From the NCBI RefSeq assembly GCF_006440775.1, contig NZ_VFTZ01000004.1, positions 248,001 to 312,000 on the forward strand: DNA of 64,000 nucleotides, read 5' to 3'. Positions 1 through 64,000 of the stretch are shown in pieces. Each line of letters opens with the position of its first letter. Position 1 is the stretch's first letter. The translations under genes were made by a program, and so were the position numbers. The notes beneath the pieces are model-generated. The model searched no databases. It had not been told where the DNA came from and saw only the letters and a program-made list of their open reading frames with translations. Source of the stretch: Mesorhizobium sp. B2-7-2. GTDB taxonomy: Bacteria > Pseudomonadota > Alphaproteobacteria > Rhizobiales > Rhizobiaceae.

Positions 1-261
1 GATCAGAAGGTCTTCGCCATTGAGCTTGACTTCGGTGCCCGACCACTTGCCGAACAGGATGCGGTCGCCAGCCTTGACGTCCAGCGGGACCAGCTTGCCG
101 GTTTCGTCACGAGCACCGGAGCCGACAGCGATGATCTCGCCTTCCTGCGGCTTTTCCTTTGCCGTATCCGGGATGATGATCCCGCCCGCGGTCTTGGATT
201 CGGATTCGACCCGCCGAACGACCACGCGGTCATGAAGCGGGCGGAACTTCGACTTTGCCAT
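1..261 (-). CDS. groES: co-chaperonin GroES (partial, C-terminal end cut by window)
   Basis: This is the 10-kDa lid of the GroEL folding chamber, acting in the cytoplasm. Eighty-seven codons are present from the ATG at 261 to the window edge, so only the last ten or so residues are missing. The protein begins [17 protein letters not shown] and carries the mobile-loop region ([19 protein letters not shown]) and the GEIIAVGSG and [15 protein letters not shown] strands that are typical of GroES. The start is supported by a purine-rich stretch (GAGGAAGAAA) just upstream. A perfect CIRCE operator lies about 85 bases upstream, so HrcA heat-shock control is expected. groEL would be expected just outside the left edge. 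Rhizobia often carry several groESL copies, some inside symbiosis islands; which copy this is cannot be told here. Confidence 0.97.
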
Positions 262-344
262 TTTTTCTTCCTCGGTGAGAGCGGTGAGAAACACCGTCCG
301 GCCACGCCGGACAAACTGCAAAGCCCGGCTTTGCCGGACCGTTG

Positions 345-371
345 TTAGCACTCACCGCGAGCGAGTGCTAA
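345..371 (-). promoter_or_regulatory. CIRCE operator (HrcA binding site) of groES
   Basis: The sequence TTAGCACTC, nine bases, GAGTGCTAA is a perfect match to the CIRCE inverted repeat, and the palindrome extends by three more bases on each side (342-374). It lies upstream of groES. HrcA repression relieved by heat is known for this element. Confidence 0.96.
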
Positions 372-375
372 CAAC

Positions 376-1251
376 GGGAGGATTAAGGGGTAAGCCGGAG
401 ATAGTCAAGACGAAAGGGCAGGCGCATGAGCAAAATCTTGATCCAAAGCTCTCAGGCAAGGCGACCACTTTGAACACTCCTGCTGACTTCGTCATTTGGC
501 ATTCTCGGCAGCGCGTTTCGACAATTTATGTTCGCCTACCATTCCCAGCGGCTTTGGAGTGCTAAGAGCCTGTGAATTTCTTTGAAGATCCGTTGCAACG
601 CCTGCGCGCTGCGGGGAGTGCTGATCAGGCAGCGAGACTTGCGAACTTCTTGTGCCAGGAGGCATTCGGATTGAAGGCCGTATCTCGCTTGTGGTTTGCT
701 CAAACCCAGGACGCAGGGGTTGCTGCCGCTTACTTACATTTTGTCGGCCAGCCCGCTACGGCTGTCGCCGCATCACCGCACCTGCACACGGGTGCGCCTC
801 GCGAGGAAGTTCATTCGGGAACAAACCCACTCGGAGTGCTGGTAGTCGGCAAGTGGTTTTGTTGCTGCCAAGCTCATCAGGTGCGCTCAATCCGCCGCGG
901 CACCCCCCGTCTCACAATGGACTATGGCGCGTTTGATCCACACCAGAGCCGCCCCGGTAGGATCGGCTCCGTCGGTCAGACCAGACGGTGGCTGACTTTT
1001 CTAAACTCCAACCAATCAGGGGCGCCTCTAAACTCCAACCAATCAGGGGCGCCAGGAACAGGTCTGGGAGTGGGTCGCGAGTGACATCCGTACGCGAGGC
1101 AGCGCGCCTCCTCCAAGGGTGAAGATGCTCGCAGCCGAACTTGATCTGCCACATGCCGGCTTTGAAGTTCGTCGAAGCGAGAATAACCGTTGCTGGCGAA
1201 GTGACCCTGCATTACACCTGTGTAGCTTGGCATAGGTTGGGGACAGATTGT
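376..1251. other. gene-poor stretch left of the acetyltransferase remnant
   Basis: I see no convincing gene here. The open frames (for example 572-1084) lack ribosome binding sites and recognisable motifs and overlap one another on both strands. The only clear structure is the 27-base tandem duplication at 1000-1053. Confidence 0.5.
1000..1053. repeat. 27-base perfect tandem duplication
   Basis: Two identical 27-base units, 1000-1026 and 1027-1053, each starting TCTAAACTCCAACC and ending GGGGCGCC, sit head to tail. The length is a multiple of three, so any frame through it stays open. No protein of known family covers it. Confidence 0.9.
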
Positions 1252-1679
1252 CTAAATAGTCCTGCGGGGCCGAGGGCCGACTTCCTCGAACCCGTCCGAG
1301 TAGAAATCGACGTGCGTTTCCATTTTGGTTGCGCGGGTGCTCCAACCTCAAGTCGCTTCCAACCACGAGCGCGGCTTTCCCGCACAGCGACCTCGAGCAG
1401 ACAAGGGGCAATCATTGGAGCGCATCTCGGGTCGAACATACAGCTCCGAAATCTGGCCGGACTTGCCTCCTGCATAGATCGCCGTGCACTCATTCAGTAC
1501 GACTATGCCGGCCGGCTCGCCACATTCATTTCGTTGGCAAGCACTGTCGCCGCGCTTTGTTTGACGAAGTCGGGCGTGGGCGCTTTCCCGCCAGAGAGTT
1601 CATCGAGTAGCGCGTGAATGAAACGGGCGCCCGTTTCTGCGTCCAATAAGTTGGCCCGTCCAGTAGATACGGAAGGCAT
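1252..1679 (-). pseudogene. GNAT family N-acetyltransferase, frameshifted remnant
   Basis: An intact GNAT protein would use acetyl-CoA to acetylate a small molecule or peptide. Here the start is clear (GGGGGAGAAACC before the ATG at 1679; protein begins MPSVSTGRANLL) but the frame breaks at about 1505, where an in-frame TAG follows VASRPA. Similarity continues in a second frame (GIVVLNECTAIYAGG, then QISELYVRPEMRS, the beta-4/acetyl-CoA-binding region) and then in a third and back (EVAV, GWKRLEVGAP, VDFYSDGFEEVGP), ending at a TAG at 1252-1254. At least three frame changes are needed, so the gene is dead. Family assignment rests on the order of these GNAT-like strands. Confidence 0.72.
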
Positions 1680-1932
1680 GGTTTCTCCCCCTCCTAGGGG
1701 GCGGCGTCCCGATTCGTGCTGCCAATCGCAAGGTGCGCTGGCAAAAAATGGAACTGCGAATCCGGCTATGATGGAGGGCTGCTCTCCTGTATGCAAGCCA
1801 TTCTTGGGATTTGCAAAAACCGTCGCCCGCTCGTCCAAGCCAGGGATCTCTACACCATCTGACCGCGCGCGAAGCAAGATTCTGCTTAGCTGCTAGCGAG
1901 GACCGAGCTTGCGGACCCCACAGACCCCATGG

Positions 1933-2655
1933 TCAGCGTCGGGCGATTTCCCCAATCAGCCGAACATATTCGCCTTCTGGTTGCCCATAGATACCAGCTG
2001 CTTGGGCAACGAGGCCTTGGCGGTCTCGAATGACGATTTCACCTCGTCGCGAACGGATGAGGCCACGGCCCTCGAGCACTTGGAGCCCAACGGTGACCCC
2101 CGGCCGCCTTACGCCGAGCATAACAGACAAAAACTCGTGAGTGATCGTAATGCGTTTGTCGTGCATCCGGTCGTCACACATCAACAGCCATCGCGCCAGA
2201 CGCTCTTCAAGGCTCGCTCGTGCGTTCATTAGGGCCGTATACGTAGCCTGAATGTGGAGATAGTGGACATAGCGCAAAAGGAAGGGATGCAACGTAGGGC
2301 TGTCCACTAGAGCCGCCTTGAATGGCTGAACTCCGATTCGCACTGCATTGCCTGCCAATTGCACGTAACAATCGTGCGCGGCATAGTCGGCACCCATCAC
2401 CAGCGCGGGACCAGTCATTCCCTCTAAGCCAATGAGGCCAACTTCGGCATCCTTGCCGTCCGGAGTCATCGCGACAACAGAGCCGATGCCTTCCTCAAGG
2501 AAGTAAACGGCCTCTATCCTTGAACCGGCAGTCTCCAACGGCATTCTCAGATCAAGGGCACGTCGCTCAAAATGCGGCTCCAAACGCGCGAGGTCATCCG
2601 CGCTAAGCCGTCGCAGCAATTCATTTTTGTAGGAAGCATTCACTGGATTGGTCAT
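1933..2655 (-). CDS. Crp/Fnr family transcriptional regulator
   Basis: The 240-residue length is typical of the family. Residues 20-140 form the cyclic-nucleotide-binding-like beta-barrel sensor (VYFLEEGIGSVVAMTPDG, EVGLIGLEGM); residues 150-220 form the C-terminal winged helix with the Crp-type recognition region (TITHEFLSVMLGVRRPGVTVGLQVLEGRGLI). The four-cysteine pattern of FnrN/FixK-type iron-sulfur sensors is absent, so this is not an oxygen-sensing Fnr; the subgroup resembles the many small Crp/Fnr proteins of Mesorhizobium and Bradyrhizobium that lack an obvious ligand. It stands alone between decayed regions. The effector and targets are unknown. Confidence 0.9.
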   Translation of the reverse strand: MTNPVNASYKNELLRRLSADDLARLEPHFERRALDLRMPLETAGSRIEAVYFLEEGIGSVVAMTPDGKDAEVGLIGLEGMTGPALVMGADYAAHDCYVQLAGNAVRIGVQPFKAALVDSPTLHPFLLRYVHYLHIQATYTALMNARASLEERLARWLLMCDDRMHDKRITITHEFLSVMLGVRRPGVTVGLQVLEGRGLIRSRRGEIVIRDRQGLVAQAAGIYGQPEGEYVRLIGEIARR

Positions 2656-3895
2656 GGCTCAATCCCACTTGGGGCAAGAGCATTCCAATCTCCTTGCCGT
2701 CCGCGCCCGTAAAAACGTGCAGACGATCTCGTGACAATACGCCCCTTGGTACGACAATGACAGCGGAATGCGAATCGATGCACGGCGAGCCCCCGCCGCG
2801 TGATTACAAAAGACGCGAAAAGTATGTCAGAGTGGGAAACGTACCAAACTCAGCTTTGTACGAAACCGACATTCTGAGGTCCCAGCTCTTTCCCGTTACC
2901 TGTCGTCCTAGCGCGCCGATTCCCTTGAGCTTCGTGAGAATCGCACGAACTCCTGATTTAGAGCCGGCGCGCTTTCAAATCGTAACTGTTCACTGAGAAC
3001 GACACCTCGCGCTCGGGGATGCCGCTAGATGTAACCGCTCCCCAATGCCGCAGCGCGTCCGGTCGGCCGCGGTGGGGGGCGGAGGATTTTTGTTGTCCTT
3101 CGCCGATCGCTCGGATCTACGATTGCTCGGAAAGTTGCGTCGGCGGGACGTCAGCAACACTCAGCGTGTCCGATCGAAATGCCCTAGTGGCGGCTGTCGG
3201 ATTTATTCTGTACGGGGACACGTTTGAGGATCGACTGATGTCAGCCCGGGGCCGTCTGGTCCAATGTCGCGCGGATAGCGCCGATTCCCAACTCGTCGAT
3301 GATCATGTTGTGGTGACTGGCCGTCACCACATCCTGCAGGATGGGCGGCCGTTCGGACTTGCCTTTGTTCGAGCTCAGGTTCCGCTGATGACGGAGCATG
3401 AGGTACTTTGGCGAATTCTCCCGGCCAATCTACATTCGCGCTGCCGCGAGACTGTTGTGCAGGCTCGGCCTCAATGTGCCGCACCGCACTTCCGTGGTTA
3501 TCGGGCGTCCGCGACGCATGGGCACGGTCCGAGATCACGAGTGCTGTAGGCACTGGCTAGCATGCCGCGCCCGGCTGTGAACGAGGCGACATGACATTGC
3601 CGTGTATACGCAGGTGCGCGCGCCGGGGTCGCTTGCTTTTAGCGAACTTGCATGGCTGTATGGTTTATGAAAATGGCCGGGGGGCTATATGACCATATAC
3701 CTGTTTCTCAATAGTGTCGCTGCATTCGGCTTGGTTATCCCACTCTATTTTATTCAGCGCGAACCGACCATTCTCGAGACTTTACGGCCAGGCAGGGGGT
3801 CGCCTGGGACCGAAAATTAGCTGCGGTGATTCAGGCGGATTTCGGTTGAGGAAAACAGTGCGGCCTGTCGTCGCCGGGTGGAGGGGAGCGTGGCG
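2656..3895. other. stretch without intact genes; possible LysR sensor-domain remnant
   Basis: No intact gene is visible. Between about 3220 and 3545 on the + strand, phrases in shifting frames (SQLVDDHVVVTGRHH, LMTEHEVLWRILP, LGLNVPHRTSVV) faintly resemble the substrate-binding domain of a LysR regulator, but the match is weak. The rest has no recognisable content. Confidence 0.3.
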
Positions 3896-4141
3896 ATGGG
3901 CTTAAGCAGATTTGAGAGACCAGTCGTCGTTCAGGTCAACCGTAACAGCTCTGAACGCATCGTGCTTGAGGTGAATGACGCGGCAACTATTTTGATGCGG
4001 GATCTTCGTTCTCAGACCAAGAAGCGGAATGCAGCGATGGATGCCTGTCTGCACGTGTTGCGTGGTGAGGCTCATCCGCCAACTGCAAGGCGGGCATTCG
4101 TTGCGGCCGCGCTCGAGGCGAAGATTCTACGCGGCGATTAG
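3896..4141 (+). CDS. DUF982 domain-containing protein
   Basis: An 81-residue cytoplasmic protein that matches the small DUF982 family common in rhizobia: it opens with RFERPVVVQV, has a central IVLEVNDAATILM and ends ARRAFVAAALEAKIL, the usual conserved phrases. The function of the family is not known. I chose the ATG at 3896 because GGAGGGGAG precedes it at a good distance; a GTG at 3878 in the same frame would overlap that ribosome binding site. Neighbours are decayed sequence on both sides, so it is a lone gene. DUF982 genes are often found scattered on symbiosis islands and plasmids. Confidence 0.8.
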   Translation: MGLSRFERPVVVQVNRNSSERIVLEVNDAATILMRDLRSQTKKRNAAMDACLHVLRGEAHPPTARRAFVAAALEAKILRGD

Positions 4142-4439
4142 ACCAGCGCGAAGGTCGGCCGGATATCCATTCAGGTTCAATCCTCCTCCCGATCGAAGCA
4201 TAGAATGGGAAGTCCCTCTGCGTGATCATGGCGCGACCAAGCAGGGTGGCGCGGAGCATGCCTCCGGTGATCTAGGTTTAACAGCTTCCAACGCCCGCAG
4301 ACTTGGCTCAGCTATTGAACAGAAATGCCGCCTGGAACTCCCGAAGGGCGCCTCGAGCGGTGCAGAGGGTTCATTTGAGGATCACCTGGACGCATGGTGG
4401 ACACCCTCGCGCCCGACACCGCCTGCTTCATACCACCAA

Positions 4440-4640
4440 CGGAGTTGCTTTGAAGCATTCGCTCGGTGTTGATCCCAACTTCCCTTGTTCCAAAGCTTCC
4501 GCCACAGGACAGATACGGTTCTTGGGCGGCAACCCCGTAAATCGTGCAATTTGGCGTGACGCACGACCTGCTCCCCATCCTCGAAGCGAATGACGGGAGC
4601 TGAGCGGCCTTGAATTTCTCTTCCTGAGCCACTGTCATGT
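4440..4640 (-). pseudogene. possible C-terminal fragment of a GMC-type oxidoreductase
   Basis: On the minus strand the phrase VTPNCTIYGVAAQEPYLSCGG resembles the C-terminal motif of glucose-methanol-choline oxidoreductases (V-D-x-N-C-x-V-x-G-V-x-N-L-x-V). The expected following segment with the NPTL motif is not readable in this frame and no FAD-binding N-terminus is present. This is a weak, single-motif assignment; the surrounding 4142-4922 has no other gene that I can support. Confidence 0.28.
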
Positions 4641-4922
4641 CACTGGCTATCTGTGGAAGAAAGTACCGTCCCTGCTTAAGCGGCGAACGATAGACGGGCA
4701 AGGCGGGTCGCGAACTGATCCAGGGCAGGGTGATCCACCGCCACCCCAGATAAGTAGACGGCCAGACTGCTGCTAGGAAGTCGAACGCTGGACACGCGTG
4801 GCCACCGACGGAGCGTCACGCGCCTTCGTGCGCCTTCTTCGGATGGATCCTGATGTCAGCCTGCTGGCGCGGGCCCCGGACGGTCTGATCGCCGTCTTCA
4901 ACCTCGAAAACGGAGAGCAGTC

Positions 4923-5063
4923 GTGGCAATCCCTCCTTACACAGCCCCTTCGCGCAATGCCTATGATATCGTGATCATTGGTGGCGCGGTAGTCGGCTCG
5001 CCGATGGCGTATTGGCTGAGCCAGGATTTTTCTGAGTACAGTCACAACCAAAGAGGCTCGTGA
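4923..5063 (+). pseudogene. N-terminal fragment of an FAD-dependent oxidoreductase
   Basis: From the GTG at 4923 (GGAGAG just upstream) the frame encodes YDIVIIGGAVVGSPMAYWLSQD, a Rossmann fold with the beta-alpha-beta GGxxxGS/G pattern that binds the ADP part of FAD, as in D-amino-acid-oxidase-like (DAO) enzymes. Similarity stops after about 37 residues and a TGA follows at 5061, where intact enzymes run to 370-450 residues. The break coincides with the first of two copies of a 14-base sequence (TGACGGTACTTTTT at 5061 and 5131), which may mark a deletion or insertion footprint. Confidence 0.6.
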
Positions 5064-5178
5064 CGGTACTTTTTTGCCCTTTAAGGCACTGGAAAAAGGG
5101 ATTTCCTGCTGCCGAGCCTTGAAATTGTACTGACGGTACTTTTTCAGGAGACCATTGGGCTGCTGACGGACGCCGCCC

Positions 5179-5676
5179 TTAAAGCGCTGAAAGCAAAAGA
5201 AAAGGGCGCACGTCGTCGGTAGCGGCTGACGCCGGCAGCGCGGCGACGAAGAGTTTCATCTGCGAGACCGCGTTGATCGGATCGGCGTCGGAGAATTGCG
5301 TCCCGTCGGTCGAAAAGCTGATGTCCTTGAAGTGCCAGTAGCGATGCATGTTCTTGTCGGCATAGCCGATGTTCTGCCCCGTTGGCGTGTCGTCGTCCTT
5401 GGTGTAGCCGTGGGCAGGGTCTTTGATGTCATCAGCCCAAACCGCCGCATGAACGAAAGCATACTGCGCCTTCTTGTCGTCCGGCACGCCGGCGACCCAG
5501 CTCTGATAGTCGGGGTTCAGTTTGATCGGGGCACCGGCCTTGGCCTTCGCCTGTGCGCTCAGCTTTGATTAGGCCACGGCGGCGATCTGCATGGGGCCGC
5601 CGTCCCACCAGGCCAAGGCGGGAGCCGATGATAGGATCAATGAAAGAACGGAACCAAAGACGAGCGCGCCACGCAT
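5179..5676 (-). pseudogene. S1/P1-type nuclease, inactivated
   Basis: S1/P1 nucleases are secreted zinc enzymes that cut single-stranded DNA and RNA. The start is intact (GGGGAGG before the ATG at 5676) and begins with a signal peptide (MRGALVFGSVLSLILSSAPALA) followed by the mature N-terminal WWDGG, where the first Trp normally supplies a zinc ligand. An in-frame TAA at 5569-5571 replaces what is usually a Tyr codon in AVAYSKL. Downstream the same frame continues with the family phrase HAAVWADDIK and YWHFKDI, then loses similarity near 5200. So the gene has one nonsense mutation and a lost C-terminal half. Confidence 0.72.
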
Positions 5677-5817
5677 GTATTCCTCCCCAGAGCCAACATC
5701 GCTGAGACGACACGGCAATGACGACAATGGTGCCTTCACGGAAGGCCGAAACCTCTTCTGGATTCGACAGCAAGAGACAAATAGCGCATGATCCTTCTTG
5801 GGTTGGGGAATTCATTC

Positions 5818-6196
5818 ATGCATGTGCACGAATTTTCGTGCGTGTTGTCCGTGGTACTTATCTCGGGCTGCGCAGCCGACTATTTGAACAATTACGATTT
5901 CGGTGACGCTCGCCGCTGGCGATGCGTACCACGCCAACATGCTTTTGCAGACGGTCGATCCATTCAATCCCAACAGCAACAACACCCATATCGAGGGCGA
6001 CGGCGTACGCGCCGCAGCAATCGTCAACAGGTATCGAGGCGTGGCCGCAACTGCCGCAGCTGTGCCATCTGGCGGTGCTGATTTGGACTGCGCAGGCGGC
6101 AAGGGAAACAATCCGGTCGCACCCCATGGGGTGAAAATCACCAACGGTGATCCTAACGGACTAGATCGCGATCGCGACGGCATCGGGTGCGAGTGA
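5818..6196 (+). pseudogene. small lipoprotein with Excalibur-like end, frameshifted
   Basis: The first frame from the ATG at 5818 gives a lipoprotein-type signal ending in LISGCAADYLNNYD, a plausible lipobox with the acylated Cys. Similarity then moves to another frame (VTLAAGDAYHANMLLQTVDPFNPNSN) near 5900 and runs to the TGA at 6194-6196, ending with an acidic, Asp-rich DRDRDGIGCE typical of the calcium-binding-like Excalibur motif. A single frameshift near 5900 therefore breaks it; alternatively the second part could be expressed from the GTG at 5903. It overlaps the start of the next gene, suggesting a former operon with the nuclease that follows. Confidence 0.5.
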
Positions 6197-7053
6197 AAGC
6201 GGCCAGGACGGTGGAACGATCTCGCTACGACAATCGGTCCGACAAGTGGCTGAAACGCACCGGAGCCAAGCAATATCGCCCGCGCCGGTGGGCTGGCATG
6301 CCTTTGCGAGTGATCTACGTGACGGTAGCCGCGGCTTCGGCTTTGGTGGCGCAGTTCTTCATGCAACACAGCGGCTCATTGCCCGAGGTCACCTACTGAA
6401 TCTGACCAAGCCGGCTCCAGCGCCGATTGCCGGTGTCGCCTCCATCATCGATGGCGACACGATCGAGATCCATGGGCAGCGTGTCCGCTTCAATGGCATC
6501 GACGCGCCCGAGAGCCGGCAATACTGCGACGACGCCAAGGGATTCGAATATCCATGCGGGCGCCGTTCCGCCGAAGCGCTGGACGGCTTCCTAGCAGCCT
6601 CGAGGCCGGTCAAGTGTACGTTCGGGACTTGGTCGCTACGGCCGGTTTGTTGGTGACTGCAGGCGCGCCGACGGTCGAGCGTCGCCGCCTGGATGCTCGA
6701 GCACGGCCAAGCGCTCGATTGGCCAAAATACAGCGATGGCGCCTATGCAAAACAACAGACCAAAGCGAAGGCGTCGAAGACCGGTCTTTGGGTCGGAACG
6801 CTTCTGCCGCCATGGGACTGGCGGGCGCAGCATGGCGACGATGCGCAAGCGCCGCCGGCACCGCTTTTGCGATTGGCAACGGCAACTCCGGCTGCAATAT
6901 CAAAGGCAACATATCAGCAAACGGCGGCGCATCTATCACGTGCCTGGACAGAAGTACTACAACGTCACCAAAATCACCGAAGCCAAAGGCGAAAGATGGT
7001 TCTGTTCAGAAGCGGAGGCCATGACAGCGGGCTGGCGGCGATCGAAGCGCTGA
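6187..7053 (+). pseudogene. membrane-anchored SNase-like (thermonuclease) protein, frameshifted
   Basis: The first frame encodes a short basic start and a membrane segment (LRVIYVTVAAASALVAQFF). The staphylococcal-nuclease domain continues in a second frame with IIDGDTIEIHGQRVRFNGIDAPES, which holds the calcium-ligand and early core motifs, then in a third frame with MLEHGQALDWPKYSDGAYA and GLWVGTLLPPWDWR, and the conserved tail RIYHVPGQKYYNVTK lies in yet another frame up to 7053. At least three shifts are needed to rebuild the protein, so it is a pseudogene. With the S1/P1 nuclease and lipoprotein beside it, this is a run of three decayed secreted or envelope genes. Confidence 0.72.
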
Positions 7054-7348
7054 TCGGTTTGCGGAAGCATATTCCGTTCGTTTGACTGATTTGGTTGGCG
7101 TCTCGACGGAACGGCGGAAACGTCTATGTTGCAGACCTATTTGTGGACTGCACTCGCTGACGCATATGATTGCCGCTTGTTTGATGGGCGGCACCGCTGT
7201 CTATGCAAGTTCGCCCTCGCGACCGAATACACTCAATCCGTAAAGCCTTGGTGCATCACCTGTTGATAATTGCTCCAAAAACGAGTCGCTGGAGTGCCTA
7301 CCGCAAAAAAATGTTACGATGGGACAAATCACGAACAAGGAGATGAAA

Positions 7349-7576
7349 ATGTCTGAATTTGCAGCGGGTGATGTTGTTCAACTGAAATCCGGGGGTCCTC
7401 AAATGACTGTTGAGCAAGTAGGCAAGACGAGCATGACGGACGAGGACGGCGTGTGGTGCGTGTGGTTTGAAAAAATCGGAAACAAGCAAGTCGTTCAAAG
7501 AGAAACTTTTCCGCCCGTGGCGCTGAAAAAATACGAACGCCCCGCCACCGGATCGATTGCGGTGCACAGAGCCTAA
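7349..7576 (+). CDS. DUF2158 (YodC-like) small protein
   Basis: A 75-residue protein starting MSEFAAGDVVQLKSGGPQMTV, the typical opening of the DUF2158/YodC family, with a short beta-barrel-like body (VWCVWFEKIGNKQ and RETFPPVALKKY). The family function is unknown. AAGGAG lies nine bases before the ATG at 7349, which decides this start over an upstream in-frame ATG at 7319. The stop is only two bases before the ATG of the caspase-helicase gene, so the two are almost certainly cotranscribed and translationally coupled. Small DUF2158 genes are often seen beside mobile or defence genes; a role as a regulator or partner of the large protein is inference. Confidence 0.85.
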   Translation: MSEFAAGDVVQLKSGGPQMTVEQVGKTSMTDEDGVWCVWFEKIGNKQVVQRETFPPVALKKYERPATGSIAVHRA

Positions 7577-7578
7577 CC

Positions 7579-10500
7579 ATGATCCGCGCAGCGTTTATCG
7601 GAATCAACAAACATCTTGATCCGCTTGCGCGGGAACTGAGCGGCGCTGTGGGTGATGCTTCGACTATGTGCGCGGTGCTGTCGGATTCTATTGACCGGTT
7701 TCAGCCAACGCTTATCACTGACCACGACGCGACTTATGCGAGGGTTTCGGCCATCTTTGACGATGTGCTCGACGGTGCATCAGAAGATGACGTCGTCATC
7801 CTGTTTTTTGCCGGCCACGGCACGCAAGACCACCGATTAGTTTTAACGGATACGCGCTCTGACGACGTTCCGGGAACGACAATAGACATGACGGAGATTG
7901 CCGCGAAGTTTCGGACTTCGCGAGCGCGCGCTGTCCTGCTTTTGCTAGATTGCTGCTTTAGCGGTGGCGCGCCGGCACGCGTTCTGGATGTCGGATACAT
8001 TCCGCGCGCAGCGGGGATGCCGCTCGCCGAAGTTGGTGGACAGGGCCGTATTCTTTTCGCTGCATGCAATCCAAACGAGGAGGCCCTCGAAGACCCCCAA
8101 ACACGCCACGGTCTTTTTACGAAGGCGATTTTGGATTGCATACTGGAGAGTGATGGGCCGGTGAGCGTGGTTGCGATGGTGGACCGCGTTGTGCAAATGG
8201 TCCGCGCCAACGCAGCCCGATTCGGTTACGAACAGACTCCGGTGATGTTCGGTCATGTCGAAGGAGAGCTAACCCTGCCGAAAGGTATGCGCGGTAAATG
8301 CTACCGCGCGCTCTATCCCGAAAGGGGCACGGTCACTGTTTCAGGTCCAATTGGGGAGCTTTCGGCCTACGGAATTCCTCAGAATGCGCTGAACGCTTGG
8401 AGCGATCGTTTCCCCGCCGGTCTGAATTCATTGCAGATCGCCACTGTGAATAGCCATGGCGTGCTCGATGGAAAATCTCTTCTCGTCGTAGCGCCGACAA
8501 GTGCCGGCAAAACGTTTGTCGGCGAGATGGCAGCACTGAAAGCAATCGGCGAGGGAAAGAAGGCGGTTTTCCTCCTCCCTTACAAAGCGCTGGTCAATGA
8601 AAAATTCGAAGATTTCTCTGCGCTCTATGGCGACCTTTTGAATCTGCGCATCGCCCGATGCAGCGGCGATTGGCAAGATCAGGTTGGCGACGTTCTAAGG
8701 GGCAAGTACGACATAGCCTTCTTCACTTATGAGAAGTTTTTGGCTCTGTCAGTTTCCTCTCCGCACATCCTTCACCAAATCGGTCTGGTGGTGATTGACG
8801 AAGGACAGTTTATCACAGAGCCGGGTCGTGGGATGGTTGTGGAGCTAATCCTCACCAATCTTTTGAGCGCACGCGAGCGGGGGATTGCACCTCAGTTGGT
8901 GACCCTGAGTGCGGTAATCGGCGACACAAACAACTTTGAGCGCTGGCTTGATTGTGAACTTCTCCTTACGACCGAGCGTCCGGTTCCCTTGACAGAAGGT
9001 GTCATTGATCGGAGCGGCGTGTGGAAGTTGCAGCGTCCTAATGGTGAGGTGGAGGTCGCGCAGTTGTTCGCACGCTGCGAGATACGGCAGCGCCGGGATA
9101 AGCCATCTTCCCAAGACGTTCTCGTACCGCTGGTTCGGCATCTCGCCGGTCAGGGCGAAAAGGTCATCGTCTTTCGTAACGCGAGAGGACCATCCGCCGG
9201 TTGCGCGGAATATCTCGCGGCCGAGTTGGGTTTGCCGCCAGCACAAACAATCGCGGACATGCTGCCGGGAATGGATCGTTCGGATATGTCCGAACGCCTT
9301 CGCCGCGCGCTCAACGGCGGCGTTGCCTTTCACAACGGTGATCTTAATCGCGAAGAACGCATGATCGTGGAGAGAGGCTTTCGCGACCCAAACGGTGGGA
9401 TTCAGGTTTTGGTGGCGACAAGCACCGTAGCTGCCGGCGTAAACACGCCGGCTTCGACCGTCATCGTGGCGGAAACGGAATTTCGCGGAGTGGAGCCGCA
9501 GCCTTACACTGTCGCTCAGTATAAGAACATGGCGGGCCGTGCAGGTCGCCTGGGCTACGAGACAGAAGGCAAAGCCATAGTTCTCGCCGACACCGGCATG
9601 GAGCGAGAGAATCTCTTCCGGCGCTACGTTCAGGGACGTCCCGAACGCATCCAGTCTTCCTTCGACGAAAGAAGCCCGGGCACGTGGGTCGTTAGACTTC
9701 TGGCGCAGGTAAAGGATATTCCAAGCAATGCAGTTGTCGATCTGGTGGCAAACACCTATGGAGGATTTCTTGCCTCGCTGAGAGATCCCGCCTGGCGCGG
9801 CAGCATGTCAACCCGGCTCCTCAATTTGATGACGAGGATGCAGCACGATGGGTTGATTGATGAGCGCGATGGAAGGCTGAGGCTAACGCCTCTAGGGCGC
9901 GCCTGCGGCGAGTCACCCCTCAGCTTGGAATCCAGTATGCAGGCTGTTGAGCTGCTACGCCAATTGCCGCCGGATTCGATAGGACTAGAGACGGTTCTCG
10001 TTTTATTGGAAGCGCTGCCCGAACGCGATGAAGACTACACGCCTCAAACAAGACGCGGTGAGCCGCAACGGCAGCAACAAGTTTCGCAACGCTTTGGCCA
10101 ACATGTGGCGCGTGCCCTATGGCATCGTGCGGAAAGCGATGTGAAATATTACGGTCGCTGCAAACGTGCGCTCATCGTTTCGGACTGGATCGAAGGCGTT
10201 ACAATCACGGATATTGAGACTGGCTACACCACCAATCCGTTTTCGCCCATTCGTCATGGCGACATAAGGGGTTTTGCTGACGGTACCCGCTTCCTGTTGG
10301 ACTCGGTGCTCCGAATAGCTGCGATCGTTCTTGGTCGAGCTGATGATCCCGATGAGGTGAGTACTTTGCTTAAACGCCTTGACCTTGGAATACCCGGCGC
10401 AGCCTTCTCCTTGACTGAATTACCTATCGTCTTAGCGCGCGGCGAAATCCTCGAGTTGTGGAAAAACGGATATGGAAGTCGAGAGCAAGTCGAACATGCA

Positions 10501-10590
10501 ACCGAAGCCGAACTCGTATCCTTGTTGAACGCGAGAGGGAATATGTTGTACGCCGCATTGCACGAGGAACTTGCTATCACTGGGTCCTGA
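7579..10590 (+). CDS. caspase-like protease fused to a Ski2-type SF2 helicase
   Basis: A 1003-residue cytoplasmic fusion. Residues 1-230 form a peptidase C14 (caspase/metacaspase-like) domain with the catalytic His80 in FFAGHGT and Cys126 in DCCFSGG. Residues 260-700 form an SF2 helicase: Walker A APTSAGKT (305-312), VIDEGQ as motif II (a variant of DExH), TLSAV as motif III, a FHNGDL motif, VLVATSTVAAGVNTP and MAGRAGRLGY as motifs V and VI. This arrangement matches the Ski2/Brr2/HelQ group. The C-terminal 300 residues resemble the helical region of such helicases. The gene follows a DUF2158 gene by two bases and converges on a metallo-beta-lactamase gene 178 bases away. A nucleic-acid sensor that triggers its own protease is the obvious model, but that is inference; substrate and trigger are unknown. 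All key residues appear intact. Confidence 0.88.
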   Translation: MIRAAFIGINKHLDPLARELSGAVGDASTMCAVLSDSIDRFQPTLITDHDATYARVSAIFDDVLDGASEDDVVILFFAGHGTQDHRLVLTDTRSDDVPGTTIDMTEIAAKFRTSRARAVLLLLDCCFSGGAPARVLDVGYIPRAAGMPLAEVGGQGRILFAACNPNEEALEDPQTRHGLFTKAILDCILESDGPVSVVAMVDRVVQMVRANAARFGYEQTPVMFGHVEGELTLPKGMRGKCYRALYPERGTVTVSGPIGELSAYGIPQNALNAWSDRFPAGLNSLQIATVNSHGVLDGKSLLVVAPTSAGKTFVGEMAALKAIGEGKKAVFLLPYKALVNEKFEDFSALYGDLLNLRIARCSGDWQDQVGDVLRGKYDIAFFTYEKFLALSVSSPHILHQIGLVVIDEGQFITEPGRGMVVELILTNLLSARERGIAPQLVTLSAVIGDTNNFERWLDCELLLTTERPVPLTEGVIDRSGVWKLQRPNGEVEVAQLFARCEIRQRRDKPSSQDVLVPLVRHLAGQGEKVIVFRNARGPSAGCAEYLAAELGLPPAQTIADMLPGMDRSDMSERLRRALNGGVAFHNGDLNREERMIVERGFRDPNGGIQVLVATSTVAAGVNTPASTVIVAETEFRGVEPQPYTVAQYKNMAGRAGRLGYETEGKAIVLADTGMERENLFRRYVQGRPERIQSSFDERSPGTWVVRLLAQVKDIPSNAVVDLVANTYGGFLASLRDPAWRGSMSTRLLNLMTRMQHDGLIDERDGRLRLTPLGRACGESPLSLESSMQAVELLRQLPPDSIGLETVLVLLEALPERDEDYTPQTRRGEPQRQQQVSQRFGQHVARALWHRAESDVKYYGRCKRALIVSDWIEGVTITDIETGYTTNPFSPIRHGDIRGFADGTRFLLDSVLRIAAIVLGRADDPDEVSTLLKRLDLGIPGAAFSLTELPIVLARGEILELWKNGYGSREQVEHATEAELVSLLNARGNMLYAALHEELAITGS

Positions 10591-10768
10591 ACAGCCTTCG
10601 TATGGCTGCGGTCGATAGGAAGGCAGGGGTTGCGATGGCTTTTTCACGCCCGCTCCAACCTCATTTGGCCAACAGATCGCGATGCGGCAACATGGCATGT
10701 AATGATCATCACAAGACCGATGACCGTGCCCAGATTTTGCCCTGAGGAAGAGAACGCGACCACTCCCC

Positions 10769-11848
10769 TCAGATAGAAATGACCAAGCCCTGCTCGCCTT
10801 GGGCAGGAAACACGCAGTGGTAATTGAAGCGGCGCATTGTCTCGGGGTCGTTCCAGATCGTGGTGTTCTCTTGCGCATAATTGAAATAGAGAACCTTTTG
10901 ACGCACCGGGTCATTCACAAGGATTCTTGCGATAGTTTCGGGATCGGGGTGGTTGTGGCGCGAGCCATCCGTCGAAAAGGCGAATGCCGTGCAATCGAGA
11001 ATCCTAAGAATCTCTGGCGAGGTATTGGCCTTGCTGCCGTGATGGGAGACTTTGAAGCAAGCGAGGGGATAGGGTTCGGCCTCGCTCGCTCCGAGCTCCC
11101 GCAAAGCGCGCTCCATGATGCCCGGATGGGCATCGGCGCCCAAAAGGACGCGGCGACCGCCGAACTCGGCAATGAAGGCGATGCTGCTGCGATTAGGCGC
11201 GGCGGTGTCTTCCTTGAAGCGTTTGGAGGCGAGTTGCTCGACGTCCAGCCCGGACAAGGGCTCGCGGCCTGAGCCAGGTTCGCCCATTCCGTGGTCAGGG
11301 TCGAATGGGCGGAGTCCATTGGCTTCAAGTTCGTCCATCCAACGCGGGATCAGCGCGGCAAGATCTGCATCGTTGGGCGAGAGTAGGCGAATCGCGAGCC
11401 CGGCGAAGCTAATTTCGCCACTTGCCTCCGGGCTCCCACGTGAGGCTATGCGGCTGGCGAAGCGGGAGTTCCATTTCCAATTGAACTTATCGATGCCGGA
11501 CGAAAGCTTTTCGCCCTGCTCGGCGTTGAGTGGCTCGGTTTCGAGACCCGCTGTAATGCGGTCACGCGCTTCGACAAGCTGATGGTAGGCATTGAACCAC
11601 ACCTCTTTGGGATTGAACGGCGCCGCCGCCTCGCGCACCAAAGGCATGGCTCCTTCGATGTGATCGGCATCGATGTGGCTGATTACGAAGAGTTCGCAGT
11701 TGCTCATCTCCTTTAGCGCAGGCCGGGCAGTGCCGTAGTCCTTTGTGCGGCCGAGATCGACCAGGGCGTGATACGAATGGTCCTCATCGCCCCAGGCGAG
11801 GACAAGCGCATCGCCCTCAGACGCCGGATTCATGGTGAGTGTGAACAT
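10769..11848 (-). CDS. ComEC/Rec2-type metallo-beta-lactamase fold hydrolase
   Basis: A 359-residue protein with the metal-binding signature SHIDADHIEG (His58, Asp60, Asp62, His63), a later LLGADAH that supplies a bridging Asp, and the KVSHHGS segment characteristic of the ComEC C-terminal and related stand-alone hydrolases. No membrane segments are seen, so it is likely soluble. Such folds cleave phosphodiesters or esters; the substrate is unknown. The start at 11848 has GAGGTAG upstream, and it lies nine bases after the stop of the caspase-like gene, so it is the last gene of a CHAT - caspase - MBL operon. Nuclease activity against foreign or host nucleic acid would fit a defence role, but nothing in the sequence proves it. 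Confidence 0.85.
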   Translation of the reverse strand: MFTLTMNPASEGDALVLAWGDEDHSYHALVDLGRTKDYGTARPALKEMSNCELFVISHIDADHIEGAMPLVREAAAPFNPKEVWFNAYHQLVEARDRITAGLETEPLNAEQGEKLSSGIDKFNWKWNSRFASRIASRGSPEASGEISFAGLAIRLLSPNDADLAALIPRWMDELEANGLRPFDPDHGMGEPGSGREPLSGLDVEQLASKRFKEDTAAPNRSSIAFIAEFGGRRVLLGADAHPGIMERALRELGASEAEPYPLACFKVSHHGSKANTSPEILRILDCTAFAFSTDGSRHNHPDPETIARILVNDPVRQKVLYFNYAQENTTIWNDPETMRRFNYHCVFPAQGEQGLVISI

Positions 11849-11857
11849 TGAGCTACC

Positions 11858-14281
11858 TCATGGAGTAAGCTTGACCACTGTGAAGGCCTGTTGCGGATCG
11901 ACGCGAGCCGCGACCCGCCGGACCAGCCCTCGCTCCTCTGAAGACTCCTCCTGCGACCCAGGAACCGATTCAAGACCGCGGGCCAGCCAGTCGCAGGTGA
12001 GCGAGAAAAATGGCACGCCGCGGCTGAACCCTTGTTCGAGCAATTCGGAGATACGATCGAAGTCGGGCGACCTCTCGGTCATCAGGCGACGCGCCAGGAT
12101 AATAGGCCCGTCGGGGATTTGCGGAAACCGGTTGGTGATGTTCTCGAGCCATTGCCGTGGCACAAGCTCCGATGCTCCGGCTCCCACTGCGATTAGAGCA
12201 CCCGCCACGGCCGCAAGCGGGTTGGTCATCTTGCTGCGGACGGCCTCGCGGACCTCTCCTTGCATGACCTTGAGAACCTCGGAGCCACGCTCGAAGTCGC
12301 GCGAAGCGAGGAACGCCAGCAGGCCGGACCATCGGTATGACTCGACGATGCCCGACGTCGCGGCTCGCCCTTCTGCTGGAGCGGCGGCGACGATTAGGTG
12401 AGCGGACCATTCGTTTGGGTCGCTCGGCCGGCCCAACTGCGGCAGAAAGGCCGCTTCGATGCGGGTACCGAATCCAAGGACGGCCCAGAGCGGCCCGCTG
12501 CGCTGCGTGTAGGCGTCCTCGAAGACCAGAGGATTGTGCTCGGGCACATCAAAGCGAAGAAAGTCCCGATCGCCCGCTGCCTCCCGCAAGGCGGGTGTTC
12601 GCGGGCCTGCCGCACCTAGGCGGGCTGCGTCGCGCGGCTTGGCCATTACCCCGACGAGTTCGGAGAACGAGGGGGCCGGCATTGAACGGGCGACACTGGT
12701 GACCGTCGGTCCCCTAGGGTTGAGAGGCTGCTGTGGAAATCGAGGTGCGCTGACCGCGTCTGGCCCCTGGGATATTGAGGTGCTGGCAAGAAGCGCGCCG
12801 GCTAAGGTCGCATACCCCAGCCATTCATGCAGGGAAGGGCCGCTGACAATCAGGCTATGGACACTCGCGCCTTGCTCGGCTTGGAGTTCCCTGCTGACGC
12901 TCGTCCCGTCGGGAAGCGTAATGACGGCGCTGTAGGCACCCGGCTCGACGTCAAGGCGCAGCTTTTCGCGAGTGCCGCCGACTACTGGTTTCAGTGGACC
13001 GGGGTTGTTGCCGTCGCGCCGCGACAATGCGACGACGAAGCCGGCCCCTACCTCCGCTGCGGCAGTAAACTCAAAAACCAATTCGGCGCCGGGGCCGCGA
13101 CGCGGGACTGGCGAGGCGGTTTCGACGGTCGGTACCGCTCCGATTTCGACGAATGCCACGGGAGCGCGAGGGGTAAGTATCTCTGACCCAAGAGCCTTGC
13201 CGTCCCGATCAATTGAAATCGTCACTGTCTTCAGTTCTTCGAGGTCAAACTCCGCGAAGAAGGGCGCGGCCTCGCCCGCAGTTTTCGTAGACACGACCTC
13301 CCGATGGTCTGAGATGACGGTGCGACAGCGTGGCCATCGGGCTCGATCGGAAAGACTGACATAGGTTTTCACCCGATCAAGGCCGCCAGGATAGGTGATC
13401 GCAAAGCTTCCAGCGGCTCGGCCCGCCGGCGTCTGCAACGACCCGTCTGGTCGAGCAAAGAGCCTTAGAAACTGAGTGAGCCGGTCAACGAGAATGCCGG
13501 GTCGAACCGGCCAGCGTGCCCCCGACACGTCGGCCGCGGCACCGTTGAGCGCTCGGAGCAAACTGTCGGTGAAGACAGTTGTCTTATCGCGCCGACCGTC
13601 GGCCTCCTCATAGAGGCTAGTTGAGCAGAGCGCCCATTGGTGGCGCGTTCCACCGTGGTCGTCCCGCGCTCGTGAAAGCGAGATCAGCTTGGTGCCGAAC
13701 TCCTCTTCGGCAGGCAGCCCCAACGAGGTCTTCAAACGGCAGCAATCGAACAATAACAGCTGCGACGTCGGCACAGCGTTCTCGAGCGCTGTAATGAACT
13801 GCTCGATCTCGGTCATTCCGGCGGTCTGCTCAAGCGGGTCTGTGTCGTAGTCTTCAAGTAAGAAGGCTGTCCTCCGACCGAAGCTCTCGCCGTGGCTTGA
13901 AAGGAACAGCACCATCACGTTGTCCTTGTGCGTATTGGCCCGCTTGACCCAGTCCTTCACTGCAGCCTTCACCTCGGCAAACGTCGCTCGTGGCACGGTT
14001 ACGCTTGCATATTGGGCGCCAGCCTGCCCAGGGGGCGTTTCAGAGAGGGCCAGTGCAAGGCTCCCGAGCGGCCGCTCCGGGTTGGTGAATCCGGCCTTCT
14101 GATCGAGAAACCAGTCGGCGATAGCGCGTGCCGAGATCGGCGGTGAAGTAACCGGCTTCAGCTTCTTGCTCTGAAACGCGCCGACGCCAATGATCATCAC
14201 ATGGGTCGCGGGCCGTCGGTCGAAAGCGGTATCCACAAAGACGAGACCCTTGTCGCGTTCAGCGTTGTCGTCGCTACTCAT
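11858..14281 (-). CDS. caspase-like (peptidase C14) multidomain protein
   Basis: About 807 residues. The N-terminal 300 residues hold a caspase-like fold: a beta strand leading to MVLFLSSHGES with His130 and LLLFDCCR with Cys181, the expected catalytic dyad. The protein also has a segment of beta-rich repeats (residues about 330-480), a short hydrophobic stretch near 490-505 (WLGYATLAGALLAST), and a C-terminal helical part without a recognisable domain. I took the ATG at 14281, which has GGGGGA just upstream, rather than the in-frame start at 14320. It is the middle gene between the CHAT gene (51 bases upstream) and the MBL gene (9 bases downstream). The long C-terminal part may be the sensor or target-recognition region; this is inference. 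Confidence 0.82.
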   Translation of the reverse strand: MSSDDNAERDKGLVFVDTAFDRRPATHVMIIGVGAFQSKKLKPVTSPPISARAIADWFLDQKAGFTNPERPLGSLALALSETPPGQAGAQYASVTVPRATFAEVKAAVKDWVKRANTHKDNVMVLFLSSHGESFGRRTAFLLEDYDTDPLEQTAGMTEIEQFITALENAVPTSQLLLFDCCRLKTSLGLPAEEEFGTKLISLSRARDDHGGTRHQWALCSTSLYEEADGRRDKTTVFTDSLLRALNGAAADVSGARWPVRPGILVDRLTQFLRLFARPDGSLQTPAGRAAGSFAITYPGGLDRVKTYVSLSDRARWPRCRTVISDHREVVSTKTAGEAAPFFAEFDLEELKTVTISIDRDGKALGSEILTPRAPVAFVEIGAVPTVETASPVPRRGPGAELVFEFTAAAEVGAGFVVALSRRDGNNPGPLKPVVGGTREKLRLDVEPGAYSAVITLPDGTSVSRELQAEQGASVHSLIVSGPSLHEWLGYATLAGALLASTSISQGPDAVSAPRFPQQPLNPRGPTVTSVARSMPAPSFSELVGVMAKPRDAARLGAAGPRTPALREAAGDRDFLRFDVPEHNPLVFEDAYTQRSGPLWAVLGFGTRIEAAFLPQLGRPSDPNEWSAHLIVAAAPAEGRAATSGIVESYRWSGLLAFLASRDFERGSEVLKVMQGEVREAVRSKMTNPLAAVAGALIAVGAGASELVPRQWLENITNRFPQIPDGPIILARRLMTERSPDFDRISELLEQGFSRGVPFFSLTCDWLARGLESVPGSQEESSEERGLVRRVAARVDPQQAFTVVKLTP

Positions 14282-14332
14282 CAGTCCCCCAGTTCCATTT
14301 TGGTCCGGACGCGCCGGCACGAACTATCAGTC

Positions 14333-15430
14333 TCAGGCGGCTGGCGTTTGCCCCTTCACCAACACAACCTGATCAAGGTCTATCCCCGATCGTGACAACG
14401 ACTCGAGCAAGGAGGCGTCGTCCAGCAGCAAGGCGTCCTTGAGGCCAAGTCTGGCCTGCTGCAAAGCCATCCCCGCCGGCTGTCCCTCAGCGATCGCTGC
14501 ATAAAAACGCACTGCGAATACCCTGGCGCCAATATCCCCGACTTCACCACGCATTCCGATAATAACAGGGACCGTTTCGAGCAGCGCTTCGGCGCCGACG
14601 AGACTGTCGCACGCATTGAGGACAACGAGAATCGGTGGCGTTGTCGTTGCCGCCAGCAGATCGGCAATCCACTGCAGCGGTATCGGTCGTGCTTGAGTAC
14701 TGTGGACAAGCCCGTCGTCAAATAGCAAGGCGCCCTCGGCGGCATGACCCGAAAAATGGATAACATGCGGACGTCGTTCGTTTGTCCCATCGATCAGATC
14801 GGCGAACGTCGCTGCCGGAAGATGCTCGAGATCGATGAGATCGCGATGCAGCGCACTCTTGAGTGCCTTGAGAACGTCCCGCACCTCACGGTCGGTCTGG
14901 AGCCAGCGGCCCTCCTCGACGACTGACCCGTCGTCGCGCTGGTAGATGCGTTCGGTCGCTTCGGGATTGGCTGTGACGTAGAGGACTCGGAGCCGTTCGG
15001 GTTTGGGCTCGGGGATACGCGCGAGATGCGGGGCCGACTGCAGGAGCCCGTGAACCTGACGCGCGTGAGTGAGTTCCTCACGTCGGCGCTTCTTGTCGGC
15101 GCGCTCGCGTTCCTTGCGCAGGTCTTCTTCCGCGCTAGCGATCGCTGCCTGCTTCCTCGCTTGGTCCTTGGCGTTGCGACCGATTTTCTCGGCGACCGCG
15201 GCAGCCTTCTTACCGGTTTCGGTGGCCTTGTGGTCGAGTGACACAGCCGAGCGGAGATAGGAATTGATCGACGACGCATTGCGGGACCGCGCCGCCGACT
15301 GACGCTTCGAACCGGCATCTTTCCGCGCCAAAGCAACTGTTGCCTCGTGCCCGGCGAGTTCCTTCCGAAGCCGCCCTTCCGATTGCTTAAGCCGAGCGAG
15401 TTCGCTGCGCAGGCTATCGATGCGCGACAT
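14333..15430 (-). CDS. CHAT-domain protease with N-terminal coiled coil
   Basis: A 365-residue protein. Residues 1-130 are rich in Arg, Lys, Glu and Ala with heptad-like spacing (LRSELARLKQSEGRLRKEL, then SASSINSYLR-like motif and RKERERADKKRRREEL), which indicates a coiled coil. Residues 145-365 are a CHAT (caspase HetF associated with TPRs) domain: LRVLYVTANP opening, catalytic His229 in HFSGHA and Cys274 in LNACDS. CHAT domains are cysteine peptidases known from separase-like and anti-phage contexts such as TPR-CHAT with type III CRISPR. The start has GGAGTAGACA before the ATG. It is the first gene of the leftward operon with the caspase-like and MBL genes and probably shares a promoter region with the diverging second CHAT gene. 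Confidence 0.87.
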   Translation of the reverse strand: MSRIDSLRSELARLKQSEGRLRKELAGHEATVALARKDAGSKRQSAARSRNASSINSYLRSAVSLDHKATETGKKAAAVAEKIGRNAKDQARKQAAIASAEEDLRKERERADKKRRREELTHARQVHGLLQSAPHLARIPEPKPERLRVLYVTANPEATERIYQRDDGSVVEEGRWLQTDREVRDVLKALKSALHRDLIDLEHLPAATFADLIDGTNERRPHVIHFSGHAAEGALLFDDGLVHSTQARPIPLQWIADLLAATTTPPILVVLNACDSLVGAEALLETVPVIIGMRGEVGDIGARVFAVRFYAAIAEGQPAGMALQQARLGLKDALLLDDASLLESLSRSGIDLDQVVLVKGQTPAA

Positions 15431-15942
15431 TGTCTACTCCGAAATCAGAATGGGTGCGGTCGAGCCAAGAGCAAGGGCTGGCCGGGGGCAATCAAACCGT
15501 GGCGCCTGAAACATCGGACCTAGGCCTCCTCGCTTCCCTGGCTCGCGTTTCTGAGGACAAAGTTCAAGTAATTCCGCTCAGAAGGCGGCAGAGTTGGCTG
15601 GTTCATGCAATTCTCCATCACTGCTCTTGAACTGGAAGCTAAACCGTATGAACTTGCCTACCAATTGTCGACCCACGAGGCGACGTATGGTCGATCAAGG
15701 CGACGGGGTATTCTGCTGAAAGTTCGTGGCGACCGAACAGCGTTCGAGCGGGCCGCGGCATTGGCGCTAGGAAGCGCAGCTCCGCCGAGAAGATCCCAGC
15801 GATCCCATCGGCAGGTGGTGGCGGCAGCGGATCGCAAGAGACGTCGGCTCGAATCGGTTCAGGCGAACACAGCTCGCTTTAAGGTTAAGCTCGCGCCTCA
15901 CGACGGGTACATTGCTCGGCATGCGCTGCATTGGGGATTAGC
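15431..15942. other. divergent intergenic region between two CHAT genes
   Basis: About 500 bases separate the two diverging CHAT genes and must hold both promoters. An open frame at 15605-15982 lacks a good ribosome binding site, has no family motifs and overlaps the second CHAT gene, so I do not call it. I cannot identify operators. Confidence 0.45.
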
Positions 15943-16914
15943 GTGGCTAAGACGGAAATCGACGCGAACGGAAGTGGGCTAAAAAGCCTTATTGGCTCGC
16001 TCAAGGCCAGGGCGAAGCGTACCGCTGGACACTACCGTAAGGAAGACACGGGTATCACGCCCGAAGAATGGCCCAGGGACGCGGAGGTCGAGCTGATTGA
16101 AAGCCTTGTGCGGGAGAAGGCCAGACGGGTGACCGGAGGGGATTCCAGCCAGCAGTGGAAGGGGTGCCGTGAGTTCGCGCAGGCGATCAGAGATTCGCGC
16201 AACCCAACTGTCTCGCGTGAACATTTCGGGACGGAGGAAGCGCAGCGTCGCTACGAACGCGCAGAAGCCGATTTCTTCGATGGTATCGCGCTCTGGGCCG
16301 ACAGTACAATGGACTATGTGACCTATCTGAGCGCACTAGCTGTCGAGACGGCTACGAAGCTCCGGATACTCTTTCTAGCGGCCAATCCCTCGGACAGAAC
16401 TCGGTTGCGGCTCGACAGGGAATTGCGGGACATTCGAGAAGAGCTGGCAACGGCAGGATACCGCGAGCGGTTTGACCTCCAAGCACGCGGAGCAGTCCGT
16501 GCCAAGGACATGGTGCGGGCACTGCTTGAGCTCGAACCGGCCTATGTGCACTTCTCCGGCCACGGTACTGCTGATGGTGCAATCTGTGTGGAAGCATCCG
16601 ATGGCACGAGCCACGAAATCGACCCCGACGCGTTGGCCGCGCTGTTCGCGGCGGCGGGCGAGAAAGTCCGGTGTGTCCTGCTCAACGCTTGCTTTTCTGA
16701 AAACCAGGCTCTTGCGATTGCCCGGCATGTCCCCTTCGTCATCGGCATGCGCACGACAATCAGTGACGAGGCGGCGATCGCGTTCGCCACCGGTTTCTAC
16801 CGAGCACTTGGTGCCGGAAAGGGCGTCCCGGTCGCATTCGAATTGGGGATTGTCGAATTGAAACTGTTTGGCATCGCGGAGCACGAAACGCCTGTTATCG
16901 TGCAGTGTCCTTAG
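15943..16914 (+). CDS. second CHAT-domain protease with novel N-terminal domain
   Basis: A 323-residue protein. The CHAT domain spans residues 138-323 with the opening LRILFLAANPSDRTRLRLD, catalytic His207 in HFSGHGTADG and Cys250 in LNACFS. The first 135 residues form a separate, mostly helical domain (SLIGSLKARAKRTAGHY, EVELIESLVREKARR) that I do not recognise; domains in this position are often small effector-associated adaptor domains that pair proteases with sensors. The GTG at 15943 is preferred over the TTG at 15931 because GGGG precedes it. It reads away from the CHAT-caspase-MBL operon. The two CHAT proteins differ outside the core, so they are not a recent duplication. Confidence 0.83.
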   Translation: MAKTEIDANGSGLKSLIGSLKARAKRTAGHYRKEDTGITPEEWPRDAEVELIESLVREKARRVTGGDSSQQWKGCREFAQAIRDSRNPTVSREHFGTEEAQRRYERAEADFFDGIALWADSTMDYVTYLSALAVETATKLRILFLAANPSDRTRLRLDRELRDIREELATAGYRERFDLQARGAVRAKDMVRALLELEPAYVHFSGHGTADGAICVEASDGTSHEIDPDALAALFAAAGEKVRCVLLNACFSENQALAIARHVPFVIGMRTTISDEAAIAFATGFYRALGAGKGVPVAFELGIVELKLFGIAEHETPVIVQCP

Positions 16915-17796
16915 CCGGGTGTTCGCTTCTACAAGCCGCTTGAGCTCCCACTTGCGCAACACGATTTGAATGACCTCCGACCGCCCACTTTCATCTCTGC
17001 AGCAATGCTGATGAGCGCATCCTCAGTTGCGAGGCGCTTTCTAGCTCTTCAGCAAAGGATTTGCGCGTCACTGTCGGGTTTGGAGCCGTTCTCTGCGCAG
17101 TTTTGCTCTCTCCAACTCAGCGGCGATGAAGGGTGTAGCGTGTCTATCGCGCGCCTAGTGTTCTCACGCATCTCGAGGACGGTCGCGGCGCAGCGACAGT
17201 CAATGGCGGCTTTCAGTCAACCGCAGCGGCGGGCTTTTGGCCCAACCGAACTGTTGCCAGCGCAAAGCAATACGCGAAAGTCGCATCCTGTCAGGATTGC
17301 GGAAACCAAGAGGAAGCGCAAGCTTCGGGATATCGAACCTCGTTCATCCGTCCAACGTTGCTAAAGTGGCTTACGTCGGCCTTCGGCGCATCGGGAGGCG
17401 TCGGATGCTCACCCCTGAGGTATGGCGGGCAACGAACCTGACCGGTCAGTTCTTCCATTGAACGTTATTGATGCATCCGCGGCGGGTTTCAGACACTGGA
17501 CCTGTCGCCATTTTCCTACGAGCGATTTCGTGCAACGAACCGTTCCTCGATGAGGCTGTGATCTAGACCATTCAGGCCGCCGGATACTCTTGCGATGACG
17601 CCAACTACGACGTTGAAATGATCGGTCGCATGTCACCCCGGCGGCTCAGGAAGGAGACGGCACGCTAGCCTGTGTGCCCACGTGACCTTATGTGGTGATC
17701 GACGCCAGCCAAGGAACAGCTCCATGGATGTGCGACCCGATGATTGTCGCAGCCGCGCTCAACGCCGGCGATGCAGGAACCTTGGCTGCGGCTCGG
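16915..17796. other. stretch without recognisable genes
   Basis: Only short overlapping frames are present on both strands, none with a convincing start and family motifs. I see no transposase, RNA gene or strong repeat. Confidence 0.45.
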
Positions 17797-18395
17797 TCAG
17801 CCCTCGAATTGACTTGTCTTGGTCAAAAGCAACCCATCGCACCAAACGTGGTCTACGCAGCCCCACTCACAGGCGGCAGCAGCATCCGGAAAAAAACCAC
17901 GTCCATTGAGATTTGCACTCGTGTTGCAGAGCAGCGAAATGCCCGTGAGTTTCTCGTACTCTATGAGAAGTTCTGCAAATTGGGTGTTCGGAAGCTCTTG
18001 AAACCGTCTGAAGTCGCGCAGTTCCGTCGAGATGGACGACCGCCGGGATTATTTCTTTCCACTCTGAACGGGTTCGGTGGTCGAACAGCATGTAAGGATC
18101 CGGCGTGCCGGGGTCAAACATGTCAGGTGCACGATCCTCCAAGCATATTGGCGCTACCGGCCGGAAGTGCTCTCGCACTTTGATCTTGTTGAGATGGTCC
18201 TTCATTTCCGGCGAAGTCGCAGCCGCCAGAATGCTTCTGCCTCCCAAGGCACGCGGACCAAGCTCTGCGCGGCCTGCAAGGAACACCACAGGCTTGTTGT
18301 CGGCGAGCAAACGGGCAAGATCTTTCAGACTGAAAGCAGCAGATTGCCAACCGGGGGGAATCTTGCCACGGCCCACATTCGGCCCGCTGTAGACT
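17797..18395 (-). pseudogene. nodU: nodU-type carbamoyltransferase, C-terminal remnant
   Basis: NodU adds a carbamoyl group to the non-reducing end of Nod factors. Here only about the last 200 of 560 residues remain: YSGPNVGRG, RAELGPRALGGRSILA, VREHFRPVAPICLEDRA and HLDGTARLQTVS are the C-terminal carbamoyltransferase motifs. Near 18000 the frame shifts and continues as PNTQFAELLIEYEKLTGIS, LLCNTSANLNGRG, to a TGA at 17797. At the other end it is joined directly to a broken response-regulator gene near 18395. The gene is therefore truncated at the 5' end and frameshifted, and cannot give carbamoylated Nod factors. NolO, a homologue, is an alternative family member, but the sequence looks closest to NodU. 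Confidence 0.82.
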
Positions 18396-18564
18396 GACCA
18401 GTCTGACATCGAGAATTACGGCTTGGGGGGTACTGCCGCGCGATGTCGGCAATGCCCCCCCCCGTGTCCGCCGTTAGCACACGAAACCCGTAACCCGTCA
18501 GATATTCCGCGAGCATGGCGGACAGCCGCCTGTCTTCATCGACGATGAGGACCTGGTCCGCCAT
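18396..18564 (-). pseudogene. OmpR-type response regulator, N-terminal fragment
   Basis: The ATG at 18564 opens a receiver domain: MADQVLIVDEDRRLSAMLAE with the acidic pocket, then EYLTGYGFRVLTAD. After a run of about nine C on the + strand (near 18457) the frame changes and continues as QAVILDVRL, where Asp is the phosphoacceptor, before similarity ends at the nodU junction. The DNA-binding domain and any sensor kinase are gone. It follows the Spy-like gene by 43 bases, so it was once the second gene of an envelope-stress type operon. Confidence 0.65.
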
Positions 18565-18606
18565 GCTCGTTTGTCCGCTCCGTTCGAACCTGTGCTCGTA
18601 CAGAGC

Positions 18607-19179
18607 TTATCCGCGATCTTCGAGATCCCCGAAATCGTCGAGCAACTGCTCAAGCTGCTCGGCCGTCAACACCTCGGTGGCATCCAGCAGATCGGTCGTC
18701 AGCGCGCGCAAAGCCTCGCCGGCCCACTCGACAATCTCGGCGCGCACCTCCTCCACTGCGTCGGGATCGAGGGTTGACGCGCTGAGCAGCTCGGCGAGAT
18801 CATTGTGCGCCTGGATTAAGCCCTGCTTGATGAGGCGAATATGGTTATGGACCTGGTCGGTGATCGCCGCCAACTCTTCTTCCTGCTCGGGCGTGATGTC
18901 AAGATCAACGAGCTTGGACCCTAAGTCATGCGCGCAGTAGCCCGTCCCATGGCGGAGGCCGGTCTGCATGTGCATGTCGGGTCCGCCGTGGCCGCCGCCG
19001 ACGTCGAAGCGCTGCACGCCTCCGTAACCCTGGCTGAGCGCGCCAGAGACGCCGACGCTGGCAAGCGTGACGACCGCAATGCCGCCGATTGCGATGCGCT
19101 TGCCCCAGTTCTTCGACTTCGGAGTGCGGGAGAAATGTTGACGAAGTTTCTGCCACGCAGAGGGTTCAGTTTGGGGCAT
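18607..19179 (-). CDS. Spy/CpxP-like (LTXXQ) periplasmic protein with membrane anchor
   Basis: About 190 residues. Residues 28-48 form a single membrane segment or uncleaved signal (IAIGGIAVVTLASVGVSGAL); the following Gly-rich linker leads to a helical, highly acidic C-terminal half (LDITPEQEEELAAITDQVH, LTAEQLEQLLDDF) with the L-T-x-x-Q pattern of Spy/CpxP-type chaperones and metal-responsive proteins. The second ATG at 19179 is preferred because AAAGGA lies eight bases upstream. In intact loci such genes sit before a two-component system; here the response regulator that follows is broken. The gene itself looks whole. It may act as a periplasmic stress or metal sensor, which is inference. 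Confidence 0.7.
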   Translation of the reverse strand: MPQTEPSAWQKLRQHFSRTPKSKNWGKRIAIGGIAVVTLASVGVSGALSQGYGGVQRFDVGGGHGGPDMHMQTGLRHGTGYCAHDLGSKLVDLDITPEQEEELAAITDQVHNHIRLIKQGLIQAHNDLAELLSASTLDPDAVEEVRAEIVEWAGEALRALTTDLLDATEVLTAEQLEQLLDDFGDLEDRG

Positions 19180-19549
19180 GAACATATTCCTTTGAATGTT
19201 GGTCGAGTGGAATGCCTGGATCAGTAGAACCGGCATTTGCAGCAGATAGGTTTGTGCCAGTTAGAAGGCAAGAGAATATAAGTATATTTCTAAATATATC
19301 CGACTATTTTTGCGCGAAACGATGCAATCGGGCATGTCGCCTACAGTTGAAGAGGCATAAGAGCCTATTGATAAGATAGTCTGACTTATTGTTCAACTTC
19401 TGGATTGATGTGATAGCGTCAGGAGCCGCGGCGACTCCACGTACCCCTTATGACTGCTGGGCCTGAGGGTGGCCCGTCATCCGATAAGCAACGGCCGAGG
19501 GTTAAGCCAGCTGGCCGGCGCAGTGCCTCATGCACAAGAGGCGGGCCAT
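19180..19549. other. AT-rich intergenic region
   Basis: The part around 19255-19400 is visibly richer in A and T than its surroundings and holds no gene; it contains the promoter region for the Spy-like gene. Confidence 0.4.
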
Positions 19550-20420
19550 ATGTGGATATTCACAAGGAGCGGATTTCGATCGCGGTGGCAGCGAGCTGAC
19601 GCGGCGGATCGCTGGAATATTTCGGCGAGATTCCCAATGACACTGATGCCATCAAAAAGCTCTGCAACCGTCTGGGCATTCCGGCAAGCCGCTAGCGTTT
19701 GGCTAGGAGACCGGCGCGTGCGGTTATGGCCGTTATCGCCAACTCACAAGCCTGAGTCATCGCTGCGACGTGGTGGCGTCATCGCTGATTCCGAGGCGGC
19801 CGGCGATCGGGTGAAGATAAACCGTCGGGATGCCACCATGCTCGCCCGCCGCAATCGGGCCGGAGAGTTGACCCCCGTCTGGGTGCCCATAACGATCACG
19901 AAGCCATTCGCGACCTGATCGCCTGTGTAGCCCCGTCGTGCGACAGATATTGACGCGAGCGCATGAACGTCTTCGCGATTTCTGCTGCGTCACGGGCATA
20001 AGCAAGAGCGTGGGGCGGCCTGGCGAATGGCTTGCTGCCGATTGCTTTTGACATTGGCCTTCGAACATCCCGCTCAGCAGGTCGGATTCAGGACTACGTC
20101 GATGCCGTCATGATGCGGAACGGCGCCTGCAGCAGGTCCAGTAACAGATACTCAGCCGATCCCGGAATGAACCGGCGCTCGGTGGGTGATGCCTGCAGGC
20201 AATACGCGGTATCGCGTCAGCCAATGCCGTGGTGCTGGTTGCGGAAGTCGGCGACTTCACCCGCTTCTTCAATCCACGCCGGCTCATGGCCTACTTCGGC
20301 CTGGTCCCGGCGAGCAATCGAGTGGCGAGACCGTCTGGCGCGGGCCGCATCGCAACGGCCGGCAACACCCATGCCCGGCGCGCGCTGGTCGAGGGCGCCT
20401 GAGCTTACAGGATCAGACCG
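19550..20420 (+). mobile_element. IS110 family transposase, heavily degraded
   Basis: The remnant begins DIHKERISIAVA (the RuvC-like first Asp of the DEDD catalytic set), continues in another frame with GDRVKINRRDATMLARRNRAGELTPVWVP and after several stops with FTRFFNPRRLMAYFGLVPAS and AGNTHARRALVEGA, the C-terminal IS110 Tnp20 motif. Stops and frameshifts occur throughout, so the element is dead. Its ends cannot be seen. Confidence 0.7.
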
Positions 20421-21109
20421 CATCGGCCGGCGCAAGGTCGACCCGATCGAAGCGCTGCCACACGTCGTTCGCGATCGGGTCGTTCCAGACGCGCCGGCGC
20501 GTCCAGGCAAAAATGCGGCCCGTCAGGGCGTCAAGTCCGCCTCTTGCACCTGATATCCGCAGTCCAAGTGCCTCGATCGCCGATCGAGTGGCGGGCCAAT
20601 TTCTACGCCAAAGGCCGTTGTCAGCAATCATGACGGTGGAAGGAATCTAGCGCTTGGTGCCCGCGTCTGGTGTCGACGATGATTTTGATCGCGCACTCGA
20701 TCTTCTTTAGGACTAATTTGCGCATGTACATGAAGCCAGTTCCCGCTGCGGCGAAGGTCGTGGCGCATGCTGCGCGAATGCCTCGCCGGCATGGCATCGT
20801 TCGTCCCGGCCGAAGACGAGCCCACGTCGACCCCGGAGCGGATCGCCGAGGAAATCGTGCGGCGCGTGTTTGCGGAAATGTCAGCGCTGCCCAGAATTGC
20901 CTTGGCTATCGGACGTGCAATAATGACGAGTGGAGCGTAGAGGATTACCCGCAATCGCGCGCCCCATGAACACCTCGGCTGGCCACTTGGATCAGATTCT
21001 CCACAATGGAAGGGCGGAAGGTGACGGGGGCAGGCACTGCAGGCAGCGAACGACGTGATGCTAAGTACGCGGACATTTGTTCACTAATATACCATGGGAA
21101 GTGAATAGA
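20421..21109. other. stretch between two IS remnants without recognisable genes
   Basis: Open frames here are short and contradictory. A phrase on the + strand around 20790-20900 (FVPAEDEPTSTPERIAEEI) reads like protein but I cannot place it. Confidence 0.4.
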
Positions 21110-21580
21110 GGCGGCGCTCTGGCAAAGTGAGGCTGCGACACGCACTGACTTCATAGGAGACGCAGCGGCTTTGCTTTCGCACTGGAGCGCTGCGGTGAGC
21201 GAGCCTGTCGAGAATGGCGGCGGCCCCTGATATTTAGCTCGGCGATGATGCCATCTGGCAACAGGCGGTGATCAGGGTGGTTTGCGTCGATAGCGTTTCT
21301 CGACGATTTCGAACAGATGGAAGTGCTGCTCCTCAATGAGGGAGTGCGTTCCGAAGTCGTCGAGGATGAGGAGCCGCACGCGCGTGAGCTTGTAGATGAG
21401 GCGGCGGCAGCGGCCATCAATGCGGGCGAACGCAAATCCCTCGGAGAGCCGTAAAACGCGCAGGTAGAGCACGGAATGATCGAGCCGTGCCGCCTGACGG
21501 TCGAAGGCGCAGGCCAGCCATGACTTTCGATCCCGGTCTGGCCGGCGACGACCAGGTTCTGGTGCGCCTTAAGCGAAACT
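21110..21580 (-). mobile_element. IS21 family IstB ATPase, degraded remnant
   Basis: On the minus strand the phrases VVAGQTGI (Walker A, in a shifted frame), [34 protein letters not shown] (Walker B) and [15 protein letters not shown] follow the order of IstB, the transposition helper ATPase. Several frameshifts and loss of the N-terminus show that it is inactive. No IstA transposase is seen beside it. Confidence 0.65.
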
Positions 21581-21843
21581 TAACGAAACAAGAACGATAC
21601 CGATGGCATGGCGAAGCTCGCTGAGGCCAGCTTCAAAGCGGCCGCTTTGGCTCACCGTTTGATGTGGCGGCGAGGTTCAAATGTCCCCGTGGGGCAAAAA
21701 TGTCACTTGCGCGCACGAGGATCAGCCCCATCTAACCGGCTCCCCCGGGTTGTAAGGGCAGATCGGGCGGGCGAGGGACACCAGGAGTGGGGCTGCAGCC
21801 CAAGCTTCTTTGAATAGCAGAAACCATTCTCCCAGGAGAAGGC

Positions 21844-22557
21844 ATGTATAGGCAGCACGAAGATACACCAGGATGGGATCGGTCCAAGGCCAATCGACTC
21901 TATAAAGCATTGAAGAAACTTATCGTCGATTTTAAGGTGCCCCCCGATACGCGACTCGACCCACGTCTAATCAGCGTTACCCTGAAAACGAGCGTTACCC
22001 CGTTACGCGAGGCATTGATTCAGATCGAAACCGAAAAGTACATCGTCGGATCTCCTCGCAATGGCTACTACACAAGAAAGCTGGATACAAAGCAATTATC
22101 AGATGAGTATGGTGTTGCCAACGCAATACTTCAGGGTGTTTTCAGGGAAGGCCCAGATGAGCATTCCAAGCCGTGGTCGACGCTTCCTACGATCCCCAGC
22201 TCTAACGACTGTATTTTGTTTGGGGAGTTCCTCGAGGTATTTTATGAGAAGATCGCAGAGGGTGGAAACAATGGAAAAATGCTGGATCTCGTTCATGAGT
22301 TCAACATCCGAACGAGATATGTACGTCTTTTGGATTTGCAACGGCCGGAGCGTCTATCATGTATTATAACTGATATGAGACAGCTTGTAGAGCTTCTTGA
22401 CAAGCAAGACAAAAATGGGGCGATCGCAAATATTGGTCGGCAATTCAGTGCGACAATTGAAACCGTCCCCGAGCTTGTGCTGGAGGGTAATCTTCGTGCC
22501 GGGGATACGAAAGAGAGCTGGTTGAAGACATTGCAGTCGAATTTCGACGAGAGCTGA
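21844..22557 (+). CDS. GntR family transcriptional regulator (FCD-like)
   Basis: A 237-residue protein with an N-terminal winged helix (residues 15-80: LYKALKKLIVDFKVPPDTRLD, VTPLREALIQIETEKYI, GSPRNGYYTRKL), the usual GntR order of motifs, followed by an all-helical C-terminal domain of about 150 residues that fits the FadR/FCD type in length. The classical metal-binding His residues of FCD are not obvious, so the effector domain may be atypical. CAGGAGAAGG precedes the ATG. It stands alone between an IS21 remnant and a decayed recombinase; targets are unknown. It looks intact. Confidence 0.8.
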   Translation: MYRQHEDTPGWDRSKANRLYKALKKLIVDFKVPPDTRLDPRLISVTLKTSVTPLREALIQIETEKYIVGSPRNGYYTRKLDTKQLSDEYGVANAILQGVFREGPDEHSKPWSTLPTIPSSNDCILFGEFLEVFYEKIAEGGNNGKMLDLVHEFNIRTRYVRLLDLQRPERLSCIITDMRQLVELLDKQDKNGAIANIGRQFSATIETVPELVLEGNLRAGDTKESWLKTLQSNFDES

Positions 22558-22799
22558 CCGGCGGTTTCCACTGAGATGTGGCTCTGGCTCACTTTTGCTG
22601 CTGTTGCTGCCGGCGCTTTTGCGGATTCCCCGGAGGATTAACTAATGCAACATCGACTTGCCCGCGCGAGCCTCGCGCCTGACGGATTGGCGCGGTGATT
22701 GATGTGAAGGTTATAGCGAACACCGCTCAAAAGCTTCGATCGCGCCAATTTTCGGGAATTTTTCCAGACGGGGGCCAGCCGGAGCGTTCAAAGTAGATA

Positions 22800-23190
22800 T
22801 GTGCGTCGGCCCGCTGGCCCGCTCCTCGTCGTACGGACGAGCACACGCTGGTGCTGCTGCGGGGGCTTGCACCGCATACCCGACGCCGTCATCGCCGGCA
22901 TTCTCAACAAACAAGGCCGCCGAACGGCGTACGGCACCGCTTCGGCGCGCCACGCCGAGGCTCGCCGGCGCACGCCCCCTCGTCTGGCGACAGACGTCAC
23001 GGTCTCGCCCGAAAGGAAACTCTCCTCAGCGCTTCGGACAGGACCTTGGCCCAATCGACCGCGTGGTCCCCGGCCATGGGGTTCGCTACCTGCCCGGCAT
23101 CGTGGATGCGCGCCCCAGGCCTTCATGGCTATTACCCATCCGGTTATGCCTGGGGAGCAGGGAGGATTTGCTCCACAGGTCAATAGCTAG
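22800..23190 (+). pseudogene. possible C-terminal remnant of a serine recombinase
   Basis: Phrases spread over several + frames (DEHTLVLLRGLAPH, PDAVIAGILNKQGRRTAYG) resemble the C-terminal part of the large recombinase family proteins of Mesorhizobium, which act as site-specific DNA recombinases on islands. The catalytic N-terminal resolvase domain is absent and frames shift. The assignment is tentative. Confidence 0.38.
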
Positions 23191-23200
23191 GGCGATCGTC

Positions 23201-23392
23201 TCAGAAGCGACGCACATCCGGAAATGGTAGCACCTCCGCCTGTTGGCGGGGCTGTTTGAATTCTTCGAAGGCGACCGCCTCAATTATAGCGTCCAAGGCT
23301 TCACGCCCCGTCTGGCTCATCGGGTCATCACCACCAAGATAGTGGTACGCCCGATCTAAATGCACCCGGGCCGCGGAAAAATCGCTCTTCAT
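23201..23392 (-). CDS. small conserved hypothetical protein
   Basis: A 63-residue acidic protein (FSAARVHLDRAYHYLGGDD, SQTGREALDAIIEAV) that looks like one amphipathic helical hairpin. GAGAGG stands five bases before the ATG at 23392. I recognise the type as a short protein recurring in rhizobial genomes but cannot name a family or function. The region around it is decayed, so its survival is notable. Confidence 0.55.
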   Translation of the reverse strand: MKSDFSAARVHLDRAYHYLGGDDPMSQTGREALDAIIEAVAFEEFKQPRQQAEVLPFPDVRRF

Positions 23393-23699
23393 TTAACCTC
23401 TCAGTAGCCGCCGCGTCAGCCCTCTACGAGGTCAGTGTCGCGCAACGGTGAACATACATAGGACAATTTGATTTAAACTTGACACAATCAGGAGGAGTAG
23501 CATGCTCGGACGATGACATTTTGCCAGAACTGTGCCGCAGTGAGAGCTGGCCTCGCAAGCCGCTGAGCAAGGATGTGGTCCCGAGGGACGGGAGGTGCTG
23601 CGCTCCCTCGGCACACACGGTGAGCTCGCTGGGTAGGGGTCGAGAGCTGTAATCCGTCGGTGGTCAGCACACCACTCGAAAGCGGGGCTTACGATTGGG

Positions 23700-24356
23700 G
23701 CACCTGATCCTAAACGGGCCGGGACTTCGGCGACCTGGTACTTCGCGGCAGCGGAAACCGGCTTGATTGGCCGTGGGGGCTGGGCGGAACAGATTTCGAG
23801 GAGCTCTGCGATAGCGTAGACAATGCGAAGGCTCGAGAACGTTTTAAAAAGCTCCCACACCGGGCCAGCGTAGCGTCTAACCCGTGTACTTCTGTGTGGT
23901 CGCCGTGCCGAGCCGCTCTGACGATCCCCAGGCAGGGCTCCGGCAAGATGCCACCGAGGACGCTGTACCATGCATCGGCGCCCGCGATCAGGGCCGCCGT
24001 GACGTTCCAGTCGCCGCTGTAGCCGATTGAGAATTCTTTCGGCAATATTTCTTTCTGGTACGCAAGTTGGCCTTCGATAGCATCGCCCCGGTCCGCTGAG
24101 TTTTTCATAGCGAGGATCTCAGGCAGCTGTCCCAGACGCGGATGAGTGCTGGCGTGAAGCGAAAATGCGTGTTTGCAGGATCGTCGTAGATCACGATCGG
24201 AAGGCCACTTTCGCGCGCCACTGTCGTAAAAATGCTCGAAAACCTCGTCCTCAGTGAGCGGACTGTAGGACAAAGCGGCGAAAATCCCGCGGCTGCGCCG
24301 AGGGCCTTCGCATCACTTGCATATTTTACCGCTTCATCGGTGCGCAAAGCGCCCAC
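23700..24356 (-). pseudogene. dihydrodipicolinate synthase (DapA) family protein, main part of remnant
   Basis: Members are Schiff-base aldolases or lyases of the TIM-barrel type. From 24356 leftward the minus strand gives GALRTDEAVKYASDAKALGAAAG, then in shifted frames SYSPLTEDEVFEHF, RESGLPIVIYDDPANTHFRF, ILAMKNSAD (the Lys of the Schiff base in this family lies in the AMKNS/GIKD position), FSIGYSGDWNVTAALIAGADAW, ILPEPCLGIVRAARHGDH and near the end LFKTFSSLRIVYAIAELL. Several frameshifts break it. The missing N-terminal segment lies next to it in opposite orientation. Confidence 0.7.
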
Positions 24357-24359
24357 GTT

Positions 24360-24535
24360 CGCCTGCTTGAGATCGGTGATCAAATCGGCGCCCTGTGCAG
24401 CAAAGGTGGATTCCATCGGCCTGCTCGGCAGCACCGGCACTTACATGTATCTGTCACGCGAGGAACGCCGTCGGGCTTTTCCGAGGCGCTGGACGAAACG
24501 GGTGGACGAGTCCCGCTCGCGGTTTACGCCAAGCG
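24360..24535 (+). pseudogene. inverted N-terminal segment of the same DapA-family gene
   Basis: On the + strand this piece reads VDSIGLLGSTGTYMYLSREE and, after one shift, EALDETGGRVPLAV, which is the part of a DapA-family protein that should directly precede the GALRTDEAV sequence found on the minus strand at 24356. The two pieces meet head to head. The simplest explanation is an in-place inversion of about 170 bases; the first 20 or so residues of the protein are missing. Confidence 0.6.
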
Positions 24536-24539
24536 ATAG

Positions 24540-25775
24540 TGACGGCAGCGACGGCGTCTTCAAGTCCTACCCACAGGCGCATGAGGTCGTCGCCGACTGC
24601 TTCAGGCAAATGCGCGTCCTTGCAGATTAACTTGCGCGAGCGGGTCAGGCTTGCCGGATGATAAATGAGACGGTCAGCATCGCCAAGGCTGACTGCCCTG
24701 GTGATCAACGTGAGACCGTCCATCATACGGCGCGCGCCCTCGAACCCCGTTTGGAGAGCCAACATGCCTGAGCCGTTCGACATCTGTCTGCGCGCGATCT
24801 CATGGTCGGGATGAGAGCGGAGAAACGGATAGCTAACCCAAGCCACAGCCCGGTGCGTCGAGCGCCTGGGCGACCGCGAGCCCAGAGGCACTGTGACGCT
24901 CCATACGCAGCGTGAGTGTCTTCAGCCCGCGCAAGATCAGGAACGCGGACATGGGCGAGAGCGCTGCCCGGGTCGGATAGCGCAGGCCAGTTTCGCGCAA
25001 CAGGTGCAATGTCTTCGCATCGCCGAGTATGACACCGCCCCGCGCATCGCCATGTCCGTTGATGTACTTGGTCAGCGAATGGATCACGATGTCAGCTCCG
25101 AGTTCCAGCGGACGCTGGAGGGCGGGCGAGGCGAAGGTGCTGTCGACCGCGACCTTCACGCCGCGAGAGTGGGCGTGTTTGGCAATGGCAGCGATGTCGA
25201 GGATACGGCTCAACGGGTTGATCGGCGTCTCGAAGAAAACGAGCCGAGTCCTTTTCGGTGATGGCCCCCTTGAGATTACTGGGATTTGACAGGTCGAGGG
25301 CAACGACCTTAGTCAAAATGCGGCAGGCCCTGTTCGACCATGGCGAGTGCATTGGCATAAACGGTGTTGTGGACGATGAGTTCGTCACCTTGCGAAAGCA
25401 GCGAAAGGATCAGCGTGCCGAAGGCCGCCATCCCCGAGGCGAGTACCAGCCCAGCATCGGCTCCTTCGAGATTGGCGAGCCGCTTTTCGAGGACCCCAGT
25501 CGTCGGGTTGTATTCGCGTGCGTAGAAGTCTTCCGCCAAGGGCTGCGGCGGCTTCGTTTGCTGCCACGCCTTCAAATCTAGGTCGATGTAAGAAACACAG
25601 GCGTCTGAACGGAATTGGAAAAGCCGGCCGGATCGTAGCCGTGATGGATGACCCGGGTGGCAAATGCGAGGTCGACCTCGTTCCGGAATGGCATTGATAT
25701 TGCCTCGTTTTCAAGCGGATCTTCGGCGCTGGCCATCGGCTTTAGCCCTCTTGATTTCGGGGACAATGCCGTCAC
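24540..25775 (-). pseudogene. cystathionine gamma-synthase / methionine gamma-lyase family enzyme, frameshifted
   Basis: These PLP enzymes act on sulfur amino acids. The remnant reads FATRVIHHGYDPAG at the N-terminus, then FYAREYNPTTGVLEKRLANLEGADAG, TRLVFFETPINPLSRILDIAA, VAVDSTFASPALQRPLELGADIV, and HSLTKYINGHGDARGG, where the Lys in SLTKY binds PLP, followed by HPASLTRS and DDLMRLWVGLEDAV near the C-terminus. Frame changes occur near 25575, 25305 and 24850. It runs leftward into the DapA remnant, and the intact MocR regulator diverges from it only 30 bases away, so the two decayed genes were probably the regulated operon. Confidence 0.78.
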
Positions 25776-25804
25776 ACTAACTCAGATGGAACGTTCAGTT
25801 GGCG

Positions 25805-27310
25805 ATGAAAGAAATGGTCCAGCCTTCTCCTGCCGCTTCGACAGCTCGCCCTCAAGGTCTGGGCGCGCGCCAGATCTGCGAAGCTCTTCGCGAGCAGATC
25901 CTGGGCGGCATCTATGAAACGGGCAGCCAACTGCCGTCGTCCCGGGGCCTCGCAAATGAACTCGGTGTGTCGCGAACCACGGTGACGGTGGCATATGACC
26001 AGCTGGTCGCCGAGGGTTTCATTGAGGTCATCCAAGGCGCAAGACCTCGCGTTGCAGCTTCGCTAGTCGGGAGTAAAGCGACCAGCGCGGTGCCGAAACG
26101 GACTGGCCCGATTCACCTTTCCAGTTACGGCGAGCGACTGCGCGCCAGTCCGCCACGGTCCGACTACCTCCCCAACCGTCTCAAGGTCGATTTCCGCTAC
26201 GGCGACCTCGCACCATCTGATTTCCCTGCACTGACGTGGAAGCGCGCGATGAACGCGGCGATGTCACAAAGTACCGGAAGGCTGGCCTATCACGATCCAC
26301 GCGGCTCGCATCGCTTGCGCCAGGCGTTGCAGGGATATTTGTGGCGCGCCCGAACGCTTAGCTGCCGGGTCGAGCAGATCCTCGTCGTGAGTGGATCACA
26401 ACAGTGCCTGGACCTTTGCGCGCGTCTGCTGCTGGATCCTGCTGACAGCTTCGTGATCGAGGATCCCTGCTATAGAATGGCGCGCCTGGTCTTTGCCAGC
26501 ACAGGAGCCACTCCAGTGGCCGTCGCCGTCGATAGCGAGGGCATGAAGACGGAGCTGCTGCAGGAAATTCCGGCGCGGCTGGCCTATGTCACCCCGTCGC
26601 ACCAGTTCCCGCTCGGCGGCGTCTTGTCGATTTCGCGGCGCTATCAGCTTCTCGAATGGGCTCGGCGCAACGACGCCTATATCATCGAGGACGATTACGA
26701 TGGCGAGTACCGGTACGACATTCGTCCGGTGCCCCCGTTGCACAAGCTGGAAGACCGCAGTTCCGTGATCTATGTTGGGACGATCTCCAAGACACTGTCG
26801 CCGATGCTGCGCATCGGCTACCTGGTGGTTCCGGCCGAGTTGCAAGATGTCTTTGCGACGGCCAAGCAGCTTCTCGACAGGCATTCTCCGGTTGCCGAAC
26901 AGGAGGCCCTGGCCTCACTTATCGAGAGCGGTGGTTATGAAAGCCATGTGCGACGCGTCCGCCGTCTCAACGGCGAGCGTCGAGAGGCGCTGCTTGCCGT
27001 CCTTCAACGCGCGTTCGCAGACAGTATTGTCATCGAGGGTGCTGATGCAGGGCTGCATGTCGTCGTCTGGTTCAAGGATCTTTCTCGCTCGCTGGAGGAC
27101 ATCCTGGTTGAAGAGGCGCGGCGGGTCGGGGTGGGCATCCATCCGATTTCATCACTATACATTCGAGATGAAGGCCGTGCTGACCGGATTGGACTGGTGA
27201 TGGGCTATTCCGCCCTGACCATTCGGCAGATCGAGAATGGCGTTCGGCTCCTTACTGGCGCTGTTCAACGGGTAAAAAGCCTTGCGAGCACTCGGCAACA
27301 TCCTCAATAA
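25805..27310 (+). CDS. MocR family (GntR-aminotransferase) transcriptional regulator
   Basis: About 501 residues, the normal MocR length. Residues 18-85 hold the GntR winged helix (ICEALREQILGGIYETGSQLP, VSRTTVTVAYDQLVAEGF); residues 130-500 form a class-I aminotransferase fold with SGSQQCLDLCARLL, EDDYDGEYRYD and TISKTLSPMLRIGYL, where the Lys is the PLP-binding residue. Such proteins use PLP or its adducts to sense metabolites, as PdxR and GabR do. The ATG at 25805 is preferred over the TTG at 25799. The gene diverges from a decayed lyase-DapA operon, the likely former target; a regulator kept after loss of its operon is notable. It seems intact. Confidence 0.9.
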   Translation: MKEMVQPSPAASTARPQGLGARQICEALREQILGGIYETGSQLPSSRGLANELGVSRTTVTVAYDQLVAEGFIEVIQGARPRVAASLVGSKATSAVPKRTGPIHLSSYGERLRASPPRSDYLPNRLKVDFRYGDLAPSDFPALTWKRAMNAAMSQSTGRLAYHDPRGSHRLRQALQGYLWRARTLSCRVEQILVVSGSQQCLDLCARLLLDPADSFVIEDPCYRMARLVFASTGATPVAVAVDSEGMKTELLQEIPARLAYVTPSHQFPLGGVLSISRRYQLLEWARRNDAYIIEDDYDGEYRYDIRPVPPLHKLEDRSSVIYVGTISKTLSPMLRIGYLVVPAELQDVFATAKQLLDRHSPVAEQEALASLIESGGYESHVRRVRRLNGERREALLAVLQRAFADSIVIEGADAGLHVVVWFKDLSRSLEDILVEEARRVGVGIHPISSLYIRDEGRADRIGLVMGYSALTIRQIENGVRLLTGAVQRVKSLASTRQHPQ

Positions 27311-27528
27311 CCGGCCTGACGGTGCACAGGCCTGGCTCGTGACCCCAGAGTCACGCCGGCAGCGATCGCAGACTGGATCAGCAAGACTTGCCATGACTGG
27401 CCCTGTCGCCCAGTCAGGGTCCAGGGCAGTACTCTGACCCTGCGACCTGGCGAAGAGAGTTCTCGACGAGACTCCTACATCCAGTGGAAGCAAGGCGCCG
27501 TGCGGCCGGCTTAAAGGAGAAAGCGTTG

Positions 27529-28248
27529 ATGGATTTTCCGCTGATCGACGAGGAAATGGCAGAGATCGCACCTGACTTTCGCGCTATCAGCATTCTTGTT
27601 GATGCACAGGACAGTGCGCGAGGCGTCATGGCTCGAGACGTGTTGGGAGAGGCTTGCGATTTCGTCCGAGCGGGAGGACCCGCCTGGGGAGAAGCGCACT
27701 TAGCCAATTGGGCGGAGGCATACGTCCGATTCGGAGCAAAACCAAACCGGACGCCGTGCTCGGCGCACGCATTGAAAAAACGGGTGGAGAGGGACGGCCG
27801 CATCCCATCGATAAATCCTGTCGTTGACCTCTACAATGCAGTGAGCCTGCGTTTCGCAATACCCGTCGGCGGCGAAAATTTCGATGCATACGTCGGTAAA
27901 CCACGGCTGACAATTGCGGAAGGAACGGAGTGCTTCCACACTGTTTTGAATGGCGAAGCGGTCGTCGAACAGCCTTCCAAGGGGGAGGTCATCTGGCGCG
28001 ACGATCTGGCAGTTACATGTCGCCGCTGGAACTGGCGGCAGGGCACGCGCACCCGGTTGGAGACGGTGGGCGGCCGCATGTGGTTTATTTTGGAAAGCTT
28101 AGCAGCGATGCCGGAGGGAGCGCTCGAGGACGCAGCTAAGATGCTCGTGAGCGGTCTGAGAGAGCTTGCACCAGGGTGTAAGGTTTACGAACAGGAAATC
28201 ACCACCGCAAAAGCCTCGGTCGCCAGTTCCGCCAGGCGGGTCGGTTGA
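27529..28248 (+). CDS. B3/B4 (tRNA-binding-like) domain protein
   Basis: A 239-residue soluble protein of the stand-alone B3/B4 family, related to the editing region of the phenylalanyl-tRNA synthetase beta chain. Signature phrases are SINPVVDLYNAVSLRFAIPVG and FDAYVG-KPRLTIAEGTE, followed by GEVIWRDDLAVTCRRWNWRQG. Members probably act as free-standing editing or D-/mischarged-tRNA or amino-acid-binding proteins; this is known only in outline. AAAGGAGA precedes the ATG at 27529, which decides the start. It lies after the MocR gene in the same direction with a 218-base gap, so cotranscription is possible but uncertain. Confidence 0.85.
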   Translation: MDFPLIDEEMAEIAPDFRAISILVDAQDSARGVMARDVLGEACDFVRAGGPAWGEAHLANWAEAYVRFGAKPNRTPCSAHALKKRVERDGRIPSINPVVDLYNAVSLRFAIPVGGENFDAYVGKPRLTIAEGTECFHTVLNGEAVVEQPSKGEVIWRDDLAVTCRRWNWRQGTRTRLETVGGRMWFILESLAAMPEGALEDAAKMLVSGLRELAPGCKVYEQEITTAKASVASSARRVG

Positions 28249-28726
28249 GGAACGTGCCATCCCTGTCATCGCGGCTGAGCTGGCCTGCATGCGCGGCCTG
28301 ATAGGCAGGCCGGCAGCACGGAAGCCTATCAGAGATGTCGATCGAGAGGCGTATGCTCACCCGTCGGGGGAGCTCTCCGCCTCCTTCGAAGGCTAACTTC
28401 CCGAGCAGATCGGTACGCAGCCATATCTGCGGGTCGCGAGCTTGCCGCCGACACCGCCAGCGGCTCGGCGGCACATGCTGTGTCCTAATTAATTTTGCCA
28501 ACCCGGGAGGACGGCGCCAGCTCGGCGTCACACAGGTCCTGCTGGGCTACGCAAGCTGGACACACGGCCCTCTACGACTGTTGGGCCACTAAGATAGTTG
28601 GCCCGATGATCTGGGCTCGCCAGGTCACTTCACCAACTGGACGACTTCATTTGTAATTAACTGGCTGTTTCCTGAGGGTCAGATTGCCGGTATCCCGACC
28701 TGCAGCGCACACACGGAGTTCCCCCG
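28249..28726. other. stretch without recognisable genes
   Basis: Nothing that I can support: short overlapping frames only, followed by the ribosome binding site of the PaiB-like gene. Confidence 0.4.
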
Positions 28727-29347
28727 ATGTACACCCCTCCCGCCTTCCGCGATGATGATATGGATTTCCTGCGGGCGAGCGTCCGCGCATCTCCTCTGGC
28801 GAACTTCGTCACCGCGACGGCCGAGGGACTCTTCGCCTCGCCGCTGCCCCTCTTGCTTGATGAAAGCGAGGGCGAGCACGGCGTGATCTACGGCCATCTC
28901 GCCAAGGCCAATCCACAGTGCCGTGTTCCCCCGCTGGGCGACGGTCTGGCCATCTTCATGGGGCCGGAAGCTTACGTGACCCCGGCGTGGTATGCGACCA
29001 AACAGGAAACCGGGAAGGTTGTGCCTACCTGGAATTACGTCACCGTCCACGCCTATGGCCCGGTCGAGTTCTTCGAGGACACCGGGAGGCTGCTGGAGGC
29101 CGTGAATCGCCTGACCGACCACCAAGAGGGTGAGCGCGTCTCGCCCTGGGCGGTGTCGGATGCGCCGTCGGATTTCGTGCAGGCCCAACTCCGCGGAATT
29201 GTGGGTCTGCGCATGTCGATCACGAGGATCGAGGGCAAGCGCAAGATGAGCCAGAATCGGAACGCGGCCGACCGTGCCGGAGTGGCTGCGGGCCTCGCAG
29301 CGAGCGAGCGGGCATCTGACCGTGAGGTCGCCTCCTTCATCCCTTAG
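28727..29347 (+). CDS. PaiB-type FMN-binding negative transcriptional regulator
   Basis: A 206-residue protein starting MYTPPAFRDDDMDFLRA and with TATAEGLFASPLPLLLDE, GVIYGHLAKANPQ, YVTPAWYATKQETGKVVPTWNY and GLRMSITRIEGKRKMSQNR, which are the successive motifs of the PaiB family (split-barrel FMN-binding fold). PaiB was named as a repressor of sporulation and protease genes in Bacillus; in proteobacteria the role is unclear and an oxidoreductase-like function is possible. GGAG lies at a usable distance before the ATG. A fragment of a LysE-type exporter gene starts 29 bases downstream, a pairing often seen with PaiB. Confidence 0.9.
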   Translation: MYTPPAFRDDDMDFLRASVRASPLANFVTATAEGLFASPLPLLLDESEGEHGVIYGHLAKANPQCRVPPLGDGLAIFMGPEAYVTPAWYATKQETGKVVPTWNYVTVHAYGPVEFFEDTGRLLEAVNRLTDHQEGERVSPWAVSDAPSDFVQAQLRGIVGLRMSITRIEGKRKMSQNRNAADRAGVAAGLAASERASDREVASFIP

Positions 29348-29376
29348 CAACATAAACTTCGTTGGTATCGACCACC

Positions 29377-29560
29377 ATGACAAATTTGACGCAACTCGCC
29401 CCACGCCTTGCCGCGGCTTTTGTGCTGGCGATAACGCCTGGTGCTCGGCGACTCTATGTTGTCGCCCGCAGTCTCGCCGGCGGTCGCCCCGATTGCGTTC
29501 AATACGCTCGCCGACGCGTTGGCCTTGTGCCCAGAGCCATTAAAGGCCGCACAGCAGCGC
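29377..29560 (+). pseudogene. LysE family exporter, N-terminal fragment
   Basis: From the ATG at 29377 the frame reads APRLAAAFVLAITPGA and LYVVARSLAGGR, matching the first transmembrane segment and the P-G-P loop region of LysE/RhtB amino-acid exporters. Similarity is lost near 29500 and no further membrane segments follow, so about 150 residues are missing. It probably formed an operon with the PaiB gene. Confidence 0.55.
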
Positions 29561-29759
29561 GTCCTGGATTGAATCAGAGCCTGAGGGAGAGGTCGGGGAG
29601 GCCCTATGATTGCACTGGCCGTCCACCTCGCTACGGCGGAGCAGCCGGCCACATCAGTTTGGCTCCGGAGCGGTTCAGCATCCTTGCGGCCTGGTACTCA
29701 CTCTGCAGAAGCGGCTGGGTAGGCTGGATCCATCTTCGGTCATTTCGCTTAGCAGATGA

Positions 29760-30755
29760 ATGTCTCAAGAGGCGCGGTGGTACCCGTTGCGTGAAAGTCG
29801 GCTCACAATGATAGACAATCCTATGAATAGAGAGCGGGTGACTTCGACCGGCTCGCCTCCCTATGCCGAACATTTCGGCCTTGAAAATCGAGAAACGGCC
29901 AGTGAGCCGCGAATGGCGGCCGCCTTGATGAAAGAACGCCACTCCGTGCGCCTGGCGCCGCTTCGGTTTGCGCTCGACCATATGGCGACACCTGGGCTTG
30001 ACGTCATGACGTTCCTCGCACTCGCCCGCGATCTCGGTCTGACCGACGTGCAAGTCCGGACTAATCCTTGCAGCAAGGCTGTTGTGCGCGGCAAGCCGTC
30101 GGCGGATATCCGGGCTGCCGCTGCCGAAGCGGGAGTCACGATTATCTCAGTCAACGCCTTGCAGCGATTCGACGAGTGGACTCCCGCCCGCAAAGCCGAG
30201 GCCAGCAAGCTCGCCGATTATGCGGCCGCCTGCGGCGCCCAGGCGCTCATGCTGGTGCCGGTGAACGACGGTTCGCGGTCCGCCAATGCCGAGCGCCAAG
30301 GCAATCTCCGCGTCGCCTTAAAGGCGCTAAAGCCAATACTTCAGTCGCGGGGTCTCGTTGGGTATATCGAGCCGCTTGGGTTCCAGACCTCCTCACTTCG
30401 GTCGAAAAAAGAAGCGGCTAGCGCCATTGCCTCGGTTGATGGCCAGTCCGCCTTCCGGCTTGTCCACGATACATTCCACCACACGCTTGCCAGCGAGACG
30501 TCCTTCTTCTGCGACTTGACCGGTCTCGTGCACATTTCGAGCATAAACGATCCAACCTTCTGGATTCGCCCGGATCGCATCCTGGGCGGCTCGGACAATT
30601 GCAGCCAAATCCGGACGCTACTCGATGGCGGCTATTCGGGCCCCTTCTCCTTTGAGCTTGTGGAGGAGGTCCATGCGTTAAATGACTTTGCAGGCGCATT
30701 TGCCGCCAGCATCGATCTCATCCGACGCGGGCTTCTCAGGCGAGTTCCGGTTTGA
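29760..30755 (+). CDS. TIM-barrel sugar phosphate isomerase/epimerase family protein, copy 1
   Basis: Up to 331 residues; the conserved part (from about residue 60) is a xylose-isomerase-like TIM barrel: FALDHMATPGLDVMTFLALA, GVTIISVNALQRFDEW, ASKLADYAAACGAQALMLVPVN, YIEPLGFQ, FRLVHDTFHHTL and GPFSFELVEE hold the Glu, Asp and His positions that bind the metal in this family. Substrates range from inosose to hydroxypyruvate; none can be assigned. The start is uncertain: ATGs at 29760, 29809 and 29928 are possible and no strong ribosome binding site decides; similarity to the second copy (48820-49737) begins near residue 53. This copy is alone, next to decayed genes. Confidence 0.78.
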   Translation: MSQEARWYPLRESRLTMIDNPMNRERVTSTGSPPYAEHFGLENRETASEPRMAAALMKERHSVRLAPLRFALDHMATPGLDVMTFLALARDLGLTDVQVRTNPCSKAVVRGKPSADIRAAAAEAGVTIISVNALQRFDEWTPARKAEASKLADYAAACGAQALMLVPVNDGSRSANAERQGNLRVALKALKPILQSRGLVGYIEPLGFQTSSLRSKKEAASAIASVDGQSAFRLVHDTFHHTLASETSFFCDLTGLVHISSINDPTFWIRPDRILGGSDNCSQIRTLLDGGYSGPFSFELVEEVHALNDFAGAFAASIDLIRRGLLRRVPV

Positions 30756-31576
30756 GGCGCGGAGGCAATTGAGCGGAGAAGTCATTGGAGATCGCTCCTG
30801 TGCCCTGATCATGCAGGTGCTTTGCGGGTCGCCATTGTTTCAAGACTGGCCATGGACCGCCTTGGGCGGCCCTGCCAAGTAGATGGGTCGGCAAGGCGAA
30901 ACCTTGGATCTGGTGCTGAGGGGGCGGGCTATCGAAACTTTTGTGTTAGACCATGTCTGATTGAGGGGCGAACATTAGCGTAGCCCGATCTAAGTCAAGC
31001 GAGCTTGCGCCCAGCCGATTTGGGGTTTCTTCAGCACTGCCTCGCAACGTCCGGGGTTCAGCTCAAAGACATCGATCGTGTGTCGTTCCACGCTGCCGAA
31101 GCGAATGTAACCCCCGCTCGATAAAGGCCTCGAGCCCGACGCTTCAATCCCTTTCACGCCAACCCCCCCCTACGCCGCTCGCTCACTGCCGCGCTGTTGA
31201 GCGCGCGCTCGCGAGCGGCTTCTCCCGTCGAGTTACACCGTCCCGGCACGTGACCCGCAGAACTGACAGACAGATTGGATCGGCTCTTGAGCAGTTCCTT
31301 TCAGTTCGTACCCCTGCCGTCGATGCACAATCAAAGACACGATAGATAGTTTTTGCATGCTGCGGACTCCGCCACCTGGTCGATATCGAGAGATGGCATA
31401 GTGCCTACTTGCTTCTAGGTACTCGCAGGAATCGTTATGGTCCGCGGTGTACGTCACCAACAGGTCTTGCTCGGGCGGTCGGATGCATATAGCTCGACTG
31501 CAGAAGAATCGGCCGGACCTTCACCCGTCGCCTGCCGCGACTTCCAGCGCAATTCGTTTTCAACAAGGAACTACCT
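30756..31576. other. stretch without recognisable genes
   Basis: No convincing gene. Around 31010-31140 the minus strand contains a short protein-like phrase (RFGSVERHTIDVFELNP) that I cannot place. The remainder has only short contradictory frames. Confidence 0.4.
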
Positions 31577-32251
31577 ATGAGGCGGCAGCCCCCGGCATTC
31601 ACGGTCGAGATAAGACAGAAGCGCAGTTCTCAAAAGCGAAGTGGTTCCATCTGGAGCGGTGTCGATCTTACCGCAGCAACGGCCGAGACAAGAAGAGAAC
31701 TCGAGGAGATGGATCTGCCAAATCATCGACTTGTTGACTCAAGCGTCGTAGCGCTTGATGCTGAACACAGGCACAAACCGCGAGCGGAGCATCTCATGGC
31801 AAATTCCCTGGACGCTGAACCAGTAACAACTACAACCCAACCGGCAGCCAAAGTGGAGATGCCTGAAAAGAAGAAGGCCAAACGGTCGCCGAAGGCGAAG
31901 GCTGAGCCTAGGCCAGCTGCTCGGAAGAATGCCAGCGCGGCGTCTAAGGCGGAGGAAGCACCAGCAGCGACGACCGGACGTAAGACCTACTCTGAAAAGG
32001 AGCGCGCCGAGATGCTCGCCCTCATACAAAAGTCTATCAGTGGCGGCGCCACCCACAAGAGCGCCGTAAAGCAGGCCGGCATCTCGGAACAGACCTACTA
32101 TCAATGGAAGAAAGCTACGCCGCCGGCGCCGGTTGGTGACGATCTGAAGGACCTCGTCGCGCTTGAGGAAGAAAACAAGCGACTGAAGAGCCTGCTCGCG
32201 GAACGCCTGCGCAAGGAGAACGCGGAACTGAAGAGGAAGCTCGGGCTTTAG
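31577..32251 (+). CDS. SyrB-like transcriptional regulator
   Basis: A 224-residue very basic protein. The first 75 residues are variable; a Lys/Ala/Pro-rich linker (KKKAKRSPKAKAEPRPAARK) leads to the conserved C-terminal part: RKTYSEKERAEMLALIQKSI, GGATHKSAVKQAGISEQTYY, QWKK, which is a transposase-like helix-turn-helix, and a terminal coiled coil (LEEENKRLKSLLAERLRKEN). This order matches SyrB, which in Sinorhizobium meliloti acts upstream of syrM in exopolysaccharide and nod control. AAGGA lies eight bases before the ATG. No syrM is seen in the window. An orphan transposase OrfA of IS3 type is an alternative, since it shares this helix-turn-helix, but the linker and the lack of OrfB favour SyrB. 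Confidence 0.75.
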   Translation: MRRQPPAFTVEIRQKRSSQKRSGSIWSGVDLTAATAETRRELEEMDLPNHRLVDSSVVALDAEHRHKPRAEHLMANSLDAEPVTTTTQPAAKVEMPEKKKAKRSPKAKAEPRPAARKNASAASKAEEAPAATTGRKTYSEKERAEMLALIQKSISGGATHKSAVKQAGISEQTYYQWKKATPPAPVGDDLKDLVALEEENKRLKSLLAERLRKENAELKRKLGL

Positions 32252-32410
32252 TAATCCTGAATCGCGGATCGGAGCGCCAGAATTCTTGTCCGACGCCCGC
32301 TATCCGAGAGGTCGTAGTTTACGCGTCTGCGCTTCCCAAGGACCTGAACGCAAGTCGAAGAGCATTTGCGTCAGGCACTGCCCACCGTATTGCGGGGCAA
32401 ACAAGCAAAA

Positions 32411-32434
32411 GGCCGCCCGTTGTTCCGGGCGGCC
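32411..32434 (-). terminator. rho-independent terminator after the RND gene
   Basis: A nine-base perfect stem (GGCCGCCCG / CGGGCGGCC) with a six-base loop is followed on the minus strand by CCTTTTGC and on the + strand by TTTG. It lies 26 bases after the end of the RND permease gene and about 160 bases after syrB, so it may stop transcription from both sides. Confidence 0.8.
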
Positions 32435-32460
32435 TTTGCCATTCAAATCATGCAGCGTGC

Positions 32461-35400
32461 CTATTCGGCGGCTTTCGGGAAGGCGATCGCTGGTTCCGGA
32501 CCGGCATCCGCTTTTTGCGCATCCGACGAGATCTCACCCTTGCCGCGCCGGTACAGCCGGCTGAACAAGCCGCGCCGTGCGCCCGGCTTGATCTTGGCGC
32601 GGGTGAACACCATCAGCATCGAGGGTGTCACCACCAGCGTCAGCACCGTCGCGAAGGACAGGCCGAAGACGATCGCCGAGGACAGCGAAATCCACCATTG
32701 CGTCGACGGCGCGTTGATCGTCGTCTCGTGGTGGAAGATTTCCAGCCCAAGGCCAAAGGCGATCGGCAGCACGCCGAGAATGGCCGATACCGCCGTCAGC
32801 ACCACCGGGCGCGCGCGCTCGCGGCAGGTCTGCAGCACGGCCTCCATCTTGTCCCAGCCCTCTTCGCGCAGCCGGTCATAGGTGTCGATCAGCACGATGT
32901 TGTTGTTCACCACCACGCCGGCCAGAGCGATGACGCCGATGCCCGACATGACGATGCCGAACGTCTCGCCTGTTATCAGCAGTCCGAGGAACACGCCGAT
33001 CGTCGCCATGACCACGCAGGACAGCACCAGCCAGACGCTGGTGAATTTGTTGAACTGCATCAGCAGCACCAGGAAGATCAGGAAGATCGCCGCCCCGAAG
33101 GCCTTGCCAAGGAAGGCGCTGGCCTCGGCGCTGTCTTCGTTCGAGCCGGCCAGCTTCCAACGTATGCCGCTGCCGAGATCCATCCCGGAGACGGCCTTGG
33201 TGACCTCCGCCTGCACGGCCGCGACCTGGGCGCCTGCGGCAACGTTTGCCTGGACGACCACCGTGCGCGCGCCGTCGATACGGTTGAGGATACCGACCGT
33301 CGGCTCCGGCTTGCGCACGACGAAATTCGAGATCGGCACCGAGCCTTGCGAGGTCTGCACCCTGAGCTCGTCGAGCGTCGACAGCGTGCGCCGGTCTTCC
33401 GGCAGACGCAGCCTGATGTCGACGGCGTCGTCGGCGCCGGCAGGCCGGTATTCCGAAAGCTTCAGCCCGTTGGTCACCAGTTGCACCACTGTGCCGACAG
33501 CGGTTGGGCTGATGCCATATTGCGCTGCCTTGGCACGGTCGACCTCGAGCGCCCAGTCGACGCCGGGCGGCGGGAGGCCGTCGGAAATGTCGATGACGCC
33601 AGGCACCTTGCCGATGCGTGCCGCAACCGCGCGCGCTTTGTCGTCGAGCCCCTTGGGGTCGACGGCCGAAAGCCTGATCTGGATCGGCTTGCCCGTCTGC
33701 GGGCCGGCTTCCGGAACGCGAACCTCGACGTCGACGCCTGGAATGCCGGCCATGACGCCACGCAAATCGTTCAGGATATCGTTGGCCGATTTGCGCTCGC
33801 GCCAGTCGATGAATTCATACTGGATGACGCCGACGACGTCCTCGGACACATCCTGGCCGCCGCCCTGCGTCTTGCCGACACGGGTATAGACAGACTTCAC
33901 GCCCGGCCAGCCGAGCAGCCGGTTTTCCGCCGTCTTGGTGGCCGCGTCCATTTCGGCAAGCGAAAGATTGCCGCGGGCGTGGACATAGAGCAGGCCGTAG
34001 TCAGGCTCGACATTCGGGAAGAATTCGACGCCGGCGCCGAATTTCGAATAGGCGTAGCCCACGCCAAACAACAGCGCCACGGTGAGGACAAGCACGGTGA
34101 TGGGATAATGCACCGCCTGCTTGACCACGGCCATGTACCAGCCGTCGCGATTGTCGTCGGGGTGATGGGCGGGCGCCTTGGCGAATATGGCGCCCAGCGT
34201 CGGTGCGAAGACCAGCGCATAGAGCATCGAGGCCGAGAGCGTCACGATCAGCGTGATCGGCATATATTTCATGAAGTCGCCGATGATGCCCGGCCAGAAC
34301 AACAGCGGTGAGAAGGCGGCAATGCGCGTCATCGTCGCCGCGATGACCGGGCCAGCCATGCGCTTGGCGGCAAGCGCGAACGCTTGCTCCTTCGGCATGC
34401 CCTCGCTCATGCGTCGCTCGGCGAACTCGGTGACGATGATGGCATCGTCGACCAGCATGCCGACAGCCAGGATGAGGCTGAACAGCACGATCATGTTGAT
34501 CGTGTAGCCCATCATCGCCAGCAACAGGATGCCGATCAGGAAGGATGAGGGGATGGCCAATCCGATCAGCAGCGAGGCACGACCCGACAGCGCGTAGAGG
34601 ATGACGATGAACACCAGGATGACGGCGATCATGACGTGGTTCTGCAGATCGCCGAGCAACTGGTTGACGAAGACCGACTTGTCCTGCGTGTAGGTGACGT
34701 TCATGCCTTGCGGCATCGTCTTGACGTAGGCGTCGGACACCTCCCTGACCTTGGCGAGCGTGTCGATCAGATTGGCGCCGATGCGCTTCTTGACTTCGAT
34801 GGCGATGGCCGGCTTGCCATTGAGGCGCGTGATCGTCGTGGCATCGGCGAAGGTCGAGCGGATCGTCGCGATGTCCTTGGCCTGCACCACGGCATTGGGG
34901 CCGGCGACCACGGGCAAGGCCGCCACGTCCTCGGGCGTCTCGATCAGTGACGGCACCTTGACGGCGTATTTGCCTTCCGAGCCTTCGATATTGCCGGCGG
35001 CGACCAGACTGTTGGAGGCACCGACAGCGCCGATCAGCTGATCGAGTTGCAACCCGTAGGACGACAGTTTCATCGGATCGATGACGACTTCGACAAGATC
35101 GTCGCGCGAACCCTGCAACGAGCCCTCCAGGACGCCTGGCACTTCCTCGATGCGGTCGCGCAACTCGCGCGCCGCGGCGGCTAGCACGCGTTCGGGCAAT
35201 TCGCCCGACAGGGTGACGACGAGGACGGGGAATTCGGAGATGTTGACTTCGGTAACGACCGGCTCTTCGGCCGCCTGCGGCAGGTCGGCCTTGCCGTCCT
35301 GGACCTTGGAGCGCGTGTCCTGCAAGGCCGTCGCCAGATTTGTCTGCGGCTGGAACTCGACCAGCACATAGCCGCCGCCCTGGAAGGCGGCCGAGCGCAT

Positions 35401-35637
35401 TTCCTTGAGGCCTTTCAGGCTCTTCAGCTTGCTTTCCATCGGCCGCAGCAGAAGGCGCTCCGAATCCTCCGGCGAAATGCCCTGATAGATCAGGCTGATA
35501 TACATCATCGGAATCGGAACGTCGGGCTCGGCTTCCTTCGGCGTCGACTGATAGGCGACCCAGCCGGCGAGCAGAAGGAAGACGAGGACCGAAATGGTCA
35601 GGCGGGCATTGTTGATTGCGAGTCTGACGATATCCAT
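32461..35637 (-). CDS. RND family efflux permease (AcrB/NolG-like)
   Basis: A 1058-residue inner-membrane proton-driven pump. The usual topology is readable: one N-terminal segment (NNARLTISVLVFLLLAGWVAY), a first periplasmic loop, a block of membrane helices with VIIVTEFAERRM and GMLVDDAIIVTE, the charged pair on the fourth helix (AVGMLVDDAI), a second large periplasmic loop and the last helix block (GVVVNNNIVLIDTYDRL). It follows its membrane fusion partner by 80 bases in the same direction. Both lie downstream of nodH; in S. meliloti the symbiotic pump NolFGHI is of this type, so a NolG-like role in secretion of flavonoid or Nod-factor related compounds is possible, but an ordinary multidrug pump cannot be excluded. 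A strong terminator follows. Confidence 0.9.
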   Translation of the reverse strand: MDIVRLAINNARLTISVLVFLLLAGWVAYQSTPKEAEPDVPIPMMYISLIYQGISPEDSERLLLRPMESKLKSLKGLKEMRSAAFQGGGYVLVEFQPQTNLATALQDTRSKVQDGKADLPQAAEEPVVTEVNISEFPVLVVTLSGELPERVLAAAARELRDRIEEVPGVLEGSLQGSRDDLVEVVIDPMKLSSYGLQLDQLIGAVGASNSLVAAGNIEGSEGKYAVKVPSLIETPEDVAALPVVAGPNAVVQAKDIATIRSTFADATTITRLNGKPAIAIEVKKRIGANLIDTLAKVREVSDAYVKTMPQGMNVTYTQDKSVFVNQLLGDLQNHVMIAVILVFIVILYALSGRASLLIGLAIPSSFLIGILLLAMMGYTINMIVLFSLILAVGMLVDDAIIVTEFAERRMSEGMPKEQAFALAAKRMAGPVIAATMTRIAAFSPLLFWPGIIGDFMKYMPITLIVTLSASMLYALVFAPTLGAIFAKAPAHHPDDNRDGWYMAVVKQAVHYPITVLVLTVALLFGVGYAYSKFGAGVEFFPNVEPDYGLLYVHARGNLSLAEMDAATKTAENRLLGWPGVKSVYTRVGKTQGGGQDVSEDVVGVIQYEFIDWRERKSANDILNDLRGVMAGIPGVDVEVRVPEAGPQTGKPIQIRLSAVDPKGLDDKARAVAARIGKVPGVIDISDGLPPPGVDWALEVDRAKAAQYGISPTAVGTVVQLVTNGLKLSEYRPAGADDAVDIRLRLPEDRRTLSTLDELRVQTSQGSVPISNFVVRKPEPTVGILNRIDGARTVVVQANVAAGAQVAAVQAEVTKAVSGMDLGSGIRWKLAGSNEDSAEASAFLGKAFGAAIFLIFLVLLMQFNKFTSVWLVLSCVVMATIGVFLGLLITGETFGIVMSGIGVIALAGVVVNNNIVLIDTYDRLREEGWDKMEAVLQTCRERARPVVLTAVSAILGVLPIAFGLGLEIFHHETTINAPSTQWWISLSSAIVFGLSFATVLTLVVTPSMLMVFTRAKIKPGARRGLFSRLYRRGKGEISSDAQKADAGPEPAIAFPKAAE

Positions 35638-35717
35638 GGCTAACGCCTGTTCTTGAATTTCACGAGCTGCGTCGCAGCCAAGTGTCCCCGCCCGGGGTCT
35701 GTCCGCCGTACCCCATG

Positions 35718-36899
35718 CTACTGCGTGCCGGCGGTCGCTTCGCCCAGCAGTTTCTGGATGGTTGCCTGGTCGGCTTCGACCGGCTTGACCTCATCGCCTT
35801 CCTTCACCAGTTCCTGGCCGGCAACGATGATGCGCGCATCGGCAGGGATGCCGCCAAGCACCAAGCCGGTCGGCGTGTCGTCGACGAGGTCGATGGGGAA
35901 GAACGCAACCTTGTTGTCCTTGCCGACGGCACGGATGCCGAGGTCGCCCTTGTCGCCGAGCGTCACCACCGAGCGCGGCAGCAGCACCGCATCGGTCGGC
36001 AGCGCGCTGAGTGCGATTTCCGCCGTCATGCCGGCCGGCACGGAGCCGTCGGCATTGGGGACGGCAACCTCGACGCGGAAGGTGCGGGTCGCCGAAGAGG
36101 CGTCGCGGCTGATGTAGCGCACGGTGCCTTCGACGGTCTGGCCGCTGACCAGCCGTATGGTGGCCTTGTCCCCGAGTTTCAGGTAGCCGAGATCGCGCTC
36201 GCTGACTTCGCCGCGGGCAATCACCGGATCGAGCTTGAGGATGGTTGCCACCTCGCCGCCCTGCATGATGGAACTGCCAAGTTCCACCGGCACCCGGTCG
36301 ATAACGCCGTCGAAGGGCGCCTTCACCTCGTTGCGGTCAAGTTCGGCCTGTGCCGTTTCCAGTTGCGACTGCGCCGAGGTCAGGTTCGAGCGCGCGGTGT
36401 CGAGCTGCAGCTTCGGCAGATTGCCGGTCTTCATCAGCCGCAAGGCTGCGTCCAACTCGGCCTGGCGCTGCACCACCAACTGCTTTGCATTGTCGACCAT
36501 CGAGATCTTTTCTTCCGCCGCAAGCATCAGCACCAGATCCCCCGTCTTGACGTGATCGCCTTGCTTGACAGGCAGCTTGTCGATGACACCGGCGACGCGC
36601 GTCGCCAGCACCGCCCGCTTGTCGGCTTCGGTCAGCCCGGAAATGCGGATGGCGCGTGCATAGGTCTTGCGTGGCGGCGTCACCACCGCAACGGTGCGCA
36701 GCGGTGCCTTCGGCTCGGCTTCAGCCGTCTTCGGCTTGGCCGCGTCCGGCGCCTTGGCCTGTTCGGCTTCGGCTGCCTTGGCTTTGTTGGCGGCTACGCT
36801 GCCGACCGACGAAAACTCGCCTGTCGCCATCCACGCCGCGAAACCAATGAGCACAACAATGGCTGCAAGCTTGTGAAACCTGATGTTGGGCATCGTCAT
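35718..36899 (-). CDS. RND efflux membrane fusion protein (periplasmic adaptor, NolF/AcrA-like)
   Basis: A 393-residue HlyD-type adaptor. Residues 10-30 are a membrane anchor (LAAIVVLIGFAAWMATG), residues about 35-60 an Ala/Lys linker, then AVLATRVAGVIDKLPVKQGDHVKTGDLVL (lipoyl half), the helical hairpin (LVVQRQAELDAALRLM, LETAQAELDRN), VKAPFDGVIDRVPVELGSSI (second lipoyl half) and barrel strands to the C-terminus. It bridges the RND pump to an outer-membrane channel; no TolC gene is present here. GTGGAAAA precedes the ATG. The gene lies 133 bases after nodH, so read-through from the nod operon is possible. Confidence 0.9.
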   Translation of the reverse strand: MTMPNIRFHKLAAIVVLIGFAAWMATGEFSSVGSVAANKAKAAEAEQAKAPDAAKPKTAEAEPKAPLRTVAVVTPPRKTYARAIRISGLTEADKRAVLATRVAGVIDKLPVKQGDHVKTGDLVLMLAAEEKISMVDNAKQLVVQRQAELDAALRLMKTGNLPKLQLDTARSNLTSAQSQLETAQAELDRNEVKAPFDGVIDRVPVELGSSIMQGGEVATILKLDPVIARGEVSERDLGYLKLGDKATIRLVSGQTVEGTVRYISRDASSATRTFRVEVAVPNADGSVPAGMTAEIALSALPTDAVLLPRSVVTLGDKGDLGIRAVGKDNKVAFFPIDLVDDTPTGLVLGGIPADARIIVAGQELVKEGDEVKPVEADQATIQKLLGEATAGTQ

Positions 36900-37031
36900 T
36901 TTTCCACCGCGGGTTCACCTCTGTATGAGGCAAGCGGTCCTCGTTGATGCCGGAGAAGCCAACCCAGGGAAGCGACCACGATCAGATGGCACAGAAGCTA
37001 GGCTGCGACCGTGAACCGAGAACGGCGCCAG

Positions 37032-37769
37032 TCAGAGAGTCCCCGCTTCAAAGAACCGGGCGTAAGGTCCATCCGCGAAGTGGAGCTGCAACTCATCAAA
37101 ATTCTGCACGGTCTGGTCTAGCGCTCGCGTTTCCTGGCGCTGAAGGTTGGCTGGATCAGATAGCTCGATGGTCGGCGCGCCCAGGAAATCCCAAACCTTT
37201 CCTAAGCAAGCAGCGGGCTCGTGAAGGAGGCTCTCGTATTCCACTACGAGCAGCTGGCTCGACGTGAAGGAGTGCTCAATGCGCGCGTGGAAATCGTCCG
37301 CGGCTTTGAAGTAAGCCTCACAGTCAGCGATTGACAATCGGACGCGCGGTGGCCGAGCGGCGTCCGAACTGAATTTCAGCCATTGCCCGCTTTGTCTTGC
37401 CTGTGCAAAGGACCGTAGCGATTCTAATATATTTCGAGTTACGAGAATGACTTTGAGGGCTGGCCAACGAGTCAGTTCGGCAAAAAAAGCTGGGCGTTCG
37501 CGAAATTGGGGTTCATTGATCTTGCAGCCGACATGCGTCACTTTCTTGTAGTCTGGCGTGGGATAGCGCAAGTAGGCTTGTTCGAGGAGCTCACGATCGG
37601 TGCGTAGCAGGCGATCCTTCCCGGGCCAATTGGCATCATACTCATTGAGCAGCTCACCGTTGCTTAGTACCGTCGGATGCTCGTTTAGCAATTCCTCGAG
37701 ATAGTGTGTGCCAGTCCTTGGCATCGCAAGGATCACAAAAGGCTGAGGCGTAGGCGTGGGGTGAGTCAT
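37032..37769 (-). CDS. nodH: NodH sulfotransferase
   Basis: NodH transfers sulfate from PAPS to O-6 of the reducing-end glucosamine of Nod factors, which fixes host range. The 245-residue protein reads like NodH over its whole length: PFVILAMPRTGTHYLEELLNEHP contains the 5'-phosphosulfate loop, GELLNEYDANWP, KVTHVGCKINEPQF, LKVILVTRNILESLRSFAQ (3'-phosphate site), YFKAADDFHARIEHSF and QNFDELQLHF-DGPYARFFE follow in order. It is the sixth gene after nod box 1 and follows nodJ by 116 bases. NodP and NodQ, which make PAPS, are not in this window. The gene appears intact. Confidence 0.94.
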   Translation of the reverse strand: MTHPTPTPQPFVILAMPRTGTHYLEELLNEHPTVLSNGELLNEYDANWPGKDRLLRTDRELLEQAYLRYPTPDYKKVTHVGCKINEPQFRERPAFFAELTRWPALKVILVTRNILESLRSFAQARQSGQWLKFSSDAARPPRVRLSIADCEAYFKAADDFHARIEHSFTSSQLLVVEYESLLHEPAACLGKVWDFLGAPTIELSDPANLQRQETRALDQTVQNFDELQLHFADGPYARFFEAGTL

Positions 37770-37885
37770 TGCTATGTGTTTCCAGCTAGTAGCGGTCGCG
37801 AGGGTTTAGGGCAGACCAGGGCACAACAAGCTCGGCTGCTATGTCTTGAACTGGACTCAATCCTCTCGTGCCGGTCGCAGCAGCA

Positions 37886-38677
37886 TCAACGCATCAGACG
37901 TCGACGAAACAGCGCAGCAGAGAGGAAAAACGGCAATACGGCGTACATACAAAGTGCGCCGATATGCAGCCCGACGTTGTCTGCCAAATGGCCGAGCATT
38001 ACCGGACGGATCAGGTCGATAGAGTTCGCCAGCGGGGAGAAGGCCGCGACGCGCTGAAAGGCGCCTGGCAGTTGGCCGACTGGAAAGACCGCACCAGACA
38101 GGAACAGCATGGGTGTGATGACGAGCGTCTGATAGAATATAAAATAGTGGTAGCTGGGCGCGAGCGCGATGACGACCATTGCGAGGCTGGCAAAGGCAAA
38201 GCCGGTGAGAGCGACCACCGGCAGCACATAGGGCACGGACGTCCACGCCGCATAGCCCAGCGTAGCAGCAACAATGGTAATTGCCGTGCCTGCGAGAAAG
38301 GCCTTGGTGGCTGCCCACGCCAATTCACCGAGAACGATGTCGCCCAGCGTGAGTTGTGTATGCAGGATTGCTTCCCAGGTGCCCAGGTCGCGCATGCGAC
38401 TGAAAACCGCGTATATTGTTTCGAAGGTCGATGCGGTCATCGCGCCTGTCGCGACCATCCCGGCTGCCAAGAAGGCAATATACGAGGCGCCTTCAACCTG
38501 ACCCACCATTAGGCCAAGACCAGTACCGAGCCCGAAAAGGTAAATTAAAGGATCGGCGAGAGTACCGAGAAGAGACGCAAATGCGACCTTCTTCCACGCC
38601 AGATAGTTGCGGCGCCACACCGCAATCCAGTTCCACGCGTTGGCGGGCAGTGCCGCCGCAAGATCTTCACGCATCAT
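37886..38677 (-). CDS. nodJ: NodJ, Nod factor ABC exporter permease
   Basis: With NodI it forms an ABC-2 type exporter that moves lipochitooligosaccharides across the inner membrane. The protein of 263 residues has about six hydrophobic segments (for example [61 protein letters not shown]) and the ABC-2 motif [18 protein letters not shown] near the C-terminus. Its ATG follows the nodI stop with no gap. Two adjacent ATGs are possible. Confidence 0.95.
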
Positions 38678-39592
38678 TCACTTCTCCATCTCGCGTCCGG
38701 TTAGCCGCAAGAAGACGTCCTCCAGACTTGGTGGGCGCTCCAGAATCCGCAGACCTGCGCGCCCGCGAAGCTGGCCACGCACCTGCTCTGGATCGGGCGC
38801 ATAGCAAAAGAGTGTCTCGCCGCTTACCTCAATGCGCTGAACGTACGGCTTGATTAGCGAAGTCAGCTCCTGCGGATTGCCGCCAAAGATCTCGATCACA
38901 TTGCATCCAATATGTTCGTCTATCAACGCATGAGGGCTGCCCTCGGCAATCTTGCGTCCCCGCTCCAGTACACACAGCCGATCGCATAGCCGCTCAGCCT
39001 CTTCCATGAAGTGGGTGGTCAAAATGATTGTCTTTCCGCTCGCCAGCAGAAAACGGAGCCGCTCCCAGATCAGGTGGCGGGCGTGCGGGTCGAGGCCGGT
39101 AGTTGGCTCGTCCATTATAAGAAGTTGTGGGTCGTTGATCAGCGCGCGTGCCAACGTTAGACGCCGCTTCATGCCGCCTGACAGCTGGCCGACACGTGAG
39201 TCCGCCTTGCTCTCAAGGCGGGCAAACTCGAGGAGAGATGGAACGACCTCTTGAATCTTCCGTGTGCTCATGCCGAAGTATCGCCCGAACACCACCAGGT
39301 TCTCGCGGACCGTGAATTCCAGGTCCAGGTTGTCGAACTGCGGAACGACACCTATGCCCTTGCGGGCCAAGCGACTTCGAGCCGGCACCGGCACCCCGAG
39401 CACCGTGATCTTACCGGAGTCAGGCCGGGTCATGCCGAGGAGCATGCGGGCAATGGTGCTCTTGCCTGCACCGTTCGGCCCCAGCAGGCCGAAGCACTCT
39501 CCCGTCCCCACAGTGAAGGACAACCCTTTCACAACGAGTTTGCTGCCAAATGACTTGGTTACCTGGTCAAGGTCGATTGCTACATTGGACAT
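38678..39592 (-). CDS. nodI: NodI, Nod factor ABC exporter ATP-binding protein
   Basis: This 304-residue ATPase has Walker [10 protein letters not shown] near residue 40, the signature LSGGMKRRL, and Walker [13 protein letters not shown], all intact, plus the C-terminal extension typical of NodI ([12 protein letters not shown]). It powers NodJ. It starts 222 bases after nodC; that gap has no gene. It ends directly at the nodJ start. Confidence 0.96.
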
Positions 39593-39814
39593 ACGTCTAT
39601 CTCAGGCTGAAAACAGGCCAATCGGCCGGCCGGCAGCTTACTTTCGAGGTTCTGGTCCAGAGCAGCTGGTACCTGTGCTGGTCCTTGAGGAATGAGAGAA
39701 AGCGATTGTAGCAGCCGCGCAAAAAAGGGTCGAAGGCTACAGTCGCTTTCGGCTGGTTCTCGGTCTGATCGTTGATGTATGCCTAAGCTCACGACGTATT
39801 CTCTACCCAAGTGC

Positions 39815-41167
39815 TCAGTCGGAGCTGTGAAGAACGCCAGGCTCAACCAGCTGTGCAGAATCGCGCGAACGATCAGTACGATTCGAGCCGGCAATTCCCG
39901 GACTGCCTGTACCATTTGCCCTGGTGATCGGGTTTGCGACGATGATCGGCTTCTTGCTCCCATGGGGCTGGATGGCATTTTTGCGCGACAGCCAATCACT
40001 GTTGCTCAAGGTGCACAACGCATAAGCTTTCAAGGGAAGTAGGAGAAAGATGTTGATGAACGTGTGCAGAGAAAAGCCGAAGAACCGGACTTGGCGTGCA
40101 CGCAAAGCTATCACGGTGCATCGAATGATCGTCATGCCGGCAATGATGATTGCCGTTGGCCAAGGCACCGTATTTGCCAATGCGAGCTCTGCGAGCCCGG
40201 CGAGTACAGCGACCGCGAGCAACAATGGACCGAGATTCTGTCCAATCACGTCCAACGTGAGGTAGCGATCGAGGCCCGGCAACAGGCGCAGTGCCAGCAG
40301 CGTGTCGCGGAAAGTGCTTCGTGCCCAGCGTAGTTGTTGGCGCAGATAGGGTCCCATCTTGTCCGGAACGACTGTCGCCGCGATGGCGTCCGGAACGTAC
40401 TCGGTCCGAAAGCCTGCTTTCAGCATCAGGATGGTAAGATGGCGGTCCTCGCCGAAGTCGCTAGGTTTGCCCCTAAACAGCTGAGTTTCGTATTGATCCA
40501 GCAGCGACATCAGACAAGAGCGGCGGTACATTGCACAGGGGCCGCAACAGCACATGACCGCACCAAAGCGGGCCTGCGCTGCCCGTTCCTCGTTGCAAGC
40601 GAGCCAGTACTCCATGTCAATTAACCGGGTCAACCAAGTGTCGCTCCGGTTGGATGCCGTCAGCTGGCCCATGGCGGCGCCGATCGCTGGATCCCGCATC
40701 CTTGCGGTAAGTTTCGCGATCACGTCGGGCTCGAGAGTCGTGTCAGAGTCGACGCTGAGCACGAAATCTCCAGACGAACCACGGATCGCGGCGATCTGTG
40801 CTTTACGTTTGCCGACGTTGTGGGGGAGCTGAATAAAGGTGAATCTGGGGTCGTCTACGTAGGCGTGATGCACCGGCATGAGGGCGTTGCGATTTCCAGA
40901 ACCGTCATCAACCACATAGACGTGCAGCTTTCCGGCGTATTCCTGGTTTGCAACCGAAGCCAGACAGGCCGAAAGTGTGCGCGGCTCCTCGTTGTAGCAG
41001 GGGATAATGACATCCACGCTCGGCCAAAGGTCGAAGGCGAGCAAGTCGTCCGAGCTTGAGGCAACGTGTCCCGGCTGCGCATAAACCGCTTGCATGCCTT
41101 TATAAACGGTCGAGAGCAGCGCGTAACACGAAACGGCGACGGTACTGGCTGTGGTAAGCGGGTCCAT
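39815..41167 (-). CDS. nodC: NodC N-acetylglucosaminyltransferase
   Basis: NodC is the processive membrane synthase that makes the chitin oligomer backbone. The GT2 catalytic domain follows an N-terminal hydrophobic segment (STVAVSCYALLST): DVIIPCYNEEP, VDDGSGN, LSVDSDTTLEPD (DxD), GEDRHLTILML and QQLRWARSTF (the QxxRW motif). C-terminal membrane segments follow. At about 450 residues it is longer than the usual 413-430; the extra lies at the C-terminus (after RKNAIQP) and may reflect a shifted stop. The ATG at 41167 gives the canonical MDPLTTASTV start; a TTG at 41185 is less likely. It follows nodB closely. Confidence 0.95.
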   Translation of the reverse strand: MDPLTTASTVAVSCYALLSTVYKGMQAVYAQPGHVASSSDDLLAFDLWPSVDVIIPCYNEEPRTLSACLASVANQEYAGKLHVYVVDDGSGNRNALMPVHHAYVDDPRFTFIQLPHNVGKRKAQIAAIRGSSGDFVLSVDSDTTLEPDVIAKLTARMRDPAIGAAMGQLTASNRSDTWLTRLIDMEYWLACNEERAAQARFGAVMCCCGPCAMYRRSCLMSLLDQYETQLFRGKPSDFGEDRHLTILMLKAGFRTEYVPDAIAATVVPDKMGPYLRQQLRWARSTFRDTLLALRLLPGLDRYLTLDVIGQNLGPLLLAVAVLAGLAELALANTVPWPTAIIIAGMTIIRCTVIALRARQVRFFGFSLHTFINIFLLLPLKAYALCTLSNSDWLSRKNAIQPHGSKKPIIVANPITRANGTGSPGIAGSNRTDRSRDSAQLVEPGVLHSSD

Positions 41168-41181
41168 AGGATCTCGTTTGT

Positions 41182-41823
41182 TCAATGATGTTGAGGAAGG
41201 GGTCGGACTGTGAATCCGCGGTCGTGCAGCGCTGGGATCAGGCGGGACAGCGCCATAACGGTCTGGTCGCGTGGATTCCTTCGAGAGCAGTCACACCCGT
41301 CGTGAAGGAGCACAATCGCGCCCGGGCGGACCCCGGCGAGAACTGCATCGACAATCAAGTCCGCGCCGGGGCGAGACCAGTCTCGCGGATCGACTGACCA
41401 ATGCAGGGGTGCCAATCCAGTGCTCGCCGAGACTTTGAGAGCTTCTTCGGTCCAGCTCCCATAGGGCGCACGAAAGTACCGCAGCGCAGCTTGGGGGCAC
41501 GCCATCCTGATGGCGCTGTTCGCCTCAACTATTTCACGTTCAACTTCGCCGGGTTCGCATCTGGACAGGTCGCGATGAGTCATCGTGTGATTGGCCACTT
41601 CATGCCCATCCGCAATAATTCGCCGGACAAGCTCCGGCCGGTCTACAGCCGCGTCACCGATCAGGAAGAATGTCGCCGGTGTCCGGTGTTGCGCCAGCAC
41701 GTCGAGGACCTCCGGTGTCCAAACGGGATCGGGACCGTCGTCAAACGTGAGATAGACGCTGCGCTCTTGGGTGCCGTCTGCGCAGTGACTGGACATTTCA
41801 CATATGCGGTCCAGATGTTTCAT
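41182..41823 (-). CDS. nodB: NodB chitooligosaccharide deacetylase
   Basis: NodB removes the acetyl group from the non-reducing end GlcNAc, which is then acylated by NodA. The 213-residue protein is a carbohydrate esterase 4 with VYLTFDDGPDPVWTPEVL (catalytic Asp and metal-binding Asp), HTMTHRDL (metal-binding His pair), FRAPYGSW and DPRDWSRPGAD. The start at 41823 overlaps the nodA1 stop as ATGA, the typical nodAB coupling; an upstream in-frame start at 41865 lies inside nodA. Confidence 0.95.
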   Translation of the reverse strand: MKHLDRICEMSSHCADGTQERSVYLTFDDGPDPVWTPEVLDVLAQHRTPATFFLIGDAAVDRPELVRRIIADGHEVANHTMTHRDLSRCEPGEVEREIVEANSAIRMACPQAALRYFRAPYGSWTEEALKVSASTGLAPLHWSVDPRDWSRPGADLIVDAVLAGVRPGAIVLLHDGCDCSRRNPRDQTVMALSRLIPALHDRGFTVRPLPQHH

Positions 41824-42410
41824 AGCTCCGGACCGTTCCGCTCGATGAAGGTGCCGGACGGCCACTCGTCAATCGACCGCCCAATCGGCGAGACAAAGAG
41901 GAGATCGTCCTCCAAGCGCGTGGGCGGCAGGTCGGGATGCATGTCTGCCAGGGTCGAGCGGATGCGAACGTCCGGCACAATCTTCCCAAGCCCCACCTTG
42001 CAGAGCCTCTGGATGTGATTTCGCATTTCGTGCCGAACCTGGCCGAAAGCGAATGGAACGCCCATCTGCTGCAGCGCCGGATACAGACTGCGCAGGGACA
42101 AGCTGATGCCGAGGCCCTCAAGATCCCTACGCACCCCGTACAATCCGAGTTCGGCCACCAGCACGTCGATTTCGCCAACTTTGATGAACCGGCGCAGTAG
42201 ACCGAGATGTGCCGCTACACCGTGCGTGTCCCTACCAATTGCGCGGAACTCTGGCCTCGCGCCGAACCAACTGCGGCCGCCTTCGAATCGCATTGCGGAG
42301 AAGGTGCCAGTCCCTCCATAGGTTTTGTGCAAGAAGTCTGACAGCTCGACATGCTCATGCAGTTGCAACTCGTTTTCCCAACACAACCTCCACTGCACTT
42401 CAGAGCGCAT
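41820..42410 (-). CDS. nodA: NodA acyltransferase, copy 1
   Basis: NodA transfers a fatty acid from acyl carrier protein to the free amino group of the deacetylated chitooligomer. The 196-residue length is standard, with [63 protein letters not shown] and VSPIGRSIDEWPSG. AGAGG precedes the ATG. It is the first gene of nodABCIJH, about 240 bases downstream of nod box 1. By eye it is about 70% identical to the second NodA at 47140-47730, so the copies are well diverged and may prefer different acyl chains. Confidence 0.96.
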   Translation of the reverse strand: MRSEVQWRLCWENELQLHEHVELSDFLHKTYGGTGTFSAMRFEGGRSWFGARPEFRAIGRDTHGVAAHLGLLRRFIKVGEIDVLVAELGLYGVRRDLEGLGISLSLRSLYPALQQMGVPFAFGQVRHEMRNHIQRLCKVGLGKIVPDVRIRSTLADMHPDLPPTRLEDDLLFVSPIGRSIDEWPSGTFIERNGPEL

Positions 42411-42651
42411 GGAAAGACCTCTGTCCGTTCCTGTTTTCCTGAGGTAAGCGCCTAATGACGGGGAGCTTGTCGCGTCGAGCCGGCGCGATATGGCTTTCGC
42501 AGGTCACCGGTGAACTTTAGCCGCACTGGACATGCGATCCGGTCGACACCGGAAGGCGTACGCCAGAAATGCTGTCCGGCACCCACGCAAGCATCAAGTT
42601 CCTTTAGGGCTTGCTTACATCTCTTGTGAGGTCCCTATGCGACGTTCAGCA

Positions 42652-42700
42652 AAACTGGTAAAATCGTTTGTTTCGATGAAAGGTATCCACTCTATGGATA
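42652..42700 (-). promoter_or_regulatory. nod box 1 (NodD binding site) for nodABCIJH
   Basis: Read on the minus strand, ATCCATAGAGTGGATACC is followed by TTTCATCGAAACAAACG and ATTTTACCAG, matching the roughly 47-base nod box with its inverted ATC-N9-GAT elements. It ends 10 bases before the diverging nodD1 start, so NodD1 can bind its own promoter region. Confidence 0.93.
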
Positions 42701-42709
42701 GCCGCACGC

Positions 42710-43693
42710 ATGCGTTTCAAGGGGCTTGATCTCAACCTTCTCGTTGTGCTGGACGCATTGCTGGCCGAGCGCACTCTCTCGGCGGCGGCACGCCGCATAA
42801 ACCTAAGCCAGCCGGCCATGAGTGCGGCTGTCGCCCGGCTGCGCGACTTTTTCGGTGATGAACTGTTCAGTATGAACGGTCGAGAGCGCATCCTGACCGC
42901 ACGAGCGATTGCACTTGCCCCCGCAGTCCGCGACGCTCTCCTGCGTATCCAGTCCTCGATTATTTCTTCGGATCCGTTTGACCCGGCTCGATCCGATCGA
43001 CGCTTTAGGATCATTATTTCCGATTTCGCCACGCTCGTTTTTTTTGAAAAAGTCGTGGAGCGTGTCGCTCGTGAAGCCCCCGCCGTCACGTTCGAATTGC
43101 TGCCACTCGATGACTACCCAGACGAGCTCCTCCGGCGCGGCGACATCGACTTTGTAATTCTTCCGAATATGTTCATGTCGGGCGCGTTTCCAAGCGTGGC
43201 GCTTTTCGATGAGAAGCTGGTATGCGTGGGCTGTGCCGCCAACAAGCAGCTGCCACGGCAGCTTACATTTGAGAGATACCTGTCGATGAGGCACGTCTGC
43301 GTCAGGTTCGGACGTTGGCGCAAGCCCTCTATCGAGGAACTGTTCTTGCTCGAGCACGGCCTAAAAAGACGTGTCGAAGTCGAGGTGCAGGGCTTCAGCA
43401 TGGTGCCGCCAATGGTGTCCGGCACAGCTCGTATTTCGTCCGTGCCCTTCCGGCTGGTTAAGCACTTCGAAAGAACGTTCCCCCTTAAGGTCGTCGAACT
43501 TCCACTGCCGCTTCCCGTTTTCACCGAAGCCGTCCAATGGCTGGCCAACCACAACGGTGATCCAGCCAGCATCTGGATGCGGGAGATAATGGTGCAGGAA
43601 GCATCCCGACTTGCTACTCCTGCGAATCCACGCGAGGCCCCCAGCGCTCCTGGATTTGTGTCGGCCGTTACCGCCCACACTCATGTTGCCTGA
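42710..43693 (+). CDS. nodD: NodD LysR-type regulator, copy 1
   Basis: NodD activates nod operons at nod boxes in the presence of host flavonoids. This 327-residue copy begins [20 protein letters not shown], has the LysR helix-turn-helix ([28 protein letters not shown]) and the NodD-type effector domain ([43 protein letters not shown]). It is about 20 residues longer at the C-terminus than copy 2 (305 residues). It diverges from nodA1 across nod box 1. Confidence 0.95.
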
Positions 43694-43829
43694 GGCGACA
43701 GATCGTCAGCTGATCGGCAGGTGTTGCGCTTGCAGACTGTGAGACGCCCGGAGCGAGGAGCGGAGCTCGAAGTGCATGTCTCTGGTCGGTACCTCATCCG
43801 GTTCGCATCTTGGCTGGCCTTGGTCTGAG

Positions 43830-44200
43830 GCCCATCGTGGGTTATGCCAGGGTTGCGGTCGATGCTCGCTTCGAAGCTCTGGTTGGAGTTGTCCTGCCAT
43901 ACGCTTGGGTGCAGAAGAAGTTCTCGATCAGATGACGCTTCCAGATCGAGAGGCGGCGGCAAGGCGCGCCTCGGATCGTGCTGGATTGCGATCCTGGCGC
44001 CGCGCTCGTTCAGATCGGCAATGATGGTGTTGATGTTGAACCCCGTGTCGGCGATCGGATCGCCGAAGGCGACGCCCTCGATGCGCGGGCGAAACCCCGT
44101 ATCGAAGCGGCCTCCTGACGGGGGACGAAGCACACAAGTGCCGAGCGGATCGGTGAGCGCAAGGATCTTGGTCGCCATGACGACCCTGGAAAGGCCTGCG
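43830..44200 (-). mobile_element. IS5-family transposase, C-terminal remnant
   Basis: Between nodD1 and nodG the minus strand reads TKILALTDPLGTCV, IEGVAFGDPIADTGFNIN and TIIADLNERGARIAI, the C-terminal half of an IS5-type DDE transposase, then loses the final catalytic Glu region through frame changes. It is inactive and its ends are not visible. The two nod modules are separated here by IS debris. Confidence 0.68.
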
Positions 44201-44412
44201 CCTGGCTTTGAGACCCCTGTTGCGCTTCCGCGGCACGCGTATCAAACTCATCGCACGGCCATGGGTGCAGCCGTGGCCGGGCTGCGGGATGAACCGTTTA
44301 CGACAAGCGCCGCGGACGTTTGATCCGCATGCAGCAGCACATGCCCTGCAAACCCCGGCGGTGAGACCTGTCGCGCGATGCCTACGACAAGGTAGGCTCC
44401 GGTTACCCGTGC

Positions 44413-45150
44413 TCAGATCATGGCCATGCCGCCATTGACGTGGACGGTCTGGCCGCTGACGTAGGCTGCTTCATCGGAGGCGAGGTAGGCAACCGCGGAC
44501 GCGACTTCAGCGCTGGTGCCCATCCGCCGGGTCGGGATCGCCGCCATAATCGCCTCTTTCTGCTTGTCGTTGAGCTTGTCGGTCATGGCCGATTCGATGA
44601 AGCCCGGGGCGACGCAGTTGACGGTGATGTTGCGGGTGGCGATCTCCTGCGCCAGAGACTTGGAGAAACCGATCATGCCGGCCTTGGAAGCTGAGTAGTT
44701 GGTCTGGCCCGAATTACCGGTGATACCCGAAACTGAAGTGATGTTGATGATGCGGCCGTGGCGGCGGCGCATCATCGGGTGGGTCAGTTCCCGGGTCAGC
44801 CGGAAAACGGCGGTCAGGTTGACCTCGAGCACTGAGTCCCAATCGGCGTCCGACATGCGCACGAACAGGCCGTCCTTGGTGATGCCGGCATTGTTGACCA
44901 GGATGTCAACCCCTTCGAGATCGGCCTCCGTCTTCTGGCCAAGCGCCTTGACCTCGTCGCGGTTCGACAGGTTGGCCGGAAACAGCTTGACCCGGTCGCC
45001 CAGTTCGTTGGCCAGCGTCTCCAGCTTTTCGATGCGCGTACCATGCAGGCCGACAATGGCGCCCTGCGCATGCAGTATCCTGGCTATCGCCTCGCCGATG
45101 CCTCCCGATGCCCCGGTGACGAGCGCCTTGCGGCCCTTCAATTCGAACAT
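44413..45150 (-). CDS. nodG: NodG 3-oxoacyl-ACP reductase (FabG-type SDR)
   Basis: NodG reduces 3-oxoacyl chains and works with NodF and NodE in making the special Nod-factor acyl chain. The 245-residue SDR begins MFELKGRKALVTGASGGIG (TGxxxGxG), with NNAG, the catalytic Ser in TSVSGITG, Tyr-x-x-x-Lys in YSASKAG and PG-FIESAMTD. I chose the ATG at 45150 (AGAGGACAAGAT upstream). A frame continues upstream to 45426, but those 92 residues are Arg/Ser-rich and do not look like protein. It follows nodE by 285 bases. NodG is nearly identical in function to housekeeping FabG. Confidence 0.87.
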   Translation of the reverse strand: MFELKGRKALVTGASGGIGEAIARILHAQGAIVGLHGTRIEKLETLANELGDRVKLFPANLSNRDEVKALGQKTEADLEGVDILVNNAGITKDGLFVRMSDADWDSVLEVNLTAVFRLTRELTHPMMRRRHGRIINITSVSGITGNSGQTNYSASKAGMIGFSKSLAQEIATRNITVNCVAPGFIESAMTDKLNDKQKEAIMAAIPTRRMGTSAEVASAVAYLASDEAAYVSGQTVHVNGGMAMI

Positions 45151-45435
45151 ATCTTGTCCTCTTCTCTTCAGGCCGGCGAATTCGGTTTCGCCTGCCGGAA
45201 GTCTCGGCTCGATGGATGGCTTCCTGGGCGCTCCCGATCCGCGGCGACGTAATATTTTATCCAGCCAAACGGCCTTGGTGAGTTCACGCACCAATTGGGT
45301 TGCGGCGGCATCGGCCGCACGACCAGACGCGGCTCGACCGATCTGACCACCTGGAGCTGACTGGTGGACACTGGGAGAGCGTTCAGACTGTCTAGCAAGG
45401 CTCGCGGAAGGACTTTGCGGCGACATGGACGCTCA

Positions 45436-46644
45436 CTATACGTGCTTGAACGCTAGAACTGCGTTCGTGCCCCCCATGGCAAACGCGTTGCTCATGGCCA
45501 CACGCACCTTACGCTCGCGCGGCACGTTGGGCGTGACATCGAGATCGCAATCGGGGTCTGGCTCGCGATAGTTGGCGGTCGGAGGTACCACGCCCTCCTG
45601 AATCGCCATCACACAGGCGATCATTTCAATCGCGCTGGCTGCACCTAGGCAGTGACCGTGGGTGGATTTGGTGGAAGAGACGGACATCGAATGAGCATGC
45701 TCACCGAAGACTCGCTTGATCGCCGCCGTTTCGATTTGATCGTTGGCCTTGGTGCCGGTGCCGTGCGCGTTCAGGTACTCGACGTCCTCTGGATTCAGTT
45801 TCGCATCGGCAAGGCAGGCGCGCATCGCGCCTTCCGGCCCGTGAACTGCCGGCGCGGCGATGTGGGAGGCATCGGCAGACAGACCGATGCCCGCGACCTC
45901 GGCAAGAATCTTTGCACCCCGGGCGGTAGCATGCTCATAGCTTTCCAGTACGGCCATGCCCGCACCTTCGCCCAGCACCACTCCCTTCCGGTCCGCGGAG
46001 AAGGGCCGGCAAGTGTCCGGAGCGAGCACGCGCATGGCTTCCCATGCCTTCATCATCATGTACACGAACGCCGCGTCGCTGCCTCCCGCAAGCATCACGT
46101 CGGCCCGGCCATACTTGATCTGGTCTACGGCCGAGGCAATCGCATGATTGCCCGATGCACAGGCGGTGGTGACGGCGAAGACCGGCCCGCGAAGGCCGAG
46201 GCTCATGCTGACCTGGCACGCAGCCGCGCTCGGCATCGCCTTTACTCCCGAGAACAGTTCAACGCGGGACGCTCCCCCCAAAAGGACGTCGCGGTAGCCT
46301 TTCTCGGTCGCATCGAAGCCGCCGAAGCCGGCACCCACTATTGCGCCAAAGCGATGGGCATTGCCTTCATCGCAGGAGAGTCCGGACTGTCGCATGGCTT
46401 CGCGTGCTGCAAGCACGGCAAGCAGGCTGAAACGTCCCATGGAGAGCAGCTGCCGAGGCTCAATGTCGTGCTCAGGCAGCGTCTTGATCTCGGCGCCGAT
46501 CGCGCCCTCCAGTCCGTGAAGCTGTGCATTGACAATGGGACCGATGGCCGATCGGCCCTCGCGCATGCCTTTCCAGATGGACCCGACATCGGTGCCCAGC
46601 CCGCACAGCCCGCCCAGTCCAGTGATGACGACCCGGCGATCCAT
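45436..46644 (-). CDS. nodE: NodE beta-ketoacyl synthase
   Basis: NodE elongates fatty acids on NodF to give polyunsaturated Nod-factor acyl chains. The 402-residue thiolase-fold protein has the catalytic Cys in [11 protein letters not shown], His in [11 protein letters not shown] and the second His in [12 protein letters not shown], all intact, and starts [20 protein letters not shown] as NodE does. Its ATG directly follows the nodF stop, so the two are coupled. NodG follows. Confidence 0.95.
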
Positions 46645-46926
46645 TCAAGCCGCCTTGTTGAGCAAGCCGCGGATGGCTTCCACCATGTCCCCGACAGTTT
46701 GGAGATCAGACCACGCATCGGCCGAGTTCATCTCGATCTTGATGCCGTACGCCTGCTCGAGATCCCAGAGCACGTCCGCCAACCCCAGTGAATCGATCCC
46801 GAGCGCAGTCACTTCGTTCGCAGTGGTTATTTCGCCGACGGATGCTGCAGTCGTTCCCTCGGCGTTCTCCGATTCGATGCGCTTCCTGATTATCTCAATG
46901 ACTTCCGTTATAAGTTGATCAGACAT
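46645..46926 (-). CDS. nodF: NodF acyl carrier protein
   Basis: NodF carries the growing acyl chain for NodE. The 93-residue protein has the 4'-phosphopantetheine attachment site in [17 protein letters not shown], where the Ser is modified, flanked by acidic helices. AAAGAGAC precedes the ATG. It lies 213 bases after nodA2 in the same direction and directly before nodE. Confidence 0.95.
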
Positions 46927-47139
46927 TTGTCTCTTTCCATTTCAGCTTGTTTTTACGTGGCGCGACATAACTCCTTGAGCCGCGCGCATCGGGGAACCAG
47001 CCATCAAACTTCTGCAACTGAAGAAGCTTAACGCCCATGGAGCCGGATAAGTCCGGCTGGCCTGCGGCGCAGGCCGCGATGGCGAAGAATCTTGCTGGGA
47101 GGCCGTAGCCACTCGGGACGGATATGCAGCCCCGAAGCT

Positions 47140-47730
47140 TCACAGCTCCGGACCGTTGCGGTCGATCAGCGTGCCGGAGGGCCATTCGTCCATGGAGCGT
47201 CCAATTGGCGATACCAACACGAGTACGTCATCCAGGCGCGTGGACGGCAGGTCGTGATGCACATTTGCGCGGCTCGAACGGACCCGGACGCCTGGCACAA
47301 TGGTGGCTATGCCCTCTCTGCAGTACCTCTCAACATGGTTACGCATGGCGTGCCGAACCGTGCCGAAAGCGAAGGGAACCCCCATCTGCTGCAGGACGGG
47401 ATATACGGCGCGCATAGAAAAGCTGATTCCGAGCTTCTCAAGATCCTGACGAACGCCATACAGGCCCAACTCAGCCACAAGAACATCGACGTCGCCAACC
47501 TTGATGAAGCGGCGCAGTATTCCGATGTGTGCCGCTACGCCCTCAGGGTCGCTGGCAATAAGGCGGAGTTCGGGTCTTGCGCCGGCCCAACTGCGGCCAC
47601 CTTCGAATGGCTTTGCGCCGAAGACCCCGTTTCGTCCATAGATCTTTCGGAAGAAATCGGAGAGCTCGACATGGTCGGCCACTTGCAAGCTATTTTCCCA
47701 GCATAACCTCCACTGCACGGCAGAGCGCAT
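47140..47730 (-). CDS. nodA: NodA acyltransferase, copy 2
   Basis: A second, full-length 196-residue Nod[53 protein letters not shown] and [16 protein letters not shown] are all present with no lesion. AGGAG lies upstream of the ATG. It is not followed by nodB but by nodF, nodE and nodG, so one nod-box operon links an acyltransferase to the synthesis of its likely acyl donor. It differs from copy 1 at about 57 of 196 positions by eye, mostly in the 14-41, 57-62 and 125-170 regions. A dedicated preference for NodFE chains is inference. Confidence 0.95.
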
Positions 47731-47829
47731 GGAAGAATTTCTCCTTTCGGGTTGTCCTTAAGACGCTCATCACGGCATAGAGGCAGCGGTGATCGGTGCG
47801 TCAGGTGTTTGTCCATGCGAGATTTCAGC

Positions 47830-47878
47830 ACAATGATAAAATCCTTTGTTTCGATGGAAGGTATCCACTCTATGGATA
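47830..47878 (-). promoter_or_regulatory. nod box 2 for nodA2-F-E-G
   Basis: On the minus strand ATCCATAGAGTGGATACC is followed by TTCCATCGAAACAAAGG and ATTTTATCATT. The first 18 bases are identical to nod box 1; the 3' part differs slightly (TATC instead of TACC). It sits about 100 bases before nodA2 and 10 bases from the nodD2 start, the same layout as module 1. Confidence 0.92.
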
Positions 47879-47887
47879 GCCGCAGAA

Positions 47888-48805
47888 ATGCGTTTCAGGG
47901 GGCTTGATCTCAATCTTCTCGTCGTGCTGGACGCATTGCTGGCCGAGCGCAATCTCTCGGCGGCGGCACGCCGGATCAATCTCAGTCAGCCGGCGATGAG
48001 TGCGGCCGTCGCCCGACTGCGCGATTTTTTCGGCGATGAACTGTTCAGCATGAACGGCCGCGAACGTATTCTGACGTCACGTGCGGCAGCACTTGGCCCC
48101 GCAGTTCGCGACGCTCTGCTGCACATCCAGCGTACGATTATTTCTTCCGATCCGTTTGACCCGGCTCGATCCGATCGTCGCTTCAGGATCACTATTTCCG
48201 ATTTCGCCACGCTCGTTTTTTTTGAGAAAGTCGTGGAGCGTGTTGCCCGGGAAGCCCCCGCCGTCAGTTTCGAATTGCTGCCTGTCAACGATAGCCCCGA
48301 TGAGCTCCTCGGGCGCGGCGACGTCGATTTTGTAGTTCTTCCAGATTTGTTCACGTCGAGCGCGCATTCGAGCGTGGCCTTGTTCGACGAGAGGCTCGTA
48401 TGCGTCGGCTGTCCCACGAACAGGCAGCTGAGACGGCAACTTACATTCGAGAGATACCTGTCGATGAGGCACGTCTCGGTCAGGTTCGGACGTTCGCTGA
48501 TGCCGTCCGTCGAGGAATGGTTCTTACTCGAGCATGGTCTTAAAAGACGTGTCGAGGTGGCCGTGCAGGGCTTCAGCATGATCCCACCCATGGTGTCCGG
48601 CACGGCTCGTATTGCGACCATGCCCTTCCGGCTGGTTAAGCACTTCGAAAAAACCTTCCCCCTTCAGATTGTGGAACTTCCGCTGCCGCTTCCTGCTTTC
48701 ACCGAAGCGGTCCAATGGCCAGCACTCCATAATACCGATCCGGCAAGCGTCTGGATGCGCGAGGTAATGATGCAGGAGGCAGCTCGCATGGCTGTTCCGC
48801 TGTGA
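47888..48805 (+). CDS. nodD: NodD LysR-type regulator, copy 2
   Basis: A 305-residue NodD starting [24 protein letters not shown] with the intact LysR helix-turn-helix and NodD effector domain ([26 protein letters not shown]). It is clearly close to copy 1 in the DNA-binding part and more different in the effector domain (for example [19 protein letters not shown]), which could change flavonoid response. The ATG at 47888 is used; an in-frame start further upstream would lie in the nod box. It converges on the TIM-barrel isomerase gene. Confidence 0.94.
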
Positions 48806-48819
48806 CAACACGCGAGGCT

Positions 48820-49737
48820 TTACACGTCCATTTCGCTTTCTACCTCTTCGACCAACTGCTTTCGCGTCGACAGCACGCGCTGGATGAAATCAATACTGGC
48901 GGCAAGCGCGCCAGCGAGCTCGTCAATCGTGCACACTTCCTCTACCAGTTCGAACGAGAAGGGTCCCGCATAGCCATGGTCAAGCAGCGCCTGGATCTGA
49001 CTGGCATTGTCAGAACCTCCAAGAAGGCGATCCGGGCAAATCCAGAACATCGGGTCGTTCACGCCTGAAATGTGCGCCAGTCCGGTAAGCTCGCCAAACA
49101 AGGAGGCCTCGCCGGCGAGCGTGTGGTGGAACGTATCGTGCATCAGGCGAAACACGGTCTGGCCGTCAACCGCGGCAATCGCCTCGACCGCTTCCTTCTT
49201 TGATCGGAGCGAGCAGGTTCGAAAGCCCAGCGGCTCAATCAGGCCGACAAGGCCGCGCGATTGGAGGACCGGCTTGAGCGCGTTTAGAGCGAGGCGGAGA
49301 CAGTCATGGCGCTCGCCAGCGCTGGCGCGCGAGCCGTGGTTGACTGGCACCAGCACGACCGTCTTGGCCCCGCACGCCGCAGCGTAGTCGGCCAGCTTGC
49401 TCGCCTCCGCCCGGCGGATGGCAGTCCAGTCGTCGAAGCGCTGCAAAGCGTTCATCGAAATTATCGTGACGCCGGCTTCGGTAGCGGCCGAGCGGACCTC
49501 AGCAGCCGGAATGGCGCGTGCAACAGGATTGCTGAAACGATGGTCACGGATTTGAACATCGGTCAGGCCCTGATCACGCGCAATTGCGAAAATTGCACTG
49601 ACGTCGACAGAAGGCGCCGCCATGTCTTCCAGCGCAAAGCGGGGAGATACCTGGCGCATGGGCTTGGCTTTTCCTTCAAAAAGTGCGGCGCCAGTCTTGT
49701 CTGGCTTCTCCGCGCGCCCCACCGCAGGCGGATGCAC
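48820..49737 (-). CDS. TIM-barrel sugar phosphate isomerase/epimerase family protein, copy 2
   Basis: A 305-residue paralogue of the protein at 29760-30755, with FALEDMAAPSVDVSAIFAIA, GVTIISMNALQRFDDW, ASKLADYAAACGAKTVVLVPVN, IEPLGF, FRLMHDTFHHTLAGE and GPFSFELVEE. The metal-binding Glu, Asp, His set is present. It begins with GTG at 49737 or ATG at 49659 (AAGGA 15 bases upstream). A LacI-type regulator lies 84 bases upstream in the same direction, so the pair probably forms a sugar or cyclitol utilisation unit. The substrate is not known. Confidence 0.8.
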   Translation of the reverse strand: MHPPAVGRAEKPDKTGAALFEGKAKPMRQVSPRFALEDMAAPSVDVSAIFAIARDQGLTDVQIRDHRFSNPVARAIPAAEVRSAATEAGVTIISMNALQRFDDWTAIRRAEASKLADYAAACGAKTVVLVPVNHGSRASAGERHDCLRLALNALKPVLQSRGLVGLIEPLGFRTCSLRSKKEAVEAIAAVDGQTVFRLMHDTFHHTLAGEASLFGELTGLAHISGVNDPMFWICPDRLLGGSDNASQIQALLDHGYAGPFSFELVEEVCTIDELAGALAASIDFIQRVLSTRKQLVEEVESEMDV

Positions 49738-49821
49738 AAAGCTGATTGGAGCAGGCTAGTCAATCGAGCGATTCTTGCATTTATGATAGAAAATTGGCAC
49801 GCACTGATAGAATCACATCAT

Positions 49822-50886
49822 TCAGATATTCTCCGGCACATAGATATCGAACGGCAGAAATGTCTGGCCCGATGTCTCCGCCGTGCCGTTCTTGAGGGCG
49901 CGGTCCATCAGCAGCATCAGCTCCTGGCAAAGTCGGCGCAGTGGCGTGGCGAGCGCCATCGTGACGATGTCATCCGCGAGAGCCGCCCGTGACTCCGGCG
50001 TGATTTCATTCACGATCACGACGAGATCCTGACCGTTGCACTCGTCCCGGAGCGCGGAGATGGCACCCTCCATGCCACCGCCGGCCACGTAGAACCCGAC
50101 GAGCTCAGGTTCCCGCTGCATAAGATGCAGTAGCGCCTCGTAAGTGATCTGTCGTTTCTCAAAGTTCAAGAGCGTATCGAGCACCTCGAATGCTGGCTCG
50201 TTCTCACGGAAATAGGAGCGGAAGCCGCTTTCCCGCAGCTCATGACTCTGGAAACGGTGGCTGCCGACAAACACCGCCACTTTGCCAGGCCGTTTAGCGG
50301 CTTTGGAGAACATCCAAGCTGCCGTGCGCCCGACCCTGTGGTTGTTGAGACCTACGTAGCCCTCGCGCGCGCCAGCGGCGAAGTCAGAAAGCAGCGAGAA
50401 AACCGGGATGCCTTTTGCCTTGAGCTCCTCGACTGCCGCCGTGATCTTAGGGTGGTCTGGCGCCACCATGCCGATCGCGTGACAGCGCCTACCAAGATTC
50501 CTGAGGCTAGCCGCCAGCTCCCCGGGCGAATGCGAAGGCGCGAATTCGATAACCGGAGTGCCATGGAAGGTCTCGGCCGAAGTAACCGCTGCTTCGACCT
50601 CGCGCGCGAAATCTTGGTAGAAATGCTGGGCCGGCTTTCTCAGGATGAAGCCTAGCCGGTACTGCGGCAGGTCCCGTTGCAAGCGCTGTTTGATGAGACC
50701 CGCCGCATGATAGCCGATCGCGTGGGCGGCTTCATTGACCAGCCGCGCGGTCCGCTCCCGCACCGGAAGACGATCGTTCAGGACGCGATCGACCGTTGCT
50801 ACGCTCACTCCGGCTTCGCGGGCGAGATCGGCAATTGTGGGGCGCTTGGCCGTCGCGCCAATTCTGATCGGCTGTCCCTGTGTCAT
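49822..50886 (-). CDS. LacI family transcriptional regulator
   Basis: About 354 residues. The LacI helix-turn-helix and hinge (RPTIADLAREAGVSVATVDRVLNDR, ERTARLVNEAAHAIGYH) are followed by a periplasmic-binding-protein-like effector domain (YRLGFILRKPAQHFYQDFA, HAIGMVAPDHPKI, GKVAVFVGSHRFQSHELRESGF). The ATG at 50886 gives the usual short lead; the frame extends to 50982. Effector domains of this type in rhizobia often bind sugars or inositol-like compounds. It lies just upstream of the isomerase copy 2 gene. Confidence 0.88.
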   Translation of the reverse strand: MTQGQPIRIGATAKRPTIADLAREAGVSVATVDRVLNDRLPVRERTARLVNEAAHAIGYHAAGLIKQRLQRDLPQYRLGFILRKPAQHFYQDFAREVEAAVTSAETFHGTPVIEFAPSHSPGELAASLRNLGRRCHAIGMVAPDHPKITAAVEELKAKGIPVFSLLSDFAAGAREGYVGLNNHRVGRTAAWMFSKAAKRPGKVAVFVGSHRFQSHELRESGFRSYFRENEPAFEVLDTLLNFEKRQITYEALLHLMQREPELVGFYVAGGGMEGAISALRDECNGQDLVVIVNEITPESRAALADDIVTMALATPLRRLCQELMLLMDRALKNGTAETSGQTFLPFDIYVPENI

Positions 50887-51172
50887 CGGCCCGGTCCCGG
50901 CGACGGTTCCGGGCGGCAACGTGAAGATTTCGACATGCTCCACGATCGGCAACCTATCCAATGAACAGCGCTCAAGGAGCAACCGAGCATTCGTCGCTCT
51001 CGGTTTCGTTTGCGTAAGGCATCCATGTTTCTTGATTCACCGCATTGGCGCTTCTGATCTTGTGTCTCGCGACGCGCTGTTTAGAGCCGCGAGCCGATTG
51101 TTTCGTGCTGATGACAGCGCGGCGACTTGATTGGTCGCGCTGCAGCAATCTTGCTGGGGCGGGGTGGCCGGT

Positions 51173-52471
51173 TTAGTCTCTCGGCAAGCTCCCGCAGAAG
51201 GCGGCTTTCATGCGCGCTTCGTCCAATTCGCCTTCCCAGCGGGCGACGACGAGCGCAGCCACCGCGTTACCCACTACATTCGTCAGCGCTCGGCATTCGG
51301 ACATGAAGCGGTCCACACCAAGGATCAGAGCCATCCCAGCAACGGGAACAGTTGGTATTACGGAAAGCGTGGCGGCCAACGTGACGAAGCCAGCCCCCGT
51401 AATACCTGCGGCACCCTTCGAGGAAAGCATCGCGACGACCAACAGGAGAATCTGATCGGCAACCGACAAATGCGTGTTCGTTGCCTGGGCGATGAAGAGG
51501 GCGGCAAGCGTCATATAGATATTGGTACCGTCCAGATTGAAGGAATATCCCGTCGGGATGACGAGACCCACGACGGAACGCTTGGCGCCTGCCTTCTCCA
51601 TTTTCTCCATGAGCGAGGGCAGCGCAGCCTCCGAGGAGGACGTTGCCAGGACCAGCAGCAGCTCTTCCTTGATGTATCGCACGAGAGAAAAGATTGAGAA
51701 ACCGTTGTATCGGCACACCGCGCCAAGAATCCCGAACACGAAGACGAATGCGGTGAAATAGAACGTCGCGACCAGCATGGCGAGGTTGGCCACTGAACCG
51801 ATGCCATATTTGCCGATTGTGAAGGCCATGGCGCCGAAAGCGCCGACGGGCGCGGCCTGCATCAGGATGCCGACCAGCTTGAACACCGGCGCGAGTAGCG
51901 CTTGAAGCAAGGAAAGCACAGGCTTGCCGGTGTCTCCGGCCATCGCCAGAGCGCTGCCGAACAGAATCGAGAAGAACAGGACCTGCAGGATGTTGCCTTC
52001 GGCGAAGGCACCAACGATAGTTGACGGGATGATGTTCATGAGGAAGCCGGTCACCGACTGATCGTGGACCTTGGCCACATAGCCCTGCACGGCCTGGCCA
52101 TCGAGCGAGGCCGGATCGATATCGAGGCCAGAGCCGGGTTGAACGACATTGGCGACAATGAGACCGACGATCAATGCGAGGCTCGAGAAGGTGAGGAAAT
52201 AGATCATCGCCTTGCCGGCGACCCGGCCGACCTTCTTGAGATCGTTCATGCCCGCAATGCCGGTCGTTACGGTTAGAAAGATCACAGGTGCGATAATCAT
52301 CTTCACGAGCTTGATGAAAGCATCGCCCAGCGGCTTCAGAGCCTCTCCGGTGCCCGGATACAAATAGCCGACTGCGACACCGAGGGCGATGGCGGTAAGC
52401 ACCTGCACGTACAGTTGGGCGTAGAAGGCCTTGCGGGCTGGGGGACCGGCGCTTCGAATCGGTGGAGCCAA
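51173..52471 (-). CDS. dctA: DctA C4-dicarboxylate:cation symporter
   Basis: DctA imports succinate, fumarate and malate and is essential for nitrogen fixation in bacteroids. The 432-residue DAACS protein has the eight-helix core, with [15 protein letters not shown] and [21 protein letters not shown], the HP1 and TM7 substrate and cation motifs, and [26 protein letters not shown] near the C-terminus. Its promoter region carries a perfect sigma-54 site and DctD-type operators. The usual divergent dctBD genes are not present upstream, so control must come from DctBD elsewhere or from NifA, whose gene is 1.3 kb away. Confidence 0.96.
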
Positions 52472-52566
52472 CAGCTTTTCTCTCCCTGACCGGATCGGGG
52501 TGGGCCTCCTCCCTTCCCGCGCTTCTCCATCGCGGCGCTCCGGTCGAGCGCTGCTGTCGTTTCGGC

Positions 52567-52582
52567 TGCAAGCGTCGTGCCA
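52567..52582 (-). promoter_or_regulatory. sigma-54 promoter of dctA
   Basis: On the minus strand TGGCACGACGCTTGCA is a perfect match to the -24/-12 consensus (TGGCAC-N5-TTGCA), about 95 bases upstream of the dctA ATG. Confidence 0.92.
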
Positions 52583-52645
52583 AGTGGAAATCCCGCGCCC
52601 AATCGTGCATGTTCAGACGCTCGGTCACCCGGTGTCCCCGAGGTT

Positions 52646-52693
52646 TGTGCGGGTTTCCGCACTGGCTGCCTGATCCTGGGCGAAATCCCGCAC
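52646..52693 (-). promoter_or_regulatory. tandem DctD-type upstream activator sites
   Basis: A near-perfect inverted repeat GTGCGG-GTTT-CCGCAC at 52647-52662 and a partial second copy (GGGCGAAATCCCGCAC) at 52678-52693 match the GTGCGGAAATCCGCAC type of DctD site known from S. meliloti dctA. They lie about 70-115 bases upstream of the -24 element, the normal enhancer distance. Confidence 0.82.
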
Positions 52694-52699
52694 TTAGGC

Positions 52700-53760
52700 T
52701 CGGCATTGTGCCGCGTCGAAGCAATACGGTCCGGTAGAAGAAAGAGGATTGACAGGGCGCCGTGCAGTAATTGCTTTGCCTGGCAGAGCGGCCGCCGGTT
52801 GTGTCTCTGGCGCCCCGATGTCCCCGCTTCCTTGTCGTATTTGCGACCGACCGCCACCGGAGTGGAGGATCACCTACACGAGCGTGCTCTGGCCGCGCTC
52901 CCGCCGAAGCAGAGCGTCTCGAAGGGGCCGTCGACAGACCGATTGATCCCGCGGGTCCTGGCGCAACCGTGTGATTGAGGAGATGCTTTGCAGCACGAAC
53001 ACTGAAGCCCGCACGACGACAACTTCGCGCCATGGCACGCGCCAGCCTGCTCTCGTGGGAATGGCATCAAATAGCGAGGAATGAACGATTGTCGCGGTCA
53101 CTCAGCGAGCCGGAACCAGGAGGACGTCGGCAGCGATTGCCGGCGATAGAAGCGCGCAAATGCGTCGGCTCGCTCAGCGCGCCAGGCACCCTCGAGACGC
53201 CGGGGCAAACATCTTTGCCGTTCCCATCGATCTCCTAGAATCTGAATGATGGATTCTATCATAGCCTCTCTCATCCTTTCAGAAATGCAAGGAAGTTCGG
53301 TTGATTGGCCACATCGTTCCGAGCAGCTGTTGACTGCCCATCTCGTTCCGAGCAGCAGTGGTGGCCACCGGAAGAGCCTGTAGAGCGCCCCGATTCACTA
53401 AGGATAGTCCAGCTATGCATCGAGCATCGCCTCCCGCATTTTTCGTGCCTGCCTTTCATCGGACCCTGACCGAAGCCAAAAACCGAGACCTACTTTTCGT
53501 CTTATGCCTCCTGCGGAACTCCGGCGTGCTGCCGCCAACCCCGCGTCACGATTGTTTCTATCGACGTCCCAAGCACTCGTGGCTCCGACGCGCGAGCAAG
53601 TGCGCCAATCTGCGGCGGCCTACGGGGCGAAGAAACTCATGCCGGTCCCGGCCAACGGTGGCTGGGGCGCCGATGCCATTTGACCAGGGCCTCTACGCCC
53701 GGCGACGTCGCAGGCCCACATGGCGCGGCGTTGCTGTCGCGGCCCGGAATGGAGGATGAC
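52700..53760. other. region between dctA control sites and nifA
   Basis: No dctB or other gene is recognisable. Open frames here are antisense or out of frame. TCGTTCCGAGCAGC occurs twice (53314 and 53343). I looked for a sigma-54 site for nifA and found only near-misses. Confidence 0.45.
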
Positions 53761-55521
<1,761 letters not shown>

Positions 55522-55889
55522 AGAATCAACCGAACCAGATGAAGCCTTGGTGCTTTGGCGCCTTGAGACGAGCGATGTGGGGTCCCCGCGTCGCCATTTC
55601 GATTCGATCGACCCAGGCAAGAACATGGGGCCATGACGCTTTGCTACCTAGCAATGAGATTGGCGGGCAGGAGGCCAATTTCAAGCTGTTTCGACCTGGT
55701 TGGCCCCAACGACAGGTGGCCGTTATGTAAAGCAAAATAGAACGAGGAACCGGTGACCGGTGCTACCACCCGATATGAGCTCTGTGCGCTCGCTATCCTT
55801 TTTGGTGTAGAACACGTCCATGCTAAAGACTCCTGTAAATTGCGGGCCCGCCTTTAAATTGCGGGCCCGCCTTTTCGCAGGAGCCCACG
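55522..55889. other. spacer after nifA with a possible GST fragment
   Basis: On the minus strand at 55540-55640 the phrase WPHVLAWVDRIEMATRG resembles the C-terminal helix region of a glutathione S-transferase, but it is short and isolated. The right end holds the 19-base tandem repeat upstream of the next small gene. Confidence 0.3.
55836..55873. repeat. 19-base tandem duplication containing a GC palindrome
   Basis: Two head-to-tail copies of TAAATTGCGGGCCCGCCTT at 55836-55854 and 55855-55873. Each contains the 10-base palindrome GCGGGCCCGC. They end 16 bases before the ATG of the next small gene. Confidence 0.88.
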
Positions 55890-56108
55890 ATGTCTTTTGA
55901 AAGGAAAATCTGGAAGGGCGTGCCGACCAAGATCGAAGAGAACCCTTGGCAGGCCGCACACCTTATTGACGAGGACTTGTACGATGGATCGGTGATCGCA
56001 GAGCAATGGATCGTTGCAGCGGCCGACTGGCGGTTTGGGCCTGAACAGGTTCGGTGCGTCGGAGCCGGGTCCCAGGCGCCCGGTAGCGGGAGCATCCCGG
56101 CGAAGTAG
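55890..56108 (+). CDS. small hypothetical protein
   Basis: A 72-residue protein (starts MSFERKIWKGVPTKIEENPWQ) with GCAGGAGCC before the ATG. I do not recognise a family; the last 20 residues are Gly/Pro/Ser-rich and may be frameshifted. The tandem repeat upstream could affect its expression. Confidence 0.4.
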   Translation: MSFERKIWKGVPTKIEENPWQAAHLIDEDLYDGSVIAEQWIVAAADWRFGPEQVRCVGAGSQAPGSGSIPAK

Positions 56109-56526
56109 TTCATCTCGACATCAAGAGCTGGGCCGGCCTTGGCCTCGTCGGACATCGCATCACCGGCGGCAAACGGGCGTAGTCAATCGCCTCCTCGGCA
56201 TCGGCGGGATTCGTCCATGTCTGGATCGACAATGCTCCGTGTGTGTCCGCTTTCGTCCAGGTCATGTCCGACAAGCGCAAGGTGTCCGCGGTCCTCAGAA
56301 GCCGCTGGTGTGGTTTGCCCGCTCTTGCTGATTCACGCCTGATGTTGGTCATTCATCTGACGACGTTGCTTGCGCCGGCAAGGGAAAGGTCTCGTCAATG
56401 CCAAACACAGGGTACGCACGAAGGGTGACCCTCACAGCTGCGATGTCCGACGAGTCACGCGAACTCCTGATCCAGGCGAAGACCCGACCACTGTCTACAG
56501 AGTGATTGAAGCAACGCCTCGGGGCC
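56109..56526. other. stretch without recognisable genes
   Basis: Overlapping short frames only; nothing that I can name. Confidence 0.35.
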
Positions 56527-56727
56527 TTAACTGAAAGATTCCTCCAGCTGGCGGCGCAAGAACAATAGCGCCACGACTGAGACCGGTACGCCGGCGAACT
56601 GGATGGCCGACGTCGCCAGCAGCGCGATCGCTACTAGCGGCGCCGGCGCTGGGCCGCCGAACCCGTTGATGATCAAGCGGATCAGGGCTGCCTCGCGCGG
56701 CTTGTGCCGCGTTGGTTTGTACCCCAT
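56527..56727 (-). CDS. small membrane protein
   Basis: A 66-residue protein with one long hydrophobic stretch (APLVAIALLATSAIQFAGVPVSVVALLFL) that could form one or two membrane helices, a basic N-terminus and GGGAG before the ATG. Next to phage-like genes a holin-type role is conceivable, but the family is not recognised. Confidence 0.5.
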   Translation of the reverse strand: MGYKPTRHKPREAALIRLIINGFGGPAPAPLVAIALLATSAIQFAGVPVSVVALLFLRRQLEESFS

Positions 56728-56773
56728 CAGACTCCCTTCATCCTATTGTCACGGCCGGCAGCTGCGACGATAA

Positions 56774-57301
56774 CTAGCCCGAAATCTTGAACCTCCTGCC
56801 GACCCACGACAGCCACTTGGCCCGCCTGGGGTGGCGCGGGGAAGGGCAGGGCGCTCCGTGCATCAGGGACACGACCGGGAGCCCGGAGTGCGAATCGAAC
56901 TTGCAGGCGATCTCTACAGCCTGCTGTGAGGTCCCGCCGGATTCGAGAATGGCCTCCGCGTAATGGGAGCCGCTGCCGACAACAAAATAGGGGCTTTCGA
57001 GCATGCCGGTCAGTGTCCAGGCGCCAGACGCCACTTGAGCGCGCCCGTCGGGATGAACGACCAGCAGACCGACGTTGGAGCCTTTTACACCCTCTGGCGT
57101 GTTGTGAACGTCAGCGCCAGCGGCGTACCAGTCCAGAATGGCCTCACCGGCGCCAACCTGGGGAGTCGTTGCGCCAATCAGGCGTCCATCCGGAAGACGG
57201 CGGATTTTGAGCTTGGAGCCGATTGACCCCAGGCCGGCGCCGTAGGCACGGCTGTCGGCGGCCATTACGCCGTGTTTGTAGGCGATCGTCGTCACAGCCA
57301 C
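56774..57301 (-). CDS. Ntn-hydrolase / proteasome-like (HslV-related) protein
   Basis: A 175-residue protein starting V-A-V-T-T-I-A-Y-K with HGVMAADSRAYGAG, RLIGATTPQVGAGEAIL and a later PYFVVGSGSHYAEAILESGG, the layout of proteasome beta-type Ntn-hydrolases found in Hyphomicrobiales prophages; these normally use an N-terminal Thr exposed after cleavage, here possibly Thr4 or Thr5. It starts with GTG after GAGGGGAC and overlaps the next gene by 10 bases. The last 25 residues are basic and variable. A role in phage head assembly or host takeover is guesswork. Confidence 0.7.
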   Translation of the reverse strand: MAVTTIAYKHGVMAADSRAYGAGLGSIGSKLKIRRLPDGRLIGATTPQVGAGEAILDWYAAGADVHNTPEGVKGSNVGLLVVHPDGRAQVASGAWTLTGMLESPYFVVGSGSHYAEAILESGGTSQQAVEIACKFDSHSGLPVVSLMHGAPCPSPRHPRRAKWLSWVGRRFKISG

Positions 57302-57492
57302 GTCCCCTCGTCAACCTTGCTCATGGCCGCGTCGGCCGAGCGTACGATCTCGACAGTGTCGACGCCGGCAGCGACCGTTTTCGCGGTTAGTTCCTGGGGC
57401 TGGAGCCCTCGATTCTTGACGACTGCCCTGGCCTCGGTCACGCATTGGTTGGCGATCTTGTGGATCTCCCGGTCCAATTGTGCGGTATCCAT
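57292..57492 (-). CDS. small hypothetical protein, phage-like cassette
   Basis: A 66-residue protein (MDTAQLDREIHKIANQCV) with mixed helix character. GGAG precedes the ATG at 57492. It overlaps the Ntn-hydrolase start, so the two are coupled. I do not recognise a family. Confidence 0.5.
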   Translation of the reverse strand: MDTAQLDREIHKIANQCVTEARAVVKNRGLQPQELTAKTVAAGVDTVEIVRSADAAMSKVDEGTWL

Positions 57493-59112
57493 CTTTACTC
57501 CTGCTAACGGTTTCGAATTCCTTGCTATTTCGGTAACGGTCACGCAATCCTCGTGCCAAGGAGAGCGCCGACAACAGCAAAATGCCGGGCGTGCAGGTCA
57601 CTTGTCGATTGCGCAGTCGTCGCCGGCTGGCGCGTGTGCAGGTTCACGTGGTTTTCGTCTCTGGGGTGCTATCTGAGTTGGCCCTTGCTGGCGGAGGCCA
57701 GAGCGCCGTGGCCACGTTGCGCGAGGGGATGTGCCGTGCCCCGAAGGTCTCGTATTCGTAGCGCTGAGGTATCATCGAGCTCACAGCGGTTTCCGGTGAG
57801 ATAGGCGTCGGGATCGGCCAGAAAAGCGAGCGCCTGCTTGCGCGAGATCGTCAGCTCGCGCCCAGCATTTAGATGGAGACGCCGGCGAGACGGAGCGATC
57901 GCATCTGCGGCACTCGAGAGGAAAAAGGCGAGCGGATAGCGCAATTGGTGCTCCTGCCATGGTCGGGAACGCCCCGCCCTTAACGAAAGGCCGGTAGTCG
58001 GACCGCATTCGCCGATGCTGCACAACACGTGCCGTCTGCTGGATTGACGCGATCTTGCGAAGGAGTGCTCGAACTATGCCCGAAAATGAGTTCTCACGCT
58101 GACGCCCGCAGACTTGCCGGCCTCATCCCGGTGAGACGTAGCCTGCCGTCGCCGAACTTGGAAAAGGCGGGCTGGCCTCGATATTGGCTGACGGCTGTGT
58201 CGAGTGTCCAGCAGGCAGAACCTAGAAACTGGCGATGAACACGGCGAAGACGGCCAGCTTCGGCAATGATGGTTGAGCGACGCGGCTACTGGAACGCGAC
58301 TGGGGCGAACGTAGACTGGTCGCGGGTTCGTCGATTACGCTCCCACAAACAGCGGGGAGGTGCCTTGCACCAGACGGCTGGGCGCCGGGTCCGCGGGATC
58401 AATGGCTGCCGAACCGACTCTAGGCCGAATGGCCTCCAGCGGTCTCGTGCTCAATCGCGTCCCACTCGCTGCCCCACTTTTCCGGTATCCGAGTACGATA
58501 GCGGTCTATGATCGCCATCCGACACGGAGTGTCGGATTGTCGGGTCCGCGACAAACCTCTTCGTTCAGGCACTTTCTTGTCTAGGGCTTAGGCTAACCGC
58601 TGGAAACGAATGTCGGGTCGATGGGTGAGTTGATACGATTTTTGCGAGCCTTGGTGTGGAGCAGGAAGAGGTGGGATCTTGGAAGCGTGGACCGTCGATG
58701 CCACACGCTCGGCGCGCGGCAGCCGGTTTGCCTCGACCAGAGCCACACGCTGTTGCGGGACAGTATGCTACCGAGGAAAAACCTGAAGTGACCGCAGATC
58801 AAACATCATCCGCTGGACAGTTGCCCACCCGTCGGGGCTTATGGCCCTGCGTCAGGTCTACAGCGTTTCTTCAACGCTTGGAGGCAGATGGTTGCCGCCG
58901 TTTTCTGGATCGGTCTCGTTCGCACGGCTTCTTGTCCAGGGCTTGCTGGAGGCGAGGCAGCGTTCGTCTGATTGGAAACGGATTAGGGTTATCCCGCTCA
59001 TCATACGGCCGTCACGCGGTTGGCTTCCTTGAGTGCGAGTGGTTTTCTCTGCCCGCTTCATCCGCGGCGTTCGCCGACGCGCCTAAAGCGGATACTGCCG
59101 GCGATGCTTGCA
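57493..59112. other. 1.6-kb stretch without recognisable genes
   Basis: Many short frames on both strands, none with matching start signals and motifs. A protein-like phrase on the minus strand at about 57780-57950 (PLAFFLSSAADAIAPS, TISRKQALAFLADPDAYLTG) may be a remnant of unknown origin. The sequence separates the phage-like cassette from the ABC exporter. Confidence 0.4.
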
Positions 59113-61011
59113 TCAGGTACGAGAGGCGGCTTTTACGGTCGCATCAGCTTCCTCTTTGGGAATGTCGTCGAAGGATGAGTAGTTCAGATCGTACAGTTTG
59201 GAATAGAGCCCGCCCATAGCCATCAGTTTGTCGTGGTTGCCGGTCTCGATAACCTGGCCGTTCTGAAGTACGATGATCCGATCGGCATAGCGGATTGTGG
59301 CGAGCCGGTGAGCGATGACGAGGCCAGTGCGGCCTTCCAGGAGTTTTCTCAGAGCCTTCTGGATCAACATTTCCGTGTAGCTGTCTATGTTGGCGGTGGC
59401 CTCGTCAAGAACCAGGATCTTGGCGTCGGCAACAAGAGCGCGGGCGAAACTGACAAGCTGACGCTGGCCGAGAGAAAGGTTGCCGCCGCGTTCGCCGAGC
59501 TGGGTTTCATACCCGTTGGGAAGGCTCGTGATGAAGTCGTGGGCTCCGACCACCTTAGCGGCCTCGATCACCCTGTCGCGCGTGGCCTCGGTCTTGTGAT
59601 AGCGGATGTTCTCGAAGACTGTCCCGGTGAACAGGAACGGTTCCTGCAGTACCATGGCGATCTGGAGGCCGAGGGATTCCTGGGTGAGGTCGCGCACATC
59701 GCGTCCGCCGACCAGCACCTGGCCTTGCTGAACATCATAGAAGCGGTGGACGAGGGCCATTGCGCTCGATTTACCAGAGCCGGTCGGCCCGACCAAGGCG
59801 ACGGTCTCGCCGGGATTGACCTCGAAAGATACGTTGCTCAGCACCGGATGGTTGGGATCGTAGCCGAACGTAACGTTCCTGAACTCAACCGAGCAGTCCA
59901 TTTCCGCCGAAAGTACCCGCGCGTCGCGTTTGTCCTGCACCTCGATCTGGACGTCCAGCACCTCGGTCAGGCGCTTGCCGGAGGCCATCGCTCTCTGCAT
60001 GACCGAATATTGCAGGGTAAGTGAACGAATTGGGTCAAAGAAGCGTTGGATATAGAATATGTAGGCAACCAACGCTCCTACTTCGATGGGACCATTCATG
60101 GAGCCGCCGACCACAATTACGACAGCCATGGCGAGGCCTGTGAGGCCATCCACGATCGGCACCATTATCTGTGTATACCTGGCAGCGATCAGGTGGGTTG
60201 TGAGGTCAGCATGTGCCTTGTCGTCATACAATGCGAAGTTTACCTGCTGGCGGTCCATGGACTGAACGGTGCGCACGCCGTGAATGGCTTCGGCCAACGC
60301 GCCGTTAACAACTGAATTGGTGTCTTGTGCAGCAGTGAAGGCGTCGCGAGCACGCGGCAGCCAGACGATGCGGATAACCAACAGGACCGGCAAGACAGAG
60401 AGCGTCAGAAGGCCGAGCCTGAAGTTGACGCACAGCATAACGACAATGATGCCGAAGAGAAGCGTTATGTCGCCTACAGAGTAGATTGAGCTTTCGAGGA
60501 ATTCCTGGATAGAGTTGACGTCGCCTTGGAGGCGGGACATCAGGCGTCCGATCTCGGTCTTGTCCATGAAGGAGAGCGATACCATCTGCAGATGCGCAAA
60601 CATGGCGCGGCGGATGTCGAAGAGGACGTTTCCGGCCATTTTCCCGATCACGGCTTCCTGTGCGTAAGCGGCGCCGAAATTAACCAGAATGGCGAGCGCA
60701 AACGCGCCGGCGGCCTCAAGCAGTGCGGAGCGATCAACGCCTGCCGGGGTTATGGCCTCGTTGATCGCGTAGCGGATGATCAGCGGGATGAGAAGCTGCG
60801 TGCCAGTGAAAATCAGTAATGCGGCGACGGAGACGGCTGCCGTGGCCTGGTAGGGACGAACGAAGGCCCAGATGCGCCGAACGATCTTTTGGTCAAAGGC
60901 CCGGCCGAACATCTCCTCCTCGGCGCGATGGGAACCGACGACCGCGCGCGGGGGACGTCTGCCGCCGTCATTGGGTTCGATTTCGATTTCGCTGGCGTGC
61001 TCCTGGGCCAT
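59113..61011 (-). CDS. heterodimeric ABC exporter subunit B (canonical ATP site, degenerate signature)
   Basis: A 632-residue MsbA-like exporter half: six membrane helices (residues about 45-330, for example ATAAVSVAALLIFTGTQLLIP) followed by the ATPase domain with Walker A GPTGSGKSSAM, a signature of LSLGQRQ instead of LSGGQ, Walker B ILVLDEATANID with the catalytic Glu, and the H-loop IAHRLAT. Its start overlaps the stop of the upstream exporter gene, so the two are coupled and should pair as one heterodimer. In such pairs one ATP site is degenerate. The substrate is unknown; position next to nifT hints at a symbiosis-related export, but this is inference. Confidence 0.92.
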   Translation of the reverse strand: MAQEHASEIEIEPNDGGRRPPRAVVGSHRAEEEMFGRAFDQKIVRRIWAFVRPYQATAAVSVAALLIFTGTQLLIPLIIRYAINEAITPAGVDRSALLEAAGAFALAILVNFGAAYAQEAVIGKMAGNVLFDIRRAMFAHLQMVSLSFMDKTEIGRLMSRLQGDVNSIQEFLESSIYSVGDITLLFGIIVVMLCVNFRLGLLTLSVLPVLLVIRIVWLPRARDAFTAAQDTNSVVNGALAEAIHGVRTVQSMDRQQVNFALYDDKAHADLTTHLIAARYTQIMVPIVDGLTGLAMAVVIVVGGSMNGPIEVGALVAYIFYIQRFFDPIRSLTLQYSVMQRAMASGKRLTEVLDVQIEVQDKRDARVLSAEMDCSVEFRNVTFGYDPNHPVLSNVSFEVNPGETVALVGPTGSGKSSAMALVHRFYDVQQGQVLVGGRDVRDLTQESLGLQIAMVLQEPFLFTGTVFENIRYHKTEATRDRVIEAAKVVGAHDFITSLPNGYETQLGERGGNLSLGQRQLVSFARALVADAKILVLDEATANIDSYTEMLIQKALRKLLEGRTGLVIAHRLATIRYADRIIVLQNGQVIETGNHDKLMAMGGLYSKLYDLNYSSFDDIPKEEADATVKAASRT

Positions 61012-62873
61012 CAGGGCGCGCCCCTATACTTCGTCACAATGTCATCTCCCGGGCGCAACTGCAGATCATGAAGGGCCTTGTAGCGTCCTTGCTTGGCCAA
61101 AAGCTCTTGATGGGTACCACGTTCCACGATCTTGCCGTTGTCGACAAACAGGATCCGGTCGGCGTGCTTGAGCGAACTTAGCCGGTGGGCGATGATGATC
61201 GTCACCCTATCCTTGGCGAAACGCCGTATCGCCACGCGAATGCGCTGTTCGGTGGCGGCGTCGATCGCGGCCGTTGAGTCGTCGAAAATGACGACTGATG
61301 GACGCAACATCATGGTGCGAGCTATGGTGAGGCGCTGCCGCTGACCCCCTGACAGAGAAGTGCCCCGTTCGCCGACGACCGTCTTGTAACCTGCGGGGAG
61401 GCCCAGGATGTAGTTGTGCAACTGGGCGGATTCGCTAGCGCGCTCGATCCGCTGTTCCTTTGCCCAAGGGTCGCCATAAGCGATGTTGTTCTCGATCGTG
61501 GTAGTGAACAGGAATGCATCCTGCTGTACGACAGCGACCGCCTTGCGAAGCGTGGCGAGGGTGACCCCACGGATGTCCTGCCCGTCAAGCATGATGGCGC
61601 CCCCAGTGACGTCGTAAAAGCGGGGGATCAGGTGAGCGATTGTCGATTTGCCCGAACCCGGCGGACCCACGATCGCGATCGTCTCGCCCCTACGGGCACA
61701 AAAAGTGACATTCTCAAGAACGGCCCGGTTTCCGGTGCCGGGATATGCAAACGAGACATTGTCGAAGCGCAGAGTGCCTTCACCGATCTCAAGTGGTCGG
61801 GCGGTGGGAACATCCCTGATCGTATTGTCCTGATCGAGCAGACCGAAGAGGCGCGAACCGCAAGTATAAGCGCGGGCGAAGCCGTTGACCATCAGGCCAA
61901 TCTGCCGGACGGGCATTTGCAGGATCGTCATGAAGGCCAGGAACATGGTGAGCGTCCCAACGCTGATCTGGCCGACGATGACCTTGTTGCAACCGATCCA
62001 GAGGACCAACCCCATGGCGAGAAAGAAGGCCAGGGTCATCGCCGACGTATTTGGCACGTACACGTCAACCTGCTGGTGAGCGACTTCGAGCGCGTTTTTC
62101 GACGCGCGGTCGAACTTTGCCATCTCGTAGGCCTGTGCCGAAAAGGCCCGGACAACGCGGATACCCGCCAGATTTTCCTCCATCACACGGCCGAGGACGG
62201 AAAGCCGCTCCTGCAGGTTGAGCCAGATGGCGCGTAGCTTGACCTGCGTGATCGACGATCGCCAGGCTACGAAAGGCACGAAGCTCAGCGCGATGAAACC
62301 GAGCAGCGTGTCGGTTGAGATCATCCTGTAGCCGCCGATCCCGATCAGCATGGTGAGCAGAAGCAAGCGAACCAGGGCGGTGGAAAAATACATCCGCACA
62401 CCATCGAGATCGAGGATGCCGAGGGTGATCAGGTCGCCTGAATGCACCCGGTCGTGAAAGGAAAAGCTGAGGCGCTGGACCTTGTCGTAAAAAGCCAGCC
62501 GCAGTTCGTACGCGACGTGATGTCCGACGGCCTCGGCAAAATAGTTTTGCGCCATCGTGAAAAGGCCGCGTAGCGTACTCGCGGCGAGCAGCAGGAGAGC
62601 CGGAACCCACAGCGCTTGTTCTGCAGCCGCCCCCGTGGCACCGCCCCCGAGGACTACCTTGGTCTGGTCGATAGCGTCGCCGAGAAGCTGGGGAATGAGC
62701 ACCTGCAGGATTACGGCTGCGATAGTCGACCCGATCGCAAGCGCGGCTTGGCCCGGATGCCTCAGATTCATGCGCGTGATGCGCAGCAGCGTGCTCAAGC
62801 CCCGGCCCCACCCGGCCGCTTTCACATGCGCGGACGATTTGAGAGAGGTCGTGCCAACAGCATCACTGCTCAC
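61011..62873 (-). CDS. heterodimeric ABC exporter subunit A (degenerate ATP site)
   Basis: A 620-residue partner with six membrane helices, Walker A GPPGSGKSTIA, a canonical LSGGQRQRLTIARTM signature, and Walker B VVIFDDSTAAID, where Asp replaces the catalytic Glu, and H-loop IAHRLSS. Combined with the LSLGQ signature of subunit B this gives one canonical and one degenerate composite ATP site, as in TM287/288 and BmrCD. It lies 86 bases after the SIR2-like gene and overlaps subunit B by the ATG/TGA junction. Confidence 0.92.
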   Translation of the reverse strand: MSSDAVGTTSLKSSAHVKAAGWGRGLSTLLRITRMNLRHPGQAALAIGSTIAAVILQVLIPQLLGDAIDQTKVVLGGGATGAAAEQALWVPALLLLAASTLRGLFTMAQNYFAEAVGHHVAYELRLAFYDKVQRLSFSFHDRVHSGDLITLGILDLDGVRMYFSTALVRLLLLTMLIGIGGYRMISTDTLLGFIALSFVPFVAWRSSITQVKLRAIWLNLQERLSVLGRVMEENLAGIRVVRAFSAQAYEMAKFDRASKNALEVAHQQVDVYVPNTSAMTLAFFLAMGLVLWIGCNKVIVGQISVGTLTMFLAFMTILQMPVRQIGLMVNGFARAYTCGSRLFGLLDQDNTIRDVPTARPLEIGEGTLRFDNVSFAYPGTGNRAVLENVTFCARRGETIAIVGPPGSGKSTIAHLIPRFYDVTGGAIMLDGQDIRGVTLATLRKAVAVVQQDAFLFTTTIENNIAYGDPWAKEQRIERASESAQLHNYILGLPAGYKTVVGERGTSLSGGQRQRLTIARTMMLRPSVVIFDDSTAAIDAATEQRIRVAIRRFAKDRVTIIIAHRLSSLKHADRILFVDNGKIVERGTHQELLAKQGRYKALHDLQLRPGDDIVTKYRGAP

Positions 62874-62959
62874 GGTGTGTCCCTAACTTAACTTAGCGCC
62901 TTCAAAAACAAGCCATCGACTCACACCAACGAAGTCCTCAAGTTGACCAGGGCATTGGC

Positions 62960-63844
62960 TCAAGTCGTTGACCCGGCGAGTTGCGCCACGGCATCGCTGT
63001 CTGGCATGTCAATCACCGTGATCCCGCTTGCCCCAAGGAAACGCGCTTCGTTTCTGGTCAGCGTTTTCCCGTCCATTATCGCGTAACGTGGGCCTTCTGA
63101 GCGCTTCATGATCTGCCTGGCGTAAGTGCGCAGCATCTGATCGTTGAAGCGGCAGCCGAGGAATAAAAAGCCCCGGTCGGTGCGCCGTTCCTTGACCACG
63201 TCAGGGATAGGGGTCTGGATGTCGATCTCGGTCAGGGCTTCGACATAGTCGGAATCGGCTATGAGGAAATTTGCGGCCGGCCTGATACTGCCATGAGGCG
63301 CGTAGAGAACCGTCCTTGTCGCTGCTCCGGGCTCGAGCTCCGTCCCGAACAAGTCGTAGGTTCTGGTCCAAATGTCGCGAGTTTCGTTCGCCCGGGTGAC
63401 GCCTTGTATCTCGGCGACGTCGGTTCGGCCGGCCTCAGCCAGCGCCGCCCTCATGGCGCCTTCGTACCAGCTGTCGACGATGAGGGAGAGCGGGAGCTTT
63501 GCGAGCCAGTTGTGGAGGAGCGTCGGCGCCGTCGGCCCCGCGAATATATCTGCCATCCAGGCTTGAAGTGTGCGGCGATGCCGGCGCTGCTCGATGAATT
63601 GCGCGACCGACCACATGTTGGTGCGGATCTTCGAGGGAGCTGTGGCCCGGGTGTTGAGTGCGGCGGCGACGGCCTCCGGGGTGCACGGTACAGGCGGCTC
63701 CGCTGAGCTTAGCCGCAGCAGACCCGGACCGAGATACGGGATCACGTGATCGGAAATGAGCGCTTGTCTGGCCAGCTCAAGCAGCTTTCGGGCAAAACTG
63801 TCGCGGACGACGAAGAGGTGGCCCGAGGTCGGGATCGTGTTCAT
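62960..63844 (-). CDS. SIR2-like domain protein next to nifT
   Basis: A 294-residue protein of the SIR2_2 type: an N-terminal nucleotide-loop-like HVIPYLGPGLLRLSS (variant of the G-A-G-x-S loop), LHNWLAKLPLSLIVDSWYEGAM (position of TTNYD), and RGFLFLGCRFNDQMLRTYARQI (the usual fLGfsl-D-x-x-l segment). Such domains bind or cleave NAD. The gene sits between nifT and the exporter genes in the same direction, 39 bases after the nifT stop, so it probably belongs to the nif operon. Known SIR2_2 proteins are often in defence systems; a link to nitrogen fixation is unusual, and its role is unknown. Confidence 0.78.
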   Translation of the reverse strand: MNTIPTSGHLFVVRDSFARKLLELARQALISDHVIPYLGPGLLRLSSAEPPVPCTPEAVAAALNTRATAPSKIRTNMWSVAQFIEQRRHRRTLQAWMADIFAGPTAPTLLHNWLAKLPLSLIVDSWYEGAMRAALAEAGRTDVAEIQGVTRANETRDIWTRTYDLFGTELEPGAATRTVLYAPHGSIRPAANFLIADSDYVEALTEIDIQTPIPDVVKERRTDRGFLFLGCRFNDQMLRTYARQIMKRSEGPRYAIMDGKTLTRNEARFLGASGITVIDMPDSDAVAQLAGSTT

Positions 63845-63883
63845 GCTCGTTTCCTCTCCACGCCTCCTGATTGAGGCGAAACG

Positions 63884-64000
63884 TCAGTCGTCGTCCGAAA
63901 GCTTTCTTGCCTCGACGGTGATCGGCAGACGCGTATTCGGGGGAAGATCGGGTAGGAGAAGGCGCCAGCCGTTCCTGAGCGTTACGACCCCACCCCACAA
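63884..64000 (-). CDS. nifT: NifT (FixU), C-terminal part, cut by window edge
   Basis: The last 38 codons read WGGVVTLRNGWRLLLPDLPP and TRLPITVEARKL, matching the conserved C-terminal half of the small NifT/FixU protein, whose exact role in nitrogenase maturation is unclear. The stop is TGA at 63884-63886. nifZ and nifB would be expected beyond the right edge. Confidence 0.75.
   Translation of the reverse strand: MWGGVVTLRNGWRLLLPDLPPNTRLPITVEARKLSDDD

What the first reader, a model, noticed from the sequence alone, without database searches (positions are those of the whole stretch)
7349..16914. Candidate undescribed immune/cell-death locus with four putative cysteine proteases
Within 10 kb there are a caspase-helicase fusion with a coupled DUF2158 gene, a CHAT - caspase - MBL operon facing it, and a diverging second CHAT gene. 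All four proteases keep the catalytic His and Cys. CHAT and caspase domains are known executioners in bacterial anti-phage systems (for example TPR-CHAT with type III CRISPR and gasdermin operons), but I do not know this combination as a named system. The surroundings are decayed while these genes are intact, which suggests selection.
Basis: partly seen in the sequence, partly recalled or inferred. Interest (0 to 1): 0.87.

Follow-up and report, generated by a model that had tools for sequence, protein, structure and literature searches.

The report
Caspase-nuclease immune operon beside caspase-helicase
A soil bacterium carries a caspase-triggered DNA-cutting operon of a recently described anti-virus kind, here with an extra CHAT protease, next to a separate and apparently unnamed caspase-helicase fusion, which suggests where bacterial caspases cut and what may accompany them.

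Summary
"Undescribed system" is only partly right. The caspase and MBL genes form a canu (caspase-nuclease) module, described in Science in November 2025 (PMC12799240): a MALT1-like caspase, here fused to a CanB-like tail, then a gated MBL pro-nuclease. The MBL model has two very-low-confidence loops. They carry twin motifs (EPLNA, EPLSG) that match each other within each protein across 128 homologs at P5, P4, P2 and P1 but not at P3 or P1', the strongest of 56,280 segment pairs: what one expects of two cut sites for one protease. New here: the CanA-CanB fusion; a CHAT gene in the slot 5' of canA, where relatives carry patatin, DUF2235, S8 peptidase, caspase-EAD1 or TIR genes; and a widespread caspase-Hel308 fusion with DUF2158 that I found in no paper searched. 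The six-gene block was seen only in near-identical Mesorhizobium loci; canu plus caspase-helicase recurs once, on a Bosea plasmid, in 11 other caspase-helicase loci looked at. Most likely this is a defence island with a canu variant and a second caspase module, not one six-gene system. No experiment was run.

The parts
7349..7576 (+). DUF2158 gene (75 aa), 2 bp before the caspase-helicase; same pair on an A. pusense plasmid (62.5% and 64.7% identity)
7579..10590 (+). caspase-Hel308 helicase fusion (1003 aa): caspase residues 4-224, Hel308-like helicase about 285-990
10769..11848 (-). canC-like gated MBL pro-nuclease (359 aa)
11522..11536 (-). predicted caspase site 1 in gating loop 1 of CanC (residues 105-109, EPLNA)
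11249..11263 (-). predicted caspase site 2 in gating loop 2 of CanC (residues 196-200, EPLSG)
11858..14320 (-). canA-canB-like fusion (820 aa; database form 807 aa): MALT1-like caspase residues 37-311, eight strands at 316-401, CanB-like part from about 430 to the end
14333..15430 (-). CHAT1 protease gene (365 aa), first gene of the CHAT-canAB-canC operon
15931..16914 (+). CHAT2 protease gene, divergent; 33% identical to CHAT1 over 189 columns of the CHAT region; 5' end uncertain

Best explanation
The minus-strand operon CHAT1-canAB-canC is a canu-type anti-phage module with an accessory CHAT protease. On infection the CanA caspase (fused here to its CanB-like regulator) is activated and cuts two disordered loops of CanC at the twin motifs EPLN and EPLS. 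That opens the MBL active site, and the DNase destroys cell and phage DNA, stopping the infection by death or arrest. CHAT1 sits in an exchangeable slot 5' of canA that in relatives holds other effector-like genes, so it is most likely a second effector or protease of the same response. The DUF2158/caspase-Hel308 pair is a separate caspase module, probably with the helicase as sensor of abnormal DNA, in the same defence island; CHAT2 is a further island gene. Shown here by computation: gene order, domains, catalytic residues, twin loops and their co-variation, exchange of slot genes. Taken from PMC12799240: cutting, DNase activity and defence of the prototype. Inferred only: the roles of CHAT1, CHAT2, DUF2158 and the helicase.
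Against: No activity was tested. The paper's conserved glycines are N108 and S199 in the window protein. The Ig-like domain after the caspase is not settled: VIA rows cover residues 34-311 and Foldseek alignments that run further have rmsd near 22. Shuffles ignore relatedness, and the offsets scored were chosen. Among caspase-linked CanC, L051 keeps only one of the two sites (REALE at the second) and L052 has K at P4 of the first. The bare motif is weak: the scan of the six window proteins also hits MBL 113, the caspase-helicase, CanAB and CHAT2 once each, and not CHAT1. K. aerogenes CanABC was not compared. CHAT lies near canu in only 2 of 14 records, and the second is not a CHAT1 relative.
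Confidence: 0.78

Rival explanations
1. One integrated proteolytic cascade: the caspase-helicase (as sensor) and/or CHAT1 act as initiators that switch on CanAB, which then cuts CanC; all six genes form one system.
For: Tight CHAT1-canAB-canC spacing. Both CHAT matches of the M. ciceri genome lie at this locus. A second caspase protein lies within 6 kb of canA in 7 of 14 records examined (13 with a recognisable CanA), 0.28 expected under uniform placement, some fused to sensor-like parts: nSTAND1-WD40 in L008 and L010, Hel308 in M. ciceri and Bosea. A proteolytic cascade is known for SAVED-CHAT (passage in PMC11229360).
Against: With 20-fold clustering of defence genes the expected number is 3.97, so the excess may be island clustering. 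Half of the records have no such neighbour, and 10 of 11 other caspase-helicase loci have no canu. KaeCanABC works with three genes.
Confidence: 0.15
2. A reading compatible with the best one: CHAT1 is a second effector switched on by the CanA caspase, as are the patatin, DUF2235, S8 or TIR proteins that take its place elsewhere, so that canu drives DNA cutting plus one exchangeable second blow.
For: Same strand and next 5' of canA: patatin in L009, L010 and L011, DUF2235 in L020, S8-like frames in L051, caspase-EAD1 in L012, TIR genes in L016; patatin divergent in L035 and convergent downstream in L051.
Against: No CanC-like cut motif in CHAT1. No effector-like gene is annotated in that place in L019, L037 and L038; the upstream gene is divergent in L008, L017, L035, L036 and L058.
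Confidence: 0.35
3. Not immune: housekeeping or remnant protease genes kept by chance in a decaying region.
For: Some flanking frames look like fragments; CHAT constraint is weak.
Against: Close match to a tested defence system, plasmid and island settings, pN/pS 0.12-0.15 in four genes.
Confidence: 0.05

Closest known systems
canu (CanABC, caspase-nuclease; PMC12799240, Tuck et al. 2025)
   Same: MALT1-like caspase gene directly followed by an MBL pro-nuclease with two disordered loops and paired cut-site-like motifs; CanB-like part present; defence-island setting in relatives
   Different: CanA and CanB are fused; P1 residues are N and S in the window's CanC; a CHAT gene precedes; a caspase-helicase module lies next to it
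AVAST type 1 (Avs1a MBL + Avs1b protease + STAND NTPase)
   Same: MBL related to Avs1a (200.6 bits), which the paper shows to be opened by its protease
   Different: Below the model's cut-off of 420 bits; caspase instead of trypsin; no STAND NTPase in the block
Lamassu with MBL (PADLOC LmuA model)
   Same: MBL's best PADLOC model (235 bits)
   Different: No SMC domain among the six proteins
Hachiman (HamAB) and Hel308
   Same: Helicase half matches HamB models (112 bits) and Hel308 (277 bits over profile 289-986 to 2zj2)
   Different: Closer to Hel308 than to HamB; fused to a caspase; gene partner is DUF2158
CHAT proteases of type III CRISPR (Craspase TPR-CHAT, SAVED-CHAT)
   Same: CHAT catalytic core; best PDB sequence relative of both CHAT proteins is 8tl0 (47 and 56 bits)
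   Different: Pfam finds no TPR or SAVED domain in CHAT1 or CHAT2, and no CRISPR protein among the six

Membership tests
canu | MBL nuclease gene directly downstream of a caspase gene | tested here: met
   9-bp gap in the window; same order in 6 of 6 genome loci
canu | CanA caspase structurally like MALT1 | tested here: met
canu | Ig-like fold C-terminal to the caspase | tested here: inconclusive
   eight strands at 316-401 in the model; alignments past residue 311 not reliable
canu | CanB component | tested here: inconclusive
   split second-gene proteins of L017, L019, L020, L035, L036 and L038 align to parts of residues 431-820 of the window protein, so a CanB-like part is present and fused; KaeCanB itself was not compared
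canu | CanC with two disordered active-site insertions | tested here: met
   runs under pLDDT 50 only at 100-106 and 186-200; that they block the active site was not measured
canu | conserved glycine at the cut site of both insertions | tested here: inconclusive
   family columns G in 25 of 34 and 17 of 34, but N108 and S199 in the window
canu | catalytic residues of caspase and MBL | tested here: met
canu | caspase-dependent nuclease activation and phage defence | not testable with these tools
   needs bench work
canu | sequence kinship to KaeCanABC itself | not tested
AVAST type 1 | Avs1a model above cut-off, with trypsin and STAND NTPase | tested here: not met
   200.6 against 420 bits; no trypsin or STAND domain in the six proteins
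Lamassu | SMC-type LmuB partner | tested here: not met
   none in the six proteins
Hachiman | HamA beside a HamB helicase | tested here: not met
   neighbour is DUF2158; helicase scores higher with Hel308
EACC1-caspase systems | caspase model above cut-off, EACC1 partner | tested here: not met
   92.7 and 39.5 against 140 bits

The most novel reading that the evidence does not exclude
Canu is a modular caspase pathway with an exchangeable slot and exchangeable initiators: a sensor-fused caspase (here a Hel308 helicase, elsewhere nSTAND1-WD40) activates CanAB, which cuts CanC at twin E-x-L-[G/S/N] sites and also switches on the slot gene (here CHAT1), a bacterial initiator-executioner caspase chain with a protease as second effector.
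Probability: 0.15. Interest if true: 0.85.

Novelty: new variant of a known kind. Interest (0 to 1): 0.6.

Why it matters
Canu was described only in November 2025, and its cut specificity, sensors and accessory genes are open. The twin-site co-variation gives a testable specificity (P5, P4, P2, P1; classes E, V and H at P4) for each caspase-nuclease pair. The exchangeable slot and the caspase-helicase fusion suggest that bacterial caspases are combined with sensors and second effectors much as trypsin-like proteases are in Hachiman, AVAST and Lamassu.

Tried and rejected
Single six-gene system: rejected as the main reading because co-occurrence outside Mesorhizobium is sparse. CHAT1 as a carrier of the CanC cut motif: no match to E-x-[LMF]-[GSN]-[AGST]. 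A self-cut site in CanAB co-varying with the CanC sites: the best scoring segment (807, RVDPQQ) is no cut-like motif, so dropped. Caspase columns that separate P4 = E from P4 = V (60, 149, 251 and others) were not used as evidence, since the two classes may simply be clades. Phage-borne copies: 2 weak matches, to the helicase part only, and none for the caspase. Promoter and terminator scans gave no more than shuffles. No Rfam match at gathering score and no tRNA in the window. The class search with the helicase profile found only the own genome (1 of 385). L037 was first counted as a canu record; one search finds no CanA match there, so it is told apart. Literature: caspase + helicase + DUF2158 0 papers, caspase + Hel308 + defense 0, 'caspase-helicase' 0; in the listings I saw no title or abstract start that describes CHAT or patatin with canu. 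The library holds open-licence papers only, no preprints. The main text of PMC12799240 holds 'CHAT' 0 times and 'patatin' 0 times; its supplements were not read.

The neighbour nulls are crude: uniform placement (0.28 expected, 7 of 14 seen) is too lenient and 20-fold clustering (3.97 expected) is arbitrary. Gene tables of the plasmid collection are incomplete by its own description, and the frames of L008-L012, L050-L055 and L058 are my own calls.
Full report
Setting. The window lies in one contig of a 6.37-Mb genome. Mesorhizobium ciceri WSM1271 holds the same block at 97-99% protein identity, and genomes of the same genus carry it too, so I place the window in Mesorhizobium. Both halves are rare. 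Own genome included, the caspase of the caspase-MBL operon gives a match in 4 of 397 genomes of the order and 5 of 146 of the genus, the caspase-helicase in 2 of 397 of the order, 3 of 101 relatives and 1 of 385 of the class at a stricter limit. The first look of that search tool is loose and may miss copies. All six genes were found together in three other Mesorhizobium genomes (L053, L054, L055), nearly alike among themselves; L053's contig has the length of the WSM1271 chromosome, so it is the locus of L007.

What the operon is. The 820-aa caspase has 79 homologs in the protein search, in which only the 7992 candidates sharing most words were scored. In all 6 genome loci fetched an MBL gene follows it. 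On plasmids the protein is often split: a caspase of 372-399 aa, then a 404-503-aa protein that aligns to parts of the C-terminal half, then the MBL (L017, L019, L020, L035, L036, L038), in Alphaproteobacteria, Caballeronia and Streptomyces. This is the gene order of canu, CanA-CanB-CanC, which protects E. coli against T4 (PMC12799240; I read part 1 of 6 of the whole text, section 8 in full, and passages of the rest). In one Mesorhizobium relative a CanB-like tail is instead fused to CanC (L052, 810 aa), so CanA-CanB and CanB-CanC fusions both exist, which fits one complex.

Gating. The CanC model has two runs under pLDDT 50, residues 100-106 and 186-200. Each holds or borders a copy of the motif E-x-L-[G/S/N], at 105-108 and 196-199. 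Across 128 sequences (window, 119 listed hits, 8 plasmid copies; the 99% identical hit P0200 left out) the two copies match each other within a protein beyond random pairing at P5 (90, 44 expected), P4 (115, 62), P2 (115, 94.5) and P1 (83, 65), and not at P3 (8, 7.7), P1' (15, 15.4) or P6 (15, 22.4). P4 pairs are E/E 79, V/V 29, H/H 6, D/D 1 and 13 unequal. Scoring all 56,280 pairs of segments of the same shape, this pair is first with 137 excess identities; registers of the same two loops shifted by up to three residues follow, and the best unrelated pair has 44. The shape was chosen. After clustering at 65% identity 36 of 38 representatives match at P4, 20.5 expected. Relatedness is not modelled in the shuffles; the all-pairs control shares it. 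MBLs with no CanA match beside them (L037, L056, L057, L059, L060) lack the pair; among caspase-linked ones L051 and L052 depart at one site. I read this as two substrate sites for one co-evolving caspase. The window's own P1 residues are N and S, not the glycine of the paper's consensus.

CHAT1 and the slot. CHAT1 is the first gene of the operon. Three plasmid relatives that match it over nearly its full length (37-41%) were looked at; none has a canu match within about 9 kb. Two lie in clusters with TIR, caspase and S8 peptidase genes, one of these with further CHAT genes and a metallophosphoesterase, the third beside a His-Xaa-Ser system. On the same strand next 5' of canA, relatives have patatin (L009, L010, L011), DUF2235 (L020), S8-like frames (L051), caspase-EAD1 preceded by a GAP1-N1-EAD1 protein (L012) or TIR genes (L016). 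The upstream gene is divergent in L008, L017, L035, L036 and L058 (a patatin in L035, TIR-caspase in L017, an alpha/beta hydrolase in L036), and L019, L037 and L038 show no effector-like annotation there. The pattern suggests accessory effectors, but the loci are few.

Second caspases. A caspase protein other than CanA lies within 6 kb in 7 of the 14 records examined, of which 13 have a recognisable CanA. They are caspase-nSTAND1-WD40 proteins (L008, L010), larger proteins in which Pfam sees only the caspase (L011, and one of three in L016), caspase-EAD1 (L012), a 333-aa caspase beside a TIR gene (L017), and caspase-Hel308 (L007, and one in L016). Uniform placement expects 0.28 such records, 20-fold clustering 3.97, so a functional link is possible but not shown. 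CHAT over its cut-off lies by canu in 2 of the 14 (M. ciceri, both of its CHAT matches; pAtCG920, its only one); the Bosea plasmid adds a match below cut-off, 17.9 bits, on a 267-aa frame that also matches caspase.

Caspase-helicase. Of the 120 listed homologs (of 1700 with E <= 0.001) 118 have both the caspase and the helicase domain in their precomputed Pfam list, at 53-68% identity apart from the window's own entry; named sources include Proteobacteria, Bacteroidota and Verrucomicrobiota. The helicase covers nearly the whole of Hel308 (2zj2, profile 289-986, 277 bits) with motifs intact. The gene before it varies: DUF2158 in the window and A. pusense; a 201-aa protein in Bosea and Rhodopseudomonas, 70% alike; others elsewhere. 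Neighbours include restriction, Piwi, SAVED, ABC-three-component, DUF6527/ThiF and TIR-caspase genes. I found no paper that names this fusion, in an open-licence library only. Most likely it is a caspase defence module with the helicase as DNA sensor, by analogy with Hachiman as told in PMC12799240 (passage).

Verdict. Observation confirmed; interpretation partly supported. The core is a new variant of a known kind (canu), the caspase-helicase is an apparently unnamed neighbour, and a six-gene unit is not supported by co-occurrence.

Noticed in passing
L017, L021, L023, L043 (plasmid loci): An RHE_PE00001 family protein lies within the same stretch as the defence cargo in these four plasmids; it may mark a shared cargo site.
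   Followed up: partly
L017 8690-11711, L023 7470-11053, L043 4593-5946: A TIR-caspase pair recurs, with a metallophosphoesterase beside it in L017 and L023 (TIR 75%, metallophosphoesterase 54% identical between those two), near canu, caspase-helicase or CHAT genes.
   Followed up: partly
L018 11545-13080: In a walnut Agrobacterium pAt plasmid CanC is open but only a 142-aa CanB-like piece precedes it and no CanA match lies in the stretch; the MBL search lists 19 such rows with the same identity.
   Followed up: no
L052 8236-10668 (complement): A CanB-like tail is fused to CanC in one 810-aa frame near a contig end in another Mesorhizobium.
   Followed up: no
L037 7398-11029: In a Cupriavidus plasmid the MBL follows an 861-aa protein with no CanA match, no DxC motif in its first 450 residues and no caspase-family hit on the plasmid, and the MBL lacks the twin cut motif: perhaps another partner.
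   Followed up: partly
window 15605-15982 and 15931-16914: A 125-aa frame overlaps the start of CHAT2 out of frame; in relatives the CHAT2 frame is open for 57 further residues, so the gene's start, or its intactness at the 5' end, is open.
   Followed up: partly
genomes G916 and G918 (the two Labrys): 17 and 21 caspase-family matches in one genome each, against 0 to 4 in the other 12 records.
   Followed up: no
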